From Marinoscillum pacificum (GTDB lineage Bacteria > Bacteroidota > Bacteroidia > Cytophagales > Cyclobacteriaceae), in contig NZ_JAMZMJ010000005.1 in assembly GCF_024714495.1 (NCBI RefSeq), positions 62,001 through 126,000 on the forward strand: 64,000 nucleotides of DNA, in the 5' to 3' direction. The translations under genes and the position numbers were made by a program. Of this stretch, positions 1 through 64,000 are shown in pieces (position 1 is the first letter of the stretch; each line of letters begins with the position of its first letter). The notes beneath the pieces were generated by a model. The model saw only the letters and a program-made list of their open reading frames with translations, did no database searches and was not told the DNA's origin.

Positions 1-2694
1 GGATTAAAGAATTCGAGACATATCCCTAGAATCAAAATTCATCCTAAAAACCCTGATTTGGTTTATGCTGCGGTGCTAGGAGACCTGTTCAAACCAACAT
101 CAGAAAGAGGAATATACCGATCTAAAGACGGTGGTCAATCCTGGGAACAAGTTCTCTTTGTCAATGAAAATGCTGGATTTGTAGACTTAGTGCTGGATCC
201 TGCCAATCCTAGAATTCTTTATGCTTCTAGTTGGAGAATCCGAAGAACACCATACAGCTTGGAAAGTGGAGGTGAAGGATCCGCAATATGGAAAAGTACA
301 GATGGTGGAGACACCTGGACTAACATTTCCAAAAATGAAGGTCTTCCTGGGGGAATCTGGGGGATTTCGGGAATTACTGTTTCCCCTGTCAATAATGAAA
401 GAGTCTGGGCACTCATTGAAAACCAGAATGGCGGAGTTTATAGATCTGATGATGGTGGCAAAACCTGGAAAAAGACTAATAGCAGCAGATCTTTGAGACA
501 AAGAGCATGGTATTACACCAGAATTTATGCGGATACTCAAGATGAAGATAAAGTCTATGTATTAAATGTAAACTATCATGTCTCAACAGATGGAGGCAGA
601 ACCTTCGAATCAAGCAATGCTCCACACGGAGATCATCATGACTTATGGATTGATCCAGAGAATAATGAGCGAATGATCATTGGTGATGATGGAGGTGCAC
701 AGATCTCATTTGATGCAGGTGAAAATTGGTCGACTTACCACAATCAACCTACATCACAGTTTTACAGAGTAGTAACAGACAATGCCTTCCCATACAGAAT
801 CTATGGAGCACAGCAAGACAACTCAACAGTAAGAATTGCTCACAGAACATCGGGAAGATTTATTGGTGAATCTGATTGGGAATCTACTGCTGGTGGTGAA
901 AGTGCTCACATTGCTGTAGATCCTACTAATGATGAAATTGTATATGGAGGAAGTTATGATGGCTATTTGACACGTTACAACCACGACACTGAGGAAATAC
1001 AAGCTGTAAATGTATGGCCAGATAACCCAATGGGTTGGGGTGCAGAAGGAATGAAATATCGTTTCCAGTGGAACTTCCCAATATTCTTCTCCCCTCACAA
1101 TCCAAAGAAAATCTACACTGCATCCAATCACTTGCACGCTTCTACCAACGGAGGACAATCATGGGATTTGATCAGTCCAGACTTAACGACCAACGACACA
1201 ACCAAATTAGGATCATCCGGTGGACCAATTACAAAAGACAATACATCTGTAGAATATTACTGTACCATTTTCGCTGCCGCAGAATCCCAGCACGAAGAAG
1301 GAGTTATTTACACCGGATCAGATGATGGGTTAATCCACATCACCAAAGATGGCGGTAAGAATTGGAAAAACATCACGCCTCCTGGCATGCCTAAATGGAC
1401 GATGATCAATAGCATTGAAATTGATCCATTCAACAAAGGAGGAATGCTATTCGCTGGCACCAGATACAAGTTTGGAGACTATCAGCCATACCTTTATAAG
1501 ACTTCAGATTATGGAGCTACCTGGACCAAAATCACTACAGGAATAGCTAATGATCACTTTACAAGAGTACTCCGTGCTGACCCAGAACGTCAAGGATTAC
1601 TCTATGCAGGTACTGAAACAGGAATGTATATTTCGTTTGACAGTGGACTTTCATGGAAACCTTTCCAAATGAATCTACCTATCGTTCCAATTACAGACTT
1701 GACGATTAAGAACAACAACCTTATTGCGGCTACACAGGGACGCGGATTCTGGATCATCGATGACCTCACTCCTCTTCATCAGTTGAATGACCAAGTAGTA
1801 CAATCCTCTGCTTACCTCTTTAAACCAATGGAGACATACCGAATGGGTGGCGGAAATGGCAGGACATCTAAAACGGCTGGAACTAACCATCCAGGAGGTG
1901 TACTTACCTATTTCTTCCTAAAGGATACTGCAGCGGTTGACACTGTTTCACTTTCTTATAAAGAAGCCAATGGATCGGTCATCAAAACCTTCAGCAATTA
2001 TCCAGACAAAAAGAAGGATGAAGAAAAACTTGAGTTCAAACAAGGCATGAACATGTTCAATTGGGATATGATCTATCCAGATGCTAAAACATTTGATGGA
2101 ATGATTTTGTGGTGGAGTAATACGAGTGGTCCAACTGCTGTCCCTGGCGAATACACCATTGACCTCACTGTAAATGGTGAAACCTCAACTCAATCTTTTA
2201 CTTTGATCAAAGACCCTAGAAGCAGTGCAAGTCAGGAAGATCTTCAAAAGCAATTTGATTTCTTAATAGAAGTCCGAGATAAACTGACTGAAACACATGA
2301 AGCAATCACTAACATTCGCAAAGCGAAATCGAAAATCAATGATGTCACTAAATCGCTTGATGCTGAAGAGTACAAAGAATTAAAAGATAAGACTAAAGAT
2401 GTGGTAAAGCGAATGTCAGATATTGAGAAAGCACTATATCAAACTAAAAATGAAAGCCGACAAGATCCGCTAAACTTCCCTGTAAGATTGAATAATAAGC
2501 TTGGACACCTCGCAGCATTGACCTCCTATGGAGACAATGCCCCTACTGAACAGTCCTATGCCTTTAAGGATGAAGTAATTGCAAATATTGATGCTCAATT
2601 GAGTGAATTATATAAAATTTTCAATGAAGAAATTACTGAAATCAATCAATTAATAATTGATAACAAAATTCAGTTAATCGAGCTAGATGAATAG
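1..2694 (+). CDS. BNR/sortilin-type (VPS10-like) beta-propeller protein, 5' truncated
   Basis: The reading frame is open from base 1, so the N-terminus lies outside the window; about 897 residues are present. The protein has many BNR/Asp-box style repeats (SxDGGxxW, for example SKDGGQSW, SSDDGG, STDGGQSW, TKDGGKNW), as in sialidase/sortilin-type propellers of Bacteroidota. The propeller fills roughly the first 590 residues. A beta-rich segment and then a helical, charged region (about 740-890) follow. No glycosidase catalytic residues can be assigned, so 'glycosyl hydrolase' is only a family label. It is probably exported, but the signal peptide is not visible. The next gene (L-2-hydroxyglutarate oxidase) starts 41 bases downstream on the same strand. 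Confidence 0.85.
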   Translation, partial: GLKNSRHIPRIKIHPKNPDLVYAAVLGDLFKPTSERGIYRSKDGGQSWEQVLFVNENAGFVDLVLDPANPRILYASSWRIRRTPYSLESGGEGSAIWKSTDGGDTWTNISKNEGLPGGIWGISGITVSPVNNERVWALIENQNGGVYRSDDGGKTWKKTNSSRSLRQRAWYYTRIYADTQDEDKVYVLNVNYHVSTDGGRTFESSNAPHGDHHDLWIDPENNERMIIGDDGGAQISFDAGENWSTYHNQPTSQFYRVVTDNAFPYRIYGAQQDNSTVRIAHRTSGRFIGESDWESTAGGESAHIAVDPTNDEIVYGGSYDGYLTRYNHDTEEIQAVNVWPDNPMGWGAEGMKYRFQWNFPIFFSPHNPKKIYTASNHLHASTNGGQSWDLISPDLTTNDTTKLGSSGGPITKDNTSVEYYCTIFAAAESQHEEGVIYTGSDDGLIHITKDGGKNWKNITPPGMPKWTMINSIEIDPFNKGGMLFAGTRYKFGDYQPYLYKTSDYGATWTKITTGIANDHFTRVLRADPERQGLLYAGTETGMYISFDSGLSWKPFQMNLPIVPITDLTIKNNNLIAATQGRGFWIIDDLTPLHQLNDQVVQSSAYLFKPMETYRMGGGNGRTSKTAGTNHPGGVLTYFFLKDTAAVDTVSLSYKEANGSVIKTFSNYPDKKKDEEKLEFKQGMNMFNWDMIYPDAKTFDGMILWWSNTSGPTAVPGEYTIDLTVNGETSTQSFTLIKDPRSSASQEDLQKQFDFLIEVRDKLTETHEAITNIRKAKSKINDVTKSLDAEEYKELKDKTKDVVKRMSDIEKALYQTKNESRQDPLNFPVRLNNKLGHLAALTSYGDNAPTEQSYAFKDEVIANIDAQLSELYKIFNEEITEINQLIIDNKIQLIELDE

Positions 2695-2735
2695 ATGAAA
2701 TTGGTCATATTTGTGTCCAAACACATTTTTTCATC

Positions 2736-3935
2736 ATGTACAACGTAGTAATTATAGGTGGTGGTATAGTAGGGTTAGCTTCTGCACTTAAAATAAAGGA
2801 AGCCAACCCTAAGCTGAGAGTGGCTGTCGTGGAAAAGGAAAAAGACCTTGCCAGCCACCAAACTGGTCACAACAGTGGTGTAATACACTCAGGGCTCTAC
2901 TACAAGCCAGGAAGCTTGAAAGCTAAAAACTGTGTAGACGGTTACAACCAGCTGATTCGCTTTTGTGATGAAGAAGAAATCAATTATGAGCTATGTGGTA
3001 AAATTGTAGTTGCTACCAACGATTCTCAATTACCAACTCTGGATATGCTGTATGAACGAGGTGTTCAGAATGGTCTGGATGGCATGAAGAAGTTGGATAA
3101 AGACGAATTGCAATCTTACGAACCGCATGTAAATGGCGTAAAAGGAATCTTTGTTCCGCAAACTGGGATTATTGATTACAAAGCGGTTGCTTATAAATAC
3201 GCGGAGAAGATCAGACATTTCAATGGTGACATCTTCCCTGATAACAAGGTAACTGACATTAAAGAAGCGAATGGTTTCATTCAGGTAGTTACTAATAGAC
3301 AGACCTTAACCACTAGACTTGTCATTAACTGTACTGGTTTATTTTCTGATAAGATTGCCAAGTTAACAGGTATGCCTGTTGATTATAGAATCATCCCGTT
3401 TAGAGGAGAATACTATAAAATTAAGCCTGAGAAAGAACACCTAGTTAAGAATCTTATATACCCAGTACCAGACCCTAATTTCCCATTCTTGGGTGTTCAC
3501 TTCACCAGAATGATCAATGGAGGGATTGAGGCTGGACCAAATGCTGTATTAGCCTACAAGCGAGAGGGTTACACCAAAAAAGATATCAGCTTAGGAGATA
3601 TGGCTGGAACACTTGGGTGGAAAGGGTTTAGAAAAGTAGCTGGTAAATACTGGAAAACAGGTCTTGGTGAATTCTATAGATCCTATTCAAAAAATGCGTT
3701 CACCAAAGCTCTTCAAGAATTATTACCAGACATTCAGAAAAACGACCTGGTACCAGGAGGCTCAGGTGTTAGAGCACAAGCATGTGATCGTAATGGTGGT
3801 TTAATTGACGACTTCTTGATCCTTGAAACGGAAAAAGTAATTAATGTAGGAAATGCTCCATCTCCAGCAGCTACTTCTTCCCTATCAATTGGTGACCATG
3901 TGGCATCATTGGCTCTTAAGCGATTTGACAAATAA
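2736..3935 (+). CDS. lhgO: L-2-hydroxyglutarate oxidase (LhgO family)
   Basis: This 399-aa FAD-dependent oxidoreductase of the DAO family has an N-terminal dinucleotide-binding motif (VVIIGGGIVGLASAL, residues 4-18) and the family signature around residues 44-58 (HNSGVIHSGLYY). The C-terminal GGSGVRAQ and GNAPSPAATSSLSIG segments match the flavin-contacting end of LhgO. The family oxidises L-2-hydroxyglutarate to 2-oxoglutarate and passes electrons to the membrane quinone pool, removing a by-product of promiscuous dehydrogenases. There is no signal peptide, so it should be cytoplasmic or peripherally membrane-bound. Length and motifs are normal. The ATG follows the upstream gene by 41 bases, so the two may be co-transcribed. 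Confidence 0.92.
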   Translation: MYNVVIIGGGIVGLASALKIKEANPKLRVAVVEKEKDLASHQTGHNSGVIHSGLYYKPGSLKAKNCVDGYNQLIRFCDEEEINYELCGKIVVATNDSQLPTLDMLYERGVQNGLDGMKKLDKDELQSYEPHVNGVKGIFVPQTGIIDYKAVAYKYAEKIRHFNGDIFPDNKVTDIKEANGFIQVVTNRQTLTTRLVINCTGLFSDKIAKLTGMPVDYRIIPFRGEYYKIKPEKEHLVKNLIYPVPDPNFPFLGVHFTRMINGGIEAGPNAVLAYKREGYTKKDISLGDMAGTLGWKGFRKVAGKYWKTGLGEFYRSYSKNAFTKALQELLPDIQKNDLVPGGSGVRAQACDRNGGLIDDFLILETEKVINVGNAPSPAATSSLSIGDHVASLALKRFDK

Positions 3936-4033
3936 GGTCCTGAAGAAGACGTTTATCAAAAATTCATCACAAATCTCAAAACCTTTAACCTATCGTATGT
4001 AGTTAAAGTGAGAAACCAACATTCAAGCAATTG

Positions 4034-4537
4034 ATGATGAATTTTAATAAACAACTACTACTTATAGGAATACTAGCAATTTCGATTTCTGCGTGTGCTC
4101 AGCAATCTGACGAAAAAACAGAAGGCAAATCTTCTGAAGCTATTGAGAAAATAGAATTATCAGAAGCTGAGTGGAAAAGCAAGTTAACCGATGAGCAATT
4201 CTATGTACTTCGTAAAGAAGGTACAGAAAGAGCTTTTACAGGAGAGTATTGGAACAACAAAGAAAAAGGTACTTACTTATGCGCTGCATGTAAGCTCCCT
4301 TTATTTAGTTCTGACACCAAATTCAAATCAGGTACAGGATGGCCTAGCTTTTATGAACCGATCAACACAGTCAATGTAGGTCAAGACAAAGATAGTTCGT
4401 TAGGAATGCTTAGAACCGAAGTGCATTGTGCCAGATGTGGCGGTCACCTTGGCCATGTATTCCCTGATGGTCCTAAGCCAACCGGATTAAGGTATTGTAT
4501 CAACTCTGTTTCTTTAGCTTTCGAGAAGGAAGACTAA
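4034..4537 (+). CDS. msrB: Lipoprotein peptide-methionine (R)-S-oxide reductase MsrB
   Basis: This 167-aa protein has an N-terminal lipoprotein signal ([10 protein letters not shown], lipidation Cys at about residue 20) followed by a complete MsrB domain. Two CxxC zinc-binding pairs are visible (CAAC and CARC), with the SGTGWPSFY motif and the C-terminal [11 protein letters not shown] containing the catalytic Cys. MsrB reduces the R-epimer of methionine sulfoxide in proteins. The lipid anchor puts this copy in the envelope, where it would repair periplasmic proteins. The longer frame opens with TTG at 4031; the ATG at 4034 is preferred. Its stop overlaps the end of the convergent hydrolase gene by 4 bases. 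Confidence 0.93.
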
Positions 4538-5496
4538 ACGTTACAGTTCTCTTTAAGAAACTCTAAGGCCCGAAGTTCCATGTAACTTGGGCCTTTCTTT
4601 TTGATCGTAAACCCAACATGTCCACCGCGCTTGGGGATTTCAAGAAATATCAAGTCACTCTTGCCAGCAATTTCTCTTGGGTAACATGGTTCACCCAACA
4701 TGGGATCATTCTCAGCATTAACGATTAATACAGGTCGATCTATACTAGGCAGAAATTGATCACAGGTAGCTTTTTCAAAAAAGTCCTCCTTAGAATCATA
4801 TCCATGTAATGGAGCTGTGTATCGATCGTGAAACTCATCAAAATCATCCATTTGTTCTATTCCTTCTGCTGAAATAACATCAGGATGCTGTTCCGCCTTA
4901 ATGGCTATCTTTTTCAACAACTTCTTTAGAAAGCGCCGCTCATAAAACCTATTACCTGGCTCCTTGAGCATTACCGCACTGTTTCTAAGGTTACAAGGCA
5001 CACTAAACACACAGGCACCGACAATTCGAGGATCACGTGTCTCCTCACCCAAATACTTTAAGGTCATACTTCCACCCATGGAGTATCCCATCATTACCAC
5101 CTGATCATAACCTCTCTGAAGCACAGTATTTACTACTTGAGACAAATCTGGCGTATCTCCATGATGATAGAATCGTGGCAATCGGTTCATCTCGCCACTA
5201 CAGCTTCTGCAATTCCAACCTGCAACATCCCAGCCTTGTTCTTTAAAAAATTTAGCTGTTCGTTTCATATAGTACCGACCGCTATCCCCTTCCAGACCGT
5301 GCGACAGGATAATGCATCGCTTACTATCTGACTTAACCCAATCTATATCCAGGAAATCTCCATCGGATAGCTCTAATCGTTCACGAGTGTATAAATCCTC
5401 CTTCACCTTAAAGAACATGGATGGAATCACCGTTTCCCAGTGCCCATTGAGCATGTAAGAGGGAGACTTTTTGTAAGCTGATTGTACTATTGGCAT
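4534..5496 (-). CDS. YheT-like alpha/beta hydrolase
   Basis: This 320-aa alpha/beta hydrolase belongs to the YheT/ABHD1-3 group. Early residues [12 protein letters not shown] match the conserved N-terminal family signature. [11 protein letters not shown] is the oxyanion region, [15 protein letters not shown] carries the nucleophile Ser, [10 protein letters not shown] the acidic region, and RGGHVGF the catalytic His. The family hydrolyses ester bonds in lipids or small esters, but the substrate of bacterial members is unsettled. There is no signal peptide. The gene begins only 6 bases after the cytochrome-like gene ends on the same strand, so they may share a transcript, and it converges with msrB. 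Confidence 0.85.
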
Positions 5497-5502
5497 TATC
5501 TA

Positions 5503-6297
5503 TTAATTATTGGCAGCACCATCTTCTACCCAACAAGTAATTAAATCAATTTCTCTCTGCGTCAAATCCTCTCTTTCAGGTGGAGGCATAGATCCAGAAG
5601 ACGTTCTTGAATTAATTCTTTCAGCATTGGCCATGATTTGCTCCTTAGTGTTCAACAGAGGAGATTGTGAGGATCCATGACAACCAGTAACCGCACAATT
5701 CACTTCAATGATCGGCATAACTTCAGATTCTAAACTGGTTCCACTCAGTATTTCAAAAGTTCCATCATCATTACAACCTTCTGCATCTTTCACGATGTAG
5801 GTGTGAGTTCCTGCTTCAAGTCCAGTAAACGTATTAGATGAAGTAAATTCCCTATCATCAATACTATATTGATAGGTTTCAGTACCTCCTACAGCACTTA
5901 TTTTCACTTCTCCATTAGATGTGGTACAACCAGAAGTAGTCTTGGACGTGATTTGTGCTAGGACATTACCTGATTCGGAAGGTATAACGGCATTTACCGA
6001 TACCGTACAATCATTGCCATCTTTGACGAGGAATATGTACGACCCAGCAGTAAGCCCATCAAACACATTTTCTTCTTGATACTCACTCCCAGACATGCTG
6101 AATTGGTAATCACCAGTTCCACCTGAGGCGGTGAGAACCAACTGCCCTGGCAAATCACATTTTACACTTTCAAATGTTTCAACGACTAAACTAAGATCAC
6201 TTTCAGTACAATCAATGCCAGGATCATCTTTCCCTGAATTACATCCAATAATCAAACTGATTAAAACAAAATAGTGAATTGCATTAGTATATCTCAT
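5503..6297 (-). CDS. Lipoprotein with SprB-like repeats and CX4CH cytochrome-type C-terminus
   Basis: The 264-aa product starts at ATG 6297; the longer frame to 6423 has a poor N-terminus and overlaps the upstream gene. The start gives a lipoprotein signal (YFVLISLIIGCNSG). Two SprB-like repeat units follow, each with a GGTGxYQFS/GGTETYQYS then GLTAGSYxxxVKDxxxC pattern. The C-terminal part has CAVTGCHG, a heme-binding-like Cys-X4-Cys-His site, with a downstream SGSMPPP that could supply the axial Met, and CWVEDGA at the end. Similar endings occur in Bacteroidota c-type cytochrome-like lipoproteins. Whether heme is attached through the four-residue spacer is not proven. It is likely anchored in the outer membrane or periplasm. 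Confidence 0.75.
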   Translation of the reverse strand: MRYTNAIHYFVLISLIIGCNSGKDDPGIDCTESDLSLVVETFESVKCDLPGQLVLTASGGTGDYQFSMSGSEYQEENVFDGLTAGSYIFLVKDGNDCTVSVNAVIPSESGNVLAQITSKTTSGCTTSNGEVKISAVGGTETYQYSIDDREFTSSNTFTGLEAGTHTYIVKDAEGCNDDGTFEILSGTSLESEVMPIIEVNCAVTGCHGSSQSPLLNTKEQIMANAERINSRTSSGSMPPPEREDLTQREIDLITCWVEDGAANN

Positions 6298-6355
6298 TCT
6301 GAACTTTGTACAGGATTTTGTACCGATAAAGCTAATGAGATTTGATTTGAATAAC

Positions 6356-6811
6356 TTATTCTTGATCCGGCAACAACTCCCAGGTGTGATCAGATAATAG
6401 CTTAACACTACCAACATACTCACTCCATTTTTTAGATCTTCCCCATTCTTTGGGTTTAATCATGGACAGAAAGTCTGAACCATTTTCTCGTGTGTACAAA
6501 TGATACTCTTGACCAATAACTGGCGAAAAGCCCATTTCACTCTGATAAATCCTCTCAGAAATTTCAACTCGTTTCTTCAGTTGGTTAGCCTGATCTAGCA
6601 ACGTTTTCATTTGCCCAAATATTTGATCAAACTGTCTGGTTGTTTGATCCTGCATGGCGGTCATTGCCTGACCTCTGATCTTGCCCTTATCTTCCGGCTT
6701 GATCAATGCGCCACCAACGGTATGTGCATACTCGATCAACCCAGGCAAATCAGTAATCTTTTCCCTTTCTTTCTCGAGATCTATTTTAGAAACATCAATT
6801 TTGTTATTCAC
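6356..6811 (-). CDS. DUF2452 family protein
   Basis: This 151-aa soluble protein resembles the DUF2452 (C1orf50-like) family, from the pattern LPGLIEYAHTVGGALIKP near residues 23-40, a helical middle rich in Gln, and a C-terminal EWG...WEYVGSVKLLSDHTWE-like segment. Function is unknown. The start codon is GTG at 6811, with no ATG within the first 45 codons. The GTG lies inside the last codons of the 47-aa gene upstream (8-base overlap), which suggests translational coupling. There is no signal peptide or membrane segment. Confidence 0.8.
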   Translation of the reverse strand: MNNKIDVSKIDLEKEREKITDLPGLIEYAHTVGGALIKPEDKGKIRGQAMTAMQDQTTRQFDQIFGQMKTLLDQANQLKKRVEISERIYQSEMGFSPVIGQEYHLYTRENGSDFLSMIKPKEWGRSKKWSEYVGSVKLLSDHTWELLPDQE

Positions 6812-6947
6812 CTTCCTTTATTCTTTCTTCCAAACTTTTCTTGGCACCTGGCCAGGTGGTTCTTGTACTCATATCATAACCGATAATGATCATGATAATC
6901 AGAAAAATCGCTGCAATTGCAAAAAAAATCTTCTTTGACCTTTTCAT
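6804..6947 (-). CDS. 47-aa single-pass membrane peptide
   Basis: This small gene runs from ATG at 6947 to TAA at 6804-6806. The product begins MKRSKKIFFAIAAIFLIIM, a basic N-terminus followed by a strongly hydrophobic helix (residues about 7-24), then GYDMSTRTTWPGAKKSLEE and a charged tail. The STRTTWPGAKK segment resembles a short motif seen in small Bacteroidota membrane proteins; this is recollection, not a search. Overlap of its stop with the GTG of the DUF2452 gene argues that it is a real gene in a two-gene operon. Function unknown. Confidence 0.65.
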   Translation of the reverse strand: MKRSKKIFFAIAAIFLIIMIIIGYDMSTRTTWPGAKKSLEERIKEGE

Positions 6948-6993
6948 ATCCTAATATCAACTGCAAATTTGAGCAATAGTTTTAAAAAGAGAT

Positions 6994-7371
6994 ATGACGG
7001 TAGACGGTAAATTAATCGAGAAATCAGAAACACAAGAAGTAACCAACAGTTTCAAAAAGCGAGAATTTGTGGTAGAATACGCAGAAAACCCACAATATCC
7101 TGAATTTTTGAAGTTCGAATTAATCCAAACGAATTGCCAGCAACTTGATGCTTTTAACATTGGCGATGAAATGACCATCTCTTTCAACCTTAAAGGTAGA
7201 AAGTGGACAGATCGAAGCGGTGAAGTAAAATACTTTAACAGTCTGCAGGCCTGGAGATTGGAAAAGAAAGCAGGTAGTGCACCAGCAAGTGGTGCTCCCG
7301 ACACACCTCCCCCACCATCAGACGATTGGATGAAGGAGGACTTTTCTTCAGACGAAGATCTTCCGTTCTAA
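6994..7371 (+). CDS. DUF3127 OB-fold-like protein
   Basis: This 125-aa protein of the DUF3127 family is found almost only in Bacteroidota. It has a compact beta-rich domain (residues 1-95: SFKKREFVVEYAENPQYP, FELIQTNCQQLD, FNLKGRKW) and an acidic, proline-rich tail ending in SSDEDLPF. That tail strongly recalls the SSB C-terminal peptide (DDDIPF) used to recruit DNA-repair partners. A single-stranded DNA-binding role is therefore plausible but unproven. It is divergent from the 47-aa gene, 46 bases away, and its stop overlaps the convergent 87-aa gene by 4 bases. Confidence 0.85.
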   Translation: MTVDGKLIEKSETQEVTNSFKKREFVVEYAENPQYPEFLKFELIQTNCQQLDAFNIGDEMTISFNLKGRKWTDRSGEVKYFNSLQAWRLEKKAGSAPASGAPDTPPPPSDDWMKEDFSSDEDLPF

Positions 7372-7631
7372 GCGTTTCGCTTTTTTCTGAAGGTTATTGG
7401 AATGTAGTCGTCAGTCGGTAAACCAATATGAGCAAGATCCCATTCCTTGTCATAATTATTGATTAACTGACGGATACATTCCACACGATCTTCGGTTGGA
7501 TAAGGACATTCGTCCCAATGGAAAATTTCAACACGATAATTGTATTGTTTCTTAATTCCATTAACTCTTACCTCAACTTCTATGTCTTGTTCTTCGTTAA
7601 GTTGAGGGATTTCGATTCCTATTATTCCCAT
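7368..7631 (-). CDS. Conserved hypothetical protein, 87 aa
   Basis: An 87-aa, acidic, soluble protein without signal peptide. It starts MGIIGIEIPQLNEEQDIEV and has FHWDECPYPTEDRVECIRQLI near the middle and DDYIPITFRKK at the end. I do not recognise a named family. Coding character is good over the whole length. It converges with the DUF3127 gene, overlapping by 4 bases. Confidence 0.6.
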   Translation of the reverse strand: MGIIGIEIPQLNEEQDIEVEVRVNGIKKQYNYRVEIFHWDECPYPTEDRVECIRQLINNYDKEWDLAHIGLPTDDYIPITFRKKRNA

Positions 7632-7750
7632 AAGTCATTCGGTTTAGTATATATTAGGTATCAAAAAATATACCCATTTACGCAACCAACTTTAAATCAG
7701 CGAGTTAAATAATTCTCATTGATTTTAAATGACCGAATAAGAACACTTAT

Positions 7751-8275
7751 ATGTTCATAAATAGAATACAAACTCTAATTTTTTTATCGGCGACTATTAT
7801 GTCTATAGGTTCATCCTGTGATGGCAATAAAGAAAAACGTCCCTCACCACTGACGACGGATAGTATAGCTATAGGCCAAACACATATCCTGGTAGAGTAT
7901 AGTAGTCCAGCAGTTAAAAAAAGAAAGATCTGGGGTGAACTGGTACCTTATGGAGAAATCTGGAGAACTGGGGCCAACCGAGCATCATTCATTACGACTG
8001 ACAAAGACATCAAAATTGAAAACAACCTCCTTCCAGCAGGCAAGTATTCGATATTCACTATACCCACTGATTCAACCTGGTCCATTATTTTCAATGAAGA
8101 CTGGGATCAATGGGGAGCATTTAATTACATGGAGAATAAAGATGCCTTTAGGATCAAAGTCAAACCCGTTAAGTCTTCTTTTGATGAACGTATGAAATTT
8201 ACACTTTCAGAAGATGCCTTGAAGTTTGACTGGGAAGAACTTGAATTTAGCCTGAAGCTGCAAGCCAATTTATAG
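7751..8275 (+). CDS. DUF2911 lipoprotein
   Basis: This 174-aa protein has a lipoprotein signal (TIMSIGSSCDGN, Cys at about residue 23). The rest is a DUF2911 domain: VEYSSPAVKKRKIWGELVPYGEIWRTGANRAS near residues 50-80, then LPAGKYSIFTIP and WSIIFNEDWDQWGAF. The family is common in Bacteroidota and its biochemical role is unknown. It probably sits in the periplasm or outer membrane. It ends 6 bases into the end of the convergent DUF302 gene. Confidence 0.85.
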   Translation: MFINRIQTLIFLSATIMSIGSSCDGNKEKRPSPLTTDSIAIGQTHILVEYSSPAVKKRKIWGELVPYGEIWRTGANRASFITTDKDIKIENNLLPAGKYSIFTIPTDSTWSIIFNEDWDQWGAFNYMENKDAFRIKVKPVKSSFDERMKFTLSEDALKFDWEELEFSLKLQANL

Positions 8276-8722
8276 TTGCCTTAAGGCATCCATTGAAATC
8301 CGAGTAATGACATTGGTTAATTCGGTTATTGTATCCTCACAATCGGTAATCATAAACCGACGCTTCATAAATTTAGGATCCATAAATCCAATATAAACAT
8401 CACCGTACTCTTCCCAAACGATTATTTCTAGAGGTAAATCAAGAGCTGCACTGGGTTGACACTGCAAAAGTGTGGTTGAAAGAGTTGGCTCTTCAAAAAG
8501 TATGCTACGTGTCGAATCTAATTCCATTCCTCTTTCACGAGCTATTTCATCATGATTAACTGTTTCAAAATAGATCAGTTTCTCATCTGCCTGAATTACT
8601 TCTATTAATTTAGAAACTGTTTCCTGAACTCCTTTGTCACTTTTATACACTGTCAGAGTCTGTGCAAAAGCAATATTTGCATAGATTAGTAGACCAATTA
8701 TGATCAAAAGTGGTTTTTGCAT
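8270..8722 (-). CDS. DUF302 periplasmic protein
   Basis: This 150-aa protein has an N-terminal signal peptide (MQKPLLIIIGLLIYANIAFAQ, cleavage after FAQ). The domain resembles DUF302: VYKSDKGVQETVSKLIEVIQ, then an inserted helix and LDLPLEIIVWEEYGDVYIGFMDP. DUF302 folds as an alpha/beta two-layer sandwich, function unsettled; proposed roles include binding of small ligands or metals. Here it would act in the periplasm. It converges with the DUF2911 gene with a 6-base overlap and is divergent from the HAMP-PP2C gene across 201 bases. Confidence 0.8.
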   Translation of the reverse strand: MQKPLLIIIGLLIYANIAFAQTLTVYKSDKGVQETVSKLIEVIQADEKLIYFETVNHDEIARERGMELDSTRSILFEEPTLSTTLLQCQPSAALDLPLEIIVWEEYGDVYIGFMDPKFMKRRFMITDCEDTITELTNVITRISMDALRQL

Positions 8723-8923
8723 GTCTTGTATACGGTGAAATCAACTGCTAAAAAACTAAATTATGTGATGGCAAGAAAGTATTCATGCGAGAAATCCATG
8801 AATTCAACCAATTATTTGACAAAATCACCTTAAATCGGCACAAAAATTAAATACAATTGCATCAGTTTACTTAGCTTGTTTCAAAGTCTATTAATTTTGT
8901 TACACAAATCAACCTAAGACCGA

Positions 8924-10201
8924 ATGAACATTTACGCCAAACTCACCTTACTCTGTGTTGCACTGGTAATTATCACTTCAACAGTGGTTTACTTTCTGGT
9001 AAATATGGAGTTGGAAAATGCGTTTTCGACTGAGGCTATACAAGCCATGGCTAATGACCCAAGCACTGTTTCCGCTACTGTTCAGAAAAGCATTGACGGC
9101 ATTCAGACAAAGTTAATATGGACTATTCTCGCAGTGATCGGTGGATCCATCATATTGGCAGTGGCAGTTGCCAACATGTTTGTAAAACCAATCCTCAAAA
9201 TCACCAAAGCTGCTGAAGCTATCGCTGGTGGAAATCTGGAAGTAGAAATCCCTGTTAATTCTAATGATGAATTAGGTAAACTAGCAGACAATCTAAATAA
9301 AGCATCAAAAGGCCTTATTAAGCGACTAGCTGAGCAAAGAAAGTTCAATGAAACACTGGAAGCTCAAAAAGATGAGATTCAAGCGCAAAAGTTGAAAATC
9401 GAAGAGGTTAACAATCAGATTTCTGATAGTATTATTTATGCTCAAAGAATTCAGAAGTCCATTCTTCCCGAACTGAATGTAATGTCACGCCTCGTTAAAG
9501 ATGCATTTGTCATTTATAAACCTAAGGATGTTGTTAGTGGTGATTTCTATTGGTTTGAAAGAGTTCGTCAAGGCAGAAATGAGTATTTGATCATCGCTTG
9601 TGCAGACTGTACGGGTCATGGCGTACCTGGTGCTATCATGTCGATCATGGGAAGTAATCAACTGACCAACATCGTTTATTACCAAAACTATTTGGACCCT
9701 GTAAAAATCCTTGCTCGATTGGATAAGGTTATCAAATTCGAATTACAAAGAGATGAGAATGATGATAAACATAGCCGAGACGGAATGGAAATCGGAATTT
9801 GTGTTATCAATCTGGATGACTTATCGATGGAGTTTGCTGGTGCAGGCATTCCACTTTACCTGATCAAAAATGGCTCTACAGAATTGGAAACCTACAAGAG
9901 TCCTAAAATGATGGTTGGCGGTATTGAAGGTGACGAAAAAGAAGTTTCAGAGCAACTAGAGAAGCAAACTATACAACTACAAGAAGGAGATAAAATCTTC
10001 CTATCATCTGACGGCTATCAGGATCAGTTTGGTGGCGAGAATGATAAGAAGTTCATGTCTAAAAACTTCAAGAAACTAATCGAAGATGGTGCCAACAGCC
10101 CGATGAGTGACTTGAAAACCATACTAGACGATGAGTTTGAAGCATGGAGAGGTAATACTCCACAAACTGATGATGTGGTTGTACTAGGCGTTCAGATCTA
10201 G
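8924..10201 (+). CDS. HAMP-PP2C (SpoIIE-type) membrane serine phosphatase, SiaA-like
   Basis: This 425-aa protein has TM1 (about 6-26), a very short periplasmic loop (27-62), TM2 (63-87), a HAMP domain (88-140), a coiled coil (140-175) and a SpoIIE-type PP2C domain (180-425). All metal-binding acids are present: SGDFYW (Asp207), ADCTGHG (Asp228), SSDGYQD (Asp363) and TDDVVV (Asp416/417). SpoIIE/SiaA-type phosphatases dephosphorylate the anti-anti-sigma-like partner in partner-switching systems. The SiaB-like and SiaC-like genes 4 kb away make SiaC-like phosphoprotein the probable substrate. The short loop suggests it senses membrane state or a partner rather than a large ligand. A hairpin terminator follows. 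Confidence 0.9.
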   Translation: MNIYAKLTLLCVALVIITSTVVYFLVNMELENAFSTEAIQAMANDPSTVSATVQKSIDGIQTKLIWTILAVIGGSIILAVAVANMFVKPILKITKAAEAIAGGNLEVEIPVNSNDELGKLADNLNKASKGLIKRLAEQRKFNETLEAQKDEIQAQKLKIEEVNNQISDSIIYAQRIQKSILPELNVMSRLVKDAFVIYKPKDVVSGDFYWFERVRQGRNEYLIIACADCTGHGVPGAIMSIMGSNQLTNIVYYQNYLDPVKILARLDKVIKFELQRDENDDKHSRDGMEIGICVINLDDLSMEFAGAGIPLYLIKNGSTELETYKSPKMMVGGIEGDEKEVSEQLEKQTIQLQEGDKIFLSSDGYQDQFGGENDKKFMSKNFKKLIEDGANSPMSDLKTILDDEFEAWRGNTPQTDDVVVLGVQI

Positions 10202-10224
10202 ACAAGAACAAGACATATTGGAAT

Positions 10225-10257
10225 AAAAAAGGACTTCATCGCTGAAGTCCTTTTTTT
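10225..10257. terminator. Bidirectional rho-independent terminator
   Basis: GGACTTCA (10231-10238), loop TCGC and TGAAGTCC (10243-10250) form a perfect stem. It is flanked by six A on the left and seven T on the right, so it can end transcripts on both strands. It lies between the convergent HAMP-PP2C and 79-aa genes. Confidence 0.85.
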
Positions 10258-10284
10258 GTGTTTAATAGTTTTATATTCTTTCCG

Positions 10285-10524
10285 TTAGTACCTAACGAGT
10301 AGTTCTTCATCCACAGACATTTCATATAGCTCACCAAGAGCCTTATTCAACGCGTTCAATAAGTCCTCATCCAGATCAATATCAGGATTAAGTTCTTCCA
10401 TTGTCTTCAGTGTCATACCTCTTTCTCTAACATCATCTAGACACTTAAGACAAATTCTTGTCCAGGATTGCGGACTAATGTTTTCGGTACACCAATTTTT
10501 AAAATTGCTAGCTTTTACTGCCAT
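10285..10524 (-). CDS. Small acidic hypothetical protein, 79 aa
   Basis: A 79-aa soluble acidic protein that I do not recognise. It begins MAVKASNFKNWCTENISPQ, has a Cys-rich centre (WTRICLKCLDDVRERG) and an acidic, Leu-rich helical second half (DEDLLNALNKALGELYEM). It starts 10 bases after the stop of the response-regulator gene, so it is the last gene of an HK-RR-small protein operon. A role as accessory or adaptor of that signalling pair is an inference from position only. Confidence 0.6.
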   Translation of the reverse strand: MAVKASNFKNWCTENISPQSWTRICLKCLDDVRERGMTLKTMEELNPDIDLDEDLLNALNKALGELYEMSVDEELLVRY

Positions 10525-10534
10525 TCTTTATTTA

Positions 10535-11782
10535 TTAAAGCTTAAAGCCAATTATTGAAATATCATCGTTCAAACCACTGTCACTCTTCCAATCATCTAT
10601 CGTTTGGCTTAAAAACTGGTATTGCTCATTCAATGGCTTAGTGTGAATTGACTTCAGCATCTCCTCGAATTTCTCCTGAGAGAATCTCACACCATCCTGA
10701 TTCTCCTGGTTATAGAAACCATTAGAGAACATATAATAAGTAGATCCATCAGTAATATCAATTTTGTCAGCCATAAGATCATTGGCATGTTCTGGAGACT
10801 CACCTTCCAAAACAACCATCTCATCACCATCAAAAATGATCATGTCCTGATTGATTCCACTAAATTGAAGAGTACGTGCATTATTATCAAACAACGCTAC
10901 AGACACCTTCATTTCACACTGCAGCTCTTTACTTCCTGCAGCGTCTAACTCCTGGGTAAGTTCTTTAATGATATCACCAGAGTGGAAAATTTTACGATCC
11001 TGAATCAAATCATTCAGTACTGAATCAGCAATCAGCGTTTTAAGAGAACCTACAATCCCTTTACCATCAAATTCAATAACCGCTACTACCGTATAATCTT
11101 CAGACCTGAAGTTCAAACTGGTAGTCCAGATAAACTCTTCACTAAAAAGGTACTTGCTTCGGTACATAACAAAATGATCAGCAAAGATTCTATTCAAATA
11201 CCTCTCATTTGGTAACATCGATTGCTGAAGAAGACCAGCATATCTTATACTATCAATTAATCGCTTATTGATCTTATTGATTTCTTCAGTTCTTTCCTTA
11301 ACTCTTCTCTCAAGTTCAGTATTGGTATCTTCTAGTTCTTTCAGGTGATCCTCACTATCCTGAGATTGCTGATAAGTCTCCATTGCCCTATCAAGCACAC
11401 CTTTCATCTCATCAAAGTTCCAGGGCTTAGTGATATACTTATAGATACCACATCTGTTGATACCGTCTTTGATTGCTTCTATATCTGTAAAACCCGTCAA
11501 GATAATCTTGATCATATCCGGGTAATCAGGCAAAATCTTCTCTAACAGCTCTGTACCAGTCATTTCTGGCATTCGCTGATCGGTCACAATTACCTGAATC
11601 TCGTTTTCTTTAAGGATGTCTATAGCCTCAATTGGGCTAGCTGTTGTATGTACGTTAAAGAACTTTCTAAAATTCGATTTAAATACTCTCAAGTTGGTGG
11701 TTTCATCATCCACATATAACAAGGAGTATTTCCTTTCTTTCTTCGCTCTTCTTAATTCTGCAGTCTCTTGAATTTCTTCCAT
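10535..11782 (-). CDS. Response regulator with degenerate PP2C (SpoIIE-like) output domain
   Basis: This 415-aa protein starts at ATG 11782 (a GTG lies one codon upstream). The receiver domain (residues 17-135) is intact: acidic pair YVDDE, phospho-acceptor Asp68 (VIVTDQRMPEMTG), Thr96 and Lys119. A coiled coil (140-175) follows. The C-terminal region (175-415) aligns by eye with the PP2C domain of the neighbouring HAMP phosphatase, sharing IDSIRYAGLLQQSMLP, but its metal sites are changed: SGDFYW is SEEFIW, ADCTGHG is IEFDGKG and SSDGYQD is FSNGFYN. Only the final DDISIIGF is kept. It is probably a non-catalytic PP2C fold that binds or titrates a partner under control of receiver phosphorylation. 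The kinase gene upstream is 52 bases away. Confidence 0.85.
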   Translation of the reverse strand: MEEIQETAELRRAKKERKYSLLYVDDETTNLRVFKSNFRKFFNVHTTASPIEAIDILKENEIQVIVTDQRMPEMTGTELLEKILPDYPDMIKIILTGFTDIEAIKDGINRCGIYKYITKPWNFDEMKGVLDRAMETYQQSQDSEDHLKELEDTNTELERRVKERTEEINKINKRLIDSIRYAGLLQQSMLPNERYLNRIFADHFVMYRSKYLFSEEFIWTTSLNFRSEDYTVVAVIEFDGKGIVGSLKTLIADSVLNDLIQDRKIFHSGDIIKELTQELDAAGSKELQCEMKVSVALFDNNARTLQFSGINQDMIIFDGDEMVVLEGESPEHANDLMADKIDITDGSTYYMFSNGFYNQENQDGVRFSQEKFEEMLKSIHTKPLNEQYQFLSQTIDDWKSDSGLNDDISIIGFKL

Positions 11783-11834
11783 CACTGTATGTGCTAGGCG
11801 TTCTTTTTAGTGTTCGTGTTGTTGGTTATTTGAA

Positions 11835-13739
11835 TTATTTGCTTTCAGCAACCTTCTTATTGTCGTCATTGTTTGCTTCTCTTACCGATTTTGGTAGAGT
11901 AATCACAAACTCCGTACCCTTGTTTTCTTCACTGGTGAATTCAATTTTACCACCGTGCTTTTCAATGATTCCATAGGTAATGGACATTCCGAGTCCGGTA
12001 CCAACTCCAACGGCTTTAGTTGTAAAGAATGGTTCCCAAATTCTGTTTTTAATTTTCTCTGGAATTCCGGAGCCGTTATCTTTTAGTCGGATAACTACTT
12101 CATCCTCCAACTCCTCGGTGTAGATGGTGATTTCACCGTCTTTTCTATCTTCCGGAATGGCTTGAATACCATTATTCAGAATGTTCATGAATACCTGATT
12201 CAACTGACCAGGATAACATTCAATCTCATTCATCTTCTCATCATAGTATTTAGATACTTTGATTCTGTTCTTCGTTTTATTTCTAAGTAGAGTAAGTGTC
12301 GCATCAATGTTTTCATTAACATTTGCCTGCTTAACTTCCTCTTCATCAAGTCTTGAGAATACACGAAGACCTTTTACAATCTCGATGGTTCTCGTTACCC
12401 CGTAGTTTACATCCTTGATCAATTCATCAAGTTCTTCTAGAATCTCCTCGTACTCGTGCTCTTCTTTAAGCTCCTTAATGTTTTCTATTACTTCTTCCAG
12501 ATCTGCATCCCCTTCATCTAAACGAGAGTACTCTTCCGCAATTTCTCTCAATGACTCAATGGACATCTTAATAGATACCATACCACTGGAAATAAAGTTG
12601 ATCGGGTTATTGATCTCATGAGCAATACCAGCTGTCAACTGACCAAGTGATGCCATCTTTTCAGAGTGTACCAACTGTGATTGTGTACCTTTCAATGACT
12701 CTAGAGCTTTATTCAATTCTTCTTTAGAGTCTTGCTCCTTCTTCAGCGTTTCTTTCAGTTTTTTCTCAGCTAAGAATAGTTTCTCGTTATCGAGCAACTG
12801 CTTATCCGCCAATTCTCTAATTTCTTCTTCAGAATCCTGTAGCTTCTTGTAGGCATCGTTCAAGTCATCCTGTGCCTTGATCAATTTCTCATTAATTCTT
12901 ATTTGCTCCTCAGAAGACTTAAGCAATTTGGCCTCTGAATCCTGAAGCTTGGTGTTGTTCTGTTCGAGTTCTTTTCGAGATTGATAAAGCTTTTTGTTAA
13001 TCAACTTTTGCTTTTGGAAGTTGATCTTCAATTGCTCCTCTGATTTCTTCACCTTGATGTAGGCTTTGTTAGCCGACAAGTAGTTATCTCCAGCCAACTT
13101 GACCAATGGACGGAAAACGAAAAACCCTTGAATTAATAAGAAACCTAAAAAGGCTCCAAATACAATCTTCTCTATTAAGCTATAACCTGTTTTGTAAGAT
13201 TGAGACTCATTTACCCAGTACTCTGATATAGCCTTTGATGCAGTCTCGTAGTTTCTAACTGTGTTGAGAAGGGTTTGAATACTGGTCCTCAAGGATAAGG
13301 CATTGATGTCTGACTTATTCTCAGTGTACACGTTGTCCAGCAAATTGCTGGCATTTGTATTCATTTCAGCAAAGTAGAACTTGAGGTTTTCCTGCAACTG
13401 TTGATACTCACTACTTGGAGAAAATGGTTGAATACCCAATTCAGGATTTCCATTTTTCAAAGCCTCATGCCCTCTTCTCCAGATTGGCAATATTCTTCCT
13501 AATTCAGTTTGGAAAATCGTAAAATTTCTTTCAGTGTTGGAATACCCCATACCTAAAGCTGCTTTTACGATCTGCTGCCCCATGGCAGTCTGATCAGTGG
13601 CAACTCTAACCGTCACAGGGTCATCATTAAAGTTGTCAATTAAATCTTTCTGAACGAAGAAGATGTAATATGCTACTGAACCCGCAACAATAATGGCTGT
13701 CAACACGTAGGCTATAGCGTAAAGATCCTTCTTTAACAT
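11835..13739 (-). CDS. Membrane sensor histidine kinase with long coiled coil
   Basis: This 634-aa kinase has TM1 (about 8-28), a helical periplasmic domain (30-185) resembling a four-helix-bundle sensor, TM2 (190-210), and a very long coiled coil (225-355) rich in Lys/Glu/Leu heptads. HisKA has His374 in [12 protein letters not shown]. HATPase_c (about 470-620) has the N-box ([10 protein letters not shown]), G1 (DNGSGIP), F-box (WEPFFTTK) and G2 ([10 protein letters not shown]). The tail [12 protein letters not shown] is highly charged. It should phosphorylate the receiver of the response regulator encoded next. Divergent from the SiaB-like gene across a 478-base regulatory gap. Confidence 0.92.
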
Positions 13740-14217
13740 ACTTGGTAATGGTTGGTTAGTAATGGACTATCTCAGCAATCTTAAATTTAATCAATCTTTT
13801 CAAATACCGCCGAATATTAGAAAAGTCCATAGAACAATCCACAAAATAAAGCTTAATTCAGCTTATTCTCAAGAGACTGATTACTTAAGTTCAAATACCA
13901 CTGGTTCTCATTGGAGTTCAAATTCTCTGAATATTCCAAATTGAATCATCATGCATTTTATCTAATATTTCTCTCACAAACAACATTTCAAAAAGCATTT
14001 AGATATCATTTGGTATAAAAAAAGAATCAATCAGCATTATATTGCAGTCAATAAGCAAACAGTGCGAACTAGACCTAACCTATAACTCACTGTATTTTAA
14101 GGATTTGACATTTTAATAATTAAACATTTGGTTTAATACCAAAATAGTCATTACTTTTCGAATTCGAAGCTGACTGTTTTGTAAAAACCAAACAGTGAAT
14201 TATCACATATAAATCGC
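13740..14217. promoter_or_regulatory. 478-base divergent regulatory region between HK and SiaB-like operons
   Basis: No convincing gene is present: the only open frame (60 codons at 13762) lacks coding character. The region is AT-rich and has two short inverted repeats close to the SiaB-like gene. TTTGGT-TTAAT-ACCAAA lies at 14127-14143, and ACTGTTT-N10-AAACAGT at 14173-14196. The octamer AAACAGTG also occurs at 14057-14064. The position suggests operators for one or both divergent operons; no regulator can be named. Confidence 0.4.
14173..14196. repeat. Inverted repeat ACTGTTT-N10-AAACAGT upstream of SiaB-like gene
   Basis: The 7-base arms are perfect, with a 10-base spacer, and end 21 bases before the ATG of the SiaB-like gene. 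The arrangement fits a dimeric regulator's operator over the start of the transcript. The right arm with its next base (AAACAGTG) is repeated once at 14057-14064. Confidence 0.4.
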
Positions 14218-14778
14218 ATGGATTACCTAAGAAGTTATAAGAACATTTATGATCAAAATATTATTTTGATGTACAAAGGTGAATTAACCTTTGACTTAGT
14301 AACTTCTATGATTGCCACTCTTGAAGAAAGATTGGAAGAACTAGAGGAAAACCGAAAGGTGAAGAAGAAATTTTATAATGTAGCCACTGAGACTATACAA
14401 AATCTCTACTATCACCTGGATGAAGTCAATGCAGATGAAATCCGGATCAGCAGTTATGATTCCAGATCAGCGCTTATTTTGATTGCAGCAAGAAAAAGAT
14501 TTTATAGTTTACAGACAGGTAACTACGTTCCTACTGAGAAATTAGACGAAATAAAATCTAGAATTGATGATATAAATTCGGTTGAACCTGATGAACTTCG
14601 TGCTCTGTACAAAAAAGCTCTTAATGAACAAGAGTTTTCAGACAAAGGGACAGGAGGTCTGGGATTTATCGATATTGCAAGAAAGACCGGCGGACAGAAG
14701 TTAAGATATAAATTTCAACCAGTGACCGACAATGTGTCATATTTCACATTGCAGGTAAGATTGCCTAGAGAAGTATAG
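14218..14778 (+). CDS. SiaB-like protein kinase (DUF6272)
   Basis: This 186-aa protein has the layout of SiaB-family kinases, a single GHKL-like ATPase fold without a HisKA domain. The N-box-like region is VATETIQNLYYHLDEV (residues about 55-70). A glycine-rich G-box is GTGGLGFIDIARKTGG (142-157), followed by LRYKF and a beta-rich end (YFTLQVRLPRE). SiaB of Pseudomonas phosphorylates SiaC on a threonine, opposing the PP2C phosphatase SiaA. The SiaC-like gene follows after 33 bases, which supports the same pairing. Cytoplasmic. Confidence is high for family, moderate for activity. Confidence 0.85.
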   Translation: MDYLRSYKNIYDQNIILMYKGELTFDLVTSMIATLEERLEELEENRKVKKKFYNVATETIQNLYYHLDEVNADEIRISSYDSRSALILIAARKRFYSLQTGNYVPTEKLDEIKSRIDDINSVEPDELRALYKKALNEQEFSDKGTGGLGFIDIARKTGGQKLRYKFQPVTDNVSYFTLQVRLPREV

Positions 14779-14811
14779 GCTACTGAGCAGAAAAAGCTGT
14801 GAAACAACCTT

Positions 14812-15195
14812 ATGGAAAAGTTTTTTATTGAGCCAACGAGGGTAACACCATTAGTAAACTTTGATCCTGACCAAGGAGTGTTAGAGATAAAGGGTAGATC
14901 GAGCCCTGAAAACTCTATATTATTCTACCAGAAGATCATAGATAGTTTAGATGAGTTTGCAGAGAGTGGAGGAGATGAATTCACCGCAAATTTCTCATTT
15001 GAATATTTCAACACTAGTTCATCCAAATGTCTTTTTGATGTATTCAAGAAGTTAAGTAAGATTAGTGATGAAGGCAAAGAGATTAAAATCAACTGGTACT
15101 ATGAAGAGGATGACGAGGATATGATGGAAGCAGGAGAAGATTATGCCGATCTACTAGATCTTGATTTCAACTTCCTCGAAATTGAAGAATTTTGA
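14812..15195 (+). CDS. SiaC-like regulatory phosphoprotein (DUF1987)
   Basis: This 127-aa protein belongs to the DUF1987/SiaC family: FIEPTRVTPLVNFDPDQGVLEIKGRSSPENS at the N-terminus and FEYFNTSSSKCLFDVFKKL in the centre. The Thr of NTSS is residue 68, the number reported for the phosphorylated Thr of Pseudomonas SiaC. The tail is very acidic (YYEEDDEDMMEAGEDYADLLD). In the known system unphosphorylated SiaC activates the diguanylate cyclase SiaD; no cyclase gene is in this window, so the output here is unknown. It lies between the SiaB-like kinase and a coiled-coil membrane protein gene in one operon. Confidence 0.88.
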   Translation: MEKFFIEPTRVTPLVNFDPDQGVLEIKGRSSPENSILFYQKIIDSLDEFAESGGDEFTANFSFEYFNTSSSKCLFDVFKKLSKISDEGKEIKINWYYEEDDEDMMEAGEDYADLLDLDFNFLEIEEF

Positions 15196-15213
15196 TCCAG
15201 GAGTCCGCAGTAA

Positions 15214-15771
15214 ATGGAAAGACCTAAGGAACTTTACCATGAGGAAGTAAAACGTCTAAAGGACTTTAGATCCAAGTTAGATACGCATGCTATCTACAAA
15301 CAGGATCTTGAATCTTTTGGTGATGACTATGAAGAACTCGTAGCTCAAGCCAAAGTAATTACGCGTGTATCAGACAGACTTCAGAAGAAATTAGATAACG
15401 CCAATATCCAGATTCGTGAACAAAATGACGAAATCAAGGATAAAAACTCTCAGTTAGAGAATACAATCAGCGAACTTGCTGAGGCTAAAGTAGGTAGAAG
15501 AGCCACTACGGCCCTATTCTTTTTAGCCATCATCTTATTCCTTTTAGAAGAACTTTTCGTAGAGGATGCCATTCAAAGCTATCTTGCTTCTATAGACCTG
15601 GGCAATTTCTTTAACAGCCTAAAGGAATATGTTGGTCTATTTATCAAATTAATACTGGCTATTGGTTTGAAGTTCCTGGAGGGCGGTTTAGAATCGTTCT
15701 TATTGAATCAGGAGAAAAAGAAGATCATGAAGCAAGAGAAAAAAGAACAACTTTCAGCTGCTGCCAGCTGA
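15214..15771 (+). CDS. Coiled-coil membrane protein of the Sia-like operon
   Basis: This 185-aa protein has an N-terminal cytoplasmic coiled coil (residues 1-95; DRLQKKLDNANIQIREQNDEI) followed by two hydrophobic segments: ATTALFFLAIILFLLEELF (about 98-116) and YVGLFIKLILAIGLKFLEG (about 139-157). It ends in a basic tail (NQEKKKIMKQEKKEQ). I do not recognise a family. It starts 18 bases after the SiaC-like gene, so it is probably the third gene of the operon and could tether the phosphoprotein or its target to the membrane. That role is inferred from position. Confidence 0.7.
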   Translation: MERPKELYHEEVKRLKDFRSKLDTHAIYKQDLESFGDDYEELVAQAKVITRVSDRLQKKLDNANIQIREQNDEIKDKNSQLENTISELAEAKVGRRATTALFFLAIILFLLEELFVEDAIQSYLASIDLGNFFNSLKEYVGLFIKLILAIGLKFLEGGLESFLLNQEKKKIMKQEKKEQLSAAAS

Positions 15772-15846
15772 TTATTCGGTCTCCTGGCTTAATTCTTCCT
15801 GCACAGCATAAAAAATTTCATTTTTTTGAAAAAATAGGATTCAAAT

Positions 15847-15880
15847 TTTGAATTCAGCAATTCCATATTGCATAAGTTTG
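15847..15880 (+). promoter_or_regulatory. Bacteroidota-type promoter for the SSS symporter gene
   Basis: TTTG at 15847-15850 and TAAGTTTG at 15873-15880 (full match to the TAnnTTTG -7 element), with a 22-base spacer, slightly over the usual 19-21. The predicted start of transcription lies about 35 bases upstream of the symporter ATG. Confidence 0.5.
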
Positions 15881-15922
15881 GGGCTCTCATTAAAATGCAA
15901 TTTTTAAATCATATCTAGCACT

Positions 15923-17536
15923 ATGGATTTTTCAACTGCGGACATTATTGTCTTTGTAGGATATTGTCTCTTGATCGTGGGGGTTGGACTTTGGGTCTCT
16001 CGCGATAAAAAAGGGCACGAAAAGAATGCTGAGGATTATTTCCTCGCAAGTAAGTCACTTCCCTGGTGGGCTATTGGAGCCTCGCTTATTGCAGCAAACA
16101 TCTCTGCTGAGCAGTTTATCGGGATGTCAGGATCAGGATTTGCCAGTGGATTGGCTATCGCCTCTTATGAGTGGATGGCAGCAATCACCTTACTCATTGT
16201 AGGAAAGTACTTTCTACCAATTTTTATTGAAAAAGGACTGTACACCATTCCTGAATTTGTGGAAAAACGATACAGTACACAGCTCAAAACCATTCTGGCA
16301 GTCTTCTGGATCGCATTATATGTTTTTGTGAATTTAAGTTCGGTATTGTACCTGGGAGCTCTGGCTCTAGAAACTATTATGGGTATTCCAATGATGTACG
16401 GAGTTGTAGGCTTAGCCCTATTTGCAGCTGCGTACTCACTTTACGGTGGATTATCCGCAGTGGCATGGACAGACGTTGTTCAGGTTGTTTTCCTGGTACT
16501 GGGTGGACTATTAACCACTTACCTTGCTTTAGACATTCTTTCTGATGGTAAAGGAGTCATTGCAGGTTTCAATCAAGTAGTAGATGCGGTACCTGAGAGA
16601 TTTCACATGATCCTTGATAAGTCCAATCCGGAATTTATGAACCTACCTGGTATCTGGGTTTTGGTTGGTGGAATGTGGGTTGCTAACTTATATTACTGGG
16701 GGTTCAATCAGTACATCATTCAAAGAACTCTAGCAGCCAAGTCTTTAAAAGAAGCTCAAAAAGGAATTGTACTTGCTGCTTTCTTAAAATTACTGATCCC
16801 TTTCATCGTAGTAATTCCAGGTATCGCAGCTTATGTAGTTGTTAATGATCCTGAAATTATGGCTCGATTGGGTGAACTAGGAGTATCTAATGTACCTGGC
16901 CCTGGGCAATCAGATAAAGCATACCCTTGGTTGCTTCAACTTCTTCCTGTAGGATTGAAAGGTATTGCATTTGCAGCCCTAGCTGCTGCTGTAGTATCAT
17001 CTTTAGCCTCTATGCTAAACTCTACCTCTACCATTTTCACCATGGATATTTATAAGCAGTATATCAACAAAACTGCTAATGATAAAACTACAGTAAATGT
17101 GGGTAGAATCTCTGCTGCAGTTGCATTGGTGGTAGCCTGTATTATGGCTCCCCTACTTGGTGGAATTGATCAGGCATTCCAATTCATTCAGGAGTATACT
17201 GGAATCGTAAGTCCAGGTATTCTTGCAGTATTCTTGCTTGGTCTGTTCTGGAAAAAGACGACCAATGCCGGAGCTATTTGGGGTGCCTTGTTGTCTATTC
17301 CTATTGCAGCCGGGTTCAAGTTCTTCCCTTCTATCCCATTCATGAATCAAATGGGTCTTACCTGTCTATTATCCATGTTGGTGATTGTTATTGTGAGCTT
17401 AATTGACGGTAAAGGAGAAGAAAACCCTAAAGGAATTAACTTAACATCAAGTTTATTTAAGACTAGTCCAACGTTTAATATCGGTGCATTTGCTATCTTG
17501 ATCATTTGTACTGCATTGTATGCGTTATTCTGGTAA
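15923..17536 (+). CDS. Sodium:solute symporter (SSS family, SglT-like)
   Basis: This 537-aa integral membrane protein has about 14 hydrophobic helices. The first is IVFVGYCLLIVGVGLWV. SSS signatures are EDYFLASKSLPWWAIGASLIAANISAEQFIGMSGSGF (about residues 33-70), and later VVSSLASMLNSTSTIFTMDIYKQY, which contains the Na2-site Ser/Ser region of LeuT-fold SSS transporters. The closest style is the sodium/glucose or sodium/galactose transporter group, so a sugar is the most likely substrate; this is not proven by sequence alone. The DUF4442 gene begins 4 bases after its stop, so the pair is co-transcribed. Confidence 0.92.
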   Translation: MDFSTADIIVFVGYCLLIVGVGLWVSRDKKGHEKNAEDYFLASKSLPWWAIGASLIAANISAEQFIGMSGSGFASGLAIASYEWMAAITLLIVGKYFLPIFIEKGLYTIPEFVEKRYSTQLKTILAVFWIALYVFVNLSSVLYLGALALETIMGIPMMYGVVGLALFAAAYSLYGGLSAVAWTDVVQVVFLVLGGLLTTYLALDILSDGKGVIAGFNQVVDAVPERFHMILDKSNPEFMNLPGIWVLVGGMWVANLYYWGFNQYIIQRTLAAKSLKEAQKGIVLAAFLKLLIPFIVVIPGIAAYVVVNDPEIMARLGELGVSNVPGPGQSDKAYPWLLQLLPVGLKGIAFAALAAAVVSSLASMLNSTSTIFTMDIYKQYINKTANDKTTVNVGRISAAVALVVACIMAPLLGGIDQAFQFIQEYTGIVSPGILAVFLLGLFWKKTTNAGAIWGALLSIPIAAGFKFFPSIPFMNQMGLTCLLSMLVIVIVSLIDGKGEENPKGINLTSSLFKTSPTFNIGAFAILIICTALYALFW

Positions 17537-17539
17537 TAA

Positions 17540-18037
17540 ATGACAGAACTAAATCCAAAACAAGAAAAGCTCAAAAAGCAGGTTACAAGCCCATTTAAAT
17601 TTGGGCTTTTCTTGTTAACTCAACTTCCTATGGGGCTTGTTGCAGGAATGCGACTAAGAGAACTTGACCAAAACAAATGTGTCACTTCTGTCCCATTCAA
17701 ATGGTTAACCAAAAATCCATTTAAGAGTATCTATTTTGCTGTGCAAAGCATGGCTGCTGAGTTATCTACTGCCACACCGTGTCTACTTGCAATTGAAGGA
17801 CACAAACCGTCTATAGCTTTCATCATTGTAGATTTAAAGGCAACATTTGGTAAGAAAGCGACAGACAGGGTCTACTTCACCTGTGAAGATGGAGCTAAAG
17901 CTTTTGAAGCCGTAGAAAAAGCCATTGCTACGGGTGAATCTCAGACAGCAACATTCAAAACTGTTGGTAAGATGAAAGATGGCACCATCGTTTCAGAATT
18001 TGAATTCACCTGGTCATTCAAGCAACGAAGCAAATAA
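17540..18037 (+). CDS. DUF4442 hotdog-fold protein
   Basis: This 165-aa protein matches the DUF4442 family, a hotdog-fold thioesterase-like group. FLLTQLPMGLVAGMRLRELD sits near residues 25-44, SVPFKWLTKNPFKSIYFAVQSMAAELST follows, and KATFGKKATDRVYFTCEDG leads to the strands at the C-terminal end. An acyl-CoA or acyl-protein thioesterase activity is suggested by the fold only. There is no signal peptide. It is tightly coupled to the symporter gene (3-base gap) and converges with the YihY gene with a 1-base gap. Confidence 0.8.
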   Translation: MTELNPKQEKLKKQVTSPFKFGLFLLTQLPMGLVAGMRLRELDQNKCVTSVPFKWLTKNPFKSIYFAVQSMAAELSTATPCLLAIEGHKPSIAFIIVDLKATFGKKATDRVYFTCEDGAKAFEAVEKAIATGESQTATFKTVGKMKDGTIVSEFEFTWSFKQRSK

Positions 18038-18038
18038 C

Positions 18039-19370
18039 TTATAATTCTATTATTTTCTTATTGGATTGAGCACTTCTGAAGGAATCATCAATATCATCAA
18101 TGATATGCTCTATTTCCTTGAACCCTTCATTTTGATAAGCTTGTGGTAAACTATCCATACCAATATCCTGCAGTCTGTCATAGACGGTGTAAATATCCAT
18201 TTTGTTGATATCCATTCCAGGAATCAATAATTCCTCCTCCGCCTCATTGTTCAACCTACGAACCAATTTGGATTGAACCAGATCTTCCAGTACTTCCCGA
18301 ATAAATCGTCGAGGCACTTCCAACTCTTCGCATATCTGTTCGAAAGAGATCGAGTCATCATACTGCTTAAAATGACGCACAACCTTCCTCAATACCAACA
18401 ACGTCATTTTACGCTTGGTCTTCAGATTCATAGCTAGCTTCTCATTGTCATATGCCCATGTCCCTACACTTTGGACAGCAAAAGCCAATTCGGCACCGAA
18501 GAGTAGTATGGTCCAACTCAATTGAAGCCAAATAAGGAAAAGTGGCAATGCAGCAAATGTTCCGTAAACCACACTGTAAGTGGTCAAATACACCTGGCCT
18601 TTCACCCATAGCAGCTGAGTGATCTGATAAACCGTTCCTGCCAAAATTCCTGCTATCAATGCCGGTTTTATCTTGACAGTCGTATTGGGAAAAACGAGAT
18701 AGAACAGAAACAGCAAAAACCATATAAGCGTATAAGGAATCAGTTTGATAAAAAAGAGAATGACTGGTTTGAAAAAACCCAACAGACTAATAGATTCTGT
18801 GAGCGATTCAATACTCGTAGTAATATAAACTGTTGCTGAACTTGACATTATTAGAATAATAGGCCCTAATAAAATCACGCTCATGTAATCAGTCACTTTA
18901 CGCTTAAGAGTCCGCCCTTTCTTAGTATTCCAGATGCTATTGAAGGCCATCTCGATATTATTCAGAAGTCTTCCTACGGCATAAAACAAGAAAACAGTAC
19001 TTATTCCCGTGATAACTCCACCACTGGTATTCGCAAGCATCTTATCAGAGAAACCTTTTACGAACACATAAACATCATCCTGACCATTAAAATAATTTTG
19101 TAGTTCTCTCTCAAGGTAATTATCCAAACCAAAACTTTGCGCAATACCAAATGCCATGGCTATTACCGGAACGAAGGAAATCAACGAAAAATAAGTAAGT
19201 GCAGAAGCTTTCTCCCCACACTTGTCTTTGTTAAACTCCGAAATGGTAATCACAATCACTCTCAGTTGTTGAAAGAGAAAAGCTTTTCTTTTGGGAAGTG
19301 TCTTGATCTTTATCTTCCAAAGATCTTCTTCGATGAATTTGCGTGTATTGTGAATATAGGTTGACAACAT
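18039..19370 (-). CDS. YihY/BrkB family membrane protein with C-terminal winged-helix-like domain
   Basis: This 443-aa protein contains the YihY/virulence factor BrkB domain: six hydrophobic helices between about residues 45 and 300, starting at DKCGEKASALTYFSLISFVPVIAMAFGIA and ending with ELAFAVQSVGTWAYDNE. The name 'ribonuclease BN' sometimes given to this family is historical and wrong. After residue 310 a soluble region has a winged-helix pattern (SISFEQICEELEVPRRFIREVLEDLVQSKLVRRL), present in some longer family members. Transport or envelope function is unknown. It converges with the DUF4442 gene. Confidence 0.88.
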   Translation of the reverse strand: MLSTYIHNTRKFIEEDLWKIKIKTLPKRKAFLFQQLRVIVITISEFNKDKCGEKASALTYFSLISFVPVIAMAFGIAQSFGLDNYLERELQNYFNGQDDVYVFVKGFSDKMLANTSGGVITGISTVFLFYAVGRLLNNIEMAFNSIWNTKKGRTLKRKVTDYMSVILLGPIILIMSSSATVYITTSIESLTESISLLGFFKPVILFFIKLIPYTLIWFLLFLFYLVFPNTTVKIKPALIAGILAGTVYQITQLLWVKGQVYLTTYSVVYGTFAALPLFLIWLQLSWTILLFGAELAFAVQSVGTWAYDNEKLAMNLKTKRKMTLLVLRKVVRHFKQYDDSISFEQICEELEVPRRFIREVLEDLVQSKLVRRLNNEAEEELLIPGMDINKMDIYTVYDRLQDIGMDSLPQAYQNEGFKEIEHIIDDIDDSFRSAQSNKKIIEL

Positions 19371-19442
19371 CCGAGAGGTTTTACAAAATGGTCAATCGAA
19401 ATTAATCAATTTCAAATAGTCAAGATGTAGATTAAACCCAAA

Positions 19443-19469
19443 TTCTAAGACTTTGCCAAAGTCTTAGAA
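19443..19469. terminator. Perfect 13-base inverted repeat, probable terminator of the transport operon
   Basis: TTCTAAGACTTTG (19443-19455), one central base, then CAAAGTCTTAGAA (19457-19469). It lies 45 bases beyond the stop of the outer-membrane barrel gene read on the minus strand. On that strand it is followed by TTTGGGTTTAATC, a weak T-rich tract. The alternative is an operator in front of the YihY gene. Confidence 0.45.
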
Positions 19470-19514
19470 ACTTGATTAAACCATTTAAACCTTAAGAGTT
19501 GAAGAAATTAAAAT

Positions 19515-20642
19515 CTAATAACTAAATTTTGCCCTTAGATAAACAGCCTTAGCATCATTTCCTTCACTAAAATAAAACTGACCAATCAAATCCAAATCGA
19601 GATTATTAACAATAGCATATGTAACTGACGGATTAACAAAAAAAGACGCATCCGACGGGAATAGCATAGTAGCTAACCCAACATTCACTAAGGGGTGAAC
19701 CGGATAAGCTGATTGAAGAAATGCAGACCACTTGTAAGGAGAAATGGATCTGATATCCAGATTCGAGGATGTGTTCACCAAACCAAAATAGGGATCTTTT
19801 AAACCGTAACTATTGTACAATCCTGAAGCATTGAAATACAATAAATTTGGCAGCATGTAGTCGAATGAGATACTTGTCAAAAAACCAGAATTATCTGCTC
19901 CGAACTCATCAAGATACGTGAGTTCTCCTTTGAATCCCATCCCTCCTATACTTCCAGCCCAACCTGTTCCTAGCGCCAGATTATTTTGCATCACTCCACC
20001 AATAAACTGAATATCATAATTCCACTTATTGATCTGATATTTGATAGCAGATGTGAGTTCTTCAAATGAATCGGCGGCTTTGATTGCAAACTCAATCTCA
20101 GACGCATATCCAGTATACTTTCTTACTCTCAAAGCATCGCTTCCTGGTCGTTCTTCGTAATCAAAATCAAAGAAAGAATAACTATTAAAGAGGTCATTTG
20201 GATTCCAGGCAAGATTCACTCCCCAATTCAGTCTTTGACGACCAAGAGTCACTTCCCAATCATCTTTATTGTATTGAACATACGCTCTATCGATCATGGA
20301 GTGAATAACAAGGTTATCCCGATTGACAGGCATGAAGGATAAATCAAAATAATCATTGTTCACATCGATTAACTCACCGTAGTTTGGAAACAACTTCACT
20401 AAATCTCCTGTGAAAACTCTGTTTCTAATCTCCAGCTTTGCAGTGAAATTATCAGAAGGGTAATAAGCCAGGTTAAGTCTGTGATGTATCAAATTATCCA
20501 CCAGCACAGAATCCTCATCAGCAAAATTGAACGTAACCATATCCTTCACATAGCCTTTGACAATAAACTTCGGATCCTCATCTTCTGTTTGTCCAAAAAG
20601 ACTCAATGGCACAATCCATAGGATCAATACAAAATACTTCAT
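19515..20642 (-). CDS. Outer-membrane beta-barrel protein of the ABC/LolA-like operon
   Basis: This 375-aa protein has a signal peptide (MKYFVLILWIVPLSLFGQ) and alternating-residue beta strands throughout, ending in an aromatic-terminated strand (AVYLRAKFSY) typical of outer-membrane barrels. GRQRLNWGVNLAWNPNDLFNSYSF (about residues 137-160) resembles the conserved segment of DUF1302/porin-like barrels. I cannot assign a named family with certainty. Its ATG overlaps the stop of the ATPase gene by 4 bases (ATGA), so it is translationally coupled. It is the last gene of the six-gene operon and a candidate outer-membrane receptor or exit point for the cargo. Confidence 0.8.
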   Translation of the reverse strand: MKYFVLILWIVPLSLFGQTEDEDPKFIVKGYVKDMVTFNFADEDSVLVDNLIHHRLNLAYYPSDNFTAKLEIRNRVFTGDLVKLFPNYGELIDVNNDYFDLSFMPVNRDNLVIHSMIDRAYVQYNKDDWEVTLGRQRLNWGVNLAWNPNDLFNSYSFFDFDYEERPGSDALRVRKYTGYASEIEFAIKAADSFEELTSAIKYQINKWNYDIQFIGGVMQNNLALGTGWAGSIGGMGFKGELTYLDEFGADNSGFLTSISFDYMLPNLLYFNASGLYNSYGLKDPYFGLVNTSSNLDIRSISPYKWSAFLQSAYPVHPLVNVGLATMLFPSDASFFVNPSVTYAIVNNLDLDLIGQFYFSEGNDAKAVYLRAKFSY

Positions 20643-21322
20643 CGTCTTTCGTCACTGATCACTTTACCGTCTTCAAGAGTTATGACTCTCCTGGCTTTAT
20701 CAATCACTCGCTGGTCATGTGTGGAAAACACGAACGTAGCCCCTTCCTCTTCATTCATTTTAGCCATAATATCTAACAAGGCGGATGTACTGGTTGAGTC
20801 AAGGTTTGCAGTTGGCTCATCAGCCAATACAAACTCCGGCTTAGAGGCCAATGCTCTTGCCACTGCTACGCGCTGTTGCTGTCCACCTGATAATTGCGAT
20901 GGTCGTTGATTGGCTTTATCCCCTATTCCCATTTCTTCGAGTAATTGCATAGCTCTAGCATCTCGTTCCACTTTAGGGCGCTTTTGAAGCAACATGATGA
21001 ACTCCACATTCTCCATGGTTGTCAGAACAGGTATCAGGTTGTACGCCTGAAAGACAAAACCAATATGCTTTAACCGATAATCGATCAGTTCAGCATCACT
21101 CAACTTAGTAATCTCAGTATCACCCACAATGACCTTCCCAGAGGATGGGTTATCAAGGCCTCCAAGAATATTCAGCAATGTGGTCTTGCCACATCCAGAA
21201 GGACCAACGATAGCTGTGAATTCTCCCTTGGCAATTTCGATGTTCACATCATTTAATGCGTGAACAGGTATCGTCTTTTCATTATAGACTTTATTGATAT
21301 TTTCTGCTTTAATGACACTCAT
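20639..21322 (-). CDS. ABC transporter ATPase (LolD/MacB-type)
   Basis: This 227-aa ATP-binding subunit has Walker A (GPSGCGKTTL, residues about 39-48), the Q-loop (FVFQAYNLIPVLTTMENVE), the signature LSGGQQQRVAVARAL, Walker B (EFVLADEPTANLD) and the H-loop (FVFSTHDQRV). Length and the NLIPVLT pattern match the LolD/MacB/FtsE-like group that drives FtsX-type permeases. Such systems act by mechanotransmission on periplasmic substrates rather than by moving them through the membrane. It lies 21 bases after the second permease gene and overlaps the barrel gene. Confidence 0.93.
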   Translation of the reverse strand: MSVIKAENINKVYNEKTIPVHALNDVNIEIAKGEFTAIVGPSGCGKTTLLNILGGLDNPSSGKVIVGDTEITKLSDAELIDYRLKHIGFVFQAYNLIPVLTTMENVEFIMLLQKRPKVERDARAMQLLEEMGIGDKANQRPSQLSGGQQQRVAVARALASKPEFVLADEPTANLDSTSTSALLDIMAKMNEEEGATFVFSTHDQRVIDKARRVITLEDGKVISDERR

Positions 21323-21343
21323 GTTTAGTTCATTATAGGTGAA

Positions 21344-22555
21344 TTAAATTTTATGAAGCGCCTCTACAGGCTTTAATTTGACTGCTTTCCAGGCAGGATA
21401 AACGGCTCCAACAAACGCCGTAATGATTACTGCAATGGCAATGGTCCAATAGGTACTATTCTCGATGTATGGATACAGAATAGAACTATATCCAAAGGAT
21501 TCAAGACCCTCTGAGTAGGCACTTAAATCAATGCCAACCTGAGTATAATAGAACATCGTCAACCATCCTAGTAGCAATCCTATTGGAGCTCCAAGTATTC
21601 CTATGAATATGGTTTCTAAAAGCACCATTCCGAACACTTTAATTCTAGCCATACCAACAGCCATTAGCATTCCCAATTCTTTGAAACGCTCCAGTACGGC
21701 CATTAACATGGTATTCAAAATCCCGAATACGAGAGCAATCATTACAATGGTAATCAACACATACAGCATACTGGAATACATCTCCTGGATCAAAGCCAGC
21801 TCTGGAGCTATTTCCCTCCATGTTTCAGCTAAATCTCCTGGGTATTCTGATTGATATTTTGTGACGATTATTGATTCATCAACTTGTGGATCTGTGAGAA
21901 TCGCGATCTCATGAGCATCCTGGACTCCCAACAATCGAGTAAGATCGGAATGCAACACAAAGGCATAGCCTTCATTCAGGTTTAGAGACGAACTTTCTAT
22001 TATCCCAGCAACTCGAAAAGCTGCTGAAGTCAAATTTTGATGACTGTCAGTAAATGTGAGAACAACCTTGGATTTCACTTTAACGCCCAATTTCTCCGCA
22101 AGCTTCTTCCCAATCAGAATTGGGTTGCGCTTAATCCCTTCAAAATAAGCACCATCACCTATCAATGAATCAAGCTGAGTCACCTTAGCTTCTTCCTTTG
22201 GTTTGATTCCTCTAATTTGAACACCGGCAGCCTTCTTTGGTGATGCAATCATCCCATTCACTAATACTCTTGAAGTAGCTGCTTTGACTCCTGGCCATGT
22301 TTGGATTTTATCAATTTTGGTTTCTGCATCAGTAATGATGTAATTAACCTCTTTATCCTTTTTAAACTCAGGGTTATGAATTTGAATATTGGAAATATCA
22401 TGATTGATACTATCGGCCATATACCCTACGATGAAGCCATTCATAAACCCCACAGCAGCTACCAGAGCCCATATCCCAACCACAATGGATCCGAGAACGA
22501 CAAGGCTTCTACCTCTACTTCTCCAAATGTTTCTCCATGCTATTTTTATTAACAT
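21344..22555 (-). CDS. FtsX-type ABC permease (LolC/E-like), second copy
   Basis: This 403-aa protein has the MacB/LolE topology: TM1 (IAWRNIWRSRGRSLVVLGSIVVGIWALVAAVGF, about 4-36), a periplasmic MacB_PCD-like domain (about 40-265), then three helices (LYVLITIVMIALVFGILNTM; VFGMVLLETIFIGILGAPIGLLLGW; YWTIAIAVIITAFVGAVYPAW) and the C-terminal AVKLKPVEALHKI. It is homologous to the preceding gene's product and the two probably form a heterodimer with the ATPase. The gap between the permease genes is 18 bases. Confidence 0.9.
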   Translation of the reverse strand: MLIKIAWRNIWRSRGRSLVVLGSIVVGIWALVAAVGFMNGFIVGYMADSINHDISNIQIHNPEFKKDKEVNYIITDAETKIDKIQTWPGVKAATSRVLVNGMIASPKKAAGVQIRGIKPKEEAKVTQLDSLIGDGAYFEGIKRNPILIGKKLAEKLGVKVKSKVVLTFTDSHQNLTSAAFRVAGIIESSSLNLNEGYAFVLHSDLTRLLGVQDAHEIAILTDPQVDESIIVTKYQSEYPGDLAETWREIAPELALIQEMYSSMLYVLITIVMIALVFGILNTMLMAVLERFKELGMLMAVGMARIKVFGMVLLETIFIGILGAPIGLLLGWLTMFYYTQVGIDLSAYSEGLESFGYSSILYPYIENSTYWTIAIAVIITAFVGAVYPAWKAVKLKPVEALHKI

Positions 22556-22573
22556 CTTCTTGCTGTTTAGGAG

Positions 22574-23797
22574 TTAGATTGCTTCTCGCATGGACTTGAC
22601 AGGCTTTAGCTTCCAAATGACATACAAAGGATAGAACCCAAGAATGAGTGCCATCACAAAAATCACCCATGCCTGATTGTAAAACAGAGATGGTTCCAGT
22701 GAAAAAAAGTAAGCTGCCTCTACGCCGAACTTCTCGATAGCCTCCGCGGACTCTCCGGTGAAGTAGATCGGATGATAATAGCTGTAGATGAGAAACGGTA
22801 AGGAAATTCCTATTCCAACCAGAACTCCCATGGACGACATCATTAGCATTTCCAGGAACACGGTGAATTGCATGACAATGCGCTTCATTCCGATGGACAT
22901 CATCACACCAAACTCATACATACGCTCAGCAGTCATCATCAAAAAAGTACCAAACATCCCAAAACCAATGACGGCATACAATATCCAAATCATAATCTGA
23001 CCACTGATACTATCTATCTCGATACTCTGAACCAGATCCGGCAGAAGATCCTTCCAACCCATAACCTCCAGATCATCATTATTTATCTTGGATGAAATGT
23101 CTGCAACAATTTGATCTGTACGTTTAGCTTCATCAATAACCAGCGACAAACTGGTCAATCGACCTTCCATGGCGTAAAACCATTGAGCTTCTTTTATAGG
23201 AATGAAAATGGTCCCATCATTTTGCGCTGGAGAAGGAAACTTCATGATGCCTTTGATAGGATAAATCGCAGCTGCATTAGCGCCATGATATCCCTGACTT
23301 ATCAATACCAGAGAGTCCCCAACTTTGATCTTAAGATACTTGGCTAACCCTTCTGAAATCAAAGCAGCCTGATCTGACTGGAGCAAATCTTCACCTTCTA
23401 TCAACTTATCCTGATATTCAGTTAGAGCGTTTTCCTTACCAGGATCTATGCCCACCACCATTCCTCCTTTTGTCTTTTGAGCGAAGGATGCTAAAGCAAA
23501 GGACTCCACTCTTGGCACAACTTCCTCCACGCCGTTAGCTGAGGCCACCTGATCAATTACCCCCTGGTTATATTCAAAACTGTTATCAATAGACTGATCC
23601 GCCCAATATCCATCTTTATGAATCTGAATATACCCCGTGTAAAACCGAACTGCAGTCTCCACCATTCGGTCATAAGACCCTAACTGCATGGAACGCATGC
23701 TGCAAGCTAATAAAACGGCAAAGGTGATGGAGCCAATGGTAATTAAGCTTCTACGCTTATTCCTCCAAATATTTCTCCAGGCAAGTTTGAAATACAT
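22574..23797 (-). CDS. FtsX-type ABC permease (LolC/E-like), first copy
   Basis: This 407-aa protein shares the architecture of its neighbour: TM1 after YFKLAWRNIWRNKRRSLITIGSI, a large periplasmic domain (about 45-265), three C-terminal helices (MIWILYAVIGFGMFGTFLMMT; FLEMLMMSSMGVLVGIGISLPFLIY; AWVIFVMALILGFYPLYVIW) and the end KLKPVKSMREAI. A SPAQNDGTIFIP segment matches the MacB_PCD pattern. Its start codon overlaps the last base of the LolA-like gene's stop (TAATG), so expression is coupled. Together with the second permease and ATPase it should form the inner-membrane machine of this operon. Confidence 0.9.
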   Translation of the reverse strand: MYFKLAWRNIWRNKRRSLITIGSITFAVLLACSMRSMQLGSYDRMVETAVRFYTGYIQIHKDGYWADQSIDNSFEYNQGVIDQVASANGVEEVVPRVESFALASFAQKTKGGMVVGIDPGKENALTEYQDKLIEGEDLLQSDQAALISEGLAKYLKIKVGDSLVLISQGYHGANAAAIYPIKGIMKFPSPAQNDGTIFIPIKEAQWFYAMEGRLTSLSLVIDEAKRTDQIVADISSKINNDDLEVMGWKDLLPDLVQSIEIDSISGQIMIWILYAVIGFGMFGTFLMMTAERMYEFGVMMSIGMKRIVMQFTVFLEMLMMSSMGVLVGIGISLPFLIYSYYHPIYFTGESAEAIEKFGVEAAYFFSLEPSLFYNQAWVIFVMALILGFYPLYVIWKLKPVKSMREAI

Positions 23798-24540
23798 TAT
23801 CGTACACGTTTCATGTTTTGAATACTGAAGAAATCTGTCTTGATGTCTTTATTAAAATACCACGACTTATAAATGATCACAGTCTTTTGATCTGGATTTT
23901 CAGCTGGAATCATTTCCATTCTCGTTGGCACTATTCGACCATCCATCTCTTTCATATCGGAGAGTATCATGGTATTGATGAGGTATTCATCTTCGTCGTA
24001 ATACTTAAATAAGAGCTGTAAAAAATCTCCCTGATCTATATACGCTTCTATCTTACCCCACACTACAGGAGCATCTTCTTTTGGTGTCATGAGGATTTTC
24101 CATGCTTTGTACTCACCAATGACGGTGTCTTTCAAAATCTCATGCTCATAGTCTTCCACAATTGACGATTCTTTCACCAAATCATCATTCGTAAAATCAG
24201 ACCCCATCCAGGACTGCATCATCATGGATGGAGGCATTTTTATCACCCGATCAATAGTCGGTTGCCAGTTCCAAAGCTCTTTTTCTCTCTTTAGAAAGGC
24301 TGCTCCCTGATCTCTGGCCGGTGCAGTAATCAACACTAAACTGTAATCATTGCCTCTAGCCCAACTTTTCATGGAGATCTCACGAGTCCACGACGGCCTT
24401 ACGATTTGCATCTGCATCTCAGCAGCATTTGATTCTCCTTGCATCCGTTCATTCGCTTTATCAATGATTTCTTTAGCAGATTGGCCATTAGAAACCAGAG
24501 CAGATAAAACGGCAAATACCAGTAATAGATAAGATTTCAT
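23797..24540 (-). CDS. LolA-like outer-membrane lipoprotein-sorting protein
   Basis: This 247-aa protein has a signal peptide (MKSYLLLVFAVLSALVSNGQ). The mature part matches the LolA-like family PF17131: AAEMQMQIVRPSWTREISMKSWARGNDYSLVLITAPARDQG, then FLKREKELWNWQPTIDRVIKMPPSMMMQSWMGSDFTNDDLV and IEAYIDQGDFLQLLFKYYD. Such proteins form a half-barrel that carries lipidated or lipid cargo through the periplasm. It sits between the TetR gene and the two permease genes, exactly where a periplasmic shuttle for the machine would be. Cargo is unknown. Confidence 0.88.
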   Translation of the reverse strand: MKSYLLLVFAVLSALVSNGQSAKEIIDKANERMQGESNAAEMQMQIVRPSWTREISMKSWARGNDYSLVLITAPARDQGAAFLKREKELWNWQPTIDRVIKMPPSMMMQSWMGSDFTNDDLVKESSIVEDYEHEILKDTVIGEYKAWKILMTPKEDAPVVWGKIEAYIDQGDFLQLLFKYYDEDEYLINTMILSDMKEMDGRIVPTRMEMIPAENPDQKTVIIYKSWYFNKDIKTDFFSIQNMKRVR

Positions 24541-24551
24541 ATTGGTTAGTA

Positions 24552-25133
24552 TTATTGTTTTTCACAGTATTTAGTAATGAGCATTTGCTCAACTTCATCT
24601 AGTGGATAGTCTTCCTTCATCATCATGTAATGAAGTGCAATTCCGTCAAAAAGAGTGGCCAGAATTCTCGCCTCTGTTTTATAATCAGAGAATCCAATTT
24701 CTTTAAGAAGACCTTCTAGCATCACCAAATATCCCTCCATCTTACCTTTGGCCATGTCATGCACAAATTGGAAACGGTCAAGCTGGGTGGATAAGCCTAT
24801 AATCAGCCGATTCAGTTTATCATTGACCCTAAACCATTCGAAAACTATTTTGATCAAATTGCTCAAGGTGCCTTGAGGTGTAGCTGCCCACATGTTCTGA
24901 ACCATCTCGTCACCAACATTTGCCAGGTCCATAATCATGGCTTCTAGAAGTGCTTCTTTACTCTCAAAGTAATTGTAAATAAGTCCCTTACTGATTCCTG
25001 CCGTTTTGGCGATCTGAGCGATGGAAGTAGCCTCGTATCCCTTCGTACCAAACAACTCCAGAGACGCATCAAATATCTTCTTCTGACTTGCCTCTCTTAT
25101 TTCTTCAAACTGTGCTTTTGATCTTGGACTCAT
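24552..25133 (-). CDS. TetR/AcrR-family regulator of the LolA-like/ABC operon
   Basis: This 193-aa protein starts at ATG 25133 (MSPRSKAQFEEIREAS); a longer frame to 25193 would run through a probable operator. The helix-turn-helix is at residues about 15-60 (ELFGTKGYEATSIAQIAKTAGISKGLIYNYFESKEALLEAM), followed by a helical ligand domain. It is the first gene of the operon, 11 bases before the LolA-like gene. The near-palindrome TGAACGGTCGGTCA lies 9 bases upstream of the start codon, so autoregulation with control of the whole operon by a lipid-like ligand is likely. Confidence 0.9.
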   Translation of the reverse strand: MSPRSKAQFEEIREASQKKIFDASLELFGTKGYEATSIAQIAKTAGISKGLIYNYFESKEALLEAMIMDLANVGDEMVQNMWAATPQGTLSNLIKIVFEWFRVNDKLNRLIIGLSTQLDRFQFVHDMAKGKMEGYLVMLEGLLKEIGFSDYKTEARILATLFDGIALHYMMMKEDYPLDEVEQMLITKYCEKQ

Positions 25134-25141
25134 ATTATGAC

Positions 25142-25155
25142 TGAACGGTCGGTCA
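25142..25155. promoter_or_regulatory. Candidate TetR operator upstream of the transport operon
   Basis: TGAACGGTCGGTCA matches its own reverse complement TGACCGACCGTTCA at 10 of 14 positions, in the style of TGACCGACCGGTCA operators of TetR repressors. On the minus strand it lies just downstream of TAACTTTA, a possible -7 element, and directly before the TetR start codon. Confidence 0.5.
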
Positions 25156-25224
25156 ATTATAAAGTTACAAAAAAGAGTGCAATTATTTATCACACTCTCT
25201 TCTATCTATCAATAATCCTTAAAC

Positions 25225-26460
25225 TCAGGAATTTCTTAATTCTATAATAGTAACCTCAGGCAAGATCCCTACTCTACCAGGATACCCTAAATAACCATAT
25301 CCTCTATTGACATATAAGTATTGATTTCCTGATTGGTACATATCAGCCCATTGTTTGTATATATACTTGGATGGACTCCATCGGAAATCACCTATTTCTA
25401 TTCCAAACTGCATGCCATGTGTATGACCCGCAAGGTGCAAGTTGATATCAGGATATTCTGGAAGCACTTGCGCTTCCCAATGACTCGGATCATGAGATAA
25501 TAATATTTTAAAAGGCACCTCCTCGGTTCCCTTATATGTTTTTGCCAAATCACCATATTTAGAGAATCGACCCGCACCCCAGTTTTCCAATCCTAAAATG
25601 GCCAATTGATCACTTCCTTGAGTTATGATCCTATTTTCATTGAGCAATATATCCCACCCCATGTATCGGTGCATTTCATGAAGTTGTTTGATATCAGCTT
25701 GTTTCGCTTCAGGACTTGTCCAACTTCTGTAATCTCCATAATCGTGATTACCCATGGTAGAATACACACCTAGTGGAGCAGTGATGCTTTTAAAAATATC
25801 CAAATAGGGCTTCGCTTCATCACTTTGATTATTAACCAAATCCCCTGTAAAGAAGACTAAATCAGGCTTCTCAGCATTAAGCATGTCCACACCACCTGCT
25901 ACAGCTGTTTTATTGAAAAAACTACCCGTGTGAATATCAGAGATCTGAGCTAGACGGATACCATGAAAGGCCTTGGGTACCTTAGAAGAGGTAATCACTG
26001 TTTTCCGTACACGATAGTCATGCGCTCCAGATACGATTCCAAAACTAAAAACCGCAATAGGCACTGTTCCAGCTATAAGAGCCGATTTTGATAAGAACTC
26101 AGATCTAGACAGATCAGGAGTTTCCTCAGCTTTTGATGGCAAGAAATTAGCTATCCATGTAAACAATCTTCTTCCATCATCTACAAAGATGAATAGTGCT
26201 GAAATCAGCTTACCCAATAAAGTAATGAAAAAGGCTGTAGTGATAAACAGTCTGAGGTTAGCGAATTGTTTTGGATCCAGTTGGTTGTACATGGATATTC
26301 CTACAAAAAGGACTGCTGAAATCGCAAAATAAACAATGGTTAATACCCTTCTCGTGACTACTGAATAATCACTCATCACCACTCTTAGAGCCTGAAAGAT
26401 GTATATATCAAAAGCTACATACACCAGGGCCACTAAGGCCATAAAATAGATTCTACTCAT
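25225..26460 (-). CDS. Membrane-anchored calcineurin-type metallophosphoesterase
   Basis: This 411-aa protein has an N-terminal membrane region with about four helices (residues 3-25, 35-60, 68-90 and around 135-150), then a metallophosphoesterase domain (about 165-410). Its metal-binding motifs are complete: QISDIHTGSF, FFTGDLVNN, YSTMGNHDYG, ILLSHDPSHW and LAGHTHGMQFG. The layout matches the YkoQ/YaeI-like group, some of which act on lipid or nucleotide phosphodiesters at the membrane; substrate unknown. It lies between two transport operons and is separated from the RND operon by a terminator hairpin. Confidence 0.88.
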   Translation of the reverse strand: MSRIYFMALVALVYVAFDIYIFQALRVVMSDYSVVTRRVLTIVYFAISAVLFVGISMYNQLDPKQFANLRLFITTAFFITLLGKLISALFIFVDDGRRLFTWIANFLPSKAEETPDLSRSEFLSKSALIAGTVPIAVFSFGIVSGAHDYRVRKTVITSSKVPKAFHGIRLAQISDIHTGSFFNKTAVAGGVDMLNAEKPDLVFFTGDLVNNQSDEAKPYLDIFKSITAPLGVYSTMGNHDYGDYRSWTSPEAKQADIKQLHEMHRYMGWDILLNENRIITQGSDQLAILGLENWGAGRFSKYGDLAKTYKGTEEVPFKILLSHDPSHWEAQVLPEYPDINLHLAGHTHGMQFGIEIGDFRWSPSKYIYKQWADMYQSGNQYLYVNRGYGYLGYPGRVGILPEVTIIELRNS

Positions 26461-26465
26461 ATCAA

Positions 26466-26497
26466 AAAAGTAAACCCTGACGCTTAGGTCAGGGTTT
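26466..26497 (-). terminator. Rho-independent terminator of the RND efflux operon
   Basis: AAACCCTGAC (26472-26481), loop GCTTAG and GTCAGGGTTT (26488-26497) form a perfect 10-base stem. Read on the minus strand it comes 10 bases after the RND stop and is followed by ACTTTTTTG, a classical T tract. Confidence 0.85.
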
Positions 26498-26506
26498 CAA
26501 TTAATT

Positions 26507-29500
26507 TTAGCTAATTCCTAGCTTCCTATTCACCTTAGCGAAGAACAGGTACATTACCGGCACTATGACCAGTGTTAGGAATGTTGCGAATGTCAAACCG
26601 AAAATAATAGTCCAGGACATTGGTCCCCAGAACGCCACGTTATCTCCTCCATAGTAGAAATCCGCATTGTAGCTTCCAAGGAATTTAATAAAGTCAATGT
26701 TGATTCCCAAAGCTAGAGGCACTAAGCCCAAAACAGTAGTAACCGCCGTAAGGATTACTGGTCTCAAGCGTGTAGCTCCTGCATCAGCAATTGATTTGAT
26801 GATTTCTTCAAACGGAAGTTTATCAACATCAAGTTCTTGTCTTCTTCTTTCTCTACTGAGCTCAATAAAGTCAATCAATACAATCGCATTGTTCACTACA
26901 ATACCTGCTAGTGAGATAATACCGATCATTGTCATGATTACCACGAAGTTCATCTGGAATACTACCAAACCTAGGAACACACCTATAGTACTAAGCAATA
27001 CTGACATCATGATGATGAATGGTGTCGTTACTTTGTTGAATTGTGCCACAATGATTAAGAAGATCAAACTCACAGCAATAAGCAAGGCAGTACTCAAGAA
27101 AGCCATCTCTTCAGCTTGCTTCTCTTGCTCTCCACCAAACTTATACTCATAACCCTCCGGCATCTCGTAAGTCTCCAATAAGTCTTTGATCTCATTATTA
27201 ATGTTCGTGGCATTATACCCTGCTACCACGTTGGAACTGATCGTAACTACTCTATTAAGATCTTTTCTTCTTACAGAACCGTAAGTAGAACTCAACTCTG
27301 TAGATGCAACAGATGAAATAGGCACACTCTTGATCCTACCAGAAGACTGATCTCTAAACACAATGCTCTTATTCAATAGCGCATCAGGATCATTTCGGTA
27401 TTTCTCCATCAAGCGAAGTTGAACTTCATAATCATCCTCACCTTCTTTGTATTTGGAGATTTCTTTTCCAAACAAAGCAGTCCTGATTTCCATAGCAATG
27501 CTATTGGTTGACAAACCAAAACGTCTTGCTTTCTCACGATCAATGTTGACGATCATCTCCGGCTTACCTGTTTCAAGGTCAGTCTTCAACTTTTCGATTC
27601 CTTCAATACCTGACTCGTTAATGGTTTTCTTGATGTCTTCTGTGATATCAATTAACTCAGCAAACTCGTCTCCCGATACTTCGATTGAGATTGGCTTACC
27701 CGCAGGAGGTCCATCAGCATTCTGATCTACAGTAATAGCAACTCCAGGATAATCACCAATGCTATTTCTAATCTCAGAAAGGATCTCTTTGGTATCTATT
27801 CCATCTCGGTATTTAAACTCTTTAAAGTTTACAGTAATTCTAGCCTTGTTTGGTGTATCCTGCTGACCAAATGCCGATGGATCGTTAGGATCAGAAGTTC
27901 CCTGACCTACATTGGCAATGATAGACTCAACGATAGACTCATAAGGCTTCACTGTTTCGAAAATGATTTCCTCTATCTCAGCAGTAAAATTATTGGTTCT
28001 CTCAATATCACTTCCTACCGGATACTCAATGAACACATTGATATACTTTGGGTCTGTTTTCGGGAAATATTCCACTTCTGGTGGGAATATATTCATCAAC
28101 ATAATAGAGAAAACGAACATCACCACTGTACCCCAGAAGAAAATCACCGGCTTCCAACCGCTCAAGGCAAAGTTCAAAGTTGATTTATACAATCCTTCTA
28201 GCCATGGCAAGAAGCTAGATTGGAACCTTCTAGAACCTGGAGTTAATACATACACATTAAGTACAGTGATAAGTGCAGCAATCAACAATAGATTACCTAG
28301 TACCTTAACACCTGCTAAAACGAATAACAATCCAACAGCAGCTCCAATCGCCACGATGATCATTAATCTTCTTTTATTGATCTCACCTGTATCCAATTTC
28401 ATGAATGAGGCTATCAATACCGGGTTGATCACCAATGCAACGAATAGGGATGAACTCAATGTAACGATCAAGGTGATTGGTAAGAACTTCATGAACTCAC
28501 CCATCATACCAGGCCAGAATGCCAATGGTAAGAATGCCGCCAAAGTAGTAGCTGTAGAAGCAATAATTGGCCATGCTACTTCACCCACACCTTGTTTTGT
28601 TGCTTCAAAAGCACTCACTCCTTCTTCCATCAATCGGTAAACGTTCTCCACAACCACAATACCATTATCCACTAGCATTCCTAATGCCATGATCAAGGAG
28701 AATAGCACCATCATGTTGATAGAAATTCCAAACATCCCAAGAATCATGAATGACATGAACATGGAAAGCGGAATAGCGATACCTACGAATAAAGCGTTTC
28801 TTGATCCGAGGAAGAATAACAATACCAATACTACCAGAATCACCCCTGAAATGATGTTGTTCTCCAAGGAGCTTACAAGTTCTCTAGTTTGCTCTGATTG
28901 ATCATTCGTTTTGGTGATGATCAGATCCTTAGGAAACTTGTTATTAGCCTTCGCTTCTTCAAGTATCTCATTGATCTTCTCTGTAGCACTCAACAAGTTT
29001 TCACCACTTCTCTTCACTACATCCAACATCACAACTGGATTACCTCTGAGTCGTGCATAATCCTGAGCATCTTTATAGTCAAAGTCTACTTCAGCAATAT
29101 CTTTTAGATAAACGATGTTACCGTTCTCGCTCTTTACTACAATATCCAACACCTCTTCTGGTGTTTCGAACTCTCCAACTACACGTACAGATCTCTTGAT
29201 ATCACCTTGCGTAATGCTACCACCACTCAATGTAATGTTCTCAGCTCTTACGGCGTTTTCGATATCTCCGAAATTAACCTGACGAGCTTCCATCTGGAAT
29301 GGATCCACATTGATCTTCAGCTCTTTTTCATTAATACCACGGATTTCAACTTTTGAAACCTCTCTTACCTTCTCAATTTCCTCTTCCAGGTATTCTGCAT
29401 AGTCATTCAACTCCTCCATGGTATAATTACCAGAAAGGTTGATGTTCAGAATCGGGAATTCAGAAAAGTCCATTTCGAACACATTTGGATCTGTTTGCAA

Positions 29501-29902
29501 CTCCGGTAAATCTGGTTTTGCACGATCCACTGCATCCTTAACTTTCGTTAATGCATCTTCGATATCAGTTGAAGAAGTGAACTCAACGATGATAGTAGAG
29601 TAATCCTGTACAGAGGTAGACTTGATATTATCTACTTCTGCTATGGCATTAATTTCTCTCTCCAATGGTCTGGTAACAAGGTTCTCCATATCAACTGGAG
29701 AGTTACCTGGGTGAGGTGTACCTACATAAACGATCGGCTGTGACACCTCTGGAAAACTCTCTTTTGGCAGCCCTATGTAGGTAGCAATACCCATAACTAC
29801 CACCAAAAGTGTCAACACATAAACAGTGGTTTTATTATTCAACGACAATGTCGTCAAACCAAACTGCTTATTGGTATTCATATTTTGATTGTCTTCTGAC
29901 AT
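26507..29902 (-). CDS. RND efflux transporter permease (HAE1/AcrB-like)
   Basis: This 1131-aa protein has the AcrB layout: TM1 (about 24-42), porter loop 1, TM2-6 (about 340-500), an inserted region with extra hydrophobic segments (about 515-560 and 585-610), porter loop 2, and TM8-12 at the end. Family motifs include GNSPVDMENLVTRPLE, ALGMLVDNGIVVVENV and GIVVNNAIVLID. In TM4 the second Asp of the usual DD pair is Asn (VDNG), as in many Bacteroidota members. It is driven by the proton gradient and exports hydrophobic compounds with the adaptor and TolC proteins encoded upstream in the same operon (gap 24 bases). Confidence 0.92.
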   Translation of the reverse strand: MSEDNQNMNTNKQFGLTTLSLNNKTTVYVLTLLVVVMGIATYIGLPKESFPEVSQPIVYVGTPHPGNSPVDMENLVTRPLEREINAIAEVDNIKSTSVQDYSTIIVEFTSSTDIEDALTKVKDAVDRAKPDLPELQTDPNVFEMDFSEFPILNINLSGNYTMEELNDYAEYLEEEIEKVREVSKVEIRGINEKELKINVDPFQMEARQVNFGDIENAVRAENITLSGGSITQGDIKRSVRVVGEFETPEEVLDIVVKSENGNIVYLKDIAEVDFDYKDAQDYARLRGNPVVMLDVVKRSGENLLSATEKINEILEEAKANNKFPKDLIITKTNDQSEQTRELVSSLENNIISGVILVVLVLLFFLGSRNALFVGIAIPLSMFMSFMILGMFGISINMMVLFSLIMALGMLVDNGIVVVENVYRLMEEGVSAFEATKQGVGEVAWPIIASTATTLAAFLPLAFWPGMMGEFMKFLPITLIVTLSSSLFVALVINPVLIASFMKLDTGEINKRRLMIIVAIGAAVGLLFVLAGVKVLGNLLLIAALITVLNVYVLTPGSRRFQSSFLPWLEGLYKSTLNFALSGWKPVIFFWGTVVMFVFSIMLMNIFPPEVEYFPKTDPKYINVFIEYPVGSDIERTNNFTAEIEEIIFETVKPYESIVESIIANVGQGTSDPNDPSAFGQQDTPNKARITVNFKEFKYRDGIDTKEILSEIRNSIGDYPGVAITVDQNADGPPAGKPISIEVSGDEFAELIDITEDIKKTINESGIEGIEKLKTDLETGKPEMIVNIDREKARRFGLSTNSIAMEIRTALFGKEISKYKEGEDDYEVQLRLMEKYRNDPDALLNKSIVFRDQSSGRIKSVPISSVASTELSSTYGSVRRKDLNRVVTISSNVVAGYNATNINNEIKDLLETYEMPEGYEYKFGGEQEKQAEEMAFLSTALLIAVSLIFLIIVAQFNKVTTPFIIMMSVLLSTIGVFLGLVVFQMNFVVIMTMIGIISLAGIVVNNAIVLIDFIELSRERRRQELDVDKLPFEEIIKSIADAGATRLRPVILTAVTTVLGLVPLALGINIDFIKFLGSYNADFYYGGDNVAFWGPMSWTIIFGLTFATFLTLVIVPVMYLFFAKVNRKLGIS

Positions 29903-29926
29903 AAGTAGATTCTTTGTGGTGAAACC

Positions 29927-31054
29927 TTATTTTACAACTACAACTACTCCTTCAGAAAGATCTCTATATCCTTCATTGGCAATCAACTGACCACTTTTCA
30001 AACCAGAAGTGATCTCAGTCTTCAATTGGTAAGACAAACCTGGAGTCACATAAGCTTTCTTAGCCTTTTTAACACCTGATTCATCAACAACTTCGTATAG
30101 ATAACTTCCTTTGCTATCAGTTTGGATAATCTTAGTTGGTACGATAAACGCACTTTCATTACTGTAATCAACTAACTGTACCACTACAACCTGATTTGGC
30201 TTCACTTCAAAATCAACCTTAGGCATTTTCAATTCCAACTCAAACGTACGGTTGTCATTTTCGATGACACTTCCAACGCTTGTTATTTTGGTTTCAATCG
30301 TTTTATCCTGAGTTGGGAAATAGATTTTAGCAACCTGGCCTTTAGTGAATTTACCAAGGAAACGCTCTGACACATCCGCAGTGATGTACATATCTTCCTG
30401 GTTCACAATTCTAACTAACTGCATTCCAGGTTGAGCCATTTGCCCCACTCTAGCAGGCACATTATCAATCACTCCAGAGAACGGTGCGTATACGCTTGAC
30501 TGTCTCAATTGAGCTTTTAATGTTGACAATCTACTTTCTAAAGATTCCTTATTGTTTTTGGCTTCTAGATATTGAACTTCAGTACCAATATTTTGCTTCC
30601 AAAGTTTGCCTTGTCTTTCATAAATGGTAGTAGCCAATTCTAGTTGCGTTTCCACTTCACCAATATTGCTTCTGATGATATCTGCATCCAATTGGATCAA
30701 CAATTGACCTTTAGACACTGACTGTCCTTCAGATACATTTACAGAAGTGATTCTTCCCATTGACTCAGCTGACAAAATCACATCTTTTCGAGATTCCACT
30801 CCACCTCTTACTTCAACTTCGTGTGAAAAAGTCGCAGGAGTCATTTTCAAAGCAGTGATGGAAATTTCGTTTACCTCTGTTTTCAAAGTTCCATCAGCCT
30901 TTAGCTCTTTTTCCAGAGTCACGATTTGAGCTTCTATTTCTTTCTTTTGTTCTTTTAAAGATTTAAGCTGACCAAGCTTGTCTTCTTCTTTGCCACATCC
31001 TACCATTAGGAGTGCGGGTATAACTAGTAAGGTTAGTAAATGATTCGATTTCAT
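29927..31054 (-). CDS. RND periplasmic adaptor (membrane fusion) lipoprotein
   Basis: This 375-aa protein has a lipoprotein signal (PALLMVGCGKEED, Cys at about 20). A short coiled coil (25-55) precedes the lipoyl half-motif (VNVSEGQSVSKGQLLIQLD), the helical hairpin (about 125-170), the second lipoyl half (SSVYAPFSGVIDNVPARVGQMAQPG) and the beta-barrel region. It bridges the RND pump and TolC across the periplasm. It lies between the tolC-like and RND genes (gaps 16 and 24 bases). Confidence 0.92.
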   Translation of the reverse strand: MKSNHLLTLLVIPALLMVGCGKEEDKLGQLKSLKEQKKEIEAQIVTLEKELKADGTLKTEVNEISITALKMTPATFSHEVEVRGGVESRKDVILSAESMGRITSVNVSEGQSVSKGQLLIQLDADIIRSNIGEVETQLELATTIYERQGKLWKQNIGTEVQYLEAKNNKESLESRLSTLKAQLRQSSVYAPFSGVIDNVPARVGQMAQPGMQLVRIVNQEDMYITADVSERFLGKFTKGQVAKIYFPTQDKTIETKITSVGSVIENDNRTFELELKMPKVDFEVKPNQVVVVQLVDYSNESAFIVPTKIIQTDSKGSYLYEVVDESGVKKAKKAYVTPGLSYQLKTEITSGLKSGQLIANEGYRDLSEGVVVVVK

Positions 31055-31070
31055 ATCCTTGTTTTAAATA

Positions 31071-32498
31071 TTATTGTTCAACTCCTAATGCTCTACTCAG
31101 ATCAATTCTCGCAATGATTGCTTCAAAGAGCGTATTGTAATAATTCGTTTGTGCTTCTTTTAATGAATTGTTGGCATCTACTACTTCCAGGTTGGAACCA
31201 ACTCCCTCTTCATACTTCTTCTGAGAAATATCAAAGATTCTTTTTGCAAGACTCAAGTTTTCTTCTTGAACGTTAAGTCGTCGCAATGCATTACTCAAAC
31301 TTGACTCACTATCCTGTACTTCTATTTGAATCTGAGCTTGCATTGCATCGATGTTGTTATCGATTTTTTCAAGAGCGATCTTCTCCTGCTGTATTTGATA
31401 ATTTCGTTGAAATCCAGTAAAAATGTTCCAGCCCAATCTCAATCCAATAGTAGAATAGCCGTACCATTTATCCGGACCCAAAGGACCTACCTCAGAAAAA
31501 CTACTTTCCGTTTTAAAAAGACCTGTAAATGAGTCTGATTGAGTACTGCTACCAAAAGTTGCAAATGCAGAAATATAAGGAAGTGCCTCTGCGTACTTGT
31601 TTTTAATATTCAACTCTTGTAAATGCTTATTAGCTAGCAAAACCTCATAATCTCGTCTTTCTGAAAACTCTATCTCTGATGAGTATGTCGCTATCGCTCT
31701 ATCCTTCACATCTTCAATAGTACCGACTAACTCCAAATCTTGATCTTGAGGATAGTTCATTTGGAACTTCAACAGACTTAGCGATAAATCACTTAATGCT
31801 TCCAAATTAGCGATTTCAGATTCCGCATTATTCAAAGCAACTTTTAGTCGATCCACTTCGATGCTTTCTGCAAATCCGTTTTCATTCATTGCCTTGGTGT
31901 TGTTATATACCTCTTTAAGGCGATCGAGATTAGAGGAATAAAGCTCCAATCGATCTTTGTTGATCAACACATTGAAAAAGGCTTTGGCAACTGAGGCCTT
32001 TCGCTCACCCTCTACATAAAGCCTTTGCTTGGTTGATAGCTCTTTGTAAGCATTCGAAGCTTGTAGACCGACAATGTATGAGCCATTGAAAATCAATTGG
32101 TTGATGGAAATATTAGCATCTCCATTGGACTTCAATTGAAAAAAGTTCTCCGTAGCATAAACGTCCCCTGACTGAGCGCCAGCATTTTGTAAAGCTTCAG
32201 CTCCTTCTTCGCCTATGAACCCTACGTTATTAGGGTCATACGTACTAAAGAACCTGGATAAAGTTGGACTCTTTTGTGTCGAAACAGACCCAGTAACCTG
32301 CGGAAGTCCTATCCCCACAGTTTCCTTCACCTTAGCCTGTGCCGATGCCTCATCCAATTTTGCGTTGAGAATATCGAAAGCATGCTCATGAGCATACTCC
32401 ATACATTGCTCTAAAGTAAAACGCTGACTTCCCGAACTCTCTTGAGCCGTTAGCCAGGTGGTTGTCATTAATAGTAGTAAGGTAAGTTTTACTTTCAT
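31071..32498 (-). CDS. TolC-family outer-membrane efflux protein
   Basis: This 475-aa protein starts at ATG 32498, which gives the signal peptide MKVKLTLLLLMTTTWLTAQ; the frame opens at 32543 but would add 15 polar residues before it. Two OEP repeats with long helical segments are present: FTLEQCMEYAHEHAFDILNAKL at the N-terminus, an amphipathic barrel strand in the middle (YGYSTIGLRLGWNIFTG), and the second repeat ending KYEEGVGSNLEVVDANNSLKEAQTNYYNTL. It forms the outer-membrane channel of the efflux complex. Confidence 0.92.
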   Translation of the reverse strand: MKVKLTLLLLMTTTWLTAQESSGSQRFTLEQCMEYAHEHAFDILNAKLDEASAQAKVKETVGIGLPQVTGSVSTQKSPTLSRFFSTYDPNNVGFIGEEGAEALQNAGAQSGDVYATENFFQLKSNGDANISINQLIFNGSYIVGLQASNAYKELSTKQRLYVEGERKASVAKAFFNVLINKDRLELYSSNLDRLKEVYNNTKAMNENGFAESIEVDRLKVALNNAESEIANLEALSDLSLSLLKFQMNYPQDQDLELVGTIEDVKDRAIATYSSEIEFSERRDYEVLLANKHLQELNIKNKYAEALPYISAFATFGSSTQSDSFTGLFKTESSFSEVGPLGPDKWYGYSTIGLRLGWNIFTGFQRNYQIQQEKIALEKIDNNIDAMQAQIQIEVQDSESSLSNALRRLNVQEENLSLAKRIFDISQKKYEEGVGSNLEVVDANNSLKEAQTNYYNTLFEAIIARIDLSRALGVEQ

Positions 32499-32544
32499 TT
32501 GTACAATTTGATTATGATCGTTTGGTTTAAAGAGGTCAGTCATA

Positions 32545-33219
32545 TTATGAATTGACTTCTTTCATTTGATAATCGTTATATAATTGCTTGCCCTTGTCCG
32601 ACAGTACACCATGCACGAAATGATCGAACAATTGCATCTGCACTTCAAGGAAATTGAATTCACTTCTTGGAAAAATCTGGTCATTAAACGCCAGTTGAAC
32701 GGTCTCTAATCTTAAGACAGCAATCACTCGAGGGTCAATATCAGGCCTGTAATTACCTTCTTCAATCCCTTTATTGATATTGTCTACAATCTGACCTCTC
32801 AAAAAACGATTCTTAAATCGGTTAAATATCTCCCATGCGTCAGCATGATATTTTTGAAGGTCATATAACATGGAAGGATTGATTTTAAATACATGCTCAC
32901 GCATGCATTTTGATAGATTATAAAGCTCTTCAATCGCATTGGATGCATGATCATGAATATCTGCAAACTCAGCCATCTCCCCCTTCATGTAGTTTTCCAC
33001 GGCGTCTGTCACCAACTCGTTTTTATTACTAAAATGCTGGTACAGAGTCTTCTTAGACATAGATAGTGTTCTTGCCACATCATCCATTGATACAGATCTG
33101 ATTCCGTATTGGATAAATAATGCCTGCGCACCCTCTATTATTTTTTCTCTTAACTCTTCCAAATTCCTAAACTCTGGTTGTCTATTTCGACGCAAAAATA
33201 CTTTGGAAACTTTTAACAT
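32545..33219 (-). CDS. TetR-family regulator of the RND efflux operon
   Basis: This 224-aa protein has an N-terminal helix-turn-helix (residues about 25-70: IIEGAQALFIQYGIRSVSMDDVARTLSMSKKTLYQHFSNKNELV) and a helical ligand domain. It is the first gene of the efflux operon, with the tolC-like start 46 bases downstream of its stop. The 106-base divergent gap to the alpha/beta hydrolase gene should hold its operator; no clear palindrome was found there. The Lys/Arg-rich N-terminal extension (residues 1-20) is unusual for the family. Confidence 0.9.
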   Translation of the reverse strand: MLKVSKVFLRRNRQPEFRNLEELREKIIEGAQALFIQYGIRSVSMDDVARTLSMSKKTLYQHFSNKNELVTDAVENYMKGEMAEFADIHDHASNAIEELYNLSKCMREHVFKINPSMLYDLQKYHADAWEIFNRFKNRFLRGQIVDNINKGIEEGNYRPDIDPRVIAVLRLETVQLAFNDQIFPRSEFNFLEVQMQLFDHFVHGVLSDKGKQLYNDYQMKEVNS

Positions 33220-33325
33220 TCCAAAAGTTTCCTGAGTTTCTACGAAGTATATTTCAGAAGGTTCTACTATTTCTGTAATATTTTAGTGAAGTTTTATAAC
33301 AACACCCCAAAATATCAACTCATCA

Positions 33326-34111
33326 ATGAATCAAGAGTTATTTTATGAAAAACATGGACTTGGAGAAGAAATCCTGATATTATTTCACGGATTTGGTCAA
33401 ACCAATGAAGTACTATACCCATGGCATGAAGAACTTCTTGAGCGTTTTACCATTTTTAATTTCGACTTATACTACCACGGAAAGAGCTCAAGACCCGACA
33501 AACCATTAACTATCAATCAATGGAAATCAGACTTTGAAAGCTTTTTATCAGAAGAGCGAATTCAGAACTTTTACATCGGAGCATTCAGCCTTGGAGGTCG
33601 TTTTGCTTTAAAAACTTACGAAATCTATCCTTCAAAGTGCAACGGAATCATACTGGTAGCACCTGATGGGGTCTATGAAAACTTCTGGTATCGATTGGCA
33701 GTGAGTAAATTGGGAAACGGATTGTTTAAGTATTTTATGTTGCACCCTTCTTCTTTCAATAAACTCCTCCACTTAATTGACCAACTGGGATTAGCCACTA
33801 GTCAAATGATACGTTTTGCTCAGAAGGAACTCTCAGTAAAAGAAAATCGGAAGCGAGTTTATCGATCGTGGACATACTTTAGACCGCTACAACCAAACCT
33901 GCAAACAATTAATCAGCTAATCGAAAAACATGCTACTCCAATAGACTTTATTTTAGGTAGTAAAGATCATTTGGTGCCTGTTGAAGAAATCAAGTCTAAA
34001 ATAAATCCTTCTAGTTCCGTTCAACACCACATTTTACCCCTTAAACATCACCAACTTATCAATGGTGCAAAAACCTTGATTCCTTCTTTACTGAAGGGGA
34101 ACAATCTTTGA
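33326..34111 (+). CDS. Alpha/beta hydrolase
   Basis: This 261-aa cytoplasmic hydrolase has the oxyanion motif LFHGFGQTNE (about 19-28), nucleophile elbow GAFSLGGRFAL (Ser at about 94), acidic residue near FILGSKDHLVP and His in LPLKHHQLI. The substrate cannot be predicted. Its stop lies 42 bases before the purL start, so the two may be co-transcribed. It is divergent from the efflux regulator. Confidence 0.85.
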   Translation: MNQELFYEKHGLGEEILILFHGFGQTNEVLYPWHEELLERFTIFNFDLYYHGKSSRPDKPLTINQWKSDFESFLSEERIQNFYIGAFSLGGRFALKTYEIYPSKCNGIILVAPDGVYENFWYRLAVSKLGNGLFKYFMLHPSSFNKLLHLIDQLGLATSQMIRFAQKELSVKENRKRVYRSWTYFRPLQPNLQTINQLIEKHATPIDFILGSKDHLVPVEEIKSKINPSSSVQHHILPLKHHQLINGAKTLIPSLLKGNNL

Positions 34112-34153
34112 TATATTCTTCTATTTTTGCGGTATCAAAGCAAGTCCTCACAA

Positions 34154-37100
34154 ATGATATACATCTTTCAAAAAACCACTAATTCATTTTTTGTAGTAGG
34201 TAGCCAATCAGAAATCAGCACAGAAGACCAAAAAAAGCTTAGCTGGCTGTTTTCAGGAGCGGAACCATTGGATCAAAAAGCACTAGAAGGCAAGTTTGTT
34301 GGGCCACGAAAAGAGATGATCACACCATGGAGCACCAATGCCGTGGAAATCACTCAAAACGCAGGCGTCGAAGGACTTGAAAGAATCGAAATATTCGAAA
34401 CTGAAAGAGGTCAATTATTTGACCCAATGCTTCAGCAGCGATATGATGGAATTGATCAGGAGATTTTCACTTTGAAAATTCAACCTGAACCGATCAAGTA
34501 CATTGACGACCTGGAGTCATACAATGTATCTGAAGGACTTGCCTTGAGCGAGGATGAAATCAGTTTCTTAAAAGAAGTATCGGAAGAAATCGGAAGAAAC
34601 CTAACGGACTCAGAAGTATTTGGTTTCTCACAAATCAACTCTGAGCACTGTAGACACAAGATATTTAATGGAACATTTGTGATTGATGGTGATGAGCAGC
34701 CATTGACCTTGTTCCAATGGATCAAGAAAACCTCTCAGGAGAACCCGAACCAAATAGTGTCTGCTTATAAAGACAATGTTGCGTTCATTAAAGGACCAGT
34801 GGTTGAACAGTTTGCTCCTAAGACACAAGACAAACCAGACTATTTTGAAGTGAAAGATTACGAATCGATCATTTCGTTGAAAGCTGAAACTCACAACTTC
34901 CCTACTACCGTAGAGCCTTTCAATGGCGCAGCAACTGGATCTGGTGGAGAAATCAGAGACCGTATGGCTGGAGGTATCGGTAGTTTCCCTCTTGCTGGGA
35001 CTGCAGTATACATGACGTCTTATTCCAGACTGGAAGAAGGTAGAAGCTGGGAAGAAAACATCACTCCAAGAAAGTGGCTCTATCAAAGCCCAAAAGAAAT
35101 ATTGATCAAAGCATCGAACGGTGCTAGTGATTACGGCAATAAGTTCGGTCAGCCACTTATTTGTGGTAGTGTGTTGACATTCGAACATGAAGAAGCCAAT
35201 GAAACTATCGCTTTTGACAAAGTAATCATGCTTGCTGGTGGTATTGGTTTTGCCAAACTGAAGGACGGAATCAAGAAGAAAGTTGAAAAGGATCAAACTG
35301 TAGTCATCCTTGGTGGTGATAACTACCGAATCGGTATGGGTGGTAGCGCAGTATCTTCTGTTGATACCGGTGCATTCTCTACTTCTTTGGAACTGAATGC
35401 AGTGCAGCGATCTAACCCTGAAATGCAAAAAAGGGTTTGCAATGCTGTAAGAGCTATGGCGGAGTTGGATGACAATCCTATTGTGTCTATCCACGATCAC
35501 GGTGCTGGTGGACACCTAAACTGTCTTTCTGAATTAGTAGAAGATACAGGAGGAGATTTCAAATTGGAAAACTTCCCTGTTGGTGATCCTACCCTTTCTG
35601 AAAAAGAATTGATCGGAAACGAATCCCAGGAAAGAATGGGATTGGTAATTGATCCATCCAAATCAGAATATTTAAAGAATGTGTCTGCAAGAGAAAGAGC
35701 TCCTTACTATGAAGTAGGAACAACGACAGACAACAACGAATTGACTTTCAAGAGAACAGGAGCTGAAGAAGCACCATTCCACTTGAAAATGAATCATTTG
35801 TTTGGTTCATCACCAAAAACGATTCTGACAGATAAAACTTCTGACAGGAAATTCGAGCAGAAGTCGTACGATGTAGCGAAAGCTGAAGATTACATTGAAA
35901 AAGTACTTCAATTAGAAGCTGTAGCGAGCAAAGACTGGTTGACCAATAAAGTTGACCGCTCTGTAACTGGGAAAGTGGCCTTACAACAAACCGTAGGGGA
36001 AATCCAGGTTCCATTGAACAATCTTGGGGTGATGGCTCTGGATTACTTAAGCAATAAAGGAATCGCTACATCCATAGGACACGCACCAGTAGCTGCATTG
36101 ATTGACGCAGGTGCTGGATCAAGATTATCAGTAACCGAGTCGTTAACCAATCTAGTATGGGCTCCTATGTCAGAAGGCCTAAAAGGTGTATCCTTAAGTG
36201 CCAACTGGATGTGGCCTGCTAAGAATGATGGTGAGAACTCAAGACTTTACCAGGCTGTAAAAGAAGTGAGCGAATTTACCTGTGCTTTGGGCATCAATAT
36301 CCCAACAGGTAAGGATTCCTTGTCAATGGCTCAGAAATATCCTGACGGCAAAAAAGTATTAGCCCCAGGATCTGTGATAATATCCGCTGTTGGTGAGGTT
36401 TCTAATATCAACAAGGTAGTTACACCTAACCTTAAAACGGCGCCAACCAGTCAATTGATTTACGTTCCGTTCAGCAATGGAAAGCTATCAATTGGTGGAA
36501 GTTCATTTGGACAGATCATCAATTCACTTGGTGGAAATACGCCTGACACTACGCCTGAAATCGTTGTGAATGCATTCAATGCTGTGCAGGAATTGATTCA
36601 AGAAAACCTTGTTCTTGCTGGACACGATGTGGCTTCAGGTGGTTTGGTAACGACCTTGATGGAAATGACTTTCCCTAACAAAGAAGGTGGCGCATCTATC
36701 AATTTTGACAAGTTTGAAGAAGAAGATGTTATCAAACTTCTTTTCAACGAAAATCCGGCTGTGGTTCTTCAAGTAGAAGATCTTCAAAAGGTTGAATCGA
36801 TATTAGGTAAGTACCAGACATCATTCATTCCATTAGGGAACACAACAGATAGCAGAAACATCAAGCTTGCCAAGGAAGATTGGAATCTTGAGCTTTCGAT
36901 CGACGACATGCGAGACATTTGGGCGAAGACCTCTCACCTATTGGACAGGGAACAGTCTAAACCTGAAATAGCAGATCAGCGATTCACCAATTTCAAAGAA
37001 CAACCACTTCATTATAAATTCCCTAAGAACTACACTGGTAAGTTCGATGATTACGGCATTGATGAAAAGAGAAGAACTTCATCAGGAATTAAGGCTGCGA

Positions 37101-37840
37101 TCATCAGAGAAAAAGGTGTGAATGGTGATCGTGAAATGGCATACTCACTTTATCTGGCTGGTTTTGATGTGAAAGATGTACACATGACCGACCTGATCAG
37201 TGGCCGTGAGGACTTGACGGATGTTAACATGATCGTATTCGTTGGAGGATTCTCAAATTCAGACGTTCTTGGTAGCGCCAAAGGCTGGGCAGGATCATTC
37301 ATTTTCAATGAAAAAGCCAAAACCGCACTAGACAACTTCTACAAGCGTGAGGACACGCTTAGTTTAGGTGTTTGTAACGGTTGCCAGGTGATGATGGAAC
37401 TTGGACTAATCTACCCAGAGCTGGGAGACAATCACCCAAGAATGCATCACAATATCTCAGGCAAGTTTGAATCCGCATTCGTGAATGTAGATGTATTGGA
37501 AAACAATTCCGTGATGTTTGGATCTTTGGCGGACTCCAGGCTAGGAATTTGGCTTGCACACGGTGAAGGTCAGTTTGTTCTTCCTGGCAAACCTGAAGAT
37601 TACAACATTCCGGTGAAGTATACTTACAACGAGTTTCCGGGCAACCCGAATGGTAGCTCATTCGCAACAGCGGCAGTAGCTTCTAAAGATGGAAGACATG
37701 TAGCAATCATGCCACACCTGGAGAGAAGTATTTTCCCATGGAACTGGGCACATAACGAAGAGATTAAAACACATGAAGTATCACCATGGATAGAACCATT
37801 TGTGAATGCTAAAAGATGGGTAGAAGGAAATATAGATTAA
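34154..37840 (+). CDS. purL: Phosphoribosylformylglycinamidine synthase, large single-chain form
   Basis: This 1228-aa protein is the fused form of FGAM synthase, converting FGAR, glutamine and ATP to FGAM in purine biosynthesis. Visible elements are the ATP-domain signature ([44 protein letters not shown]), the second AIRS-like half ([18 protein letters not shown]) and a C-terminal class I glutaminase domain with nucleophile Cys in [14 protein letters not shown] and a His/Glu pair near the end ([11 protein letters not shown]). The ATG at 34154 is chosen over a TTG at 34127. A strong hairpin terminator follows. Confidence 0.96.
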   Translation: [1228 protein letters not shown]

Positions 37841-37841
37841 T

Positions 37842-37869
37842 AAAAAAGCCGGTTAGTCCGGCTTTTTTT
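37842..37869. terminator. Bidirectional terminator between purL and the helicase gene
   Basis: AAAAAAGCCGG (37842-37852), loop TTAGT and CCGGCTTTTTT (37858-37868) form a perfect stem with T tract on both strands, placed between two convergent genes. The helicase stop codon touches its right edge. Confidence 0.88.
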
Positions 37870-39670
37870 ATGCATCGAAGTATTTTTCTCTCAGCTGTAG
37901 TTTCTTAATTCTAGAGGCGATGGCTCCTCTACTCCTACCAAGGTGTTCTGCCATTTCTTTTATTGGAGATCTATCGGCAAACATATTTTCCAGCTCAAGA
38001 TCTTCCTCAAGTGTCCAGGAACTGTATGCTGAGGGCTTACTTTTTCGCACCTCTTCATAAGTATAGGTTTTATTGGATTTCACTGGTGATCCATGCGGTG
38101 TTCCCACTGGAGCCGCTACCTCAATGGAAGATTTATAGAATGCCGTAGCAACATTACCTATTGGTTTATCTACAACTTTAATCGTTTTCTTTCCGTCCCA
38201 ATCAAAAGATTCCGGAATCAGAGATACTGGGAGCTCTATTCTGGATCGAGTCCGTGTAATAGCTACATACAAAATATTGATATCTTCAGTTAATCGACTT
38301 GCAGAGGTTTCGATTTCAGGCCTTTTCAATAATTCCAAAAGCTTTTCTTCTCCCAGAAAATCATCCAGCAGTTTTACCTGATCATACTCCATTCCTTTGG
38401 CCTTGTGCACTGTGGAGTAAACCATATCAGCCTCGTCTTTTTTGTCATGATCTACATGACTGTCCTTGATGCAATTGATCAAATGCGGAAGTTCCCGACC
38501 GTAAGTCATAACAATATCAATAATACCTTTCATCGGAGCATCTCCAGACTGATCGGTATATTCCTGTAGCTCCGAAAAATCTTTGAACTGGCGAATCATT
38601 GGATTTCGAATACCCTTTCGTTGATCCAAATACAGATTCAGTACATCATAAACGGATCCTCCTTCGTCTGCATAAGTGTAAGTCTGAAAATGGCCTTCAA
38701 AATAAACCGACTTGAATTCCTCTTTATCAATTAATCGTTCAATTACATCTACCAGAATTGCTCCATTGGTTCTTCCTAAAGTGGCTCTGGTATTGATATC
38801 AGTCGTTTTCCCTTCTCCCTTCAACAAAGGAGTTCTGGATTCTTTTAAATGATTCTTGATGGCCAACACATCAAATGAAAGGTCCGCAATTTCCTGATTG
38901 AATCGATAGCTGGTGTTTAAATACTTACGGGTATAATCGACCTGTTGTAATGCATTGACTGCATACCTCCACCCATAAATTTGCTGATGCTCGTCCCCTA
39001 CAAACACTTTAACAGCAGGTTGATTCATCACCACATCCAACATGACCGGACTTGCATCCTGAGCCTCATCAAATAGAATGCAGTCATAGTTTCCGATTCT
39101 TGGAGAAGAAAGCTGATAGGCCTTCAAATAAAAGTCATGAGTCATTTCAATCTCATCAGACTGCATCATCCCCAGAAACCTCCGAGTCTCATGAACCAAT
39201 TGATCATAGACGGTCTTCACAAAAGCTTTGTCTTCTGCAGACACGAGGAGAGCATTGTATTCCAGATCCATGACTCGCCTCACATTACTATTGCAAAAAG
39301 CCGCTGCCATTTGCAATACATGCTTACCAAACTTCATGTCAGCAATCGCATCTTTGAACTGAAAACCGAGAAGTTGCTTAGCATCAAAAGGTTGATAGCC
39401 AGACTGAGAGATTCGAGGACTTTTAGGATAATTTCTGAGCGCTAGAGAGTGAGCTGTTTCTACTCTGACATTCGTCAAACCAAGTTCTCTAAACTTACTT
39501 TCCGCCTCCTGCTTCACTGATTTATTAAAAGCCAGGTAAAGAATCTTCTGTCTGGAACGATGCTGAGCGTATCCAGCCAAAGTAGTCGTTTTACCAGAAC
39601 CTGCCACGGCATTGACTACCATATCCCCTTCATGGTGGATTACTTCGTTCTGTTGTTCTGAATAGTTCAC
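37868..39670 (-). CDS. FBH1-like UvrD-family DNA helicase with C-terminal HTH domain
   Basis: This 600-aa superfamily 1 helicase starts at GTG 39670 (VNYSEQQNEVIHHEGD); a TTG at 39724 would add 18 residues. Motif I is NAVAGSGKTTTLA. Motif II and its surroundings (LFDEAQDASPVM, VFVGDEHQQIYGWRYAVNAL, SYRFNQEIA) closely resemble eukaryotic FBH1, as does VHKAKGMEYDQVKLLDDF near motif V. The last 60 residues (SWTLEEDLELENMFADRSPIKEMAEHLGRSRGAIASRIKKL) form a Myb/SANT-like helix-turn-helix, probably a DNA- or protein-binding tail. FBH1 dismantles RecA/Rad51 filaments; the bacterial role is inferred. Confidence 0.82.
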   Translation of the reverse strand: MNYSEQQNEVIHHEGDMVVNAVAGSGKTTTLAGYAQHRSRQKILYLAFNKSVKQEAESKFRELGLTNVRVETAHSLALRNYPKSPRISQSGYQPFDAKQLLGFQFKDAIADMKFGKHVLQMAAAFCNSNVRRVMDLEYNALLVSAEDKAFVKTVYDQLVHETRRFLGMMQSDEIEMTHDFYLKAYQLSSPRIGNYDCILFDEAQDASPVMLDVVMNQPAVKVFVGDEHQQIYGWRYAVNALQQVDYTRKYLNTSYRFNQEIADLSFDVLAIKNHLKESRTPLLKGEGKTTDINTRATLGRTNGAILVDVIERLIDKEEFKSVYFEGHFQTYTYADEGGSVYDVLNLYLDQRKGIRNPMIRQFKDFSELQEYTDQSGDAPMKGIIDIVMTYGRELPHLINCIKDSHVDHDKKDEADMVYSTVHKAKGMEYDQVKLLDDFLGEEKLLELLKRPEIETSASRLTEDINILYVAITRTRSRIELPVSLIPESFDWDGKKTIKVVDKPIGNVATAFYKSSIEVAAPVGTPHGSPVKSNKTYTYEEVRKSKPSAYSSWTLEEDLELENMFADRSPIKEMAEHLGRSRGAIASRIKKLQLREKYFDA

Positions 39671-39778
39671 TTGTACCTGTTTAAACCTTTTAGATAAACC
39701 TAAGGAAATGATAATCAGAGACAAAACAATGAATCAAAAATATTGCGAAGATTTTTTTCAAGATTTTTCACATTCATA

Positions 39779-39811
39779 CTTGTCAAAATGAAATAAAAAT
39801 GTCTAGTTTTG
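39779..39811 (+). promoter_or_regulatory. Bacteroidota-type promoter of tRNA-Gln
   Basis: CTTG at 39779-39782 and TAGTTTTG at 39804-39811 (full match to TAnnTTTG), spacing 21 bases. The predicted transcription start is about 30 bases before the mature tRNA 5' end. Confidence 0.6.
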
Positions 39812-39851
39812 CATTCCATTTCGAAGCGAACGAAGCTCGAAAACAAGGTAC

Positions 39852-39924
39852 TGGCCTATGGTGTAACTGGCAACACGTCTGATTTTGGTTCAGAAGAGTC
39901 TAGGTTCGAGCCCTAGTAGGCCAA
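39852..39924 (+). tRNA. tRNA-Gln (anticodon TTG)
   Basis: The cloverleaf is complete: acceptor TGGCCTA pairs with TAGGCCA (39917-39923) and A39924 is the discriminator. The D stem is GTGT/ACAC, the anticodon stem TCTGA/TCAGA encloses loop TTTTGGT with anticodon TTG, and the T arm is CTAGG-TTCGAGC-CCTAG. CCA is not encoded. The sole anticodon reads CAA and, by wobble, CAG. Confidence 0.95.
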
Positions 39925-39929
39925 CTAAT

Positions 39930-39957
39930 AATCCCGACCTTCGCGTCGGGATTCTTT
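39930..39957 (+). terminator. Terminator after tRNA-Gln
   Basis: AATCCCGAC (39930-39938), loop CTTCGC and GTCGGGATT (39945-39953) form a 9-base stem followed by CTTTATTT. It separates the tRNA from prs, whose ATG begins 25 bases later. Confidence 0.8.
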
Positions 39958-39978
39958 ATTTAAAACAAAAAATTTACC

Positions 39979-40905
39979 ATGTCCTCAGTAAAATTATTTG
40001 CAGGAAAAGGAACCGCAGATTTGGCTAATCGAATAGCAGATATCTACGGCAAACCGCTTGGTAAATCGACTTCACAAAAATTTAGCGATGGTGAGCTAAA
40101 CTTCAGCTACAACGAGTCCATCCGCGGTACAGATCTTTTCATTATCCAATCCACTACCCCTCCTTCTGACAACATCATGGAGCTATTGCTTATGATCGAC
40201 GCAGCCAAGAGAGCCAGTGCTAAATACATCACCGTAGTAATCCCTTACTTCGGTTATGCGAGACAAGACAGAAAAGACAGACCAAGAGTTGCGATTGCAG
40301 CGAAGATGATGGCGAACCTATTGACAGCAGCTGGTGCCAACCGTCTCATGACAATGGATCTACATGCAGGTCAGATTCAAGGCTTTTTCGACATTCCTGT
40401 TGATCACCTCGATGGATCCGCGATTTTTGTGCCTTACATCAGAAACTTAAATCTTGACAACCTAATTTTCGCATCTCCGGATGTAGGAGGAACTGCCAGA
40501 GCAAGAACTTTCGCTAAGTTTTTCGAAGCAGACATGGTTGTTTGTGATAAACACCGTAAACGTGCCAATGAAATTGCATCTATGCAAGTAATTGGAGACG
40601 TAGAAGGTAAAGACGTAGTACTTGTAGATGACATGGCTGATACAGCTGGAACCATCTGCAAAGCAGCAAACTTACTGAAAGACAAAGGTGCTTCTTCTGT
40701 GCGAGCAGTTTGTACCCACCCTATTCTATCAGGTAAAGCCTACGAAAATATTGAAGCATCGGATCTGGATGAGATGATCACCACAGACACCATTGCTTTG
40801 AAACAAAAAAGTGACAAAATCACTGTATTGACTGTAGCTGACCTTTTCGCGAAAGCGATCAGAAAAGTACATGATCACGAATCAATCAGTGCACTATTTA
40901 TTTAA
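39979..40905 (+). CDS. prs: Ribose-phosphate pyrophosphokinase
   Basis: This 308-aa PRPP synthetase transfers pyrophosphate from ATP to ribose 5-phosphate, supplying nucleotide, His and Trp synthesis. Family motifs are FSDGELNFSYNESIRGTD (N-terminal), VIPYFGYARQDRKDRPR (flexible/ATP region), MDLHAGQIQGFFDIPVDHL (metal/ATP) and VLVDDMADTAGTI (PRPP-binding loop). Length is normal for class I enzymes. rplY follows after 34 bases on the same strand. Confidence 0.96.
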   Translation: MSSVKLFAGKGTADLANRIADIYGKPLGKSTSQKFSDGELNFSYNESIRGTDLFIIQSTTPPSDNIMELLLMIDAAKRASAKYITVVIPYFGYARQDRKDRPRVAIAAKMMANLLTAAGANRLMTMDLHAGQIQGFFDIPVDHLDGSAIFVPYIRNLNLDNLIFASPDVGGTARARTFAKFFEADMVVCDKHRKRANEIASMQVIGDVEGKDVVLVDDMADTAGTICKAANLLKDKGASSVRAVCTHPILSGKAYENIEASDLDEMITTDTIALKQKSDKITVLTVADLFAKAIRKVHDHESISALFI

Positions 40906-40939
40906 TTAAGAATTCTTTTAACTATTTAATATAACAATT

Positions 40940-41545
40940 ATGAAAAGTGTTGAGATTATAGGGTTTAAAAGAGCAAATCTCGGCAAGACTGAAGCTAAGA
41001 GACTCAGAGCTGAAGGTTATGTTCCTTCTGTCATCTATGGTGGCGAAGAGCAAATTCACTTCTACGCTCCAATGATTCTTTTTAGAGACTTAGTCTACAC
41101 CGATGAAGCTCACTTTGTAAACCTTAACATTGAGGGTGAAACGTTTGAGGCTATTCTTCAGGACATCCAATTCCACCCAGTAAGTGAGATCATCATGCAT
41201 GCTGATTTCCTTCAGTTGTTCCGTGGAACTAAGATCAAAATGGACATCCCAGTAAGACCTGTAGGAACACCTCCAGGTATCCAACAAGGGGGTAAATTGA
41301 TCAAGAAATTGAGATTCCTTACCATCAAAGCTCTACCGAAAGACATGCCAGAATTTATCGAGGCTAATGTTTCTAAATTAGGTCTTGGTAAATCAATCAA
41401 AGTTGGTGAGATCCCTTCAGAAAACTTTGAAATATTGAACAGCCCGTTAGTGACTATTATGGGTATTGAGGTACCGAGAGCACTTAGAGGTAAAACTGTT
41501 GAAGCTGAAGAGGAAGAAGGAGACGAGGAAGCAGCAGCTGAATAA
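40940..41545 (+). CDS. rplY: 50S ribosomal protein L25/general stress protein Ctc
   Basis: This 201-aa protein is the long CTC-type L25. The N-terminal L25 domain (GFKRANLGKTEAKRLRAEGYVPSVIYGG, about residues 6-33) binds 5S rRNA. The C-terminal TL5 domain (about 95-185: MDIPVRPVGTPPGIQQGGKLIKKLRFLTIKALPKDMP) is followed by an acidic tail (EEEEGDEEAAAE). The prs-rplY-pth order seen here is common across bacteria and supports the assignment. A hairpin terminator follows. Confidence 0.96.
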   Translation: MKSVEIIGFKRANLGKTEAKRLRAEGYVPSVIYGGEEQIHFYAPMILFRDLVYTDEAHFVNLNIEGETFEAILQDIQFHPVSEIIMHADFLQLFRGTKIKMDIPVRPVGTPPGIQQGGKLIKKLRFLTIKALPKDMPEFIEANVSKLGLGKSIKVGEIPSENFEILNSPLVTIMGIEVPRALRGKTVEAEEEEGDEEAAAE

Positions 41546-41571
41546 GCTAAAAAACACCTATTATATTAGAG

Positions 41572-41604
41572 AAATCCTACTCCATTACGGGGTAGGATTT
41601 TTTA
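41572..41604 (+). terminator. Rho-independent terminator after rplY
   Basis: ATCCTACTCC (41574-41583), loop ATTAC and GGGGTAGGAT (41589-41598) form a 10-base stem with one T-G pair, followed by six T. It lies between rplY and pth, 28 bases after the stop. Confidence 0.85.
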
Positions 41605-41635
41605 TTTTTGTCAGCTCAAACCTGTAAATAGTTAA

Positions 41636-42193
41636 ATGAAGTATCTGGTTGTAGGATTAGGAAACATCGGACCTGAGTATGAATTAACCCGTCACAATAT
41701 CGGTTTTCTGGTATTGGATAGACTTGCGGACAAAGAAGGTCTTAGTTGGGATCATGGGAAACACGCTTTTCATACGGAGCTAAAGCATAAGGGACGCACA
41801 ATCCATTTACTAAAACCAACCACATACATGAACTTGAGCGGCAAAGCAGTTAACTATTGGATGAACGAGCTCAAGGTTCCTAAAGAAAACATCCTGGTAA
41901 TCACTGATGATTTGGCCCTGCCTTTTGGAAAAATACGATTGAAAGGCAAAGGTTCTGCCGGAGGTCACAACGGCTTAAAAAACATTGAGCAGCTAACAGG
42001 TGGGCAAAACTATGCACGCCTTCGCTTTGGAGTAGGTGATGACTTTCATAAAGGTCAGCAAGTGGACTATGTATTGAGTCCATTTTCTAAAACCGAAATG
42101 GATGAATTAGTTTTTGCTATGGACAAGAGTATCGACGCAAGTCTTGCATTTTGCACAATTGGCCTGGATAGAGCCATGAATCAGTTTAATTAA
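41636..42193 (+). CDS. pth: Peptidyl-tRNA hydrolase
   Basis: This 185-aa Pth1 enzyme cleaves the ester bond of peptidyl-tRNAs that dissociate from ribosomes. It shows the N-terminal motif YLVVGLGNIGPEYELTRHNIGF with the catalytic His, KPTTYMNLSG, the DDLALPFGKIRLKGKGSAGGHNGLKN block and RLRFGVG. Length is typical. The flavoprotein gene starts 6 bases after its stop. Confidence 0.95.
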   Translation: MKYLVVGLGNIGPEYELTRHNIGFLVLDRLADKEGLSWDHGKHAFHTELKHKGRTIHLLKPTTYMNLSGKAVNYWMNELKVPKENILVITDDLALPFGKIRLKGKGSAGGHNGLKNIEQLTGGQNYARLRFGVGDDFHKGQQVDYVLSPFSKTEMDELVFAMDKSIDASLAFCTIGLDRAMNQFN

Positions 42194-42198
42194 AAACG

Positions 42199-43398
42199 GT
42201 GAAAGTCATTGTCATAGGTGGAGGTGCTGCTGGGTTTTTCACGGCTATTAACATAGCAGAAAAGCATCCTGACTGGCAAATCACCATAGTTGAAAAGACT
42301 AACAAGCTCCTCAGCAAAGTAAAAATATCTGGTGGTGGAAGATGCAATGTAACCAATGGAAGAACAGCAGCTTCAGAACTAGTTCCTTTCTATCCTCGTG
42401 GAGGTAAGAAGCTTTACGGATTGTTTCAGGAATTTGGCACTGCTGAAATGAGAAAATGGCTTTCAAAAAGAGGAGTCAATACGCATGAAGAAGCCGATCA
42501 TAGAGTCTTTCCAGCCACCAATGACTCACAAACCATAATTGATTGTTTCCTTCAGCAAGTAAGAAAACATTCAATTACCATCAAGACAAACTTCAGTGTC
42601 CTATCACTTCGGCAAACCGAAGAATCGTGGATAGTGAGATCTAGTTCAGAAACGCTTCAAGCAGACAAACTGATCATTGCCACGGGTAGCTCACCGGTCG
42701 CCTGGAAAACACTACAACAGACAGGGCTTGAAATAGTTGAACCAGTTCCTTCACTGTTCACATTTAACATTAAAGATGCCCGAATCAAAGATCTGATGGG
42801 AATCGCATTTGGTAATGTGTCTGTGAAAATAGTTGGCACCAAACTGGACGAAACCGGCCCATTACTCATCACTCATTGGGGGCTTAGTGGCCCGGCGATA
42901 TTGAAGCTTTCCGCTTGGGGAGCCAGAGAACTATCAACCAAAAATTACCACTTTCAAATTCTGATCAACTATACCGGCGATCAATCCGCTGATCAGGTAC
43001 GTTCAAACCTAAACGACCTCAAATCCAGCAACCCCAAACGCAAATTATCCAATCATCCCATGTATGACATCCCTAAACGGTTCTGGGAACGACTATTGGA
43101 ATACTGTGAAATTGGATCAGATTTACCTGCCGGTGAACTCTCCAAAAAGCAAATCAACAAATTGGTGGAGGAACTGACTCAGGGCCTTTATGATGTAAAA
43201 GGAAAAAGCACTTTCAAAGAAGAATTTGTGACAAGTGGAGGTGTTAAACTTTCAGAAGTAGATCTCAAAACATTCGAAGCTAAACGCTTCAAAAACCTCT
43301 ATTTAGCCGGTGAGGTATTAGATATTGACGCCTTAACTGGTGGTTTTAACTTCCAGGCATGCTGGAGTGCTGGCTGGATCATCTCTCAAAACATTTGA
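42199..43398 (+). CDS. BaiN/RdsA-family (HI0933-like) FAD-dependent oxidoreductase
   Basis: This 399-aa flavoprotein has a GTG start at 42199, 6 bases after pth. Family motifs: VIVIGGGAAGFFTAINIAEK (FAD Rossmann), KISGGGRCNVTNG (family signature), IIATGSSPVAWKTLQQTGLEI, PLLITHWGLSGPAILKLS and the C-terminal LYLAGEVLDIDALTGGFNFQACWSAGWI. The cellular substrate of most members is unknown; BaiN itself is a bile-acid-related reductase of gut Firmicutes, so the bai symbol is not used. Coupled to pth. Confidence 0.92.
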   Translation: MKVIVIGGGAAGFFTAINIAEKHPDWQITIVEKTNKLLSKVKISGGGRCNVTNGRTAASELVPFYPRGGKKLYGLFQEFGTAEMRKWLSKRGVNTHEEADHRVFPATNDSQTIIDCFLQQVRKHSITIKTNFSVLSLRQTEESWIVRSSSETLQADKLIIATGSSPVAWKTLQQTGLEIVEPVPSLFTFNIKDARIKDLMGIAFGNVSVKIVGTKLDETGPLLITHWGLSGPAILKLSAWGARELSTKNYHFQILINYTGDQSADQVRSNLNDLKSSNPKRKLSNHPMYDIPKRFWERLLEYCEIGSDLPAGELSKKQINKLVEELTQGLYDVKGKSTFKEEFVTSGGVKLSEVDLKTFEAKRFKNLYLAGEVLDIDALTGGFNFQACWSAGWIISQNI

Positions 43399-43415
43399 AG
43401 TTCTCTCTAATTCAA

Positions 43416-43477
43416 TGTTGTAGTATTGATGTAATAGCGTTATACGTATTTATTACAGTTGTTGTAGTATTGATGTA
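43416..43477. repeat. Pair of 18-base direct repeats flanking an inverted repeat
   Basis: TGTTGTAGTATTGATGTA occurs at 43416-43433 and again at 43460-43477, exactly matched. Between and overlapping them, GTAATA (43431-43436) and TATTAC (43451-43456) form an inverted repeat. Two units do not make a CRISPR, and no transposase is near. It lies 153 bases before the protease start, so an operator or an IS/MITE scar are both possible. Confidence 0.5.
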
Positions 43478-43629
43478 GTTATTTCTCAGGATTTACCAGT
43501 CATAATGAACATCTTGTGACAGCTAAAGTAAAGTCACCACTTCACTCCCACCATATTGATTAGCTCTTGATCATTGACTTTACCATAGCGGAAAACTCAT
43601 TTTTATTAAATCCTAATTCATTAAATGCT

Positions 43630-46023
43630 ATGAAAAAACTCTATTTGTTCATGGGCTTACTATTGTCCATGTACCTCACAACCCAAGCCCAAAAATTATC
43701 AATTGGCTCACTTTCAGAATTCAAACAATCACTTACCAATCAACTTGCACCAACATCTGCAAGAAGTGAATCTCAATCAATTAGTTTATCTGTCCCAGAT
43801 AAAGAATTTAACCTTAAAGTGAATTTCTTTTTAGACAATGAAAGCAATACCATGCTTTCAGGGTCTGTGGAAAATGCAAAGGATGGTAGTTTTTATCTAC
43901 ACATTACTAACAACCAAATCAAAGGAAACATCATTTTAAAAGAGAAAAAACAAGCCTTTGAATTCACTCTGCTTAACAATCAGGTATTGATTGAAGAAGT
44001 AGACATTAACAAGGTATTGTGTATTTCTTTTCCAAAAGGAGATGCATCTACCCAACGAAGCAATTCGACTTCATCATCCAATGCCGCCTATGCTTTGACT
44101 GACCTTCAAAGTTTGCCTGGAGCTGCTACATGTGTGCTTCTTGATTTTGATGGCTACAACTTGCAAGCTGGTACAGGCTGGCTTAATGGCAACTCATGGT
44201 ATGCTCCTCCATCAGGAATGAGCGACGCAGCAGTACAAGAAGCATGGGAATTGATCAGTGAGGACTTTCGTCCATTCAATGTAAATATTACCACGAATGA
44301 GTCTGTTTATAACTCCTACCCTGTTGGTAATCGTCAGAGATGTGTTTTCACTACAGACAATGCTCCTGCTCCAGGTGCAGGTGGAGTTGCATATGTTGGA
44401 GCCTTTGGATATAATGATTGGCCATGTTGGGTATTCATTACAAGTGGAAAAGCTGGTGGTGAAGCTGCCTCTCATGAAATTGGTCACACAGTAGGTCTAG
44501 GTCATGATGGCAGAACCAACCCGAATGAAGGCTATTTTGCTGGTCATGGCGATTGGGCACCAATTATGGGTGTTGGCTACTACAGAAACATTTCTCAGTG
44601 GAGCAAAGGCGAATATGCTTATGCTAACAATGGTGAGGATGACTTAAGCATCATGTCTGGATATGTTCCATATAGAAATGACGATCACTCAAATGGAACT
44701 GGAGGAGCAACATTTATGGGTCAAAATGGAAGTGGTGCTTTGAATCAGCAATACGGAGTAATACAGTCTACAGGAGACACGGACTTCTTCCGTTTTGAAA
44801 CTGGAACAGGCAACATTACGATCAATGTCAACACAGTGAGTAGACATGGCGATCTGGACATTCTCGTTAGATTATATGAAGGTAATGGAAACCAAATTGG
44901 CACTTTCAATGGATCAGGCCTTAATGCTCAGGTGAACGCCTACCTTGGTGCCGGAACTTACTACATCGGGGTTGATGGAACTGGCGCTGGAAATCCGGCT
45001 ACAGACGGTTATTCAGACTATGCTTCATTGGGTAGCTACTGGGTAGATGGCAATGTGGTGCCTACCACTTCTGGAGTGGCCACACTTTACCAACACTGTA
45101 ACTACGGTGGATATGCTGTAAACCTTACCCCTGGCTCCTATACATTAGGTGATTTGCAAGCAAGAGGACTGGTCAATGATGATGTTTCTTCGATTAGAGT
45201 TTCATCAGGCTACAGAGCTATCTTATTCTGGGACAATAACTTCACAGGCTCATCACTAACGAAAACAGGGGATGATGCTTGTCTCGTTGACGATGGATGG
45301 AATGATCAGGCAACCTCTATCATAATCGAAGCTACAACAAGTGTAAGCGTAATTGAAGCTGAATCTTATAGTGCGATGGCAGGTGTTCAACTGGAAAACT
45401 GCTCTGAAGGCGGTCAAAATGTAGGTTGGATTGATGCCAATGACTGGATGGCTTACAATGGCATCAACTTCCCTGGAACTGGAAATTATCTAGTAGAATA
45501 CCGTGTAGCAAGTGCAAATGGTGGTGGAAGACTATCACTTGATTTGAATGCAGGCGCTACGCAACTTGGAGCACTAGATGTACCAAATACTGGCGGATGG
45601 CAAAACTGGACAACCATTTCCCATACGGTTTACGTGAATTCGGGTACATACAATGTTGGTGTTTTTGCACAATCTGGTGGATGGAATCTCAACTGGCTTA
45701 AAATAACTCAACAAGGAGGCGCAGCTGCAGCATCTGGACAATCATTCACTCAATCTTCTACTCTGGAAGTCTCTTCTGAAAAAGACTTTGGATTTGAATT
45801 ATATCCTAACCCAGCTGTGGAGCAAGTTACTTTGAGATTACCTGCAGACTGGACAGAATGTTCCGGTGCAATTGTAGACCTTCAGGGCGCGAGTGTCTGG
45901 AAAGGTCAACTACAAGGAAATCAGGAACAAGCAATAGATCTTACAGGTCTCAATAAAGGCATCTATACCTTGATACTTTCTCAAAACGGAGAAGCTGTAT
46001 TTAAGCGATTTATTAAAGAATAA
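43630..46023 (+). CDS. Secreted metzincin-like metalloprotease with PPC, beta/gamma-crystallin, CBM6 and T9SS modules
   Basis: This 797-aa protein starts at ATG 43630 (signal MKKLYLFMGLLLSMYLTTQAQ); an in-frame opening 21 codons earlier is unlikely. The zinc motif HEIGHTVGLGHDG has His282, His286 and His292 with Glu283 catalytic. Then come a PPC-type domain (about 373-475), a beta/gamma-crystallin unit (about 482-570, starting YQHCNYGGYAVNLTPGSY), a CBM6-like module (about 575-695, VIEAESYSAM...WNLNWLKI) and a T9SS type A sorting domain (about 720-797, YPNPAVEQVT...). It should be secreted through the type IX system and attached to or released from the cell surface. The carbohydrate module suggests a glycosylated substrate. 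Confidence 0.88.
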   Translation: MKKLYLFMGLLLSMYLTTQAQKLSIGSLSEFKQSLTNQLAPTSARSESQSISLSVPDKEFNLKVNFFLDNESNTMLSGSVENAKDGSFYLHITNNQIKGNIILKEKKQAFEFTLLNNQVLIEEVDINKVLCISFPKGDASTQRSNSTSSSNAAYALTDLQSLPGAATCVLLDFDGYNLQAGTGWLNGNSWYAPPSGMSDAAVQEAWELISEDFRPFNVNITTNESVYNSYPVGNRQRCVFTTDNAPAPGAGGVAYVGAFGYNDWPCWVFITSGKAGGEAASHEIGHTVGLGHDGRTNPNEGYFAGHGDWAPIMGVGYYRNISQWSKGEYAYANNGEDDLSIMSGYVPYRNDDHSNGTGGATFMGQNGSGALNQQYGVIQSTGDTDFFRFETGTGNITINVNTVSRHGDLDILVRLYEGNGNQIGTFNGSGLNAQVNAYLGAGTYYIGVDGTGAGNPATDGYSDYASLGSYWVDGNVVPTTSGVATLYQHCNYGGYAVNLTPGSYTLGDLQARGLVNDDVSSIRVSSGYRAILFWDNNFTGSSLTKTGDDACLVDDGWNDQATSIIIEATTSVSVIEAESYSAMAGVQLENCSEGGQNVGWIDANDWMAYNGINFPGTGNYLVEYRVASANGGGRLSLDLNAGATQLGALDVPNTGGWQNWTTISHTVYVNSGTYNVGVFAQSGGWNLNWLKITQQGGAAAASGQSFTQSSTLEVSSEKDFGFELYPNPAVEQVTLRLPADWTECSGAIVDLQGASVWKGQLQGNQEQAIDLTGLNKGIYTLILSQNGEAVFKRFIKE

Positions 46024-46042
46024 CTGCCTATTACCACCTTTG

Positions 46043-46072
46043 AAGGTGCTGCCATTCGGTAGCACCTTTTTT
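46043..46072 (+). terminator. Rho-independent terminator after the protease gene
   Basis: AAGGTGCTGCC (46043-46053), loop ATTC and GGTAGCACCTT (46058-46068) form an 11-base stem with one G-T pair, followed by a T tract. Confidence 0.8.
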
Positions 46073-46167
46073 ATGCTACCAATCAACCAAACATAATTCC
46101 ACTCAGCAATTAGGAACACAATGATCTTCTCTCTTTGATTACTTTTAGAGTACCAAAAAGCAATTAT

Positions 46168-48513
46168 ATGAAGAGGAGCATTTTTATTCTTACCGTACTC
46201 ATCAGCACAATTACCTGTGCACAATACTCATCGGAATTATCAATTCCAGTAATTATGCAAGGGGAAGATTTTGTCGGTTATCTACCTGAGCGAATAGAAT
46301 GGAGTGTAGATGGACAATCCATTTATTTCACATGGAATCCCGATCAGGACACGCTCAGAAGTTTATATAAAGTCAATGCACAAACTAGACAAATAGCTAA
46401 AGTCAGCGTTGATGAGCAAAAGAAGGCTCCCGAATTCGGAACGTACAATAGAGCCAGAACCAAAATGGTTTATGTAAAAAATGGTGACTTGTTCCTTTAT
46501 GACGTAAAGTCCAAAAGTTCTACCCAAATCACAAATACACTTAATGGAGAATACGGTGCTAAATTCTCAGGAGATGAGCAATTCATTATTTACACCTCTG
46601 ACAACAACTTATTCTCGTGGAATACCACAACTGGTGCGACAAAGCAATTGACCAATTTTAAAGATGGTAGTGAAAGAAAAGACAGAAAACAAGCTACTAA
46701 TGATCAGTGGCTGGAAAATCAACAGCTGGAATTGATCAACATTCTGGCAAAGCGAAAGGGAGAAAGTGATCTTAGAAAAAAGGATCGTGAAGCATTAGAA
46801 GTTGACAGACCGCTTGAAATATTCATCGGTGACAAGAACATTTACAATATTCAAATCACTCCAGACCTAAAGTTTGTAACCTACACCTTACGAACCAGAG
46901 CTAATGCTAAAAGAACTGAAGTTCCTGAATATGTAACTCAATCGGGACAAACCGAGCACAGCACTTCCAGACCAAAAGTTGGATCACCTGAAGACACCTA
47001 TGAATTAGGAGTTTATGATATAGTTGGAGACACATCATACATTGTTGACACCAAACAAATAGATGGAATTTATGATAAACCTGAGTACTTGAAAGATTAT
47101 GCAGGTGAAGACTTTAACCCTAAATATGACTCTCCAAGAGAAGTAACTTTTAATGGCCCATTTTTCTCGGATGACTCCAAAGCATTCGTAGATGTGAGAA
47201 GTATGGACAGTAAAGATCGTTGGTTACTCATGATGGACCTTAAAACTGGAAATCTCACCACATTGGACAGACAGCATGATGAGGCTTGGATTGGAGGACC
47301 TGGTATAAGTTCATGGAAATTCTATCCAGGAAACCTAGGCTGGTTAACTAATGAAACCATTTGGTTCCAATCGGAAGAAACGGGTTACTCACACCTTTAC
47401 TCTATGGATATTAGTTCCAAACAGAAAAAGGCCTTAACGAAAGGTGAATTTGAGATTAGAGACGCCAAACTTTCAAATGATAAGAAGTCCTTTTACATCC
47501 AAAGCAACAAGGTTTCACCACACGTCAATCACTTCTACAAGATGCCTGTTAGTGGAGGAACAATGACTCAAATTACATCCAAAGAAGGTAATCATGAAGT
47601 GACCCTATCTCCAGACGAAAAGTGGCTGGCTGTAAGATATTCATATGCGAACAAACCATGGGAACTCTATCTGATGCCAAATAAAGCTGGGGCTGAGATG
47701 ACGCAGTTAACGAATTCGACTACTGAACAATTCAATATCTATGACTGGAGAGCACCCGAAATCATCAATTTCAAAGCAGAAGATGGAGCATCTGTAGCTG
47801 CAAGACTATACAAACCAGAAAACCCATCTGGAGCAGCTGTAATCTTCGTGCATGGAGCAGGTTACCTACAAAACGTACACAATTGGTGGAGTACATACTT
47901 TAGGGAATATATGTTCCACAACATGTTAACTGATTTGGGCTATACGGTTTTGGACATAGACTATCGTGGTAGTGACGGTTACGGAAGAGACTGGCGAACT
48001 GGTATCTACCGTTTTATGGGTGGAAAAGACTTATCAGACCAAGTGGATGGAGCTAAATATCTGATCTCTGAACATGGAATCGATCCAGACAGACTAGGAA
48101 TATATGGTGGCTCCTATGGTGGCTTCATTACACTCATGGCCATGTTTACGGCTCCAGATGTCTTCCAAAGTGGAGCTGCACTTAGATCAGTCACTGACTG
48201 GGCTCATTACAATCATGGTTATACTCAGAACATTTTGAACACACCTGTAGAAGATAGCATTGCCTACAGAAAAAGCTCTCCAATATATCATGCAGAAGGA
48301 TTAAAGGGTAAACTAGTCATGCTACACGGCATGGTAGACAGCAATGTACAATTCCAGGATGTCGTGCGACTATCTCAACGCTTGATTGAGTTAGGCAAGA
48401 AAGACTGGGATTTGGCAGTCTTCCCATTAGAATCTCATGGTTTTATTGAAGCCAGCAGCTGGGCTGATGAATACAGACGTATTTATGAGCTTTTTGAAGA
48501 AACATTGAACTAA
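46168..48513 (+). CDS. S9 family prolyl-oligopeptidase-type peptidase
   Basis: This 781-aa protein starts at ATG 46168 (signal MKRSIFILTVLISTITCAQ); an upstream TTG at 46135 is rejected. The N-terminal beta-propeller (about residues 30-500, DPP-IV-like N domain) precedes the hydrolase domain. The catalytic triad is Ser649 in GGSYGG, Asp724 in GMVDSNVQ and His757 in ESHGF. Enzymes of this group remove dipeptides or cleave after Pro in the periplasm. The amidohydrolase gene starts 20 bases after its stop, so a peptide-use operon is likely. Confidence 0.9.
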   Translation: MKRSIFILTVLISTITCAQYSSELSIPVIMQGEDFVGYLPERIEWSVDGQSIYFTWNPDQDTLRSLYKVNAQTRQIAKVSVDEQKKAPEFGTYNRARTKMVYVKNGDLFLYDVKSKSSTQITNTLNGEYGAKFSGDEQFIIYTSDNNLFSWNTTTGATKQLTNFKDGSERKDRKQATNDQWLENQQLELINILAKRKGESDLRKKDREALEVDRPLEIFIGDKNIYNIQITPDLKFVTYTLRTRANAKRTEVPEYVTQSGQTEHSTSRPKVGSPEDTYELGVYDIVGDTSYIVDTKQIDGIYDKPEYLKDYAGEDFNPKYDSPREVTFNGPFFSDDSKAFVDVRSMDSKDRWLLMMDLKTGNLTTLDRQHDEAWIGGPGISSWKFYPGNLGWLTNETIWFQSEETGYSHLYSMDISSKQKKALTKGEFEIRDAKLSNDKKSFYIQSNKVSPHVNHFYKMPVSGGTMTQITSKEGNHEVTLSPDEKWLAVRYSYANKPWELYLMPNKAGAEMTQLTNSTTEQFNIYDWRAPEIINFKAEDGASVAARLYKPENPSGAAVIFVHGAGYLQNVHNWWSTYFREYMFHNMLTDLGYTVLDIDYRGSDGYGRDWRTGIYRFMGGKDLSDQVDGAKYLISEHGIDPDRLGIYGGSYGGFITLMAMFTAPDVFQSGAALRSVTDWAHYNHGYTQNILNTPVEDSIAYRKSSPIYHAEGLKGKLVMLHGMVDSNVQFQDVVRLSQRLIELGKKDWDLAVFPLESHGFIEASSWADEYRRIYELFEETLN

Positions 48514-48533
48514 TCTAATTCAAATAAACACCG

Positions 48534-51500
48534 ATGAATATCAAAAATACCATTAGCATGATGCTCTGCCTGTTGGCAATAGGCGCTTATGCACAAAACT
48601 GGGACGTAACCCAACCCGTTGAAGATTACACAGAAACCACCATTTCCGTAGATGAAGGCACCTGGATGAATCTTGATGTTAGCCCTGACGGCCAAAAGAT
48701 CGTGTTTGACTTATTGGGTGACATTTATATTATGCCAATATCAGGTGGTGACGCCACTCCCCTTCGTACGGGACCTGCGTATGAGGTACAACCTCGTTTT
48801 AGTCCTGATGGAAAACAAATCTCATTCACCAGTGATGCGGGCGGTGGAGACAATATCTGGGTGATGAATGTAGATGGTACTGATGCCAAACAAATCACAA
48901 AAGAAAGCTTCAGACTACTAAATAATGCGGTTTGGACTCCAGACGGTCAATACTTGATTGCGAGAAAGCACTTCACTTCAGGTAGATCATTAGGTGCTGG
49001 AGAAATGTGGATGTATCACATTACCGCAGGATCAGGTATCCAATTAACCAAAAGAAAGAATGATCAACAGGATGCAGGTGAGCCATGGGTAGCTGGTGAT
49101 TATGTGTATTACAGTGAGGACGTTTACCCAGGAGGTTACTTCCAATACAACAAAGACCCGAATAGCCAAATCTATGTGATTAAAAGATACAACAGAAAAG
49201 ATGGAGAAACAGAAACTATCATTAGCGGACCTGGTGGTGCAGTTCGTCCACAAGTTTCACCTGATGGCAAAAAACTAGCATTCGTAAGAAGAGTAAGAAC
49301 CAAATCCGTTCTTTATCTACATGACTTTGCTACTGGCACACAAAAACCAGTATATGACGAGCTTTACAAGGACCAACAAGAAGCCTGGGCAATCTTTGGT
49401 GTTTATCCTAACTACAATTGGCTTCCAGACAATAAGCATGTGATCATTTATGCGAATGGCAAGATCAAAAAACTCAACACTGAAACTGGTGTAGCCAGTG
49501 TCATTCCATTCAAAGCAACTGCGACTCACAAAATCACAGAGCCACCAATGTTCAAACAAAATCCAGCACCTGAAACGTTTGAATCCAACGTCATTCGTAA
49601 TGCATCTACATCTCCTGATGGCAAAACTTTGGTCTTCAATGCGGCAGGATATGTTTACACCAAGAAATTACCAAACGGAAAGCCTAAACGATTAACATCT
49701 GGCGCTGATTTCGAATATGAGCCTACTTTCTCTCCTGATGGAAAATCAATTGTATACGTAACCTGGAATGACGAACAAAAAGGGGCTATTATGAAAGTAA
49801 CTTCTTCAGGAGGAACACCTACAAAACTCTCATCAGAAAAAGGACTTTATAGAACACCTACCTATTCTCCAGATGGCAAGTCTATTGTCTACAAGAAAGA
49901 CGGAGGTGATGGCTCTCTGGGCCACTCCTATGGTCATAAGCCAGGTATTTATATGATATCATCAACAGGTGGATCACAAAAATTCATCACCGAACATGGA
50001 GATAACCCGAAGTTCACCAAAGATGGAGACCGAATCTATCTTCAAACTGGCGGGTACCTTTTCGGTAGTTTGAATAAGTCATACAAAAGCGTAGACCTAA
50101 ATGGAGGAAATGAGAAAACGCACTTCCATTCAACTTATGCCAATCAATACGCAGTAAGCCCTGATGGTAAGTGGCTTGCTTTTGGTGAGTTATATGACGT
50201 TTACATCATGCCATTCTCACATCATGGCCAAACTTTCGAACTAACAGGAAGTACAATGTCTCTTCCCGTGACCAAGGTAACAGATGATGCTGGCATCAAC
50301 TTACATTGGTCCAAAGACAGTGATCAGTTGATGTGGACACTTGGGAATGATTACTACAGTGTAGACCTGAATCAAACCTTCACTTTCCTGGAAGGATCGC
50401 CAGATAGTATTGGTGATATGAACAAGAAGAAACTCGAAGTAGGTCTTGAACTAACAACCGATGTTCCTGACGGAATCATTGCCTTTACAGGTGCTAAAGT
50501 TGTCACTATGAAAGGTGATGAAATCATAGGTAATGGAGTGGTTGTAGTAGAAGGAAATAAGATCCTTTCAGTTGGTAAATCAGGAGAGGTTACTATCCCT
50601 TCAAAAGCAAAAGTGATTGACGTAAATGGCAAAGTAATCATGCCTGGGATTGTGGATACACATGCTCACCTGAGAGCTTTCAGATATGGAATGAGTCCAC
50701 AAAAAGACTGGGCATATTATGCGAACCTGGCATTTGGTATAACTACCACACATGACCCTTCTGCCAACTCAGAAACAGCACTTTCTCAGTCTGAGATGGT
50801 AAAAACCGGCAGAATGGTCGGACCGAGAATCTTCTCAACTGGTACTATTTTGTACGGAGCAGAGGGCGATTTCAAAGCAGTGATCAATTCGTATAATGAT
50901 GCTTATAGTGCTATCAAAAGAACAAAGGCTTACGGAACATTCAGTGTTAAAAGTTACAACCAACCTCGTCGTGAACAACGACAGCAAATCATTAAAGCAG
51001 CGAAAGAACTCGAGATCATGGTTTACCCTGAAGGTGGGTCGACATTCTTCCACAACATGAGCATGATTTTGGATGGTCACACGAGTATTGAGCACAACAT
51101 TCCGGTAGCTCCTCTTTACGAAGACGTATTGCAACTTTGGTCGGCAAGTAAAACAGCAAACACCCCTACCCTAATCGTTAACTATGGTGGACTGAATGGT
51201 GAATACTATTGGTACCAAAACACAGAAGTGTGGAACAATAAAAAGCTTCTAAAATACACACCAAGGATCATTGTGGATAGTCGTTCCAGACACAGAACAA
51301 TGGCACCACAAGAAGAGTATGACAATGGACATATTCTGGTATCTCAATCTATTAAGAAAATGGTTGATCGTGGAGTAAAAGTTTGTGTAGGTGGTCACGG
51401 ACAGCTTCAAGGTCTTGGCGTACACTGGGAAATGTGGAACCTATCACAGGGAGGAATGACCAATATGGAGGTCTTGAGAGCTGCTACCCTTCACGGAGCA

Positions 51501-51785
51501 GAATACATTGGCATGGGAGATGATCTAGGCTCTTTGGAAGTTGGTAAACTGGCAGATCTAATCATTCTTGATAAAGATCCTACAGAGGATATTCGCAACT
51601 CTGAATTTGTCTCTCACACCATGGTAAATGGGCGTCTTTATGAAACAGCAACAATGAACGAGATTGGCAATTCTGAGAAACCAAGAAGCAAATTCTACTG
51701 GGAACAAGAAGGTTATAACGACAATTTCCCGTGGCATGAAGAAAGCCATAGCTTCCAGGCAATTCACTGCAGTTGTCAACACTAA
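48534..51785 (+). CDS. Exported TolB-propeller amidohydrolase
   Basis: This 1083-aa protein has a signal peptide (MNIKNTISMMLCLLAIGAYAQ), a WD40-like/TolB beta-propeller (about residues 35-620; repeats of the SPDGK type such as VSPDGKKLAFVRR and FSPDGKSIVYVTW), and an amidohydrolase domain (about 640-1060) with metal motif GIVDTHAHLRAF, HTSIEHNIPVAP and the end GSLEVGKLADLIILDKDP. The family hydrolyses C-N bonds (peptides, cyclic amides). Coupled with the S9 peptidase upstream. A strong terminator follows. Confidence 0.9.
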   Translation: MNIKNTISMMLCLLAIGAYAQNWDVTQPVEDYTETTISVDEGTWMNLDVSPDGQKIVFDLLGDIYIMPISGGDATPLRTGPAYEVQPRFSPDGKQISFTSDAGGGDNIWVMNVDGTDAKQITKESFRLLNNAVWTPDGQYLIARKHFTSGRSLGAGEMWMYHITAGSGIQLTKRKNDQQDAGEPWVAGDYVYYSEDVYPGGYFQYNKDPNSQIYVIKRYNRKDGETETIISGPGGAVRPQVSPDGKKLAFVRRVRTKSVLYLHDFATGTQKPVYDELYKDQQEAWAIFGVYPNYNWLPDNKHVIIYANGKIKKLNTETGVASVIPFKATATHKITEPPMFKQNPAPETFESNVIRNASTSPDGKTLVFNAAGYVYTKKLPNGKPKRLTSGADFEYEPTFSPDGKSIVYVTWNDEQKGAIMKVTSSGGTPTKLSSEKGLYRTPTYSPDGKSIVYKKDGGDGSLGHSYGHKPGIYMISSTGGSQKFITEHGDNPKFTKDGDRIYLQTGGYLFGSLNKSYKSVDLNGGNEKTHFHSTYANQYAVSPDGKWLAFGELYDVYIMPFSHHGQTFELTGSTMSLPVTKVTDDAGINLHWSKDSDQLMWTLGNDYYSVDLNQTFTFLEGSPDSIGDMNKKKLEVGLELTTDVPDGIIAFTGAKVVTMKGDEIIGNGVVVVEGNKILSVGKSGEVTIPSKAKVIDVNGKVIMPGIVDTHAHLRAFRYGMSPQKDWAYYANLAFGITTTHDPSANSETALSQSEMVKTGRMVGPRIFSTGTILYGAEGDFKAVINSYNDAYSAIKRTKAYGTFSVKSYNQPRREQRQQIIKAAKELEIMVYPEGGSTFFHNMSMILDGHTSIEHNIPVAPLYEDVLQLWSASKTANTPTLIVNYGGLNGEYYWYQNTEVWNNKKLLKYTPRIIVDSRSRHRTMAPQEEYDNGHILVSQSIKKMVDRGVKVCVGGHGQLQGLGVHWEMWNLSQGGMTNMEVLRAATLHGAEYIGMGDDLGSLEVGKLADLIILDKDPTEDIRNSEFVSHTMVNGRLYETATMNEIGNSEKPRSKFYWEQEGYNDNFPWHEESHSFQAIHCSCQH

Positions 51786-51812
51786 ATGTGGTAAAATATT
51801 GCACTTTCTATC

Positions 51813-51843
51813 AAAAAAGGAACGTTTTCAGCGTTCCTTTTTT
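51813..51843 (+). terminator. Rho-independent terminator after the amidohydrolase gene
   Basis: AAAAAAGGAACG (51813-51824), loop TTTTCAG and CGTTCCTTTTTT (51832-51843) form a perfect stem with T tract, also usable from the other strand. Confidence 0.88.
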
Positions 51844-51858
51844 ATTATATTATATCGA

Positions 51859-51888
51859 TTGATATATTGTTACTTACAACTAAATTTA
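51859..51888 (+). promoter_or_regulatory. Candidate promoter of the sensor-kinase array
   Basis: TTG at 51859-51861, a 19-base spacer and TAAATTTA at 51881-51888 (one mismatch to TAnnTTTG). Predicted transcription would start near 51894, before the TTG at 51912 but after the TTG at 51867, which argues for the later start codon. Confidence 0.4.
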
Positions 51889-51911
51889 TCGTTCATCGAC
51901 CATCCACTAGT

Positions 51912-54710
51912 TTGCTGATAAGAATTGCGTTTATACTTCTATCCCTTATTTTGTTGAGCGGTACCATGGCTCAAGGAGTAGAGCAGACTATCAACTACAC
52001 GACAAGAGATGGACTACCCTCTAACACGGTTTATGGAATAGCACAGGATAACCTGGGTTATATTTGGCTAGGTACAGACAAAGGACTTAGCCGGTTTGAT
52101 GGAAAGGAGTTTATCAATTACACAGAAGAAGATGGACTTTTAGACTCTGAGATACTTAAGTTTTTCAAGGATTCAAAAGGCCGCATCTGGTATTTTACGT
52201 TAAATGGGAATATCGGTTATATCTACAATGCTTCACTTCATACAGTTGAAAATACGGGCATTTCTGAACGCATAGTGAGCATCACAGAACATAAAGGTGA
52301 AATCTACTTTACCAGCAGAACACATTGTTTCAAAATTGAGGAGTCTGGTAAAATCAAAATTTTCGATTGGGATTTTTATTGTCCTTCTTTTGAAAGCAAT
52401 GGCTCAAGATTGTTTCTATGGACAAAAAACACGATTTATGAAGTCGACACCACAAATGAACGCTTATCTATTCTAAAAACAGGTGAAGCACTAAAAAGCA
52501 TAAAAAGCTATTTATCGTATTATAGAGAATACCTAATTAGTTATTCTGGAACTCGGTCGCAAAGTAATTCGACGATTGTTAAATACAATGTCAAGTCAAA
52601 TGCAATCGAAAAAATTCAAATGCCCTATGAAATTAGAAACATCAAGGTTGTTAATGATAAACTCAACCTTTTCACTTTTGAAGGCATCTATGAGTTTGAT
52701 CCTGCCAACAACTCTCTTACACTTGACAAAACAAATATATGGTGTACGGACAAAATTTTAGACTCAAATAATAACCAATGGGTCTCAACCTACTATAATG
52801 GTATTTTCTGTAAAAATGAGATTATAAATATTAGTCAAACGATTCAATCCAAAAAACTCAGAAGGGTCTACAGTACGCATTCAGATGTCTATTTATTAGA
52901 TGACTTACAAAAAACTTATATACTGAATCCAAATAATGATTTAGTGAGAATAGATGCCATTTTTTCACCTGAAAGATTCATTAGGAGCAAATTCAATCAC
53001 TTAATAATAGGAAGTCATTCTGAAATATCTATAGACAACCAAAACTACAGGATACCTTCTCTTGGCTTAGACACTATAGGCAATCATTTAATTGTTGGAG
53101 CCATAGATAGCTTAGTGATATTCAATATCCACGCTAAAAAACCAACTATACTATCAACTGTAATCAATAAGCAGTTTGGAAAGATCCGGGAATTACTCAT
53201 TCAAGATTCACTTCATTATATCATCAGAAACGATGGTGGTGCACATACTTTTAATGTAGAAACGGAAGAGTTTTCTCAAATCAAGATTAGGACAAGAATA
53301 AATAATATACATAAAGATCAAAATGGCATTATCTGGCTAGCGACGAATGGATCTGGCGTTTATTACCTTGATGAAAACAATAAACTTGAAAACATCAATC
53401 AAACAAATGGTCTTAGTAATAATTTCCCTGACAAAATCTCTTCTATAGGTGATGACATTTACTTAATGTATGCCGATGAAATTGACATAATTAGAAATGC
53501 TTCAAATGACAAACTAGCAGAGTTGAAAATTGACCATTTATCAGGAATACCTGGTAATCTTATCGATTTCTCAAGTACAGACTCCACTATATTGGTTGTA
53601 ACAGATAAGGGACTATATTCCATCCAACCTAAATTAAGTATAACCAAAAACAATGAGCCAATTCCATTAAGAATTGAGCATCTAACTGCTGACGAAATAC
53701 AGATAAAATTAAGTAAAGATATAGAAGTAAGTCTACCTGCAGGAACAGAGCGGATCAGGTTTAAATATTCTGCACCTTTTTTCCAATTTGGCCAAGAAGC
53801 CATTTTCAGGTATCGAATTAGTGAACCTGACAGCAAGAATGATAGCTGGAATCAAACGAATGAAACCTTCCTTACTTTTGACAAACTAAAATCAGGTAGA
53901 TATACATTTGAAGTGCAATGTCGTTCTAATATTTCTAGCTGGTCGGACACCCAAGCAGTATCATTTCAATTATTACCATACTGGTACGAACAAGTGTGGT
54001 TAAAATGGATAACCGCATTTTTCTCTTCGATTGTAATCATTCTTACTATTCAACAAATTAGAGCAACCATATTATCAAAAAAGAAGCTCAAAACGGAAAA
54101 GGTTTTTGCAGAATTATCTGCTAAAAAAGCTCAGTTTAAATCCCATTTTATATTCAATGCATTAAACTCCGTTAGAAATCACCTGTTAACAAATGAGTTA
54201 AAAGAAACGGATGATTTTCTAGTAGCCTACTCCAAATTGATGCGTAAAATGCTCGATGTATCAAATCAAGTATTAATTCCTCTTAGAGAAGAACTAGAAC
54301 TCATTAACCTATACATGGGCCTTGAAAAGATGAGATTAAGAGATCAGTTTGAATATGATATCGAAATAGCCAACAATGTACAACTCGACAAGTTGAAATG
54401 CCCTGCAATGATTATGCAAGTCTTCGTAGAAAATGCTATTTGGCATGGAATCATGCCCTTAAGCGATACCGGGTTTCTAAGTATCTTCATTACTCAAAAA
54501 AAACACCAATATATCATAAGAATCACTGATGATGGAGTCGGGTTTAAAAGCTCGGAAATTAACAACAATCGCAAATCGTGGGGTACGCAAATCGTTAATG
54601 ACAAAATCAATTTGATAAAAGAAACCTACGATACAGATATTCAAATCGAAATCGAAAGTAACAAAGGTGTAGGAACATCAGTTGCCATTTCTCTACCCAT
54701 TAACTTCTGA
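51912..54710 (+). CDS. Propeller-Y_Y_Y-LytS-type sensor kinase, array copy 1
   Basis: This 932-aa protein is taken from TTG 51912 (signal MLIRIAFILLSLILLSGTMAQ); a TTG at 51867 would add 15 residues that fall inside the promoter. The extracytoplasmic reg_prop propeller starts GLPSNTVYGIAQDNLGYIWLGTDKGLSRFDG. A Y_Y_Y-like domain (about 610-700) leads to one TM (about 700-722). The His_kinase/HATPase end has His745 in QFKSHFIFN, N-box FVENAIWHG and G1 TDDGVGF. The usual NPHF of LytS-type kinases is KSHF here. This copy is the most divergent of the four in the kinase. No response regulator is encoded next to it. Confidence 0.88.
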   Translation: MLIRIAFILLSLILLSGTMAQGVEQTINYTTRDGLPSNTVYGIAQDNLGYIWLGTDKGLSRFDGKEFINYTEEDGLLDSEILKFFKDSKGRIWYFTLNGNIGYIYNASLHTVENTGISERIVSITEHKGEIYFTSRTHCFKIEESGKIKIFDWDFYCPSFESNGSRLFLWTKNTIYEVDTTNERLSILKTGEALKSIKSYLSYYREYLISYSGTRSQSNSTIVKYNVKSNAIEKIQMPYEIRNIKVVNDKLNLFTFEGIYEFDPANNSLTLDKTNIWCTDKILDSNNNQWVSTYYNGIFCKNEIINISQTIQSKKLRRVYSTHSDVYLLDDLQKTYILNPNNDLVRIDAIFSPERFIRSKFNHLIIGSHSEISIDNQNYRIPSLGLDTIGNHLIVGAIDSLVIFNIHAKKPTILSTVINKQFGKIRELLIQDSLHYIIRNDGGAHTFNVETEEFSQIKIRTRINNIHKDQNGIIWLATNGSGVYYLDENNKLENINQTNGLSNNFPDKISSIGDDIYLMYADEIDIIRNASNDKLAELKIDHLSGIPGNLIDFSSTDSTILVVTDKGLYSIQPKLSITKNNEPIPLRIEHLTADEIQIKLSKDIEVSLPAGTERIRFKYSAPFFQFGQEAIFRYRISEPDSKNDSWNQTNETFLTFDKLKSGRYTFEVQCRSNISSWSDTQAVSFQLLPYWYEQVWLKWITAFFSSIVIILTIQQIRATILSKKKLKTEKVFAELSAKKAQFKSHFIFNALNSVRNHLLTNELKETDDFLVAYSKLMRKMLDVSNQVLIPLREELELINLYMGLEKMRLRDQFEYDIEIANNVQLDKLKCPAMIMQVFVENAIWHGIMPLSDTGFLSIFITQKKHQYIIRITDDGVGFKSSEINNNRKSWGTQIVNDKINLIKETYDTDIQIEIESNKGVGTSVAISLPINF

Positions 54711-54746
54711 CTAATTTTAAGTCATCAACCACAATTACCTGCATAA

Positions 54747-57575
54747 GTGAGAGATCAACTACTGTTAATTGTATTTCTTATACTCATTAGCAATTCCCTT
54801 GTTGCACAAAACCTCGGTGAATCAATTAATTACACCGTTTCAGATGGTCTTCCGTCTAATACTATTTATGCTATAGAACAGGATTCCTTAGGTTACATAT
54901 GGCTGGGAACCAATAAAGGACTAAGTAGGTTTGATGGCACTGAATTCGTTAATTACAGTCCAAAAGATGGTCTGGCTGATACTGAAATCCTTAAATTCTT
55001 CAAAGACTCAAAAAATAGAATCTGGTATTACACGCTCAATGGCAAAATCGGATACATAAAAAATGGTAGACTATACACAAAAGAAACAGGAAGCAATATA
55101 GATCCTATAAATCATCAAATTACCAGCATAATTGAATACAATAATCAGATCTATTTTTCCTCTAGAAGAAGAATCTTTAGTTATAATGATTCTCTAGATG
55201 AGTTCATCTCTGATAATACGATTTATCTGCTACCGAAATATTTTAAATCACACTCCGGATTATTACTAAAAACAGACACAAGTATCTTAAAGGTTTCCAA
55301 GACGGAATCGGGACATCTCTCTCTTTGGGATTCACATAACCTTAGAAACATTGGCTTCATGATTTCCAACAATCATAAACTTTATGGTATTTCGTCTTTA
55401 GACGACACAGGAAAGGAAAGCAGATACCTTCATGATTCCTCCTATTTAATTGAATATGATATCAGCAAAAAGCGATTACAAAAGACAATTTTAAATATTG
55501 GGTTAACTCATAATATGAAAAACCACACGGACAGCTCTTTCTTCATCTTTGCTGCCTCAGGAGTTTATCAATATCAACTAGCGAACCATGAACTAACTCA
55601 AATAAGTCCAGTCTACAAACCAACTGACATACTGGAAACCAAAAATGGTGATCTCTTAATTACCACTTATAACAATGGGTTGTTACTTTTCCATGAAAGC
55701 CCTAACACCAATTGCCTTATCCAAACTGACAGCATCAAATCAAGTTATTTGATAAATAATAAGATTTACTATGAAACTCTTTTTGCAAAAATAGGATCGT
55801 ATGATTCCACAGGGTCCATTAATAACATTGACCTAAGTGACCTTCGGTCCATTGAAGATACTAAAAGTGGCGAACCATTAATTATTGGCTATCATCAAAT
55901 AATATATGGTAAGACTGAAATAACTACATACTTAAGTGCTGTAACCAATGATCATGAAAATTTATGGTATGCAAAGCTTGATAATATTTATCAATTGAAG
56001 ATTACTCCTGACTCCTTAATGCCGGTTAAGACTATTAAAAAACCTGTGCAAGGTAAGATTAGACATATGACTAACATTGATTCATGCCACTTCTTGCTTT
56101 TCAATGATTTAAATACCTACCATTTTGACTTATGTTCGTCCAATATTGATCTACTACCAATTAACTCTAGAATTAATGAAATGGTGAAAGCTAGAGATGG
56201 AACTATTTTGATGGCGACGAATGGAGATGGAATAATAGCATTCTCCGAAAAACATAAGATTTCAACGATCAATACGAATGACGGATTAACAGATAATTTT
56301 ATTGACAAAATCGTTGTAGGAAATAATAATATTTGGGCATTAAATCGCAAAGGAGTTGACATTATTCAATTTCCTGTAGACTCTGGAGAGGTCAACATTC
56401 AACACCTTTGGGACCTCCCTGGTACTGTCAGAAGTATTTCGCCCACTACTTCTGGAATTTTAGCAACCACATCAACAGGTATTTATCACGTCAATGAAAA
56501 CTATAGTCTCCCATATTCGCAAAGGCCAGTGGTTTTTATCGATTGGTATTCGATTAATGGCTCCAAGAGGAACTATGAATCTCAAAACATCCAAATTAGC
56601 CCCAAGATCAATCAAATTCAATTTCGGTTTTCGTCCCCTCTTACCAATATAGGAGAAAAAGCAAGCTACCGTTATCGAGTGATCAATCAAAATAACCTAA
56701 CTGAATGGATTGATATTTCTGACAACACCCTAACCTTTGCCAATTTACAGCCTGGTCATGTAACATTGGAAATTCAAGCGAAATCAAATGAATTGGGGTG
56801 GTCAGAATCTACTCTGGTCAATTACGAAAAACATCCATATTGGTATGAACAATATTGGCTAAAGTGGCTAATTGCTTTTTTAACTTCTCTCCTACTAATT
56901 ACCGTAATTGGCAGAATAAGGAGTTCTATCCAATATAGAAAACGACTTAAATCTGAAAAACTATTTGCTGAACTATCCGCTCGCAAGGCTCAGTTCAAGT
57001 CACACTTTGTATTTAACTCCATCAATTCAGTTAGGAATTATCTACTCAATAATGACCAAAAAACTTCCGATGACTATTTGGTAGCCTACTCCAAATTGAT
57101 GCGTAAAATGCTGGATGTGTCCAATAAGGTATTAATCCCTCTCAATGAAGAGCTAGAATTAATTGAGTATTACATGTCTTTAGAACAAATGAGACTAAGA
57201 CATCAATTTGAATATCAAATAGAAATAGCTAAGGATATCCGTACTGCTGACTTAAAATGCCCAGCCATGATTACACAGGTATTTGTAGAAAATGCAATCT
57301 GGCATGGTATTATGCCTCTAAATGACACAGGATTCATCAATATTTTCGTTGCTCTCCAACAACAAGATCATTACGTTATTCGGATCACTGATGATGGTGT
57401 CGGGTTTGACCAAACCGATATCAAACAGAAAGATCAGACATCCTGGGGTACGAGTATTGTTAAAGACAAAACCAAACTCATTAAAGAGACCTACAATGTC
57501 GATTTAAAAATTGAAATAGAAAGTAAAAAAGGAGTAGGTACTGAGGTCTCCATTTTATTGCCAATTAACTTCTAG
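54747..57575 (+). CDS. Propeller-Y_Y_Y-LytS-type sensor kinase, array copy 2
   Basis: A 942-aa paralogue. A stop codon (TAA) immediately precedes GTG 54747, so the start is fixed at GTG or later; it yields signal MRDQLLLIVFLILISNSLVAQ. Propeller, Y_Y_Y (about 615-695), TM (about 705-725) and kinase with His753 in QFKSHFVFN are as in copy 1. The middle (about 110-700) differs strongly from the other copies, while the kinase from about residue 725 matches copy 3 exactly over more than 120 residues. It begins 36 bases after copy 1. Confidence 0.88.
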   Translation: MRDQLLLIVFLILISNSLVAQNLGESINYTVSDGLPSNTIYAIEQDSLGYIWLGTNKGLSRFDGTEFVNYSPKDGLADTEILKFFKDSKNRIWYYTLNGKIGYIKNGRLYTKETGSNIDPINHQITSIIEYNNQIYFSSRRRIFSYNDSLDEFISDNTIYLLPKYFKSHSGLLLKTDTSILKVSKTESGHLSLWDSHNLRNIGFMISNNHKLYGISSLDDTGKESRYLHDSSYLIEYDISKKRLQKTILNIGLTHNMKNHTDSSFFIFAASGVYQYQLANHELTQISPVYKPTDILETKNGDLLITTYNNGLLLFHESPNTNCLIQTDSIKSSYLINNKIYYETLFAKIGSYDSTGSINNIDLSDLRSIEDTKSGEPLIIGYHQIIYGKTEITTYLSAVTNDHENLWYAKLDNIYQLKITPDSLMPVKTIKKPVQGKIRHMTNIDSCHFLLFNDLNTYHFDLCSSNIDLLPINSRINEMVKARDGTILMATNGDGIIAFSEKHKISTINTNDGLTDNFIDKIVVGNNNIWALNRKGVDIIQFPVDSGEVNIQHLWDLPGTVRSISPTTSGILATTSTGIYHVNENYSLPYSQRPVVFIDWYSINGSKRNYESQNIQISPKINQIQFRFSSPLTNIGEKASYRYRVINQNNLTEWIDISDNTLTFANLQPGHVTLEIQAKSNELGWSESTLVNYEKHPYWYEQYWLKWLIAFLTSLLLITVIGRIRSSIQYRKRLKSEKLFAELSARKAQFKSHFVFNSINSVRNYLLNNDQKTSDDYLVAYSKLMRKMLDVSNKVLIPLNEELELIEYYMSLEQMRLRHQFEYQIEIAKDIRTADLKCPAMITQVFVENAIWHGIMPLNDTGFINIFVALQQQDHYVIRITDDGVGFDQTDIKQKDQTSWGTSIVKDKTKLIKETYNVDLKIEIESKKGVGTEVSILLPINF
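56911..57575 (+). repeat. Near-identical kinase-encoding block, unit A (copy 2)
   Basis: The ~665 bases that encode the cytoplasmic linker and kinase of copy 2 recur nearly unchanged at 59757-60418 and 62604-63270. Synonymous positions also match over long stretches, for example around the KSHFVFN and LMRKMLDVSN segments, suggesting recent duplication or gene conversion. Confidence 0.75.
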
Positions 57576-57613
57576 TTAACTTCACCATCATTAAGAACAA
57601 CCATCGCATTCTT

Positions 57614-60418
57614 TTGAGAAGATATTATCTGTTTGTATTTCTCATTTTAGTAATAAACGATTTTTTGAGTGCTCAGCATTATGAGACTACTGTAAACTAT
57701 ACAGTTGAAGACGGACTTCCATCTAATACCATTTATGCAATAGAACAGGACTCTCTAGGGTACATCTGGCTAGGAACTAACAAAGGGTTAAGCAGATTTG
57801 ATGGTTCCGAATTCATTAATTATTCTGAAGAAGATGGATTGCAAGACACTGAAGTCCTGAAGTTTTTTAAAGACTCTAAACAAAGAATCTGGTACTACAC
57901 AATCAACGGAAAGTTAGGGTATATCCAACATGCACAATTGCATAAAACAACCTGGCACCAGGACACTAAGCCCAACTTAAGGCAAATAATTTCTATAAAA
58001 GAGTATGAGAATCAAATCATTGTTACTACCCAGGCCCATATATACATCTATTTGGATAGTCTAAATCAATTCCAATCAGATAATAAAAAATATCGACTCG
58101 CTCGGGCATTTGAATCAGAAAATGGTTTATATCTTCTGACTGAAGATAAAATCTCCATTCTCAAATCTTCCGATATTTTCAATCCCCTATTTTGGGATAG
58201 TCTCATTTGGCAAAACAATTATTTTGTAGTGAATATCAACGACCATATTTATGGCTTCAGTAATATTACTGACTTTAAAAAAAACAGCTATTTCGATTAT
58301 TCCATTCCAGAGAAAAAACAATCATTTTACTCTACAAGTTTATCAGGAATTTATAATGCCAAGATAGAGTCCGATACTACTATTTTTATTTTCAACGTCT
58401 CAGGAATTTATAGGTTCAACATTCTGAACAAAAAAGTTGAGTCGGTTTTATCCGCCTATATGCCAACTGACTTCATTAATACTACTAATGGTGACAGATG
58501 GATGACCACTTATCATAATGGACTTATTTTCTCACATAACAACTCATCCATCAAAGAAGTACTAAAAAGTGACAGTATTAAGTCTGCGTTCCGCATTAAT
58601 TCAAAAATTTTCTTTCAAACAATGTTTTCTGACGTTTATGAAAAAGACTCTTCTCAATGCAGACTTATTTTCAACTTTCCAAATCTTAGAGAAATTATAG
58701 CATTTAATGGTGACACTCCATTATTTATAGGGTATCATGCCATCAAATATCAAAACTCTTATTCTAAAGCTTATCTTCCTTCCTATGCTTATGACAGTAC
58801 GTCAATTTGGATTTCAGAGGGAGAACTCATACATCTCAATAAAGTTAGTCCAGACTCACTCATACGGATAAATTCAAGAGTTAGACCTAACCATGGAAAA
58901 ATAAGACATTTTCAACCTCTCGACTCATGTTCCTTTCTTATCTACAATGATGTTCTAACCTTTACCTATAATTTTTGCACTCAACAAACCACCGCAGTTC
59001 CTATTCAATCAAGGTTGAATAAAATGATCAAAGACGAGAATAACCGAATATGGATTGGAACTAATGGAAAAGGAATCTACGTATTTCACAATACAGATTC
59101 AATTCAACATATAGGACTAGATGAAGGCCTTGATGACAATTATGTTGAACAAATAGTTATTGCAAGTAATCACGTGTGGGCCATGCACCGCAAAGGAATT
59201 GATTTGATCACAATAAATCCTAATTACGAAATTCAAAGCATTGTTTACATACGGGATTTACCAGGAGTACCAAGATCAATTTCCAAATCAAAAAATGGAA
59301 TACTAGCCACAACATCTAGTGGAATCTATGAAATCAGTGATAAATATAACTCACAACCTCACAAAGCACCTGAGGTATTTATTGACTGGATACTATTAGA
59401 CAATGATCAAAAGGCAATATTAAATGACGACCAATTTCAAATCCTTGAAACAACAGAGCAATTACAGTTGAAACTTTCTTCCCCAATCAAAAATTATGGA
59501 CAACAAGTATTCTATCGATACAAATTAATCCAAAATGAAAAAGGTGGAAACTGGATCAATATTTCCACAAAAACACTAACATTTGGAAGGCTCCAGCCCG
59601 GGGATTACACTATTATCATTCAAGCAAAGTTTAATAATTCAAACTGGGGAAATTCGAGGGTGATACAATTTTACAAACATCCTAAGTGGCACGAAATCAC
59701 TTGGCTTAAATGGCTAATTGCATTTCTAACCTCTCTTCTCCTAATCGCCATCATTGGCAGAATAAGGAGTTCTATCCACTATAGAAAACGACTTAAATCA
59801 GAAAAACTATTTGCGGAACTATCCGCTCGAAAAGCTCAATTCAAATCTCATTTTGTATTTAACTCCATCAATTCTGTTAGGAATTACCTACTCAATAATG
59901 ACCAAAAAACTTCTGATGACTATTTGGTTGCCTACTCCAAATTGATGCGTAAAATGCTGGATGTGTCCAACAAGGTATTAATTCCACTCAATGAAGAGCT
60001 AGAATTAATTGAGTATTACATGTCTTTAGAACAAATGAGACTTAGACATCAATTTGAATATCAAATTGAAATAGCTAAGGATATCCGTACTGCGGACTTA
60101 AAATGCCCAGCCATGATTACCCAGGTATTTGTGGAAAATGCTATCTGGCACGGTATCATGCCTCTAAATGAAACAGGATTCATCAATATTTTCGTTGCTC
60201 TCCAACACGATCATTACGTTATTCGGATCACTGATGATGGCGTCGGGTTTGACCAGACTGATATCAAACAGAAAGATCAGACATCCTGGGGTACGAGTAT
60301 TGTAAAGGACAAAATCAAATTAATTAAAGAGACCTATAATGTCGACTTAAAAATTGAGATTGAAAGTAAAAAAGAAGTAGGTACTGAGGTCTCCATTTTA
60401 TTGCCAATTAACTTCTAG
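57614..60418 (+). CDS. Propeller-Y_Y_Y-LytS-type sensor kinase, array copy 3
   Basis: A 934-aa paralogue with a TTG start at 57614 (signal MRRYYLFVFLILVINDFLSAQ); no ATG or GTG exists earlier in frame after the last stop. Its first ~85 residues closely match copy 4 (HYETTVNYTVEDGLPSNTIY), the sensor middle diverges, and the kinase carries His746 in QFKSHFVFN. Relative to copies 2 and 4, one to two residues are missing at VALQH-DHYV, in the loop between strands of the ATPase. It begins 38 bases after copy 2. Confidence 0.88.
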   Translation: MRRYYLFVFLILVINDFLSAQHYETTVNYTVEDGLPSNTIYAIEQDSLGYIWLGTNKGLSRFDGSEFINYSEEDGLQDTEVLKFFKDSKQRIWYYTINGKLGYIQHAQLHKTTWHQDTKPNLRQIISIKEYENQIIVTTQAHIYIYLDSLNQFQSDNKKYRLARAFESENGLYLLTEDKISILKSSDIFNPLFWDSLIWQNNYFVVNINDHIYGFSNITDFKKNSYFDYSIPEKKQSFYSTSLSGIYNAKIESDTTIFIFNVSGIYRFNILNKKVESVLSAYMPTDFINTTNGDRWMTTYHNGLIFSHNNSSIKEVLKSDSIKSAFRINSKIFFQTMFSDVYEKDSSQCRLIFNFPNLREIIAFNGDTPLFIGYHAIKYQNSYSKAYLPSYAYDSTSIWISEGELIHLNKVSPDSLIRINSRVRPNHGKIRHFQPLDSCSFLIYNDVLTFTYNFCTQQTTAVPIQSRLNKMIKDENNRIWIGTNGKGIYVFHNTDSIQHIGLDEGLDDNYVEQIVIASNHVWAMHRKGIDLITINPNYEIQSIVYIRDLPGVPRSISKSKNGILATTSSGIYEISDKYNSQPHKAPEVFIDWILLDNDQKAILNDDQFQILETTEQLQLKLSSPIKNYGQQVFYRYKLIQNEKGGNWINISTKTLTFGRLQPGDYTIIIQAKFNNSNWGNSRVIQFYKHPKWHEITWLKWLIAFLTSLLLIAIIGRIRSSIHYRKRLKSEKLFAELSARKAQFKSHFVFNSINSVRNYLLNNDQKTSDDYLVAYSKLMRKMLDVSNKVLIPLNEELELIEYYMSLEQMRLRHQFEYQIEIAKDIRTADLKCPAMITQVFVENAIWHGIMPLNETGFINIFVALQHDHYVIRITDDGVGFDQTDIKQKDQTSWGTSIVKDKIKLIKETYNVDLKIEIESKKEVGTEVSILLPINF
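59757..60418 (+). repeat. Near-identical kinase-encoding block, unit B (copy 3)
   Basis: This is the second member of the repeated kinase block. It differs from unit A by scattered silent changes, a short in-frame deletion in the VALQH segment and a Gly-to-Glu change near the end (SKKEVGTE). Confidence 0.75.
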
Positions 60419-60456
60419 TTAACTTCACCACCTTCAACAACAACCATCGATTTCTT

Positions 60457-63273
60457 TTGAGAAAATATAACCTTTTCGTATTTCTCATTTCAGTAATACA
60501 TCCTTTTTTGAATGCTCAGCACTATGAGACTACTGTAAACTATACAGTTGAAGACGGACTTCCATCCAATACAATATATGCCATAGAACAGGATTCTCTA
60601 GGATACATTTGGTTGGGTACTGATAAAGGTCTTAGCAGATTTGACGGAACAGAATTCATCAACTATACAGAGTCAGATGGCCTTACGGATAGCGAAATTC
60701 TAAAATTCTATAAGGATCCAGAAAATAGGATCTGGTACTATACCTTAAATGGAAAAATCGGATTTATAAAAAATGGTAAAATCCATAATCAGTTTAGAGG
60801 AAGCGCGATAGATATAGGAAGTCGCGTTCAAAGCATCTTTTTCTTTCAAGGTGACTTATTCACGCTTTCAAATTCAATAAATACAACGGCCAACATTGAT
60901 GTTTCAAACACTCACCCTACAGTTAGAGCATTCATTGGTGACGAGCAAAACCTATATCTATTAAGCTTTTATTCAATCTATTATTTGGACAGTACCTCTT
61001 CTACTTTCAAAGAGATACCAATTTCCAACAAAACATCCGGCAGTTCTCTTAAAACAGAATATGAATATGCGACCTACGTAAACAAATTTATCCTTTCATA
61101 TCGAACCAGACGATTTCTCACGTCAAAGACCCAATCACTTTTATATACTTTCAACACAACTAACAATCGTCTGGATTCAATTTCATTTAACAATGGCAAC
61201 ATATTAAATATTAAAAAGGCGACTGACTCTACGGCTTATTATTTTACCACACAAGGAGTTTTTTCATTTAACCCAAAGTCCGCGGCATTTATCAATATTA
61301 ATTCATATGACTATGCTACAGATTATCTAATTGATGATTATGGAAACAGATGGACAACAACTTATCAGAATGGACTTTTTCTTGATTTAGCTAATAAAGA
61401 GATCAAACAGATCTATAAATCGACTGGTTTTAAATCAAGTTTTGAAATTGACTCAATAAAATATTTGGTCTCCAAAGATGACTTAATTTATACCTATTCG
61501 GACTCTGTGCTTTCACATCCCATACTAAGGCAGAATCAAATTGAACTAATCCATCCAACCTCATTTAAAGATCCGTTGTACATTGGTCGTTATGGCTATT
61601 ACTATAAAAAAGATCACCTCAATGCTTACCTATCAGCATACACCATTCATTCAGATACCTTAAGTTATTATAGAGCTAACAAAATTGTACAATGTAAAAT
61701 TACTCGAAATGGCTTAGATGAAATAAGAACCTTGCCTACCCTCAAAAAAGGTATAATCAAAAAGTTCATATCAATGAGCTCCAACGATTTCTTAGCGTAT
61801 GATGATCGGGAAATTCTACAATTCAACTATGCAAATAGCAGCGTTAATTCAACAGTTGTGGATTCAAGGATAAATCACCTTTCGATAGATGAGAAACAAA
61901 GAATTTGGATAGGCACCAATGGAAACGGAGTTTTTTATGTTAAAGACGAAAAAGATACTGTTCATTTCAACTCAGCGCTAGGCTTGGGAAATGATTTCAT
62001 TAAGTCGATCAGTCACCAAACTGATATAGCATGGGTTTTACATAATAATGGAATTGACCTTATCGAGGTAAATAAACCAATAGAACAAGCTATTACTCAT
62101 GTAAAACCTATTCCCGGAAATATATACCATATATCGAGTTCAAAAAACGGAATACTGGCAACAACATCTAAGGGTATTTTTGAGGTTACCAATGATTACC
62201 CGTTAAATATTAAAAAAACACCTCAGGTGAACCTAGATTGGATCAAGACAGACAAAACTAAATTCATCACTTCTAAAGAAAACTTAGATTTTATCCCATC
62301 TACTCAACAAATTCAAATAAAATTTTCCTCTCCCTACTGGCAGCATGGTCAATCTATCGTTTACCGATACAAACTTGCTGAAACTACCGAGAGAAGTCAA
62401 TGGATTCAAACCAGTAAAAACCTAATCACTAGTGACAATCTAAAACATGGAAAATATACCTTAGAAATTCAAGCACGGGCGAATAACACCAACTGGTCAG
62501 AGTCTTTTCTCTTACATTTCGAGATGAGACCTTATTGGTATGAGCAGGCTTGGCTTAAGTGGTTATTCGCTTTTTTATCTTCTCTCCTACTAATTACCAT
62601 CTTTGGTCGTATAAGGAGTTCTATCCACTATAGAAAACGACTTAAATCTGAAAAACTATTTGCTGATCTATCCGCCCGAAAGGCTCAATTCAAATCTCAT
62701 TTTGTATTTAACTCCATCAATTCTGTTAGGAATTACCTACTCAATAATGACCAAAAAACTTCTGATGACTATTTGGTAGCCTACTCCAAGTTGATGCGTA
62801 AAATGCTGGACGTGTCCAACAAGGTATTAATTCCACTCAATGAAGAGCTAGAATTAATTGAGTATTACATGTCATTAGAACAAATGAGACTTAGACATCA
62901 ATTTGAATATCAAATTGAAATATCTAAGGATATCCGTACTGCTGACTTAAAATGCCCAGCCATGATTACCCAGGTATTTGTGGAGAATGCTATCTGGCAT
63001 GGCATCATGCCCCTTAATGACACAGGATTTATTAATATTTTCATTGCTCTACAACAACAAGATCATTACGTTATTCGGATTACTGATGATGGTGTCGGGT
63101 TTGACAAAACTGATATCAAACAGAAAGATCAGACATCCTGGGGCACGAGTATTGTAAAGGACAAAATCAAACTTATTAAAGAGACCTACGATGTTGATTT
63201 AAAAATTGAGATTGATAGTAATAAAGGAGTAGGTACTGAGGTCTCCATTACTTTACCTATTTCATTCTCTTAA
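60457..63273 (+). CDS. Propeller-Y_Y_Y-LytS-type sensor kinase, array copy 4
   Basis: A 938-aa paralogue with a TTG start at 60457 (signal MRKYNLFVFLISVIHPFLNAQ). It has the same architecture; His748 lies in QFKSHFVFN. The kinase differs from copies 2 and 3 at few sites (ADLSARK, EISKDI, FNIFIALQ), whereas residues about 110-690 are largely unlike them. The 38-base spacer before it is nearly the same as the one before copy 3, so gene plus spacer was the duplicated unit. It is followed by 80 bases and the flavodoxin-like gene. Confidence 0.88.
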   Translation: MRKYNLFVFLISVIHPFLNAQHYETTVNYTVEDGLPSNTIYAIEQDSLGYIWLGTDKGLSRFDGTEFINYTESDGLTDSEILKFYKDPENRIWYYTLNGKIGFIKNGKIHNQFRGSAIDIGSRVQSIFFFQGDLFTLSNSINTTANIDVSNTHPTVRAFIGDEQNLYLLSFYSIYYLDSTSSTFKEIPISNKTSGSSLKTEYEYATYVNKFILSYRTRRFLTSKTQSLLYTFNTTNNRLDSISFNNGNILNIKKATDSTAYYFTTQGVFSFNPKSAAFININSYDYATDYLIDDYGNRWTTTYQNGLFLDLANKEIKQIYKSTGFKSSFEIDSIKYLVSKDDLIYTYSDSVLSHPILRQNQIELIHPTSFKDPLYIGRYGYYYKKDHLNAYLSAYTIHSDTLSYYRANKIVQCKITRNGLDEIRTLPTLKKGIIKKFISMSSNDFLAYDDREILQFNYANSSVNSTVVDSRINHLSIDEKQRIWIGTNGNGVFYVKDEKDTVHFNSALGLGNDFIKSISHQTDIAWVLHNNGIDLIEVNKPIEQAITHVKPIPGNIYHISSSKNGILATTSKGIFEVTNDYPLNIKKTPQVNLDWIKTDKTKFITSKENLDFIPSTQQIQIKFSSPYWQHGQSIVYRYKLAETTERSQWIQTSKNLITSDNLKHGKYTLEIQARANNTNWSESFLLHFEMRPYWYEQAWLKWLFAFLSSLLLITIFGRIRSSIHYRKRLKSEKLFADLSARKAQFKSHFVFNSINSVRNYLLNNDQKTSDDYLVAYSKLMRKMLDVSNKVLIPLNEELELIEYYMSLEQMRLRHQFEYQIEISKDIRTADLKCPAMITQVFVENAIWHGIMPLNDTGFINIFIALQQQDHYVIRITDDGVGFDKTDIKQKDQTSWGTSIVKDKIKLIKETYDVDLKIEIDSNKGVGTEVSITLPISFS
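62604..63270 (+). repeat. Near-identical kinase-encoding block, unit C (copy 4)
   Basis: The third member of the repeated kinase block. It keeps the double Gln (QQQDHYV) found in unit A and the ILPI-like end changed to TLPISFS. Confidence 0.75.
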
Positions 63274-63353
63274 TTCGCTGCTAAAAATAATTCTATCAAT
63301 TTAAAATATAGTTGCTATGTAATCGTCTTTGAACTCAGGCAAAACGACGAACA

Positions 63354-63851
63354 ATGAAAATTGCACTAATCATCAGCGATCACACCTCCGAAAGAAACTC
63401 TCTGAAAGTTGGGCTAGAACTTGAAGAAAGACTCAATGCATTAGGAGTTGACAACACATTATTTGATCTTCAAGACGACCACAATATCCAAATTGGAAGT
63501 TATGACTCAATAATTTTAGTAACCGAAAATCAGGGACCACTAATCAGTTTTGAGCTATACAGTATGATATTAACTAATCGTTCAGAATGGGCGGGGAAAC
63601 TTCTTCTACCAATAATTACTACAGAAGAGGCCATTCTTGGTGAATCAGCTTATCAACAAATCAAAACCATAGTAAAATCACTAGGTGCTGAAGTAATCAC
63701 TGAGCACACCATATTCACCAAACTTAGAAACAAATTTGACTCTGACATGAACCTTAAGGATCAGGAGCTTAACTTCGTGATTGATCGGCTGATACTTCTT
63801 ATTCTTAGTGAAAGTAAACCTACACGCTCTAGAATGCGAATCATCGCCTGA
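63354..63851 (+). CDS. Flavodoxin-fold, NADPH-FMN-reductase-like protein
   Basis: This 165-aa protein appears to be a degenerate member of the NADPH-dependent FMN reductase/flavodoxin-like group. Its N-terminus KIALIISDHTSERNSLKVGLELEERL matches the phosphate-binding strand-loop, and YDSIILVTENQGPLISFELYSMI and EWAGKLLLPIITTEEAILG match later elements. The usual GSxRxxS and PEYN motifs are replaced by SDHTSER and TENQG, so FMN binding is uncertain. It ends 2 bases before the ECF sigma gene and may be co-transcribed with it. Confidence 0.6.
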   Translation: MKIALIISDHTSERNSLKVGLELEERLNALGVDNTLFDLQDDHNIQIGSYDSIILVTENQGPLISFELYSMILTNRSEWAGKLLLPIITTEEAILGESAYQQIKTIVKSLGAEVITEHTIFTKLRNKFDSDMNLKDQELNFVIDRLILLILSESKPTRSRMRIIA

Positions 63852-63853
63852 TC

Positions 63854-64000
63854 ATGGAAGCCTATAGTATCAGCGTGAAGCAAAAGGACGAGCATATAGA
63901 ACGGACCGTCAAGGAAAATAGTGGCAAACTACTTTCCTTCATTAGACGGTTTGTCAAACGTGATGAAGAAGCTCAAGACATTTTGCAAGACGTATTCTAC
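63854..64000 (+). CDS. ECF RNA polymerase sigma factor, 3' truncated
   Basis: ATG 63854, 2 bases after the upstream stop, opens a frame that runs off the window; 49 codons are visible. The segment RRFVKRDEEAQDILQDVFY matches sigma-70 region 2 (the -10 recognition and core-binding part) of ECF sigma factors, with the DAEDILQDVF-like core. The anti-sigma factor or region 4 cannot be seen. Confidence 0.8.
   Translation, partial: MEAYSISVKQKDEHIERTVKENSGKLLSFIRRFVKRDEEAQDILQDVFY

Follow-up and report, generated by a model that had tools for sequence, protein, structure and literature searches.

We observed that four consecutive receptor kinase genes (K1-K4) join strongly diverged periplasmic sensors to kinases that, in K2, K3 and K4, are nearly the same. 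We consider it likely that they form a many-to-one set, in which four divergent sensors would report to a single LytTR response regulator encoded 13.1 kb downstream, and in which the kinases of K2-K4 have been homogenised by recombination. The basis for this reading is computational: the architecture of the genes, the breakpoints within them, the relative age of the exchange, synteny, and mirrored kinase and regulator trees. The window (the whole stretch of 64,000 nucleotides that was analysed) is contig C28, positions 62001-126000, of a 6.4-Mb genome that is referred to below as G000; the genomes compared with it are numbered in the same way.

Architecture of the array

The array is made up of four consecutive plus-strand reading frames of 934-947 codons each, all of them open (Table 1). 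The first may begin at 51867 or at 51912; both are TTG codons, and 51867 is the first in-frame TTG. A sequence-only reading of this DNA had described a four-gene tandem array with spacers of 36-38 bases and matching spacers before copies 3 and 4, and our measurements agree with it on each of these points. An assembly artefact was considered and rejected, as the copies differ throughout (their sensors are about 30% identical) and sit inside a 399-kb contig, in a window that contains no N.

Reg_prop, Y_Y_Y and the His_kinase family PF06580 (the kinase type known as LytS/YpdA) were above the Pfam cut-off in all four products, with PF06580 scores of 59.1-62.4 bits against a cut-off of 25.2. HATPase_c was above its cut-off in K2-K4, and K1 scored 20.8 bits against 26.4. 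The H-box histidine (H753 in K2 numbering) is kept in all four kinases, together with N849, D882, G884, G886, G931 and T932. No Response_reg or DNA-binding family was found by Pfam in K1-K4 at E 0.001 or better. From these domains, K1-K4 are predicted to be membrane receptor histidine kinases with periplasmic propeller sensors like those of the hybrid two-component systems (HTCS).

The AlphaFold2 model of K2 (37 sequences, mean pLDDT 83.7, pTM 0.59) has a long run of strands, followed by one unbroken helix (703-767) that runs on into the kinase. Its top structural matches were the periplasmic parts of BT4663 (4a2l), BT3049 (3v9f) and BT4673 (3ott). For 4a2l, Foldseek gave an E of 6.9e-35 and a TMt of 0.68 at 15% identity, and a sequence search returned the same PDB entries. 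BT4663 senses heparin and heparan sulphate, according to the title of entry 4a2l. In the available text of PMC3243724, HTCS sensors are predicted to consist of two 7-bladed propellers with Y_Y_Y after them; we infer from the structural match that K2 would also have two propellers.

Table 1. Features of the array and of the candidate regulator (window coordinates unless a contig or locus is named)
Feature	Position	Strand	Remarks
K1	51867..54710	+	signal peptide, propeller sensor, Y_Y_Y, TM, PF06580 kinase
Spacer K1-K2	54711..54746	+	36 bases; less similar to the other two than those are to each other
K2	54747..57575	+	GTG start; architecture as in K1
K2 TM codons holding the silent-site breakpoints	56859..56925	+	alignment columns 746-768
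Homogenised block 1	56907..57735	+	from the K2 kinase through stop codon and spacer to the signal peptide and first mature codons of K3; approximate at both edges
Spacer K2-K3	57576..57613	+	38 bases
K3	57614..60418	+	TTG start; architecture as in K1
Homogenised block 2	59753..60580	+	from the K3 kinase through stop codon and spacer to the signal peptide and first mature codons of K4; approximate at both edges
Spacer K3-K4	60419..60456	+	38 bases; 32/38 identical to spacer K2-K3
K4	60457..63273	+	TTG start; architecture as in K1
Homogenised block 3	62602..63273	+	K4 kinase, array end; left edge approximate
Candidate orphan regulator	C28:138384-139115 (L009:14385-15116)	-	receiver-LytTR; 13.1 kb past the end of K4, outside the window

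Constant ends and divergent sensors

Identities were obtained by pairwise alignment of four pairs (K2-K3, K2-K4, K3-K4 and K1-K2). In these pairs the N-terminal 94-95 residues were 67-75% identical and the sensors 28-37%. The kinases were 94-98% identical among K2-K4 and 71% identical for K1-K2, the K1 kinase being about 70% identical to those of the other three. The N-terminal part of about 100 residues shared by all copies, the near-identical kinase of copies 2-4 and the strongly divergent propeller, all of which had been proposed from the sequence alone, were thus recovered.

We further estimated the divergence at silent sites (pS). For the kinases (alignment columns 758-984), pS was 0.25 for K2-K3, 0.31 for K2-K4 and 0.22 for K3-K4, against 0.78-0.81 for the pairs with K1. 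The sensors (columns 119-650) gave 0.72-0.79 in all six pairs, and 0.77-0.79 among K2-K4. In the N-terminal constant part (columns 37-118, six pairs) pS was 0.79-0.93 and pN 0.10-0.18; since silent sites are saturated there while pN is low, this part appears to be conserved by selection and not by exchange. The dN/dS of the K2-K4 kinases was 0.05-0.13. Judged by silent sites, it is evident that only the K2-K4 kinases are recent copies of one another, carried in genes with old sensors, and the K1 kinase does not appear to be part of the homogenised set. The description of the array as having constant ends therefore needs to be qualified: both ends are indeed alike, but by two different causes, selection at the N-terminus and exchange in the K2-K4 kinases. 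A homogenised output, likewise, holds for K2-K4 but not for K1.

Breakpoints and extent of the exchanged block

The breakpoints were examined at codons keeping the same amino acid, with a maximum-likelihood change point for each pair. In the kinase, 34/210 (K2-K3), 41/205 (K2-K4) and 29/203 (K3-K4) of these codons differed; in the sensor and Y_Y_Y the counts were 111/200, 87/163 and 93/158, respectively. This silent contrast between kinase and rest had Fisher p values of 2e-14 to 9e-20 in the three K2/K3/K4 pairs, as against 0.19-0.58 in the three pairs with K1, and the lnL gains of the change points were 33.6-44.4 and 1.4-4.4, respectively, the pairs with K1 having no break of note. The change points fell at columns 762 (757-765) for K2-K3, 751 (746-755) for K2-K4 and 765 (764-768) for K3-K4, that is, within or at the end of the TM segment (the hydropathy peak covers K2 residues 704-722, and column 765 is residue 724). 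The modular mosaic, with a sharp drop of identity at the TM segment, was thus confirmed for the K2/K3/K4 pairs. The K2-K4 interval is separate from those of the two other pairs, which makes two or more exchange events likely.

The likeness of K3 and K4 continues beyond the stop codon, the spacer and the signal peptide, and some 110-140 bases into the genes it is down to the level usual at the N-terminus. The exchanged block is therefore kinase, spacer and signal peptide, and leaves out most of the mature periplasmic part.

Age of the exchange and origin of the sensors

The kinase exchange seems to postdate the divergence from G003, a genome of the same genus. Between G000 and G003, pS was 0.73 for the amidohydrolase, 0.83 for the FMN-reductase-like gene, 0.90 for the regulator, 0.85 for a propeller-chemoreceptor-like protein and 0.44 for uxaC. 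The values for the K2-K4 kinases lie below all five of these flanking orthologues, and the exchange thus probably occurred in the lineage of G000, after that split.

The same mosaic with the same breakpoints is also predicted if whole genes were recently duplicated to give K2-K4 and divergent cassettes from outside then took the place of their sensors, a reading that is compatible with a shared regulator. The GC content of the array (0.34-0.36) is below that of the preceding 12 kb (0.41), as might be expected of incoming cassettes; however, sensor and kinase are alike in GC. Moreover, the K2 sensor is nearest to the array copies, being 28-37% identical to K1, K3 and K4 and 22-24% to G003a, G002 and G129a. 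When sensor shuffling was checked over columns 37-745, where few columns are informative, 22 favoured K2+K3, in agreement with the kinase tree, and 10 and 9 favoured the other groupings; columns 401-520 hold only 2 informative columns, both favouring a grouping other than K2+K3. A local origin of the sensors is simpler in view of these results, and we give sensor replacement a real but minor chance.

A candidate regulator, probably displaced

The sequence-only reading had noted that no response regulator lies beside the array. This is correct for its immediate surroundings, the nearest LytTR match being 13.5 kb from the K4 kinase match, but the regulator is probably displaced and not absent; to judge from the comparisons below, it would lie 13.1 kb away, outside the window. 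The genome contains 29 PF06580 matches and 41 LytTR matches. A LytTR match was found within 2.7 kb of 25/25 non-array PF06580 matches, as against 0/4 array kinases, which lie 13.5-22.0 kb from the sole LytTR match on their contig. Among the 19 LytTR matches away from PF06580, 8 had another kinase-like frame beside them (in 2-kb stretches) and 11 did not, two of the latter loci (L195 and L196) having given no frame above threshold.

The candidate regulator has no adjoining PF06580 kinase, and its neighbour on the other strand encodes a HisKA hybrid kinase. No kinase remnant was seen at this locus in L009:14051-16000, where the best tblastn match had an E of 0.12 over 24 residues. The regulator is 73% identical (E 6e-114) to its G003 orthologue, whose gene shares 4 bases with the kinase gene next to it, the nearer member of a tandem pair from the array subfamily. 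The flanking genes of G003 are in the same order, and its array site holds only a 183-codon kinase remnant that starts at the H-box. In G004 both the array site and the regulator site are empty with their flanks in order: the amidohydrolase is followed by the FMN-reductase-like gene at the former, and an M61 peptidase by DctM, 72 bases apart, at the latter. G002 has a single kinase with an adjoining regulator at a different location. The expectation that copy number varies in related genomes was thus borne out between species of the genus, with a remnant and a pair in G003 and none in G004. This co-occurrence of array and regulator is drawn from few genomes of one genus, of which G003 is a MAG with 5% contamination.

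Two functional associations were considered. A link to the downstream FMN-reductase-like gene and ECF sigma factor was set aside, as both follow the amidohydrolase in G004, where there is no array. The kinase pair of G003 adjoins a glucuronate isomerase/TRAP cluster, but this is a weak hint of uronate sensing because G004 has the cluster without the kinases, and in G000 the cluster is about 21 kb from the regulator.

The family was also surveyed in 390 genomes, including G000 (thresholds of 1e-48 for the kinase and 1e-54 for the regulator, with few candidates scored per genome). K2 was matched at 1e-48 or better in 15/390 genomes and at 1e-100 or better in four (G000, G002, G003 and G129), and the regulator at 1e-54 or better in three (G000, G002 and G003). 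Neither was matched at these thresholds in G001, G004 and G005. Of 323 relatives, the best 80 were searched with a profile, in stretches of up to about 23 kb each; two such kinases stood in tandem at one of these 80 loci (L056, which is G003).

Trees were built from 68 kinase and 67 regulator rows, chosen from 180 hits each. The array, the G003 remnant, the G003 pair and the G002 kinase formed one clade (100/99), and the orphan, G003 and G002 regulators formed one clade in the regulator tree (100/95). In both trees the sister group was the same, consisting of G129, G180, G053, G090 and another system of G000 itself, at 230 kb on contig C11.

We also evaluated the mirroring of kinase and regulator distances, using 130 of 149 pairs (duplicate loci and pairs poorly covered by the profile were removed) and ranking 35 of the regulators of G000, with 6 of the 11 unpaired LytTR loci among them. 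The orphan was second of the 35 for K1-K4, and first of the 6 unpaired ones. When the G003 and G002 pairs were left out, it kept second place for K1 and K3 but fell to third for K2 and K4. The power of this test is modest, as the true partner of control kinases came first in 4/20 cases and in the top two in 7/20; the case for the partner therefore rests on synteny and the trees.

First place, shared with the orphan for K1, went to the regulator of the C11 system (G000:C11:230800). The array kinases might then signal to, or cross-talk with, another regulator, the likeliest being that of this nearest paralogous system (G000:C11:230189-231513), whose kinase sits in the sister clade. However, the C11 regulator is adjoined by its own kinase, and the mirrored place within the clade of G002, G003 and G000 is taken by the orphan. 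In addition, an Arg stands a few residues after the histidine in the array, G003 and G002 kinases, as against a Gln in the sister kinases. We think this reading improbable. One shared response pathway, as had been suggested, is plausible, now that synteny and mirrored trees have pointed to a candidate regulator.

Constraint, homogenisation and decay

Tandem pairs in other genomes show how such kinases compare where they lie side by side. In G003, G129 and G007 (two pairs), the kinases were 63-79% identical with a pS of 0.77-0.85. Kinase identity exceeded sensor identity in each, at 71 versus 35% in G003, 63 versus 30% in G129, and 63 and 79 versus 30% in G007, and silent sites were saturated in kinase and sensor alike. 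Faster sensors thus seem general in the family, and recent homogenisation is, on this comparison, apparently special to K2-K4.

Ordinary duplication with purifying selection, in which the kinases are alike through constraint and the sensors drift freely, fits the more conserved kinases of these pairs, and it fits columns 37-118 of the array exactly, where pN is low and pS saturated. However, purifying selection on the protein leaves silent divergence unlowered, whereas the K2-K4 kinases have a pS of 0.22-0.31 as against 0.77-0.79 in their sensors, and the K1 kinase is saturated against the others. In our view purifying selection alone is refuted for the K2-K4 kinases and stands for K1 and the N-terminus; as an account of the whole array it is very unlikely.

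Of 134 aligned kinases, 129 have Pro immediately before the H-box histidine; the exceptions are the four array copies, with Ser, and a single kinase with Tyr. Ser-His is likewise found in the G003 remnant, and the G003 regulator-side kinase that was examined has Pro. A Ser at this position could mean altered activity; it would rather be a lineage mark than a loss of function, because dN/dS is low and the other catalytic residues are kept. That the array is decaying, with inactive kinases or with the set being lost as in G003, is a highly improbable reading which the Ser in K1-K4 and the G003 remnant beginning at the H-box might favour, but against which stand the open frames of K1-K4, the dN/dS of 0.05-0.13 in the K2-K4 kinases and the conserved catalytic residues.

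Discussion

In the many-to-one set that we propose, each sensor would respond to a different periplasmic signal, which may be polymer fragments if BT4663 is a guide, and the kinases of K1-K4 would phosphorylate the single LytTR regulator, as the mirrored trees and synteny suggest. Recombination between the copies since the G003 split, whether gene conversion or unequal crossing over, has probably homogenised the K2-K4 kinases and, along with them, the K3 and K4 signal peptides and the spacers before these genes. Homogenisation would keep K2-K4 matched to the regulator. The sensors would be too divergent to recombine; they would therefore stay different, and the mosaic would maintain itself. 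We infer that the shared output is selected and is not a by-product of recombination.

The dimerisation and catalytic domains of K2-K4 are nearly identical, so that mixed dimers are possible. It is conceivable, though doubtful, that the array acts as a combinatorial receptor, in which K2-K4 chains form heterodimers as well as homodimers, the single regulator combines cues two at a time, and sensors are added, dropped and reordered through unequal exchange in the constant block. If this were true, the set of sensors could be changed without rewiring the output.

The many-to-one set would be a compact natural case in which sensing is widened without new output pathways, the kinase being kept uniform by recombination while the sensor diverges and one regulator serves all. 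The analysis also names a candidate regulator for the array kinases. For annotators, it indicates that a seemingly orphan kinase array can be paired through gene order in species that keep kinase and regulator together.

The combination of divergent sensors and constant signalling domains is already known from chemoreceptors, according to the available text of PMC6974571 and PMC9769880. Among the titles listed in a literature search that took in few subscription journals, none was on homogenised histidine kinase arrays. PctA, PctB and PctC of Pseudomonas aeruginosa are, like the array, duplicated receptors, with signalling domains more than 96% and sensory domains less than 56% identical, and with pseudogenes and repeated duplication reported in the accessible part of PMC6974571. 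They are chemoreceptors, and that part of the paper attributes their constancy to selection acting on the signalling domain, the words 'recombination' and 'gene conversion' being absent from the text; the array, in contrast, encodes kinases, and its silent sites indicate DNA exchange. Tlp2, Tlp3 and Tlp4 of Campylobacter jejuni also resemble the array in having identical signalling domains and sensory regions that are around 30% identical, and their presence varies among strains, with pseudogenes (PMC9769880, as far as its available text goes). These are dCache chemoreceptors, for which the question of a response-regulator partner does not arise.

The PF06580-LytTR systems share with the array the kinase family and the family of the candidate partner. 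A regulator gene beside that of the kinase is customary in such systems without being a strict part of their definition. Their usual order in G000 is one kinase with an adjoining regulator, unlike the four kinases of the array with a regulator 13.1 kb away. The loci of G003 and G129 (kinase-kinase-regulator) and of G002 (kinase-regulator) belong to the array subfamily or its sister clade and have the same sensor architecture. G003 and G129 place tandem kinases beside one LytTR regulator. Unlike in the array, the regulator adjoins and the kinases of the tandem pairs are not homogenised.

The HTCS of Bacteroides (BT4663, BT3049 and BT4673) resemble the array in having Reg_prop propellers and Y_Y_Y, followed by the TM segment and kinase. 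They carry kinase, receiver and DNA-binding parts in a single chain, whereas K1-K4 have no receiver or DNA-binding match and their kinase is PF06580. Such tethering has been argued to insulate HTCS (PMC11253607, in its accessible text). If the shared regulator holds, the design of the array would be one of sharing, the opposite of this strategy of insulation by fusion within the same phylum.

Composition and surroundings of the kinase array

We observed that the array of four propeller-sensor kinase genes has a GC content of 0.34-0.36, while the preceding 12 kb are at 0.41. The kinase pair of G003, a same-genus MAG, is likewise below its own flank (0.36 against 0.43). Each of the four array genes has TTG or GTG as its first listed start (51867 or 51912 for the first gene, then 54747, 57614 and 60457). 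The array is followed by an FMN-reductase-like gene and an ECF-type sigma factor gene, and this pair is kept in both G003 and G004, the latter a genome in which no array precedes it.

Coordinates of the features compared (bare numbers refer to the window; L-numbers, to other DNA stretches)
Feature	Position	Remark
Kinase array	51867-63273	
FMN-reductase-like gene	63354-63851	match under Pfam's cut-off
ECF-type sigma factor gene	L009:1855-2433	begins two bases past FMN-reductase-like gene
Uronate/TRAP cluster	L203:2370-8168 and L032:8571-15583	G000 (own genome)/G003 comparison
G007 kinase pairs	L034:6694-12781 and L035:518-6659	
Broken kinase copy, L034 pair	L034:6694-8991 and L034:8992-9687	two frames

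Comparison with related genomes

The G003 contig (PBTY01000012.1; L056/L086, G003:C13) is titled Rickettsiales bacterium. This label looks wrong, since its genome is assigned to the same genus as ours, and our gene order is retained across some 30 kb, with orthologues mostly 62-98% identical.

Between these two genomes, uxaC is 97% identical with a silent-site divergence (pS) of 0.44, as against 0.73-0.90 for four further flanking genes, while the aldolase and sugar kinase within the uronate/TRAP cluster are only 45% and 42% identical. These values suggest that parts of the cluster were recently exchanged or replaced.

Propeller kinases were also seen in another genus of the family (G007:C154). 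No LytTR regulator was seen near them within the stretches read. They form two tandem pairs, and one copy of the L034 pair is broken into two frames.
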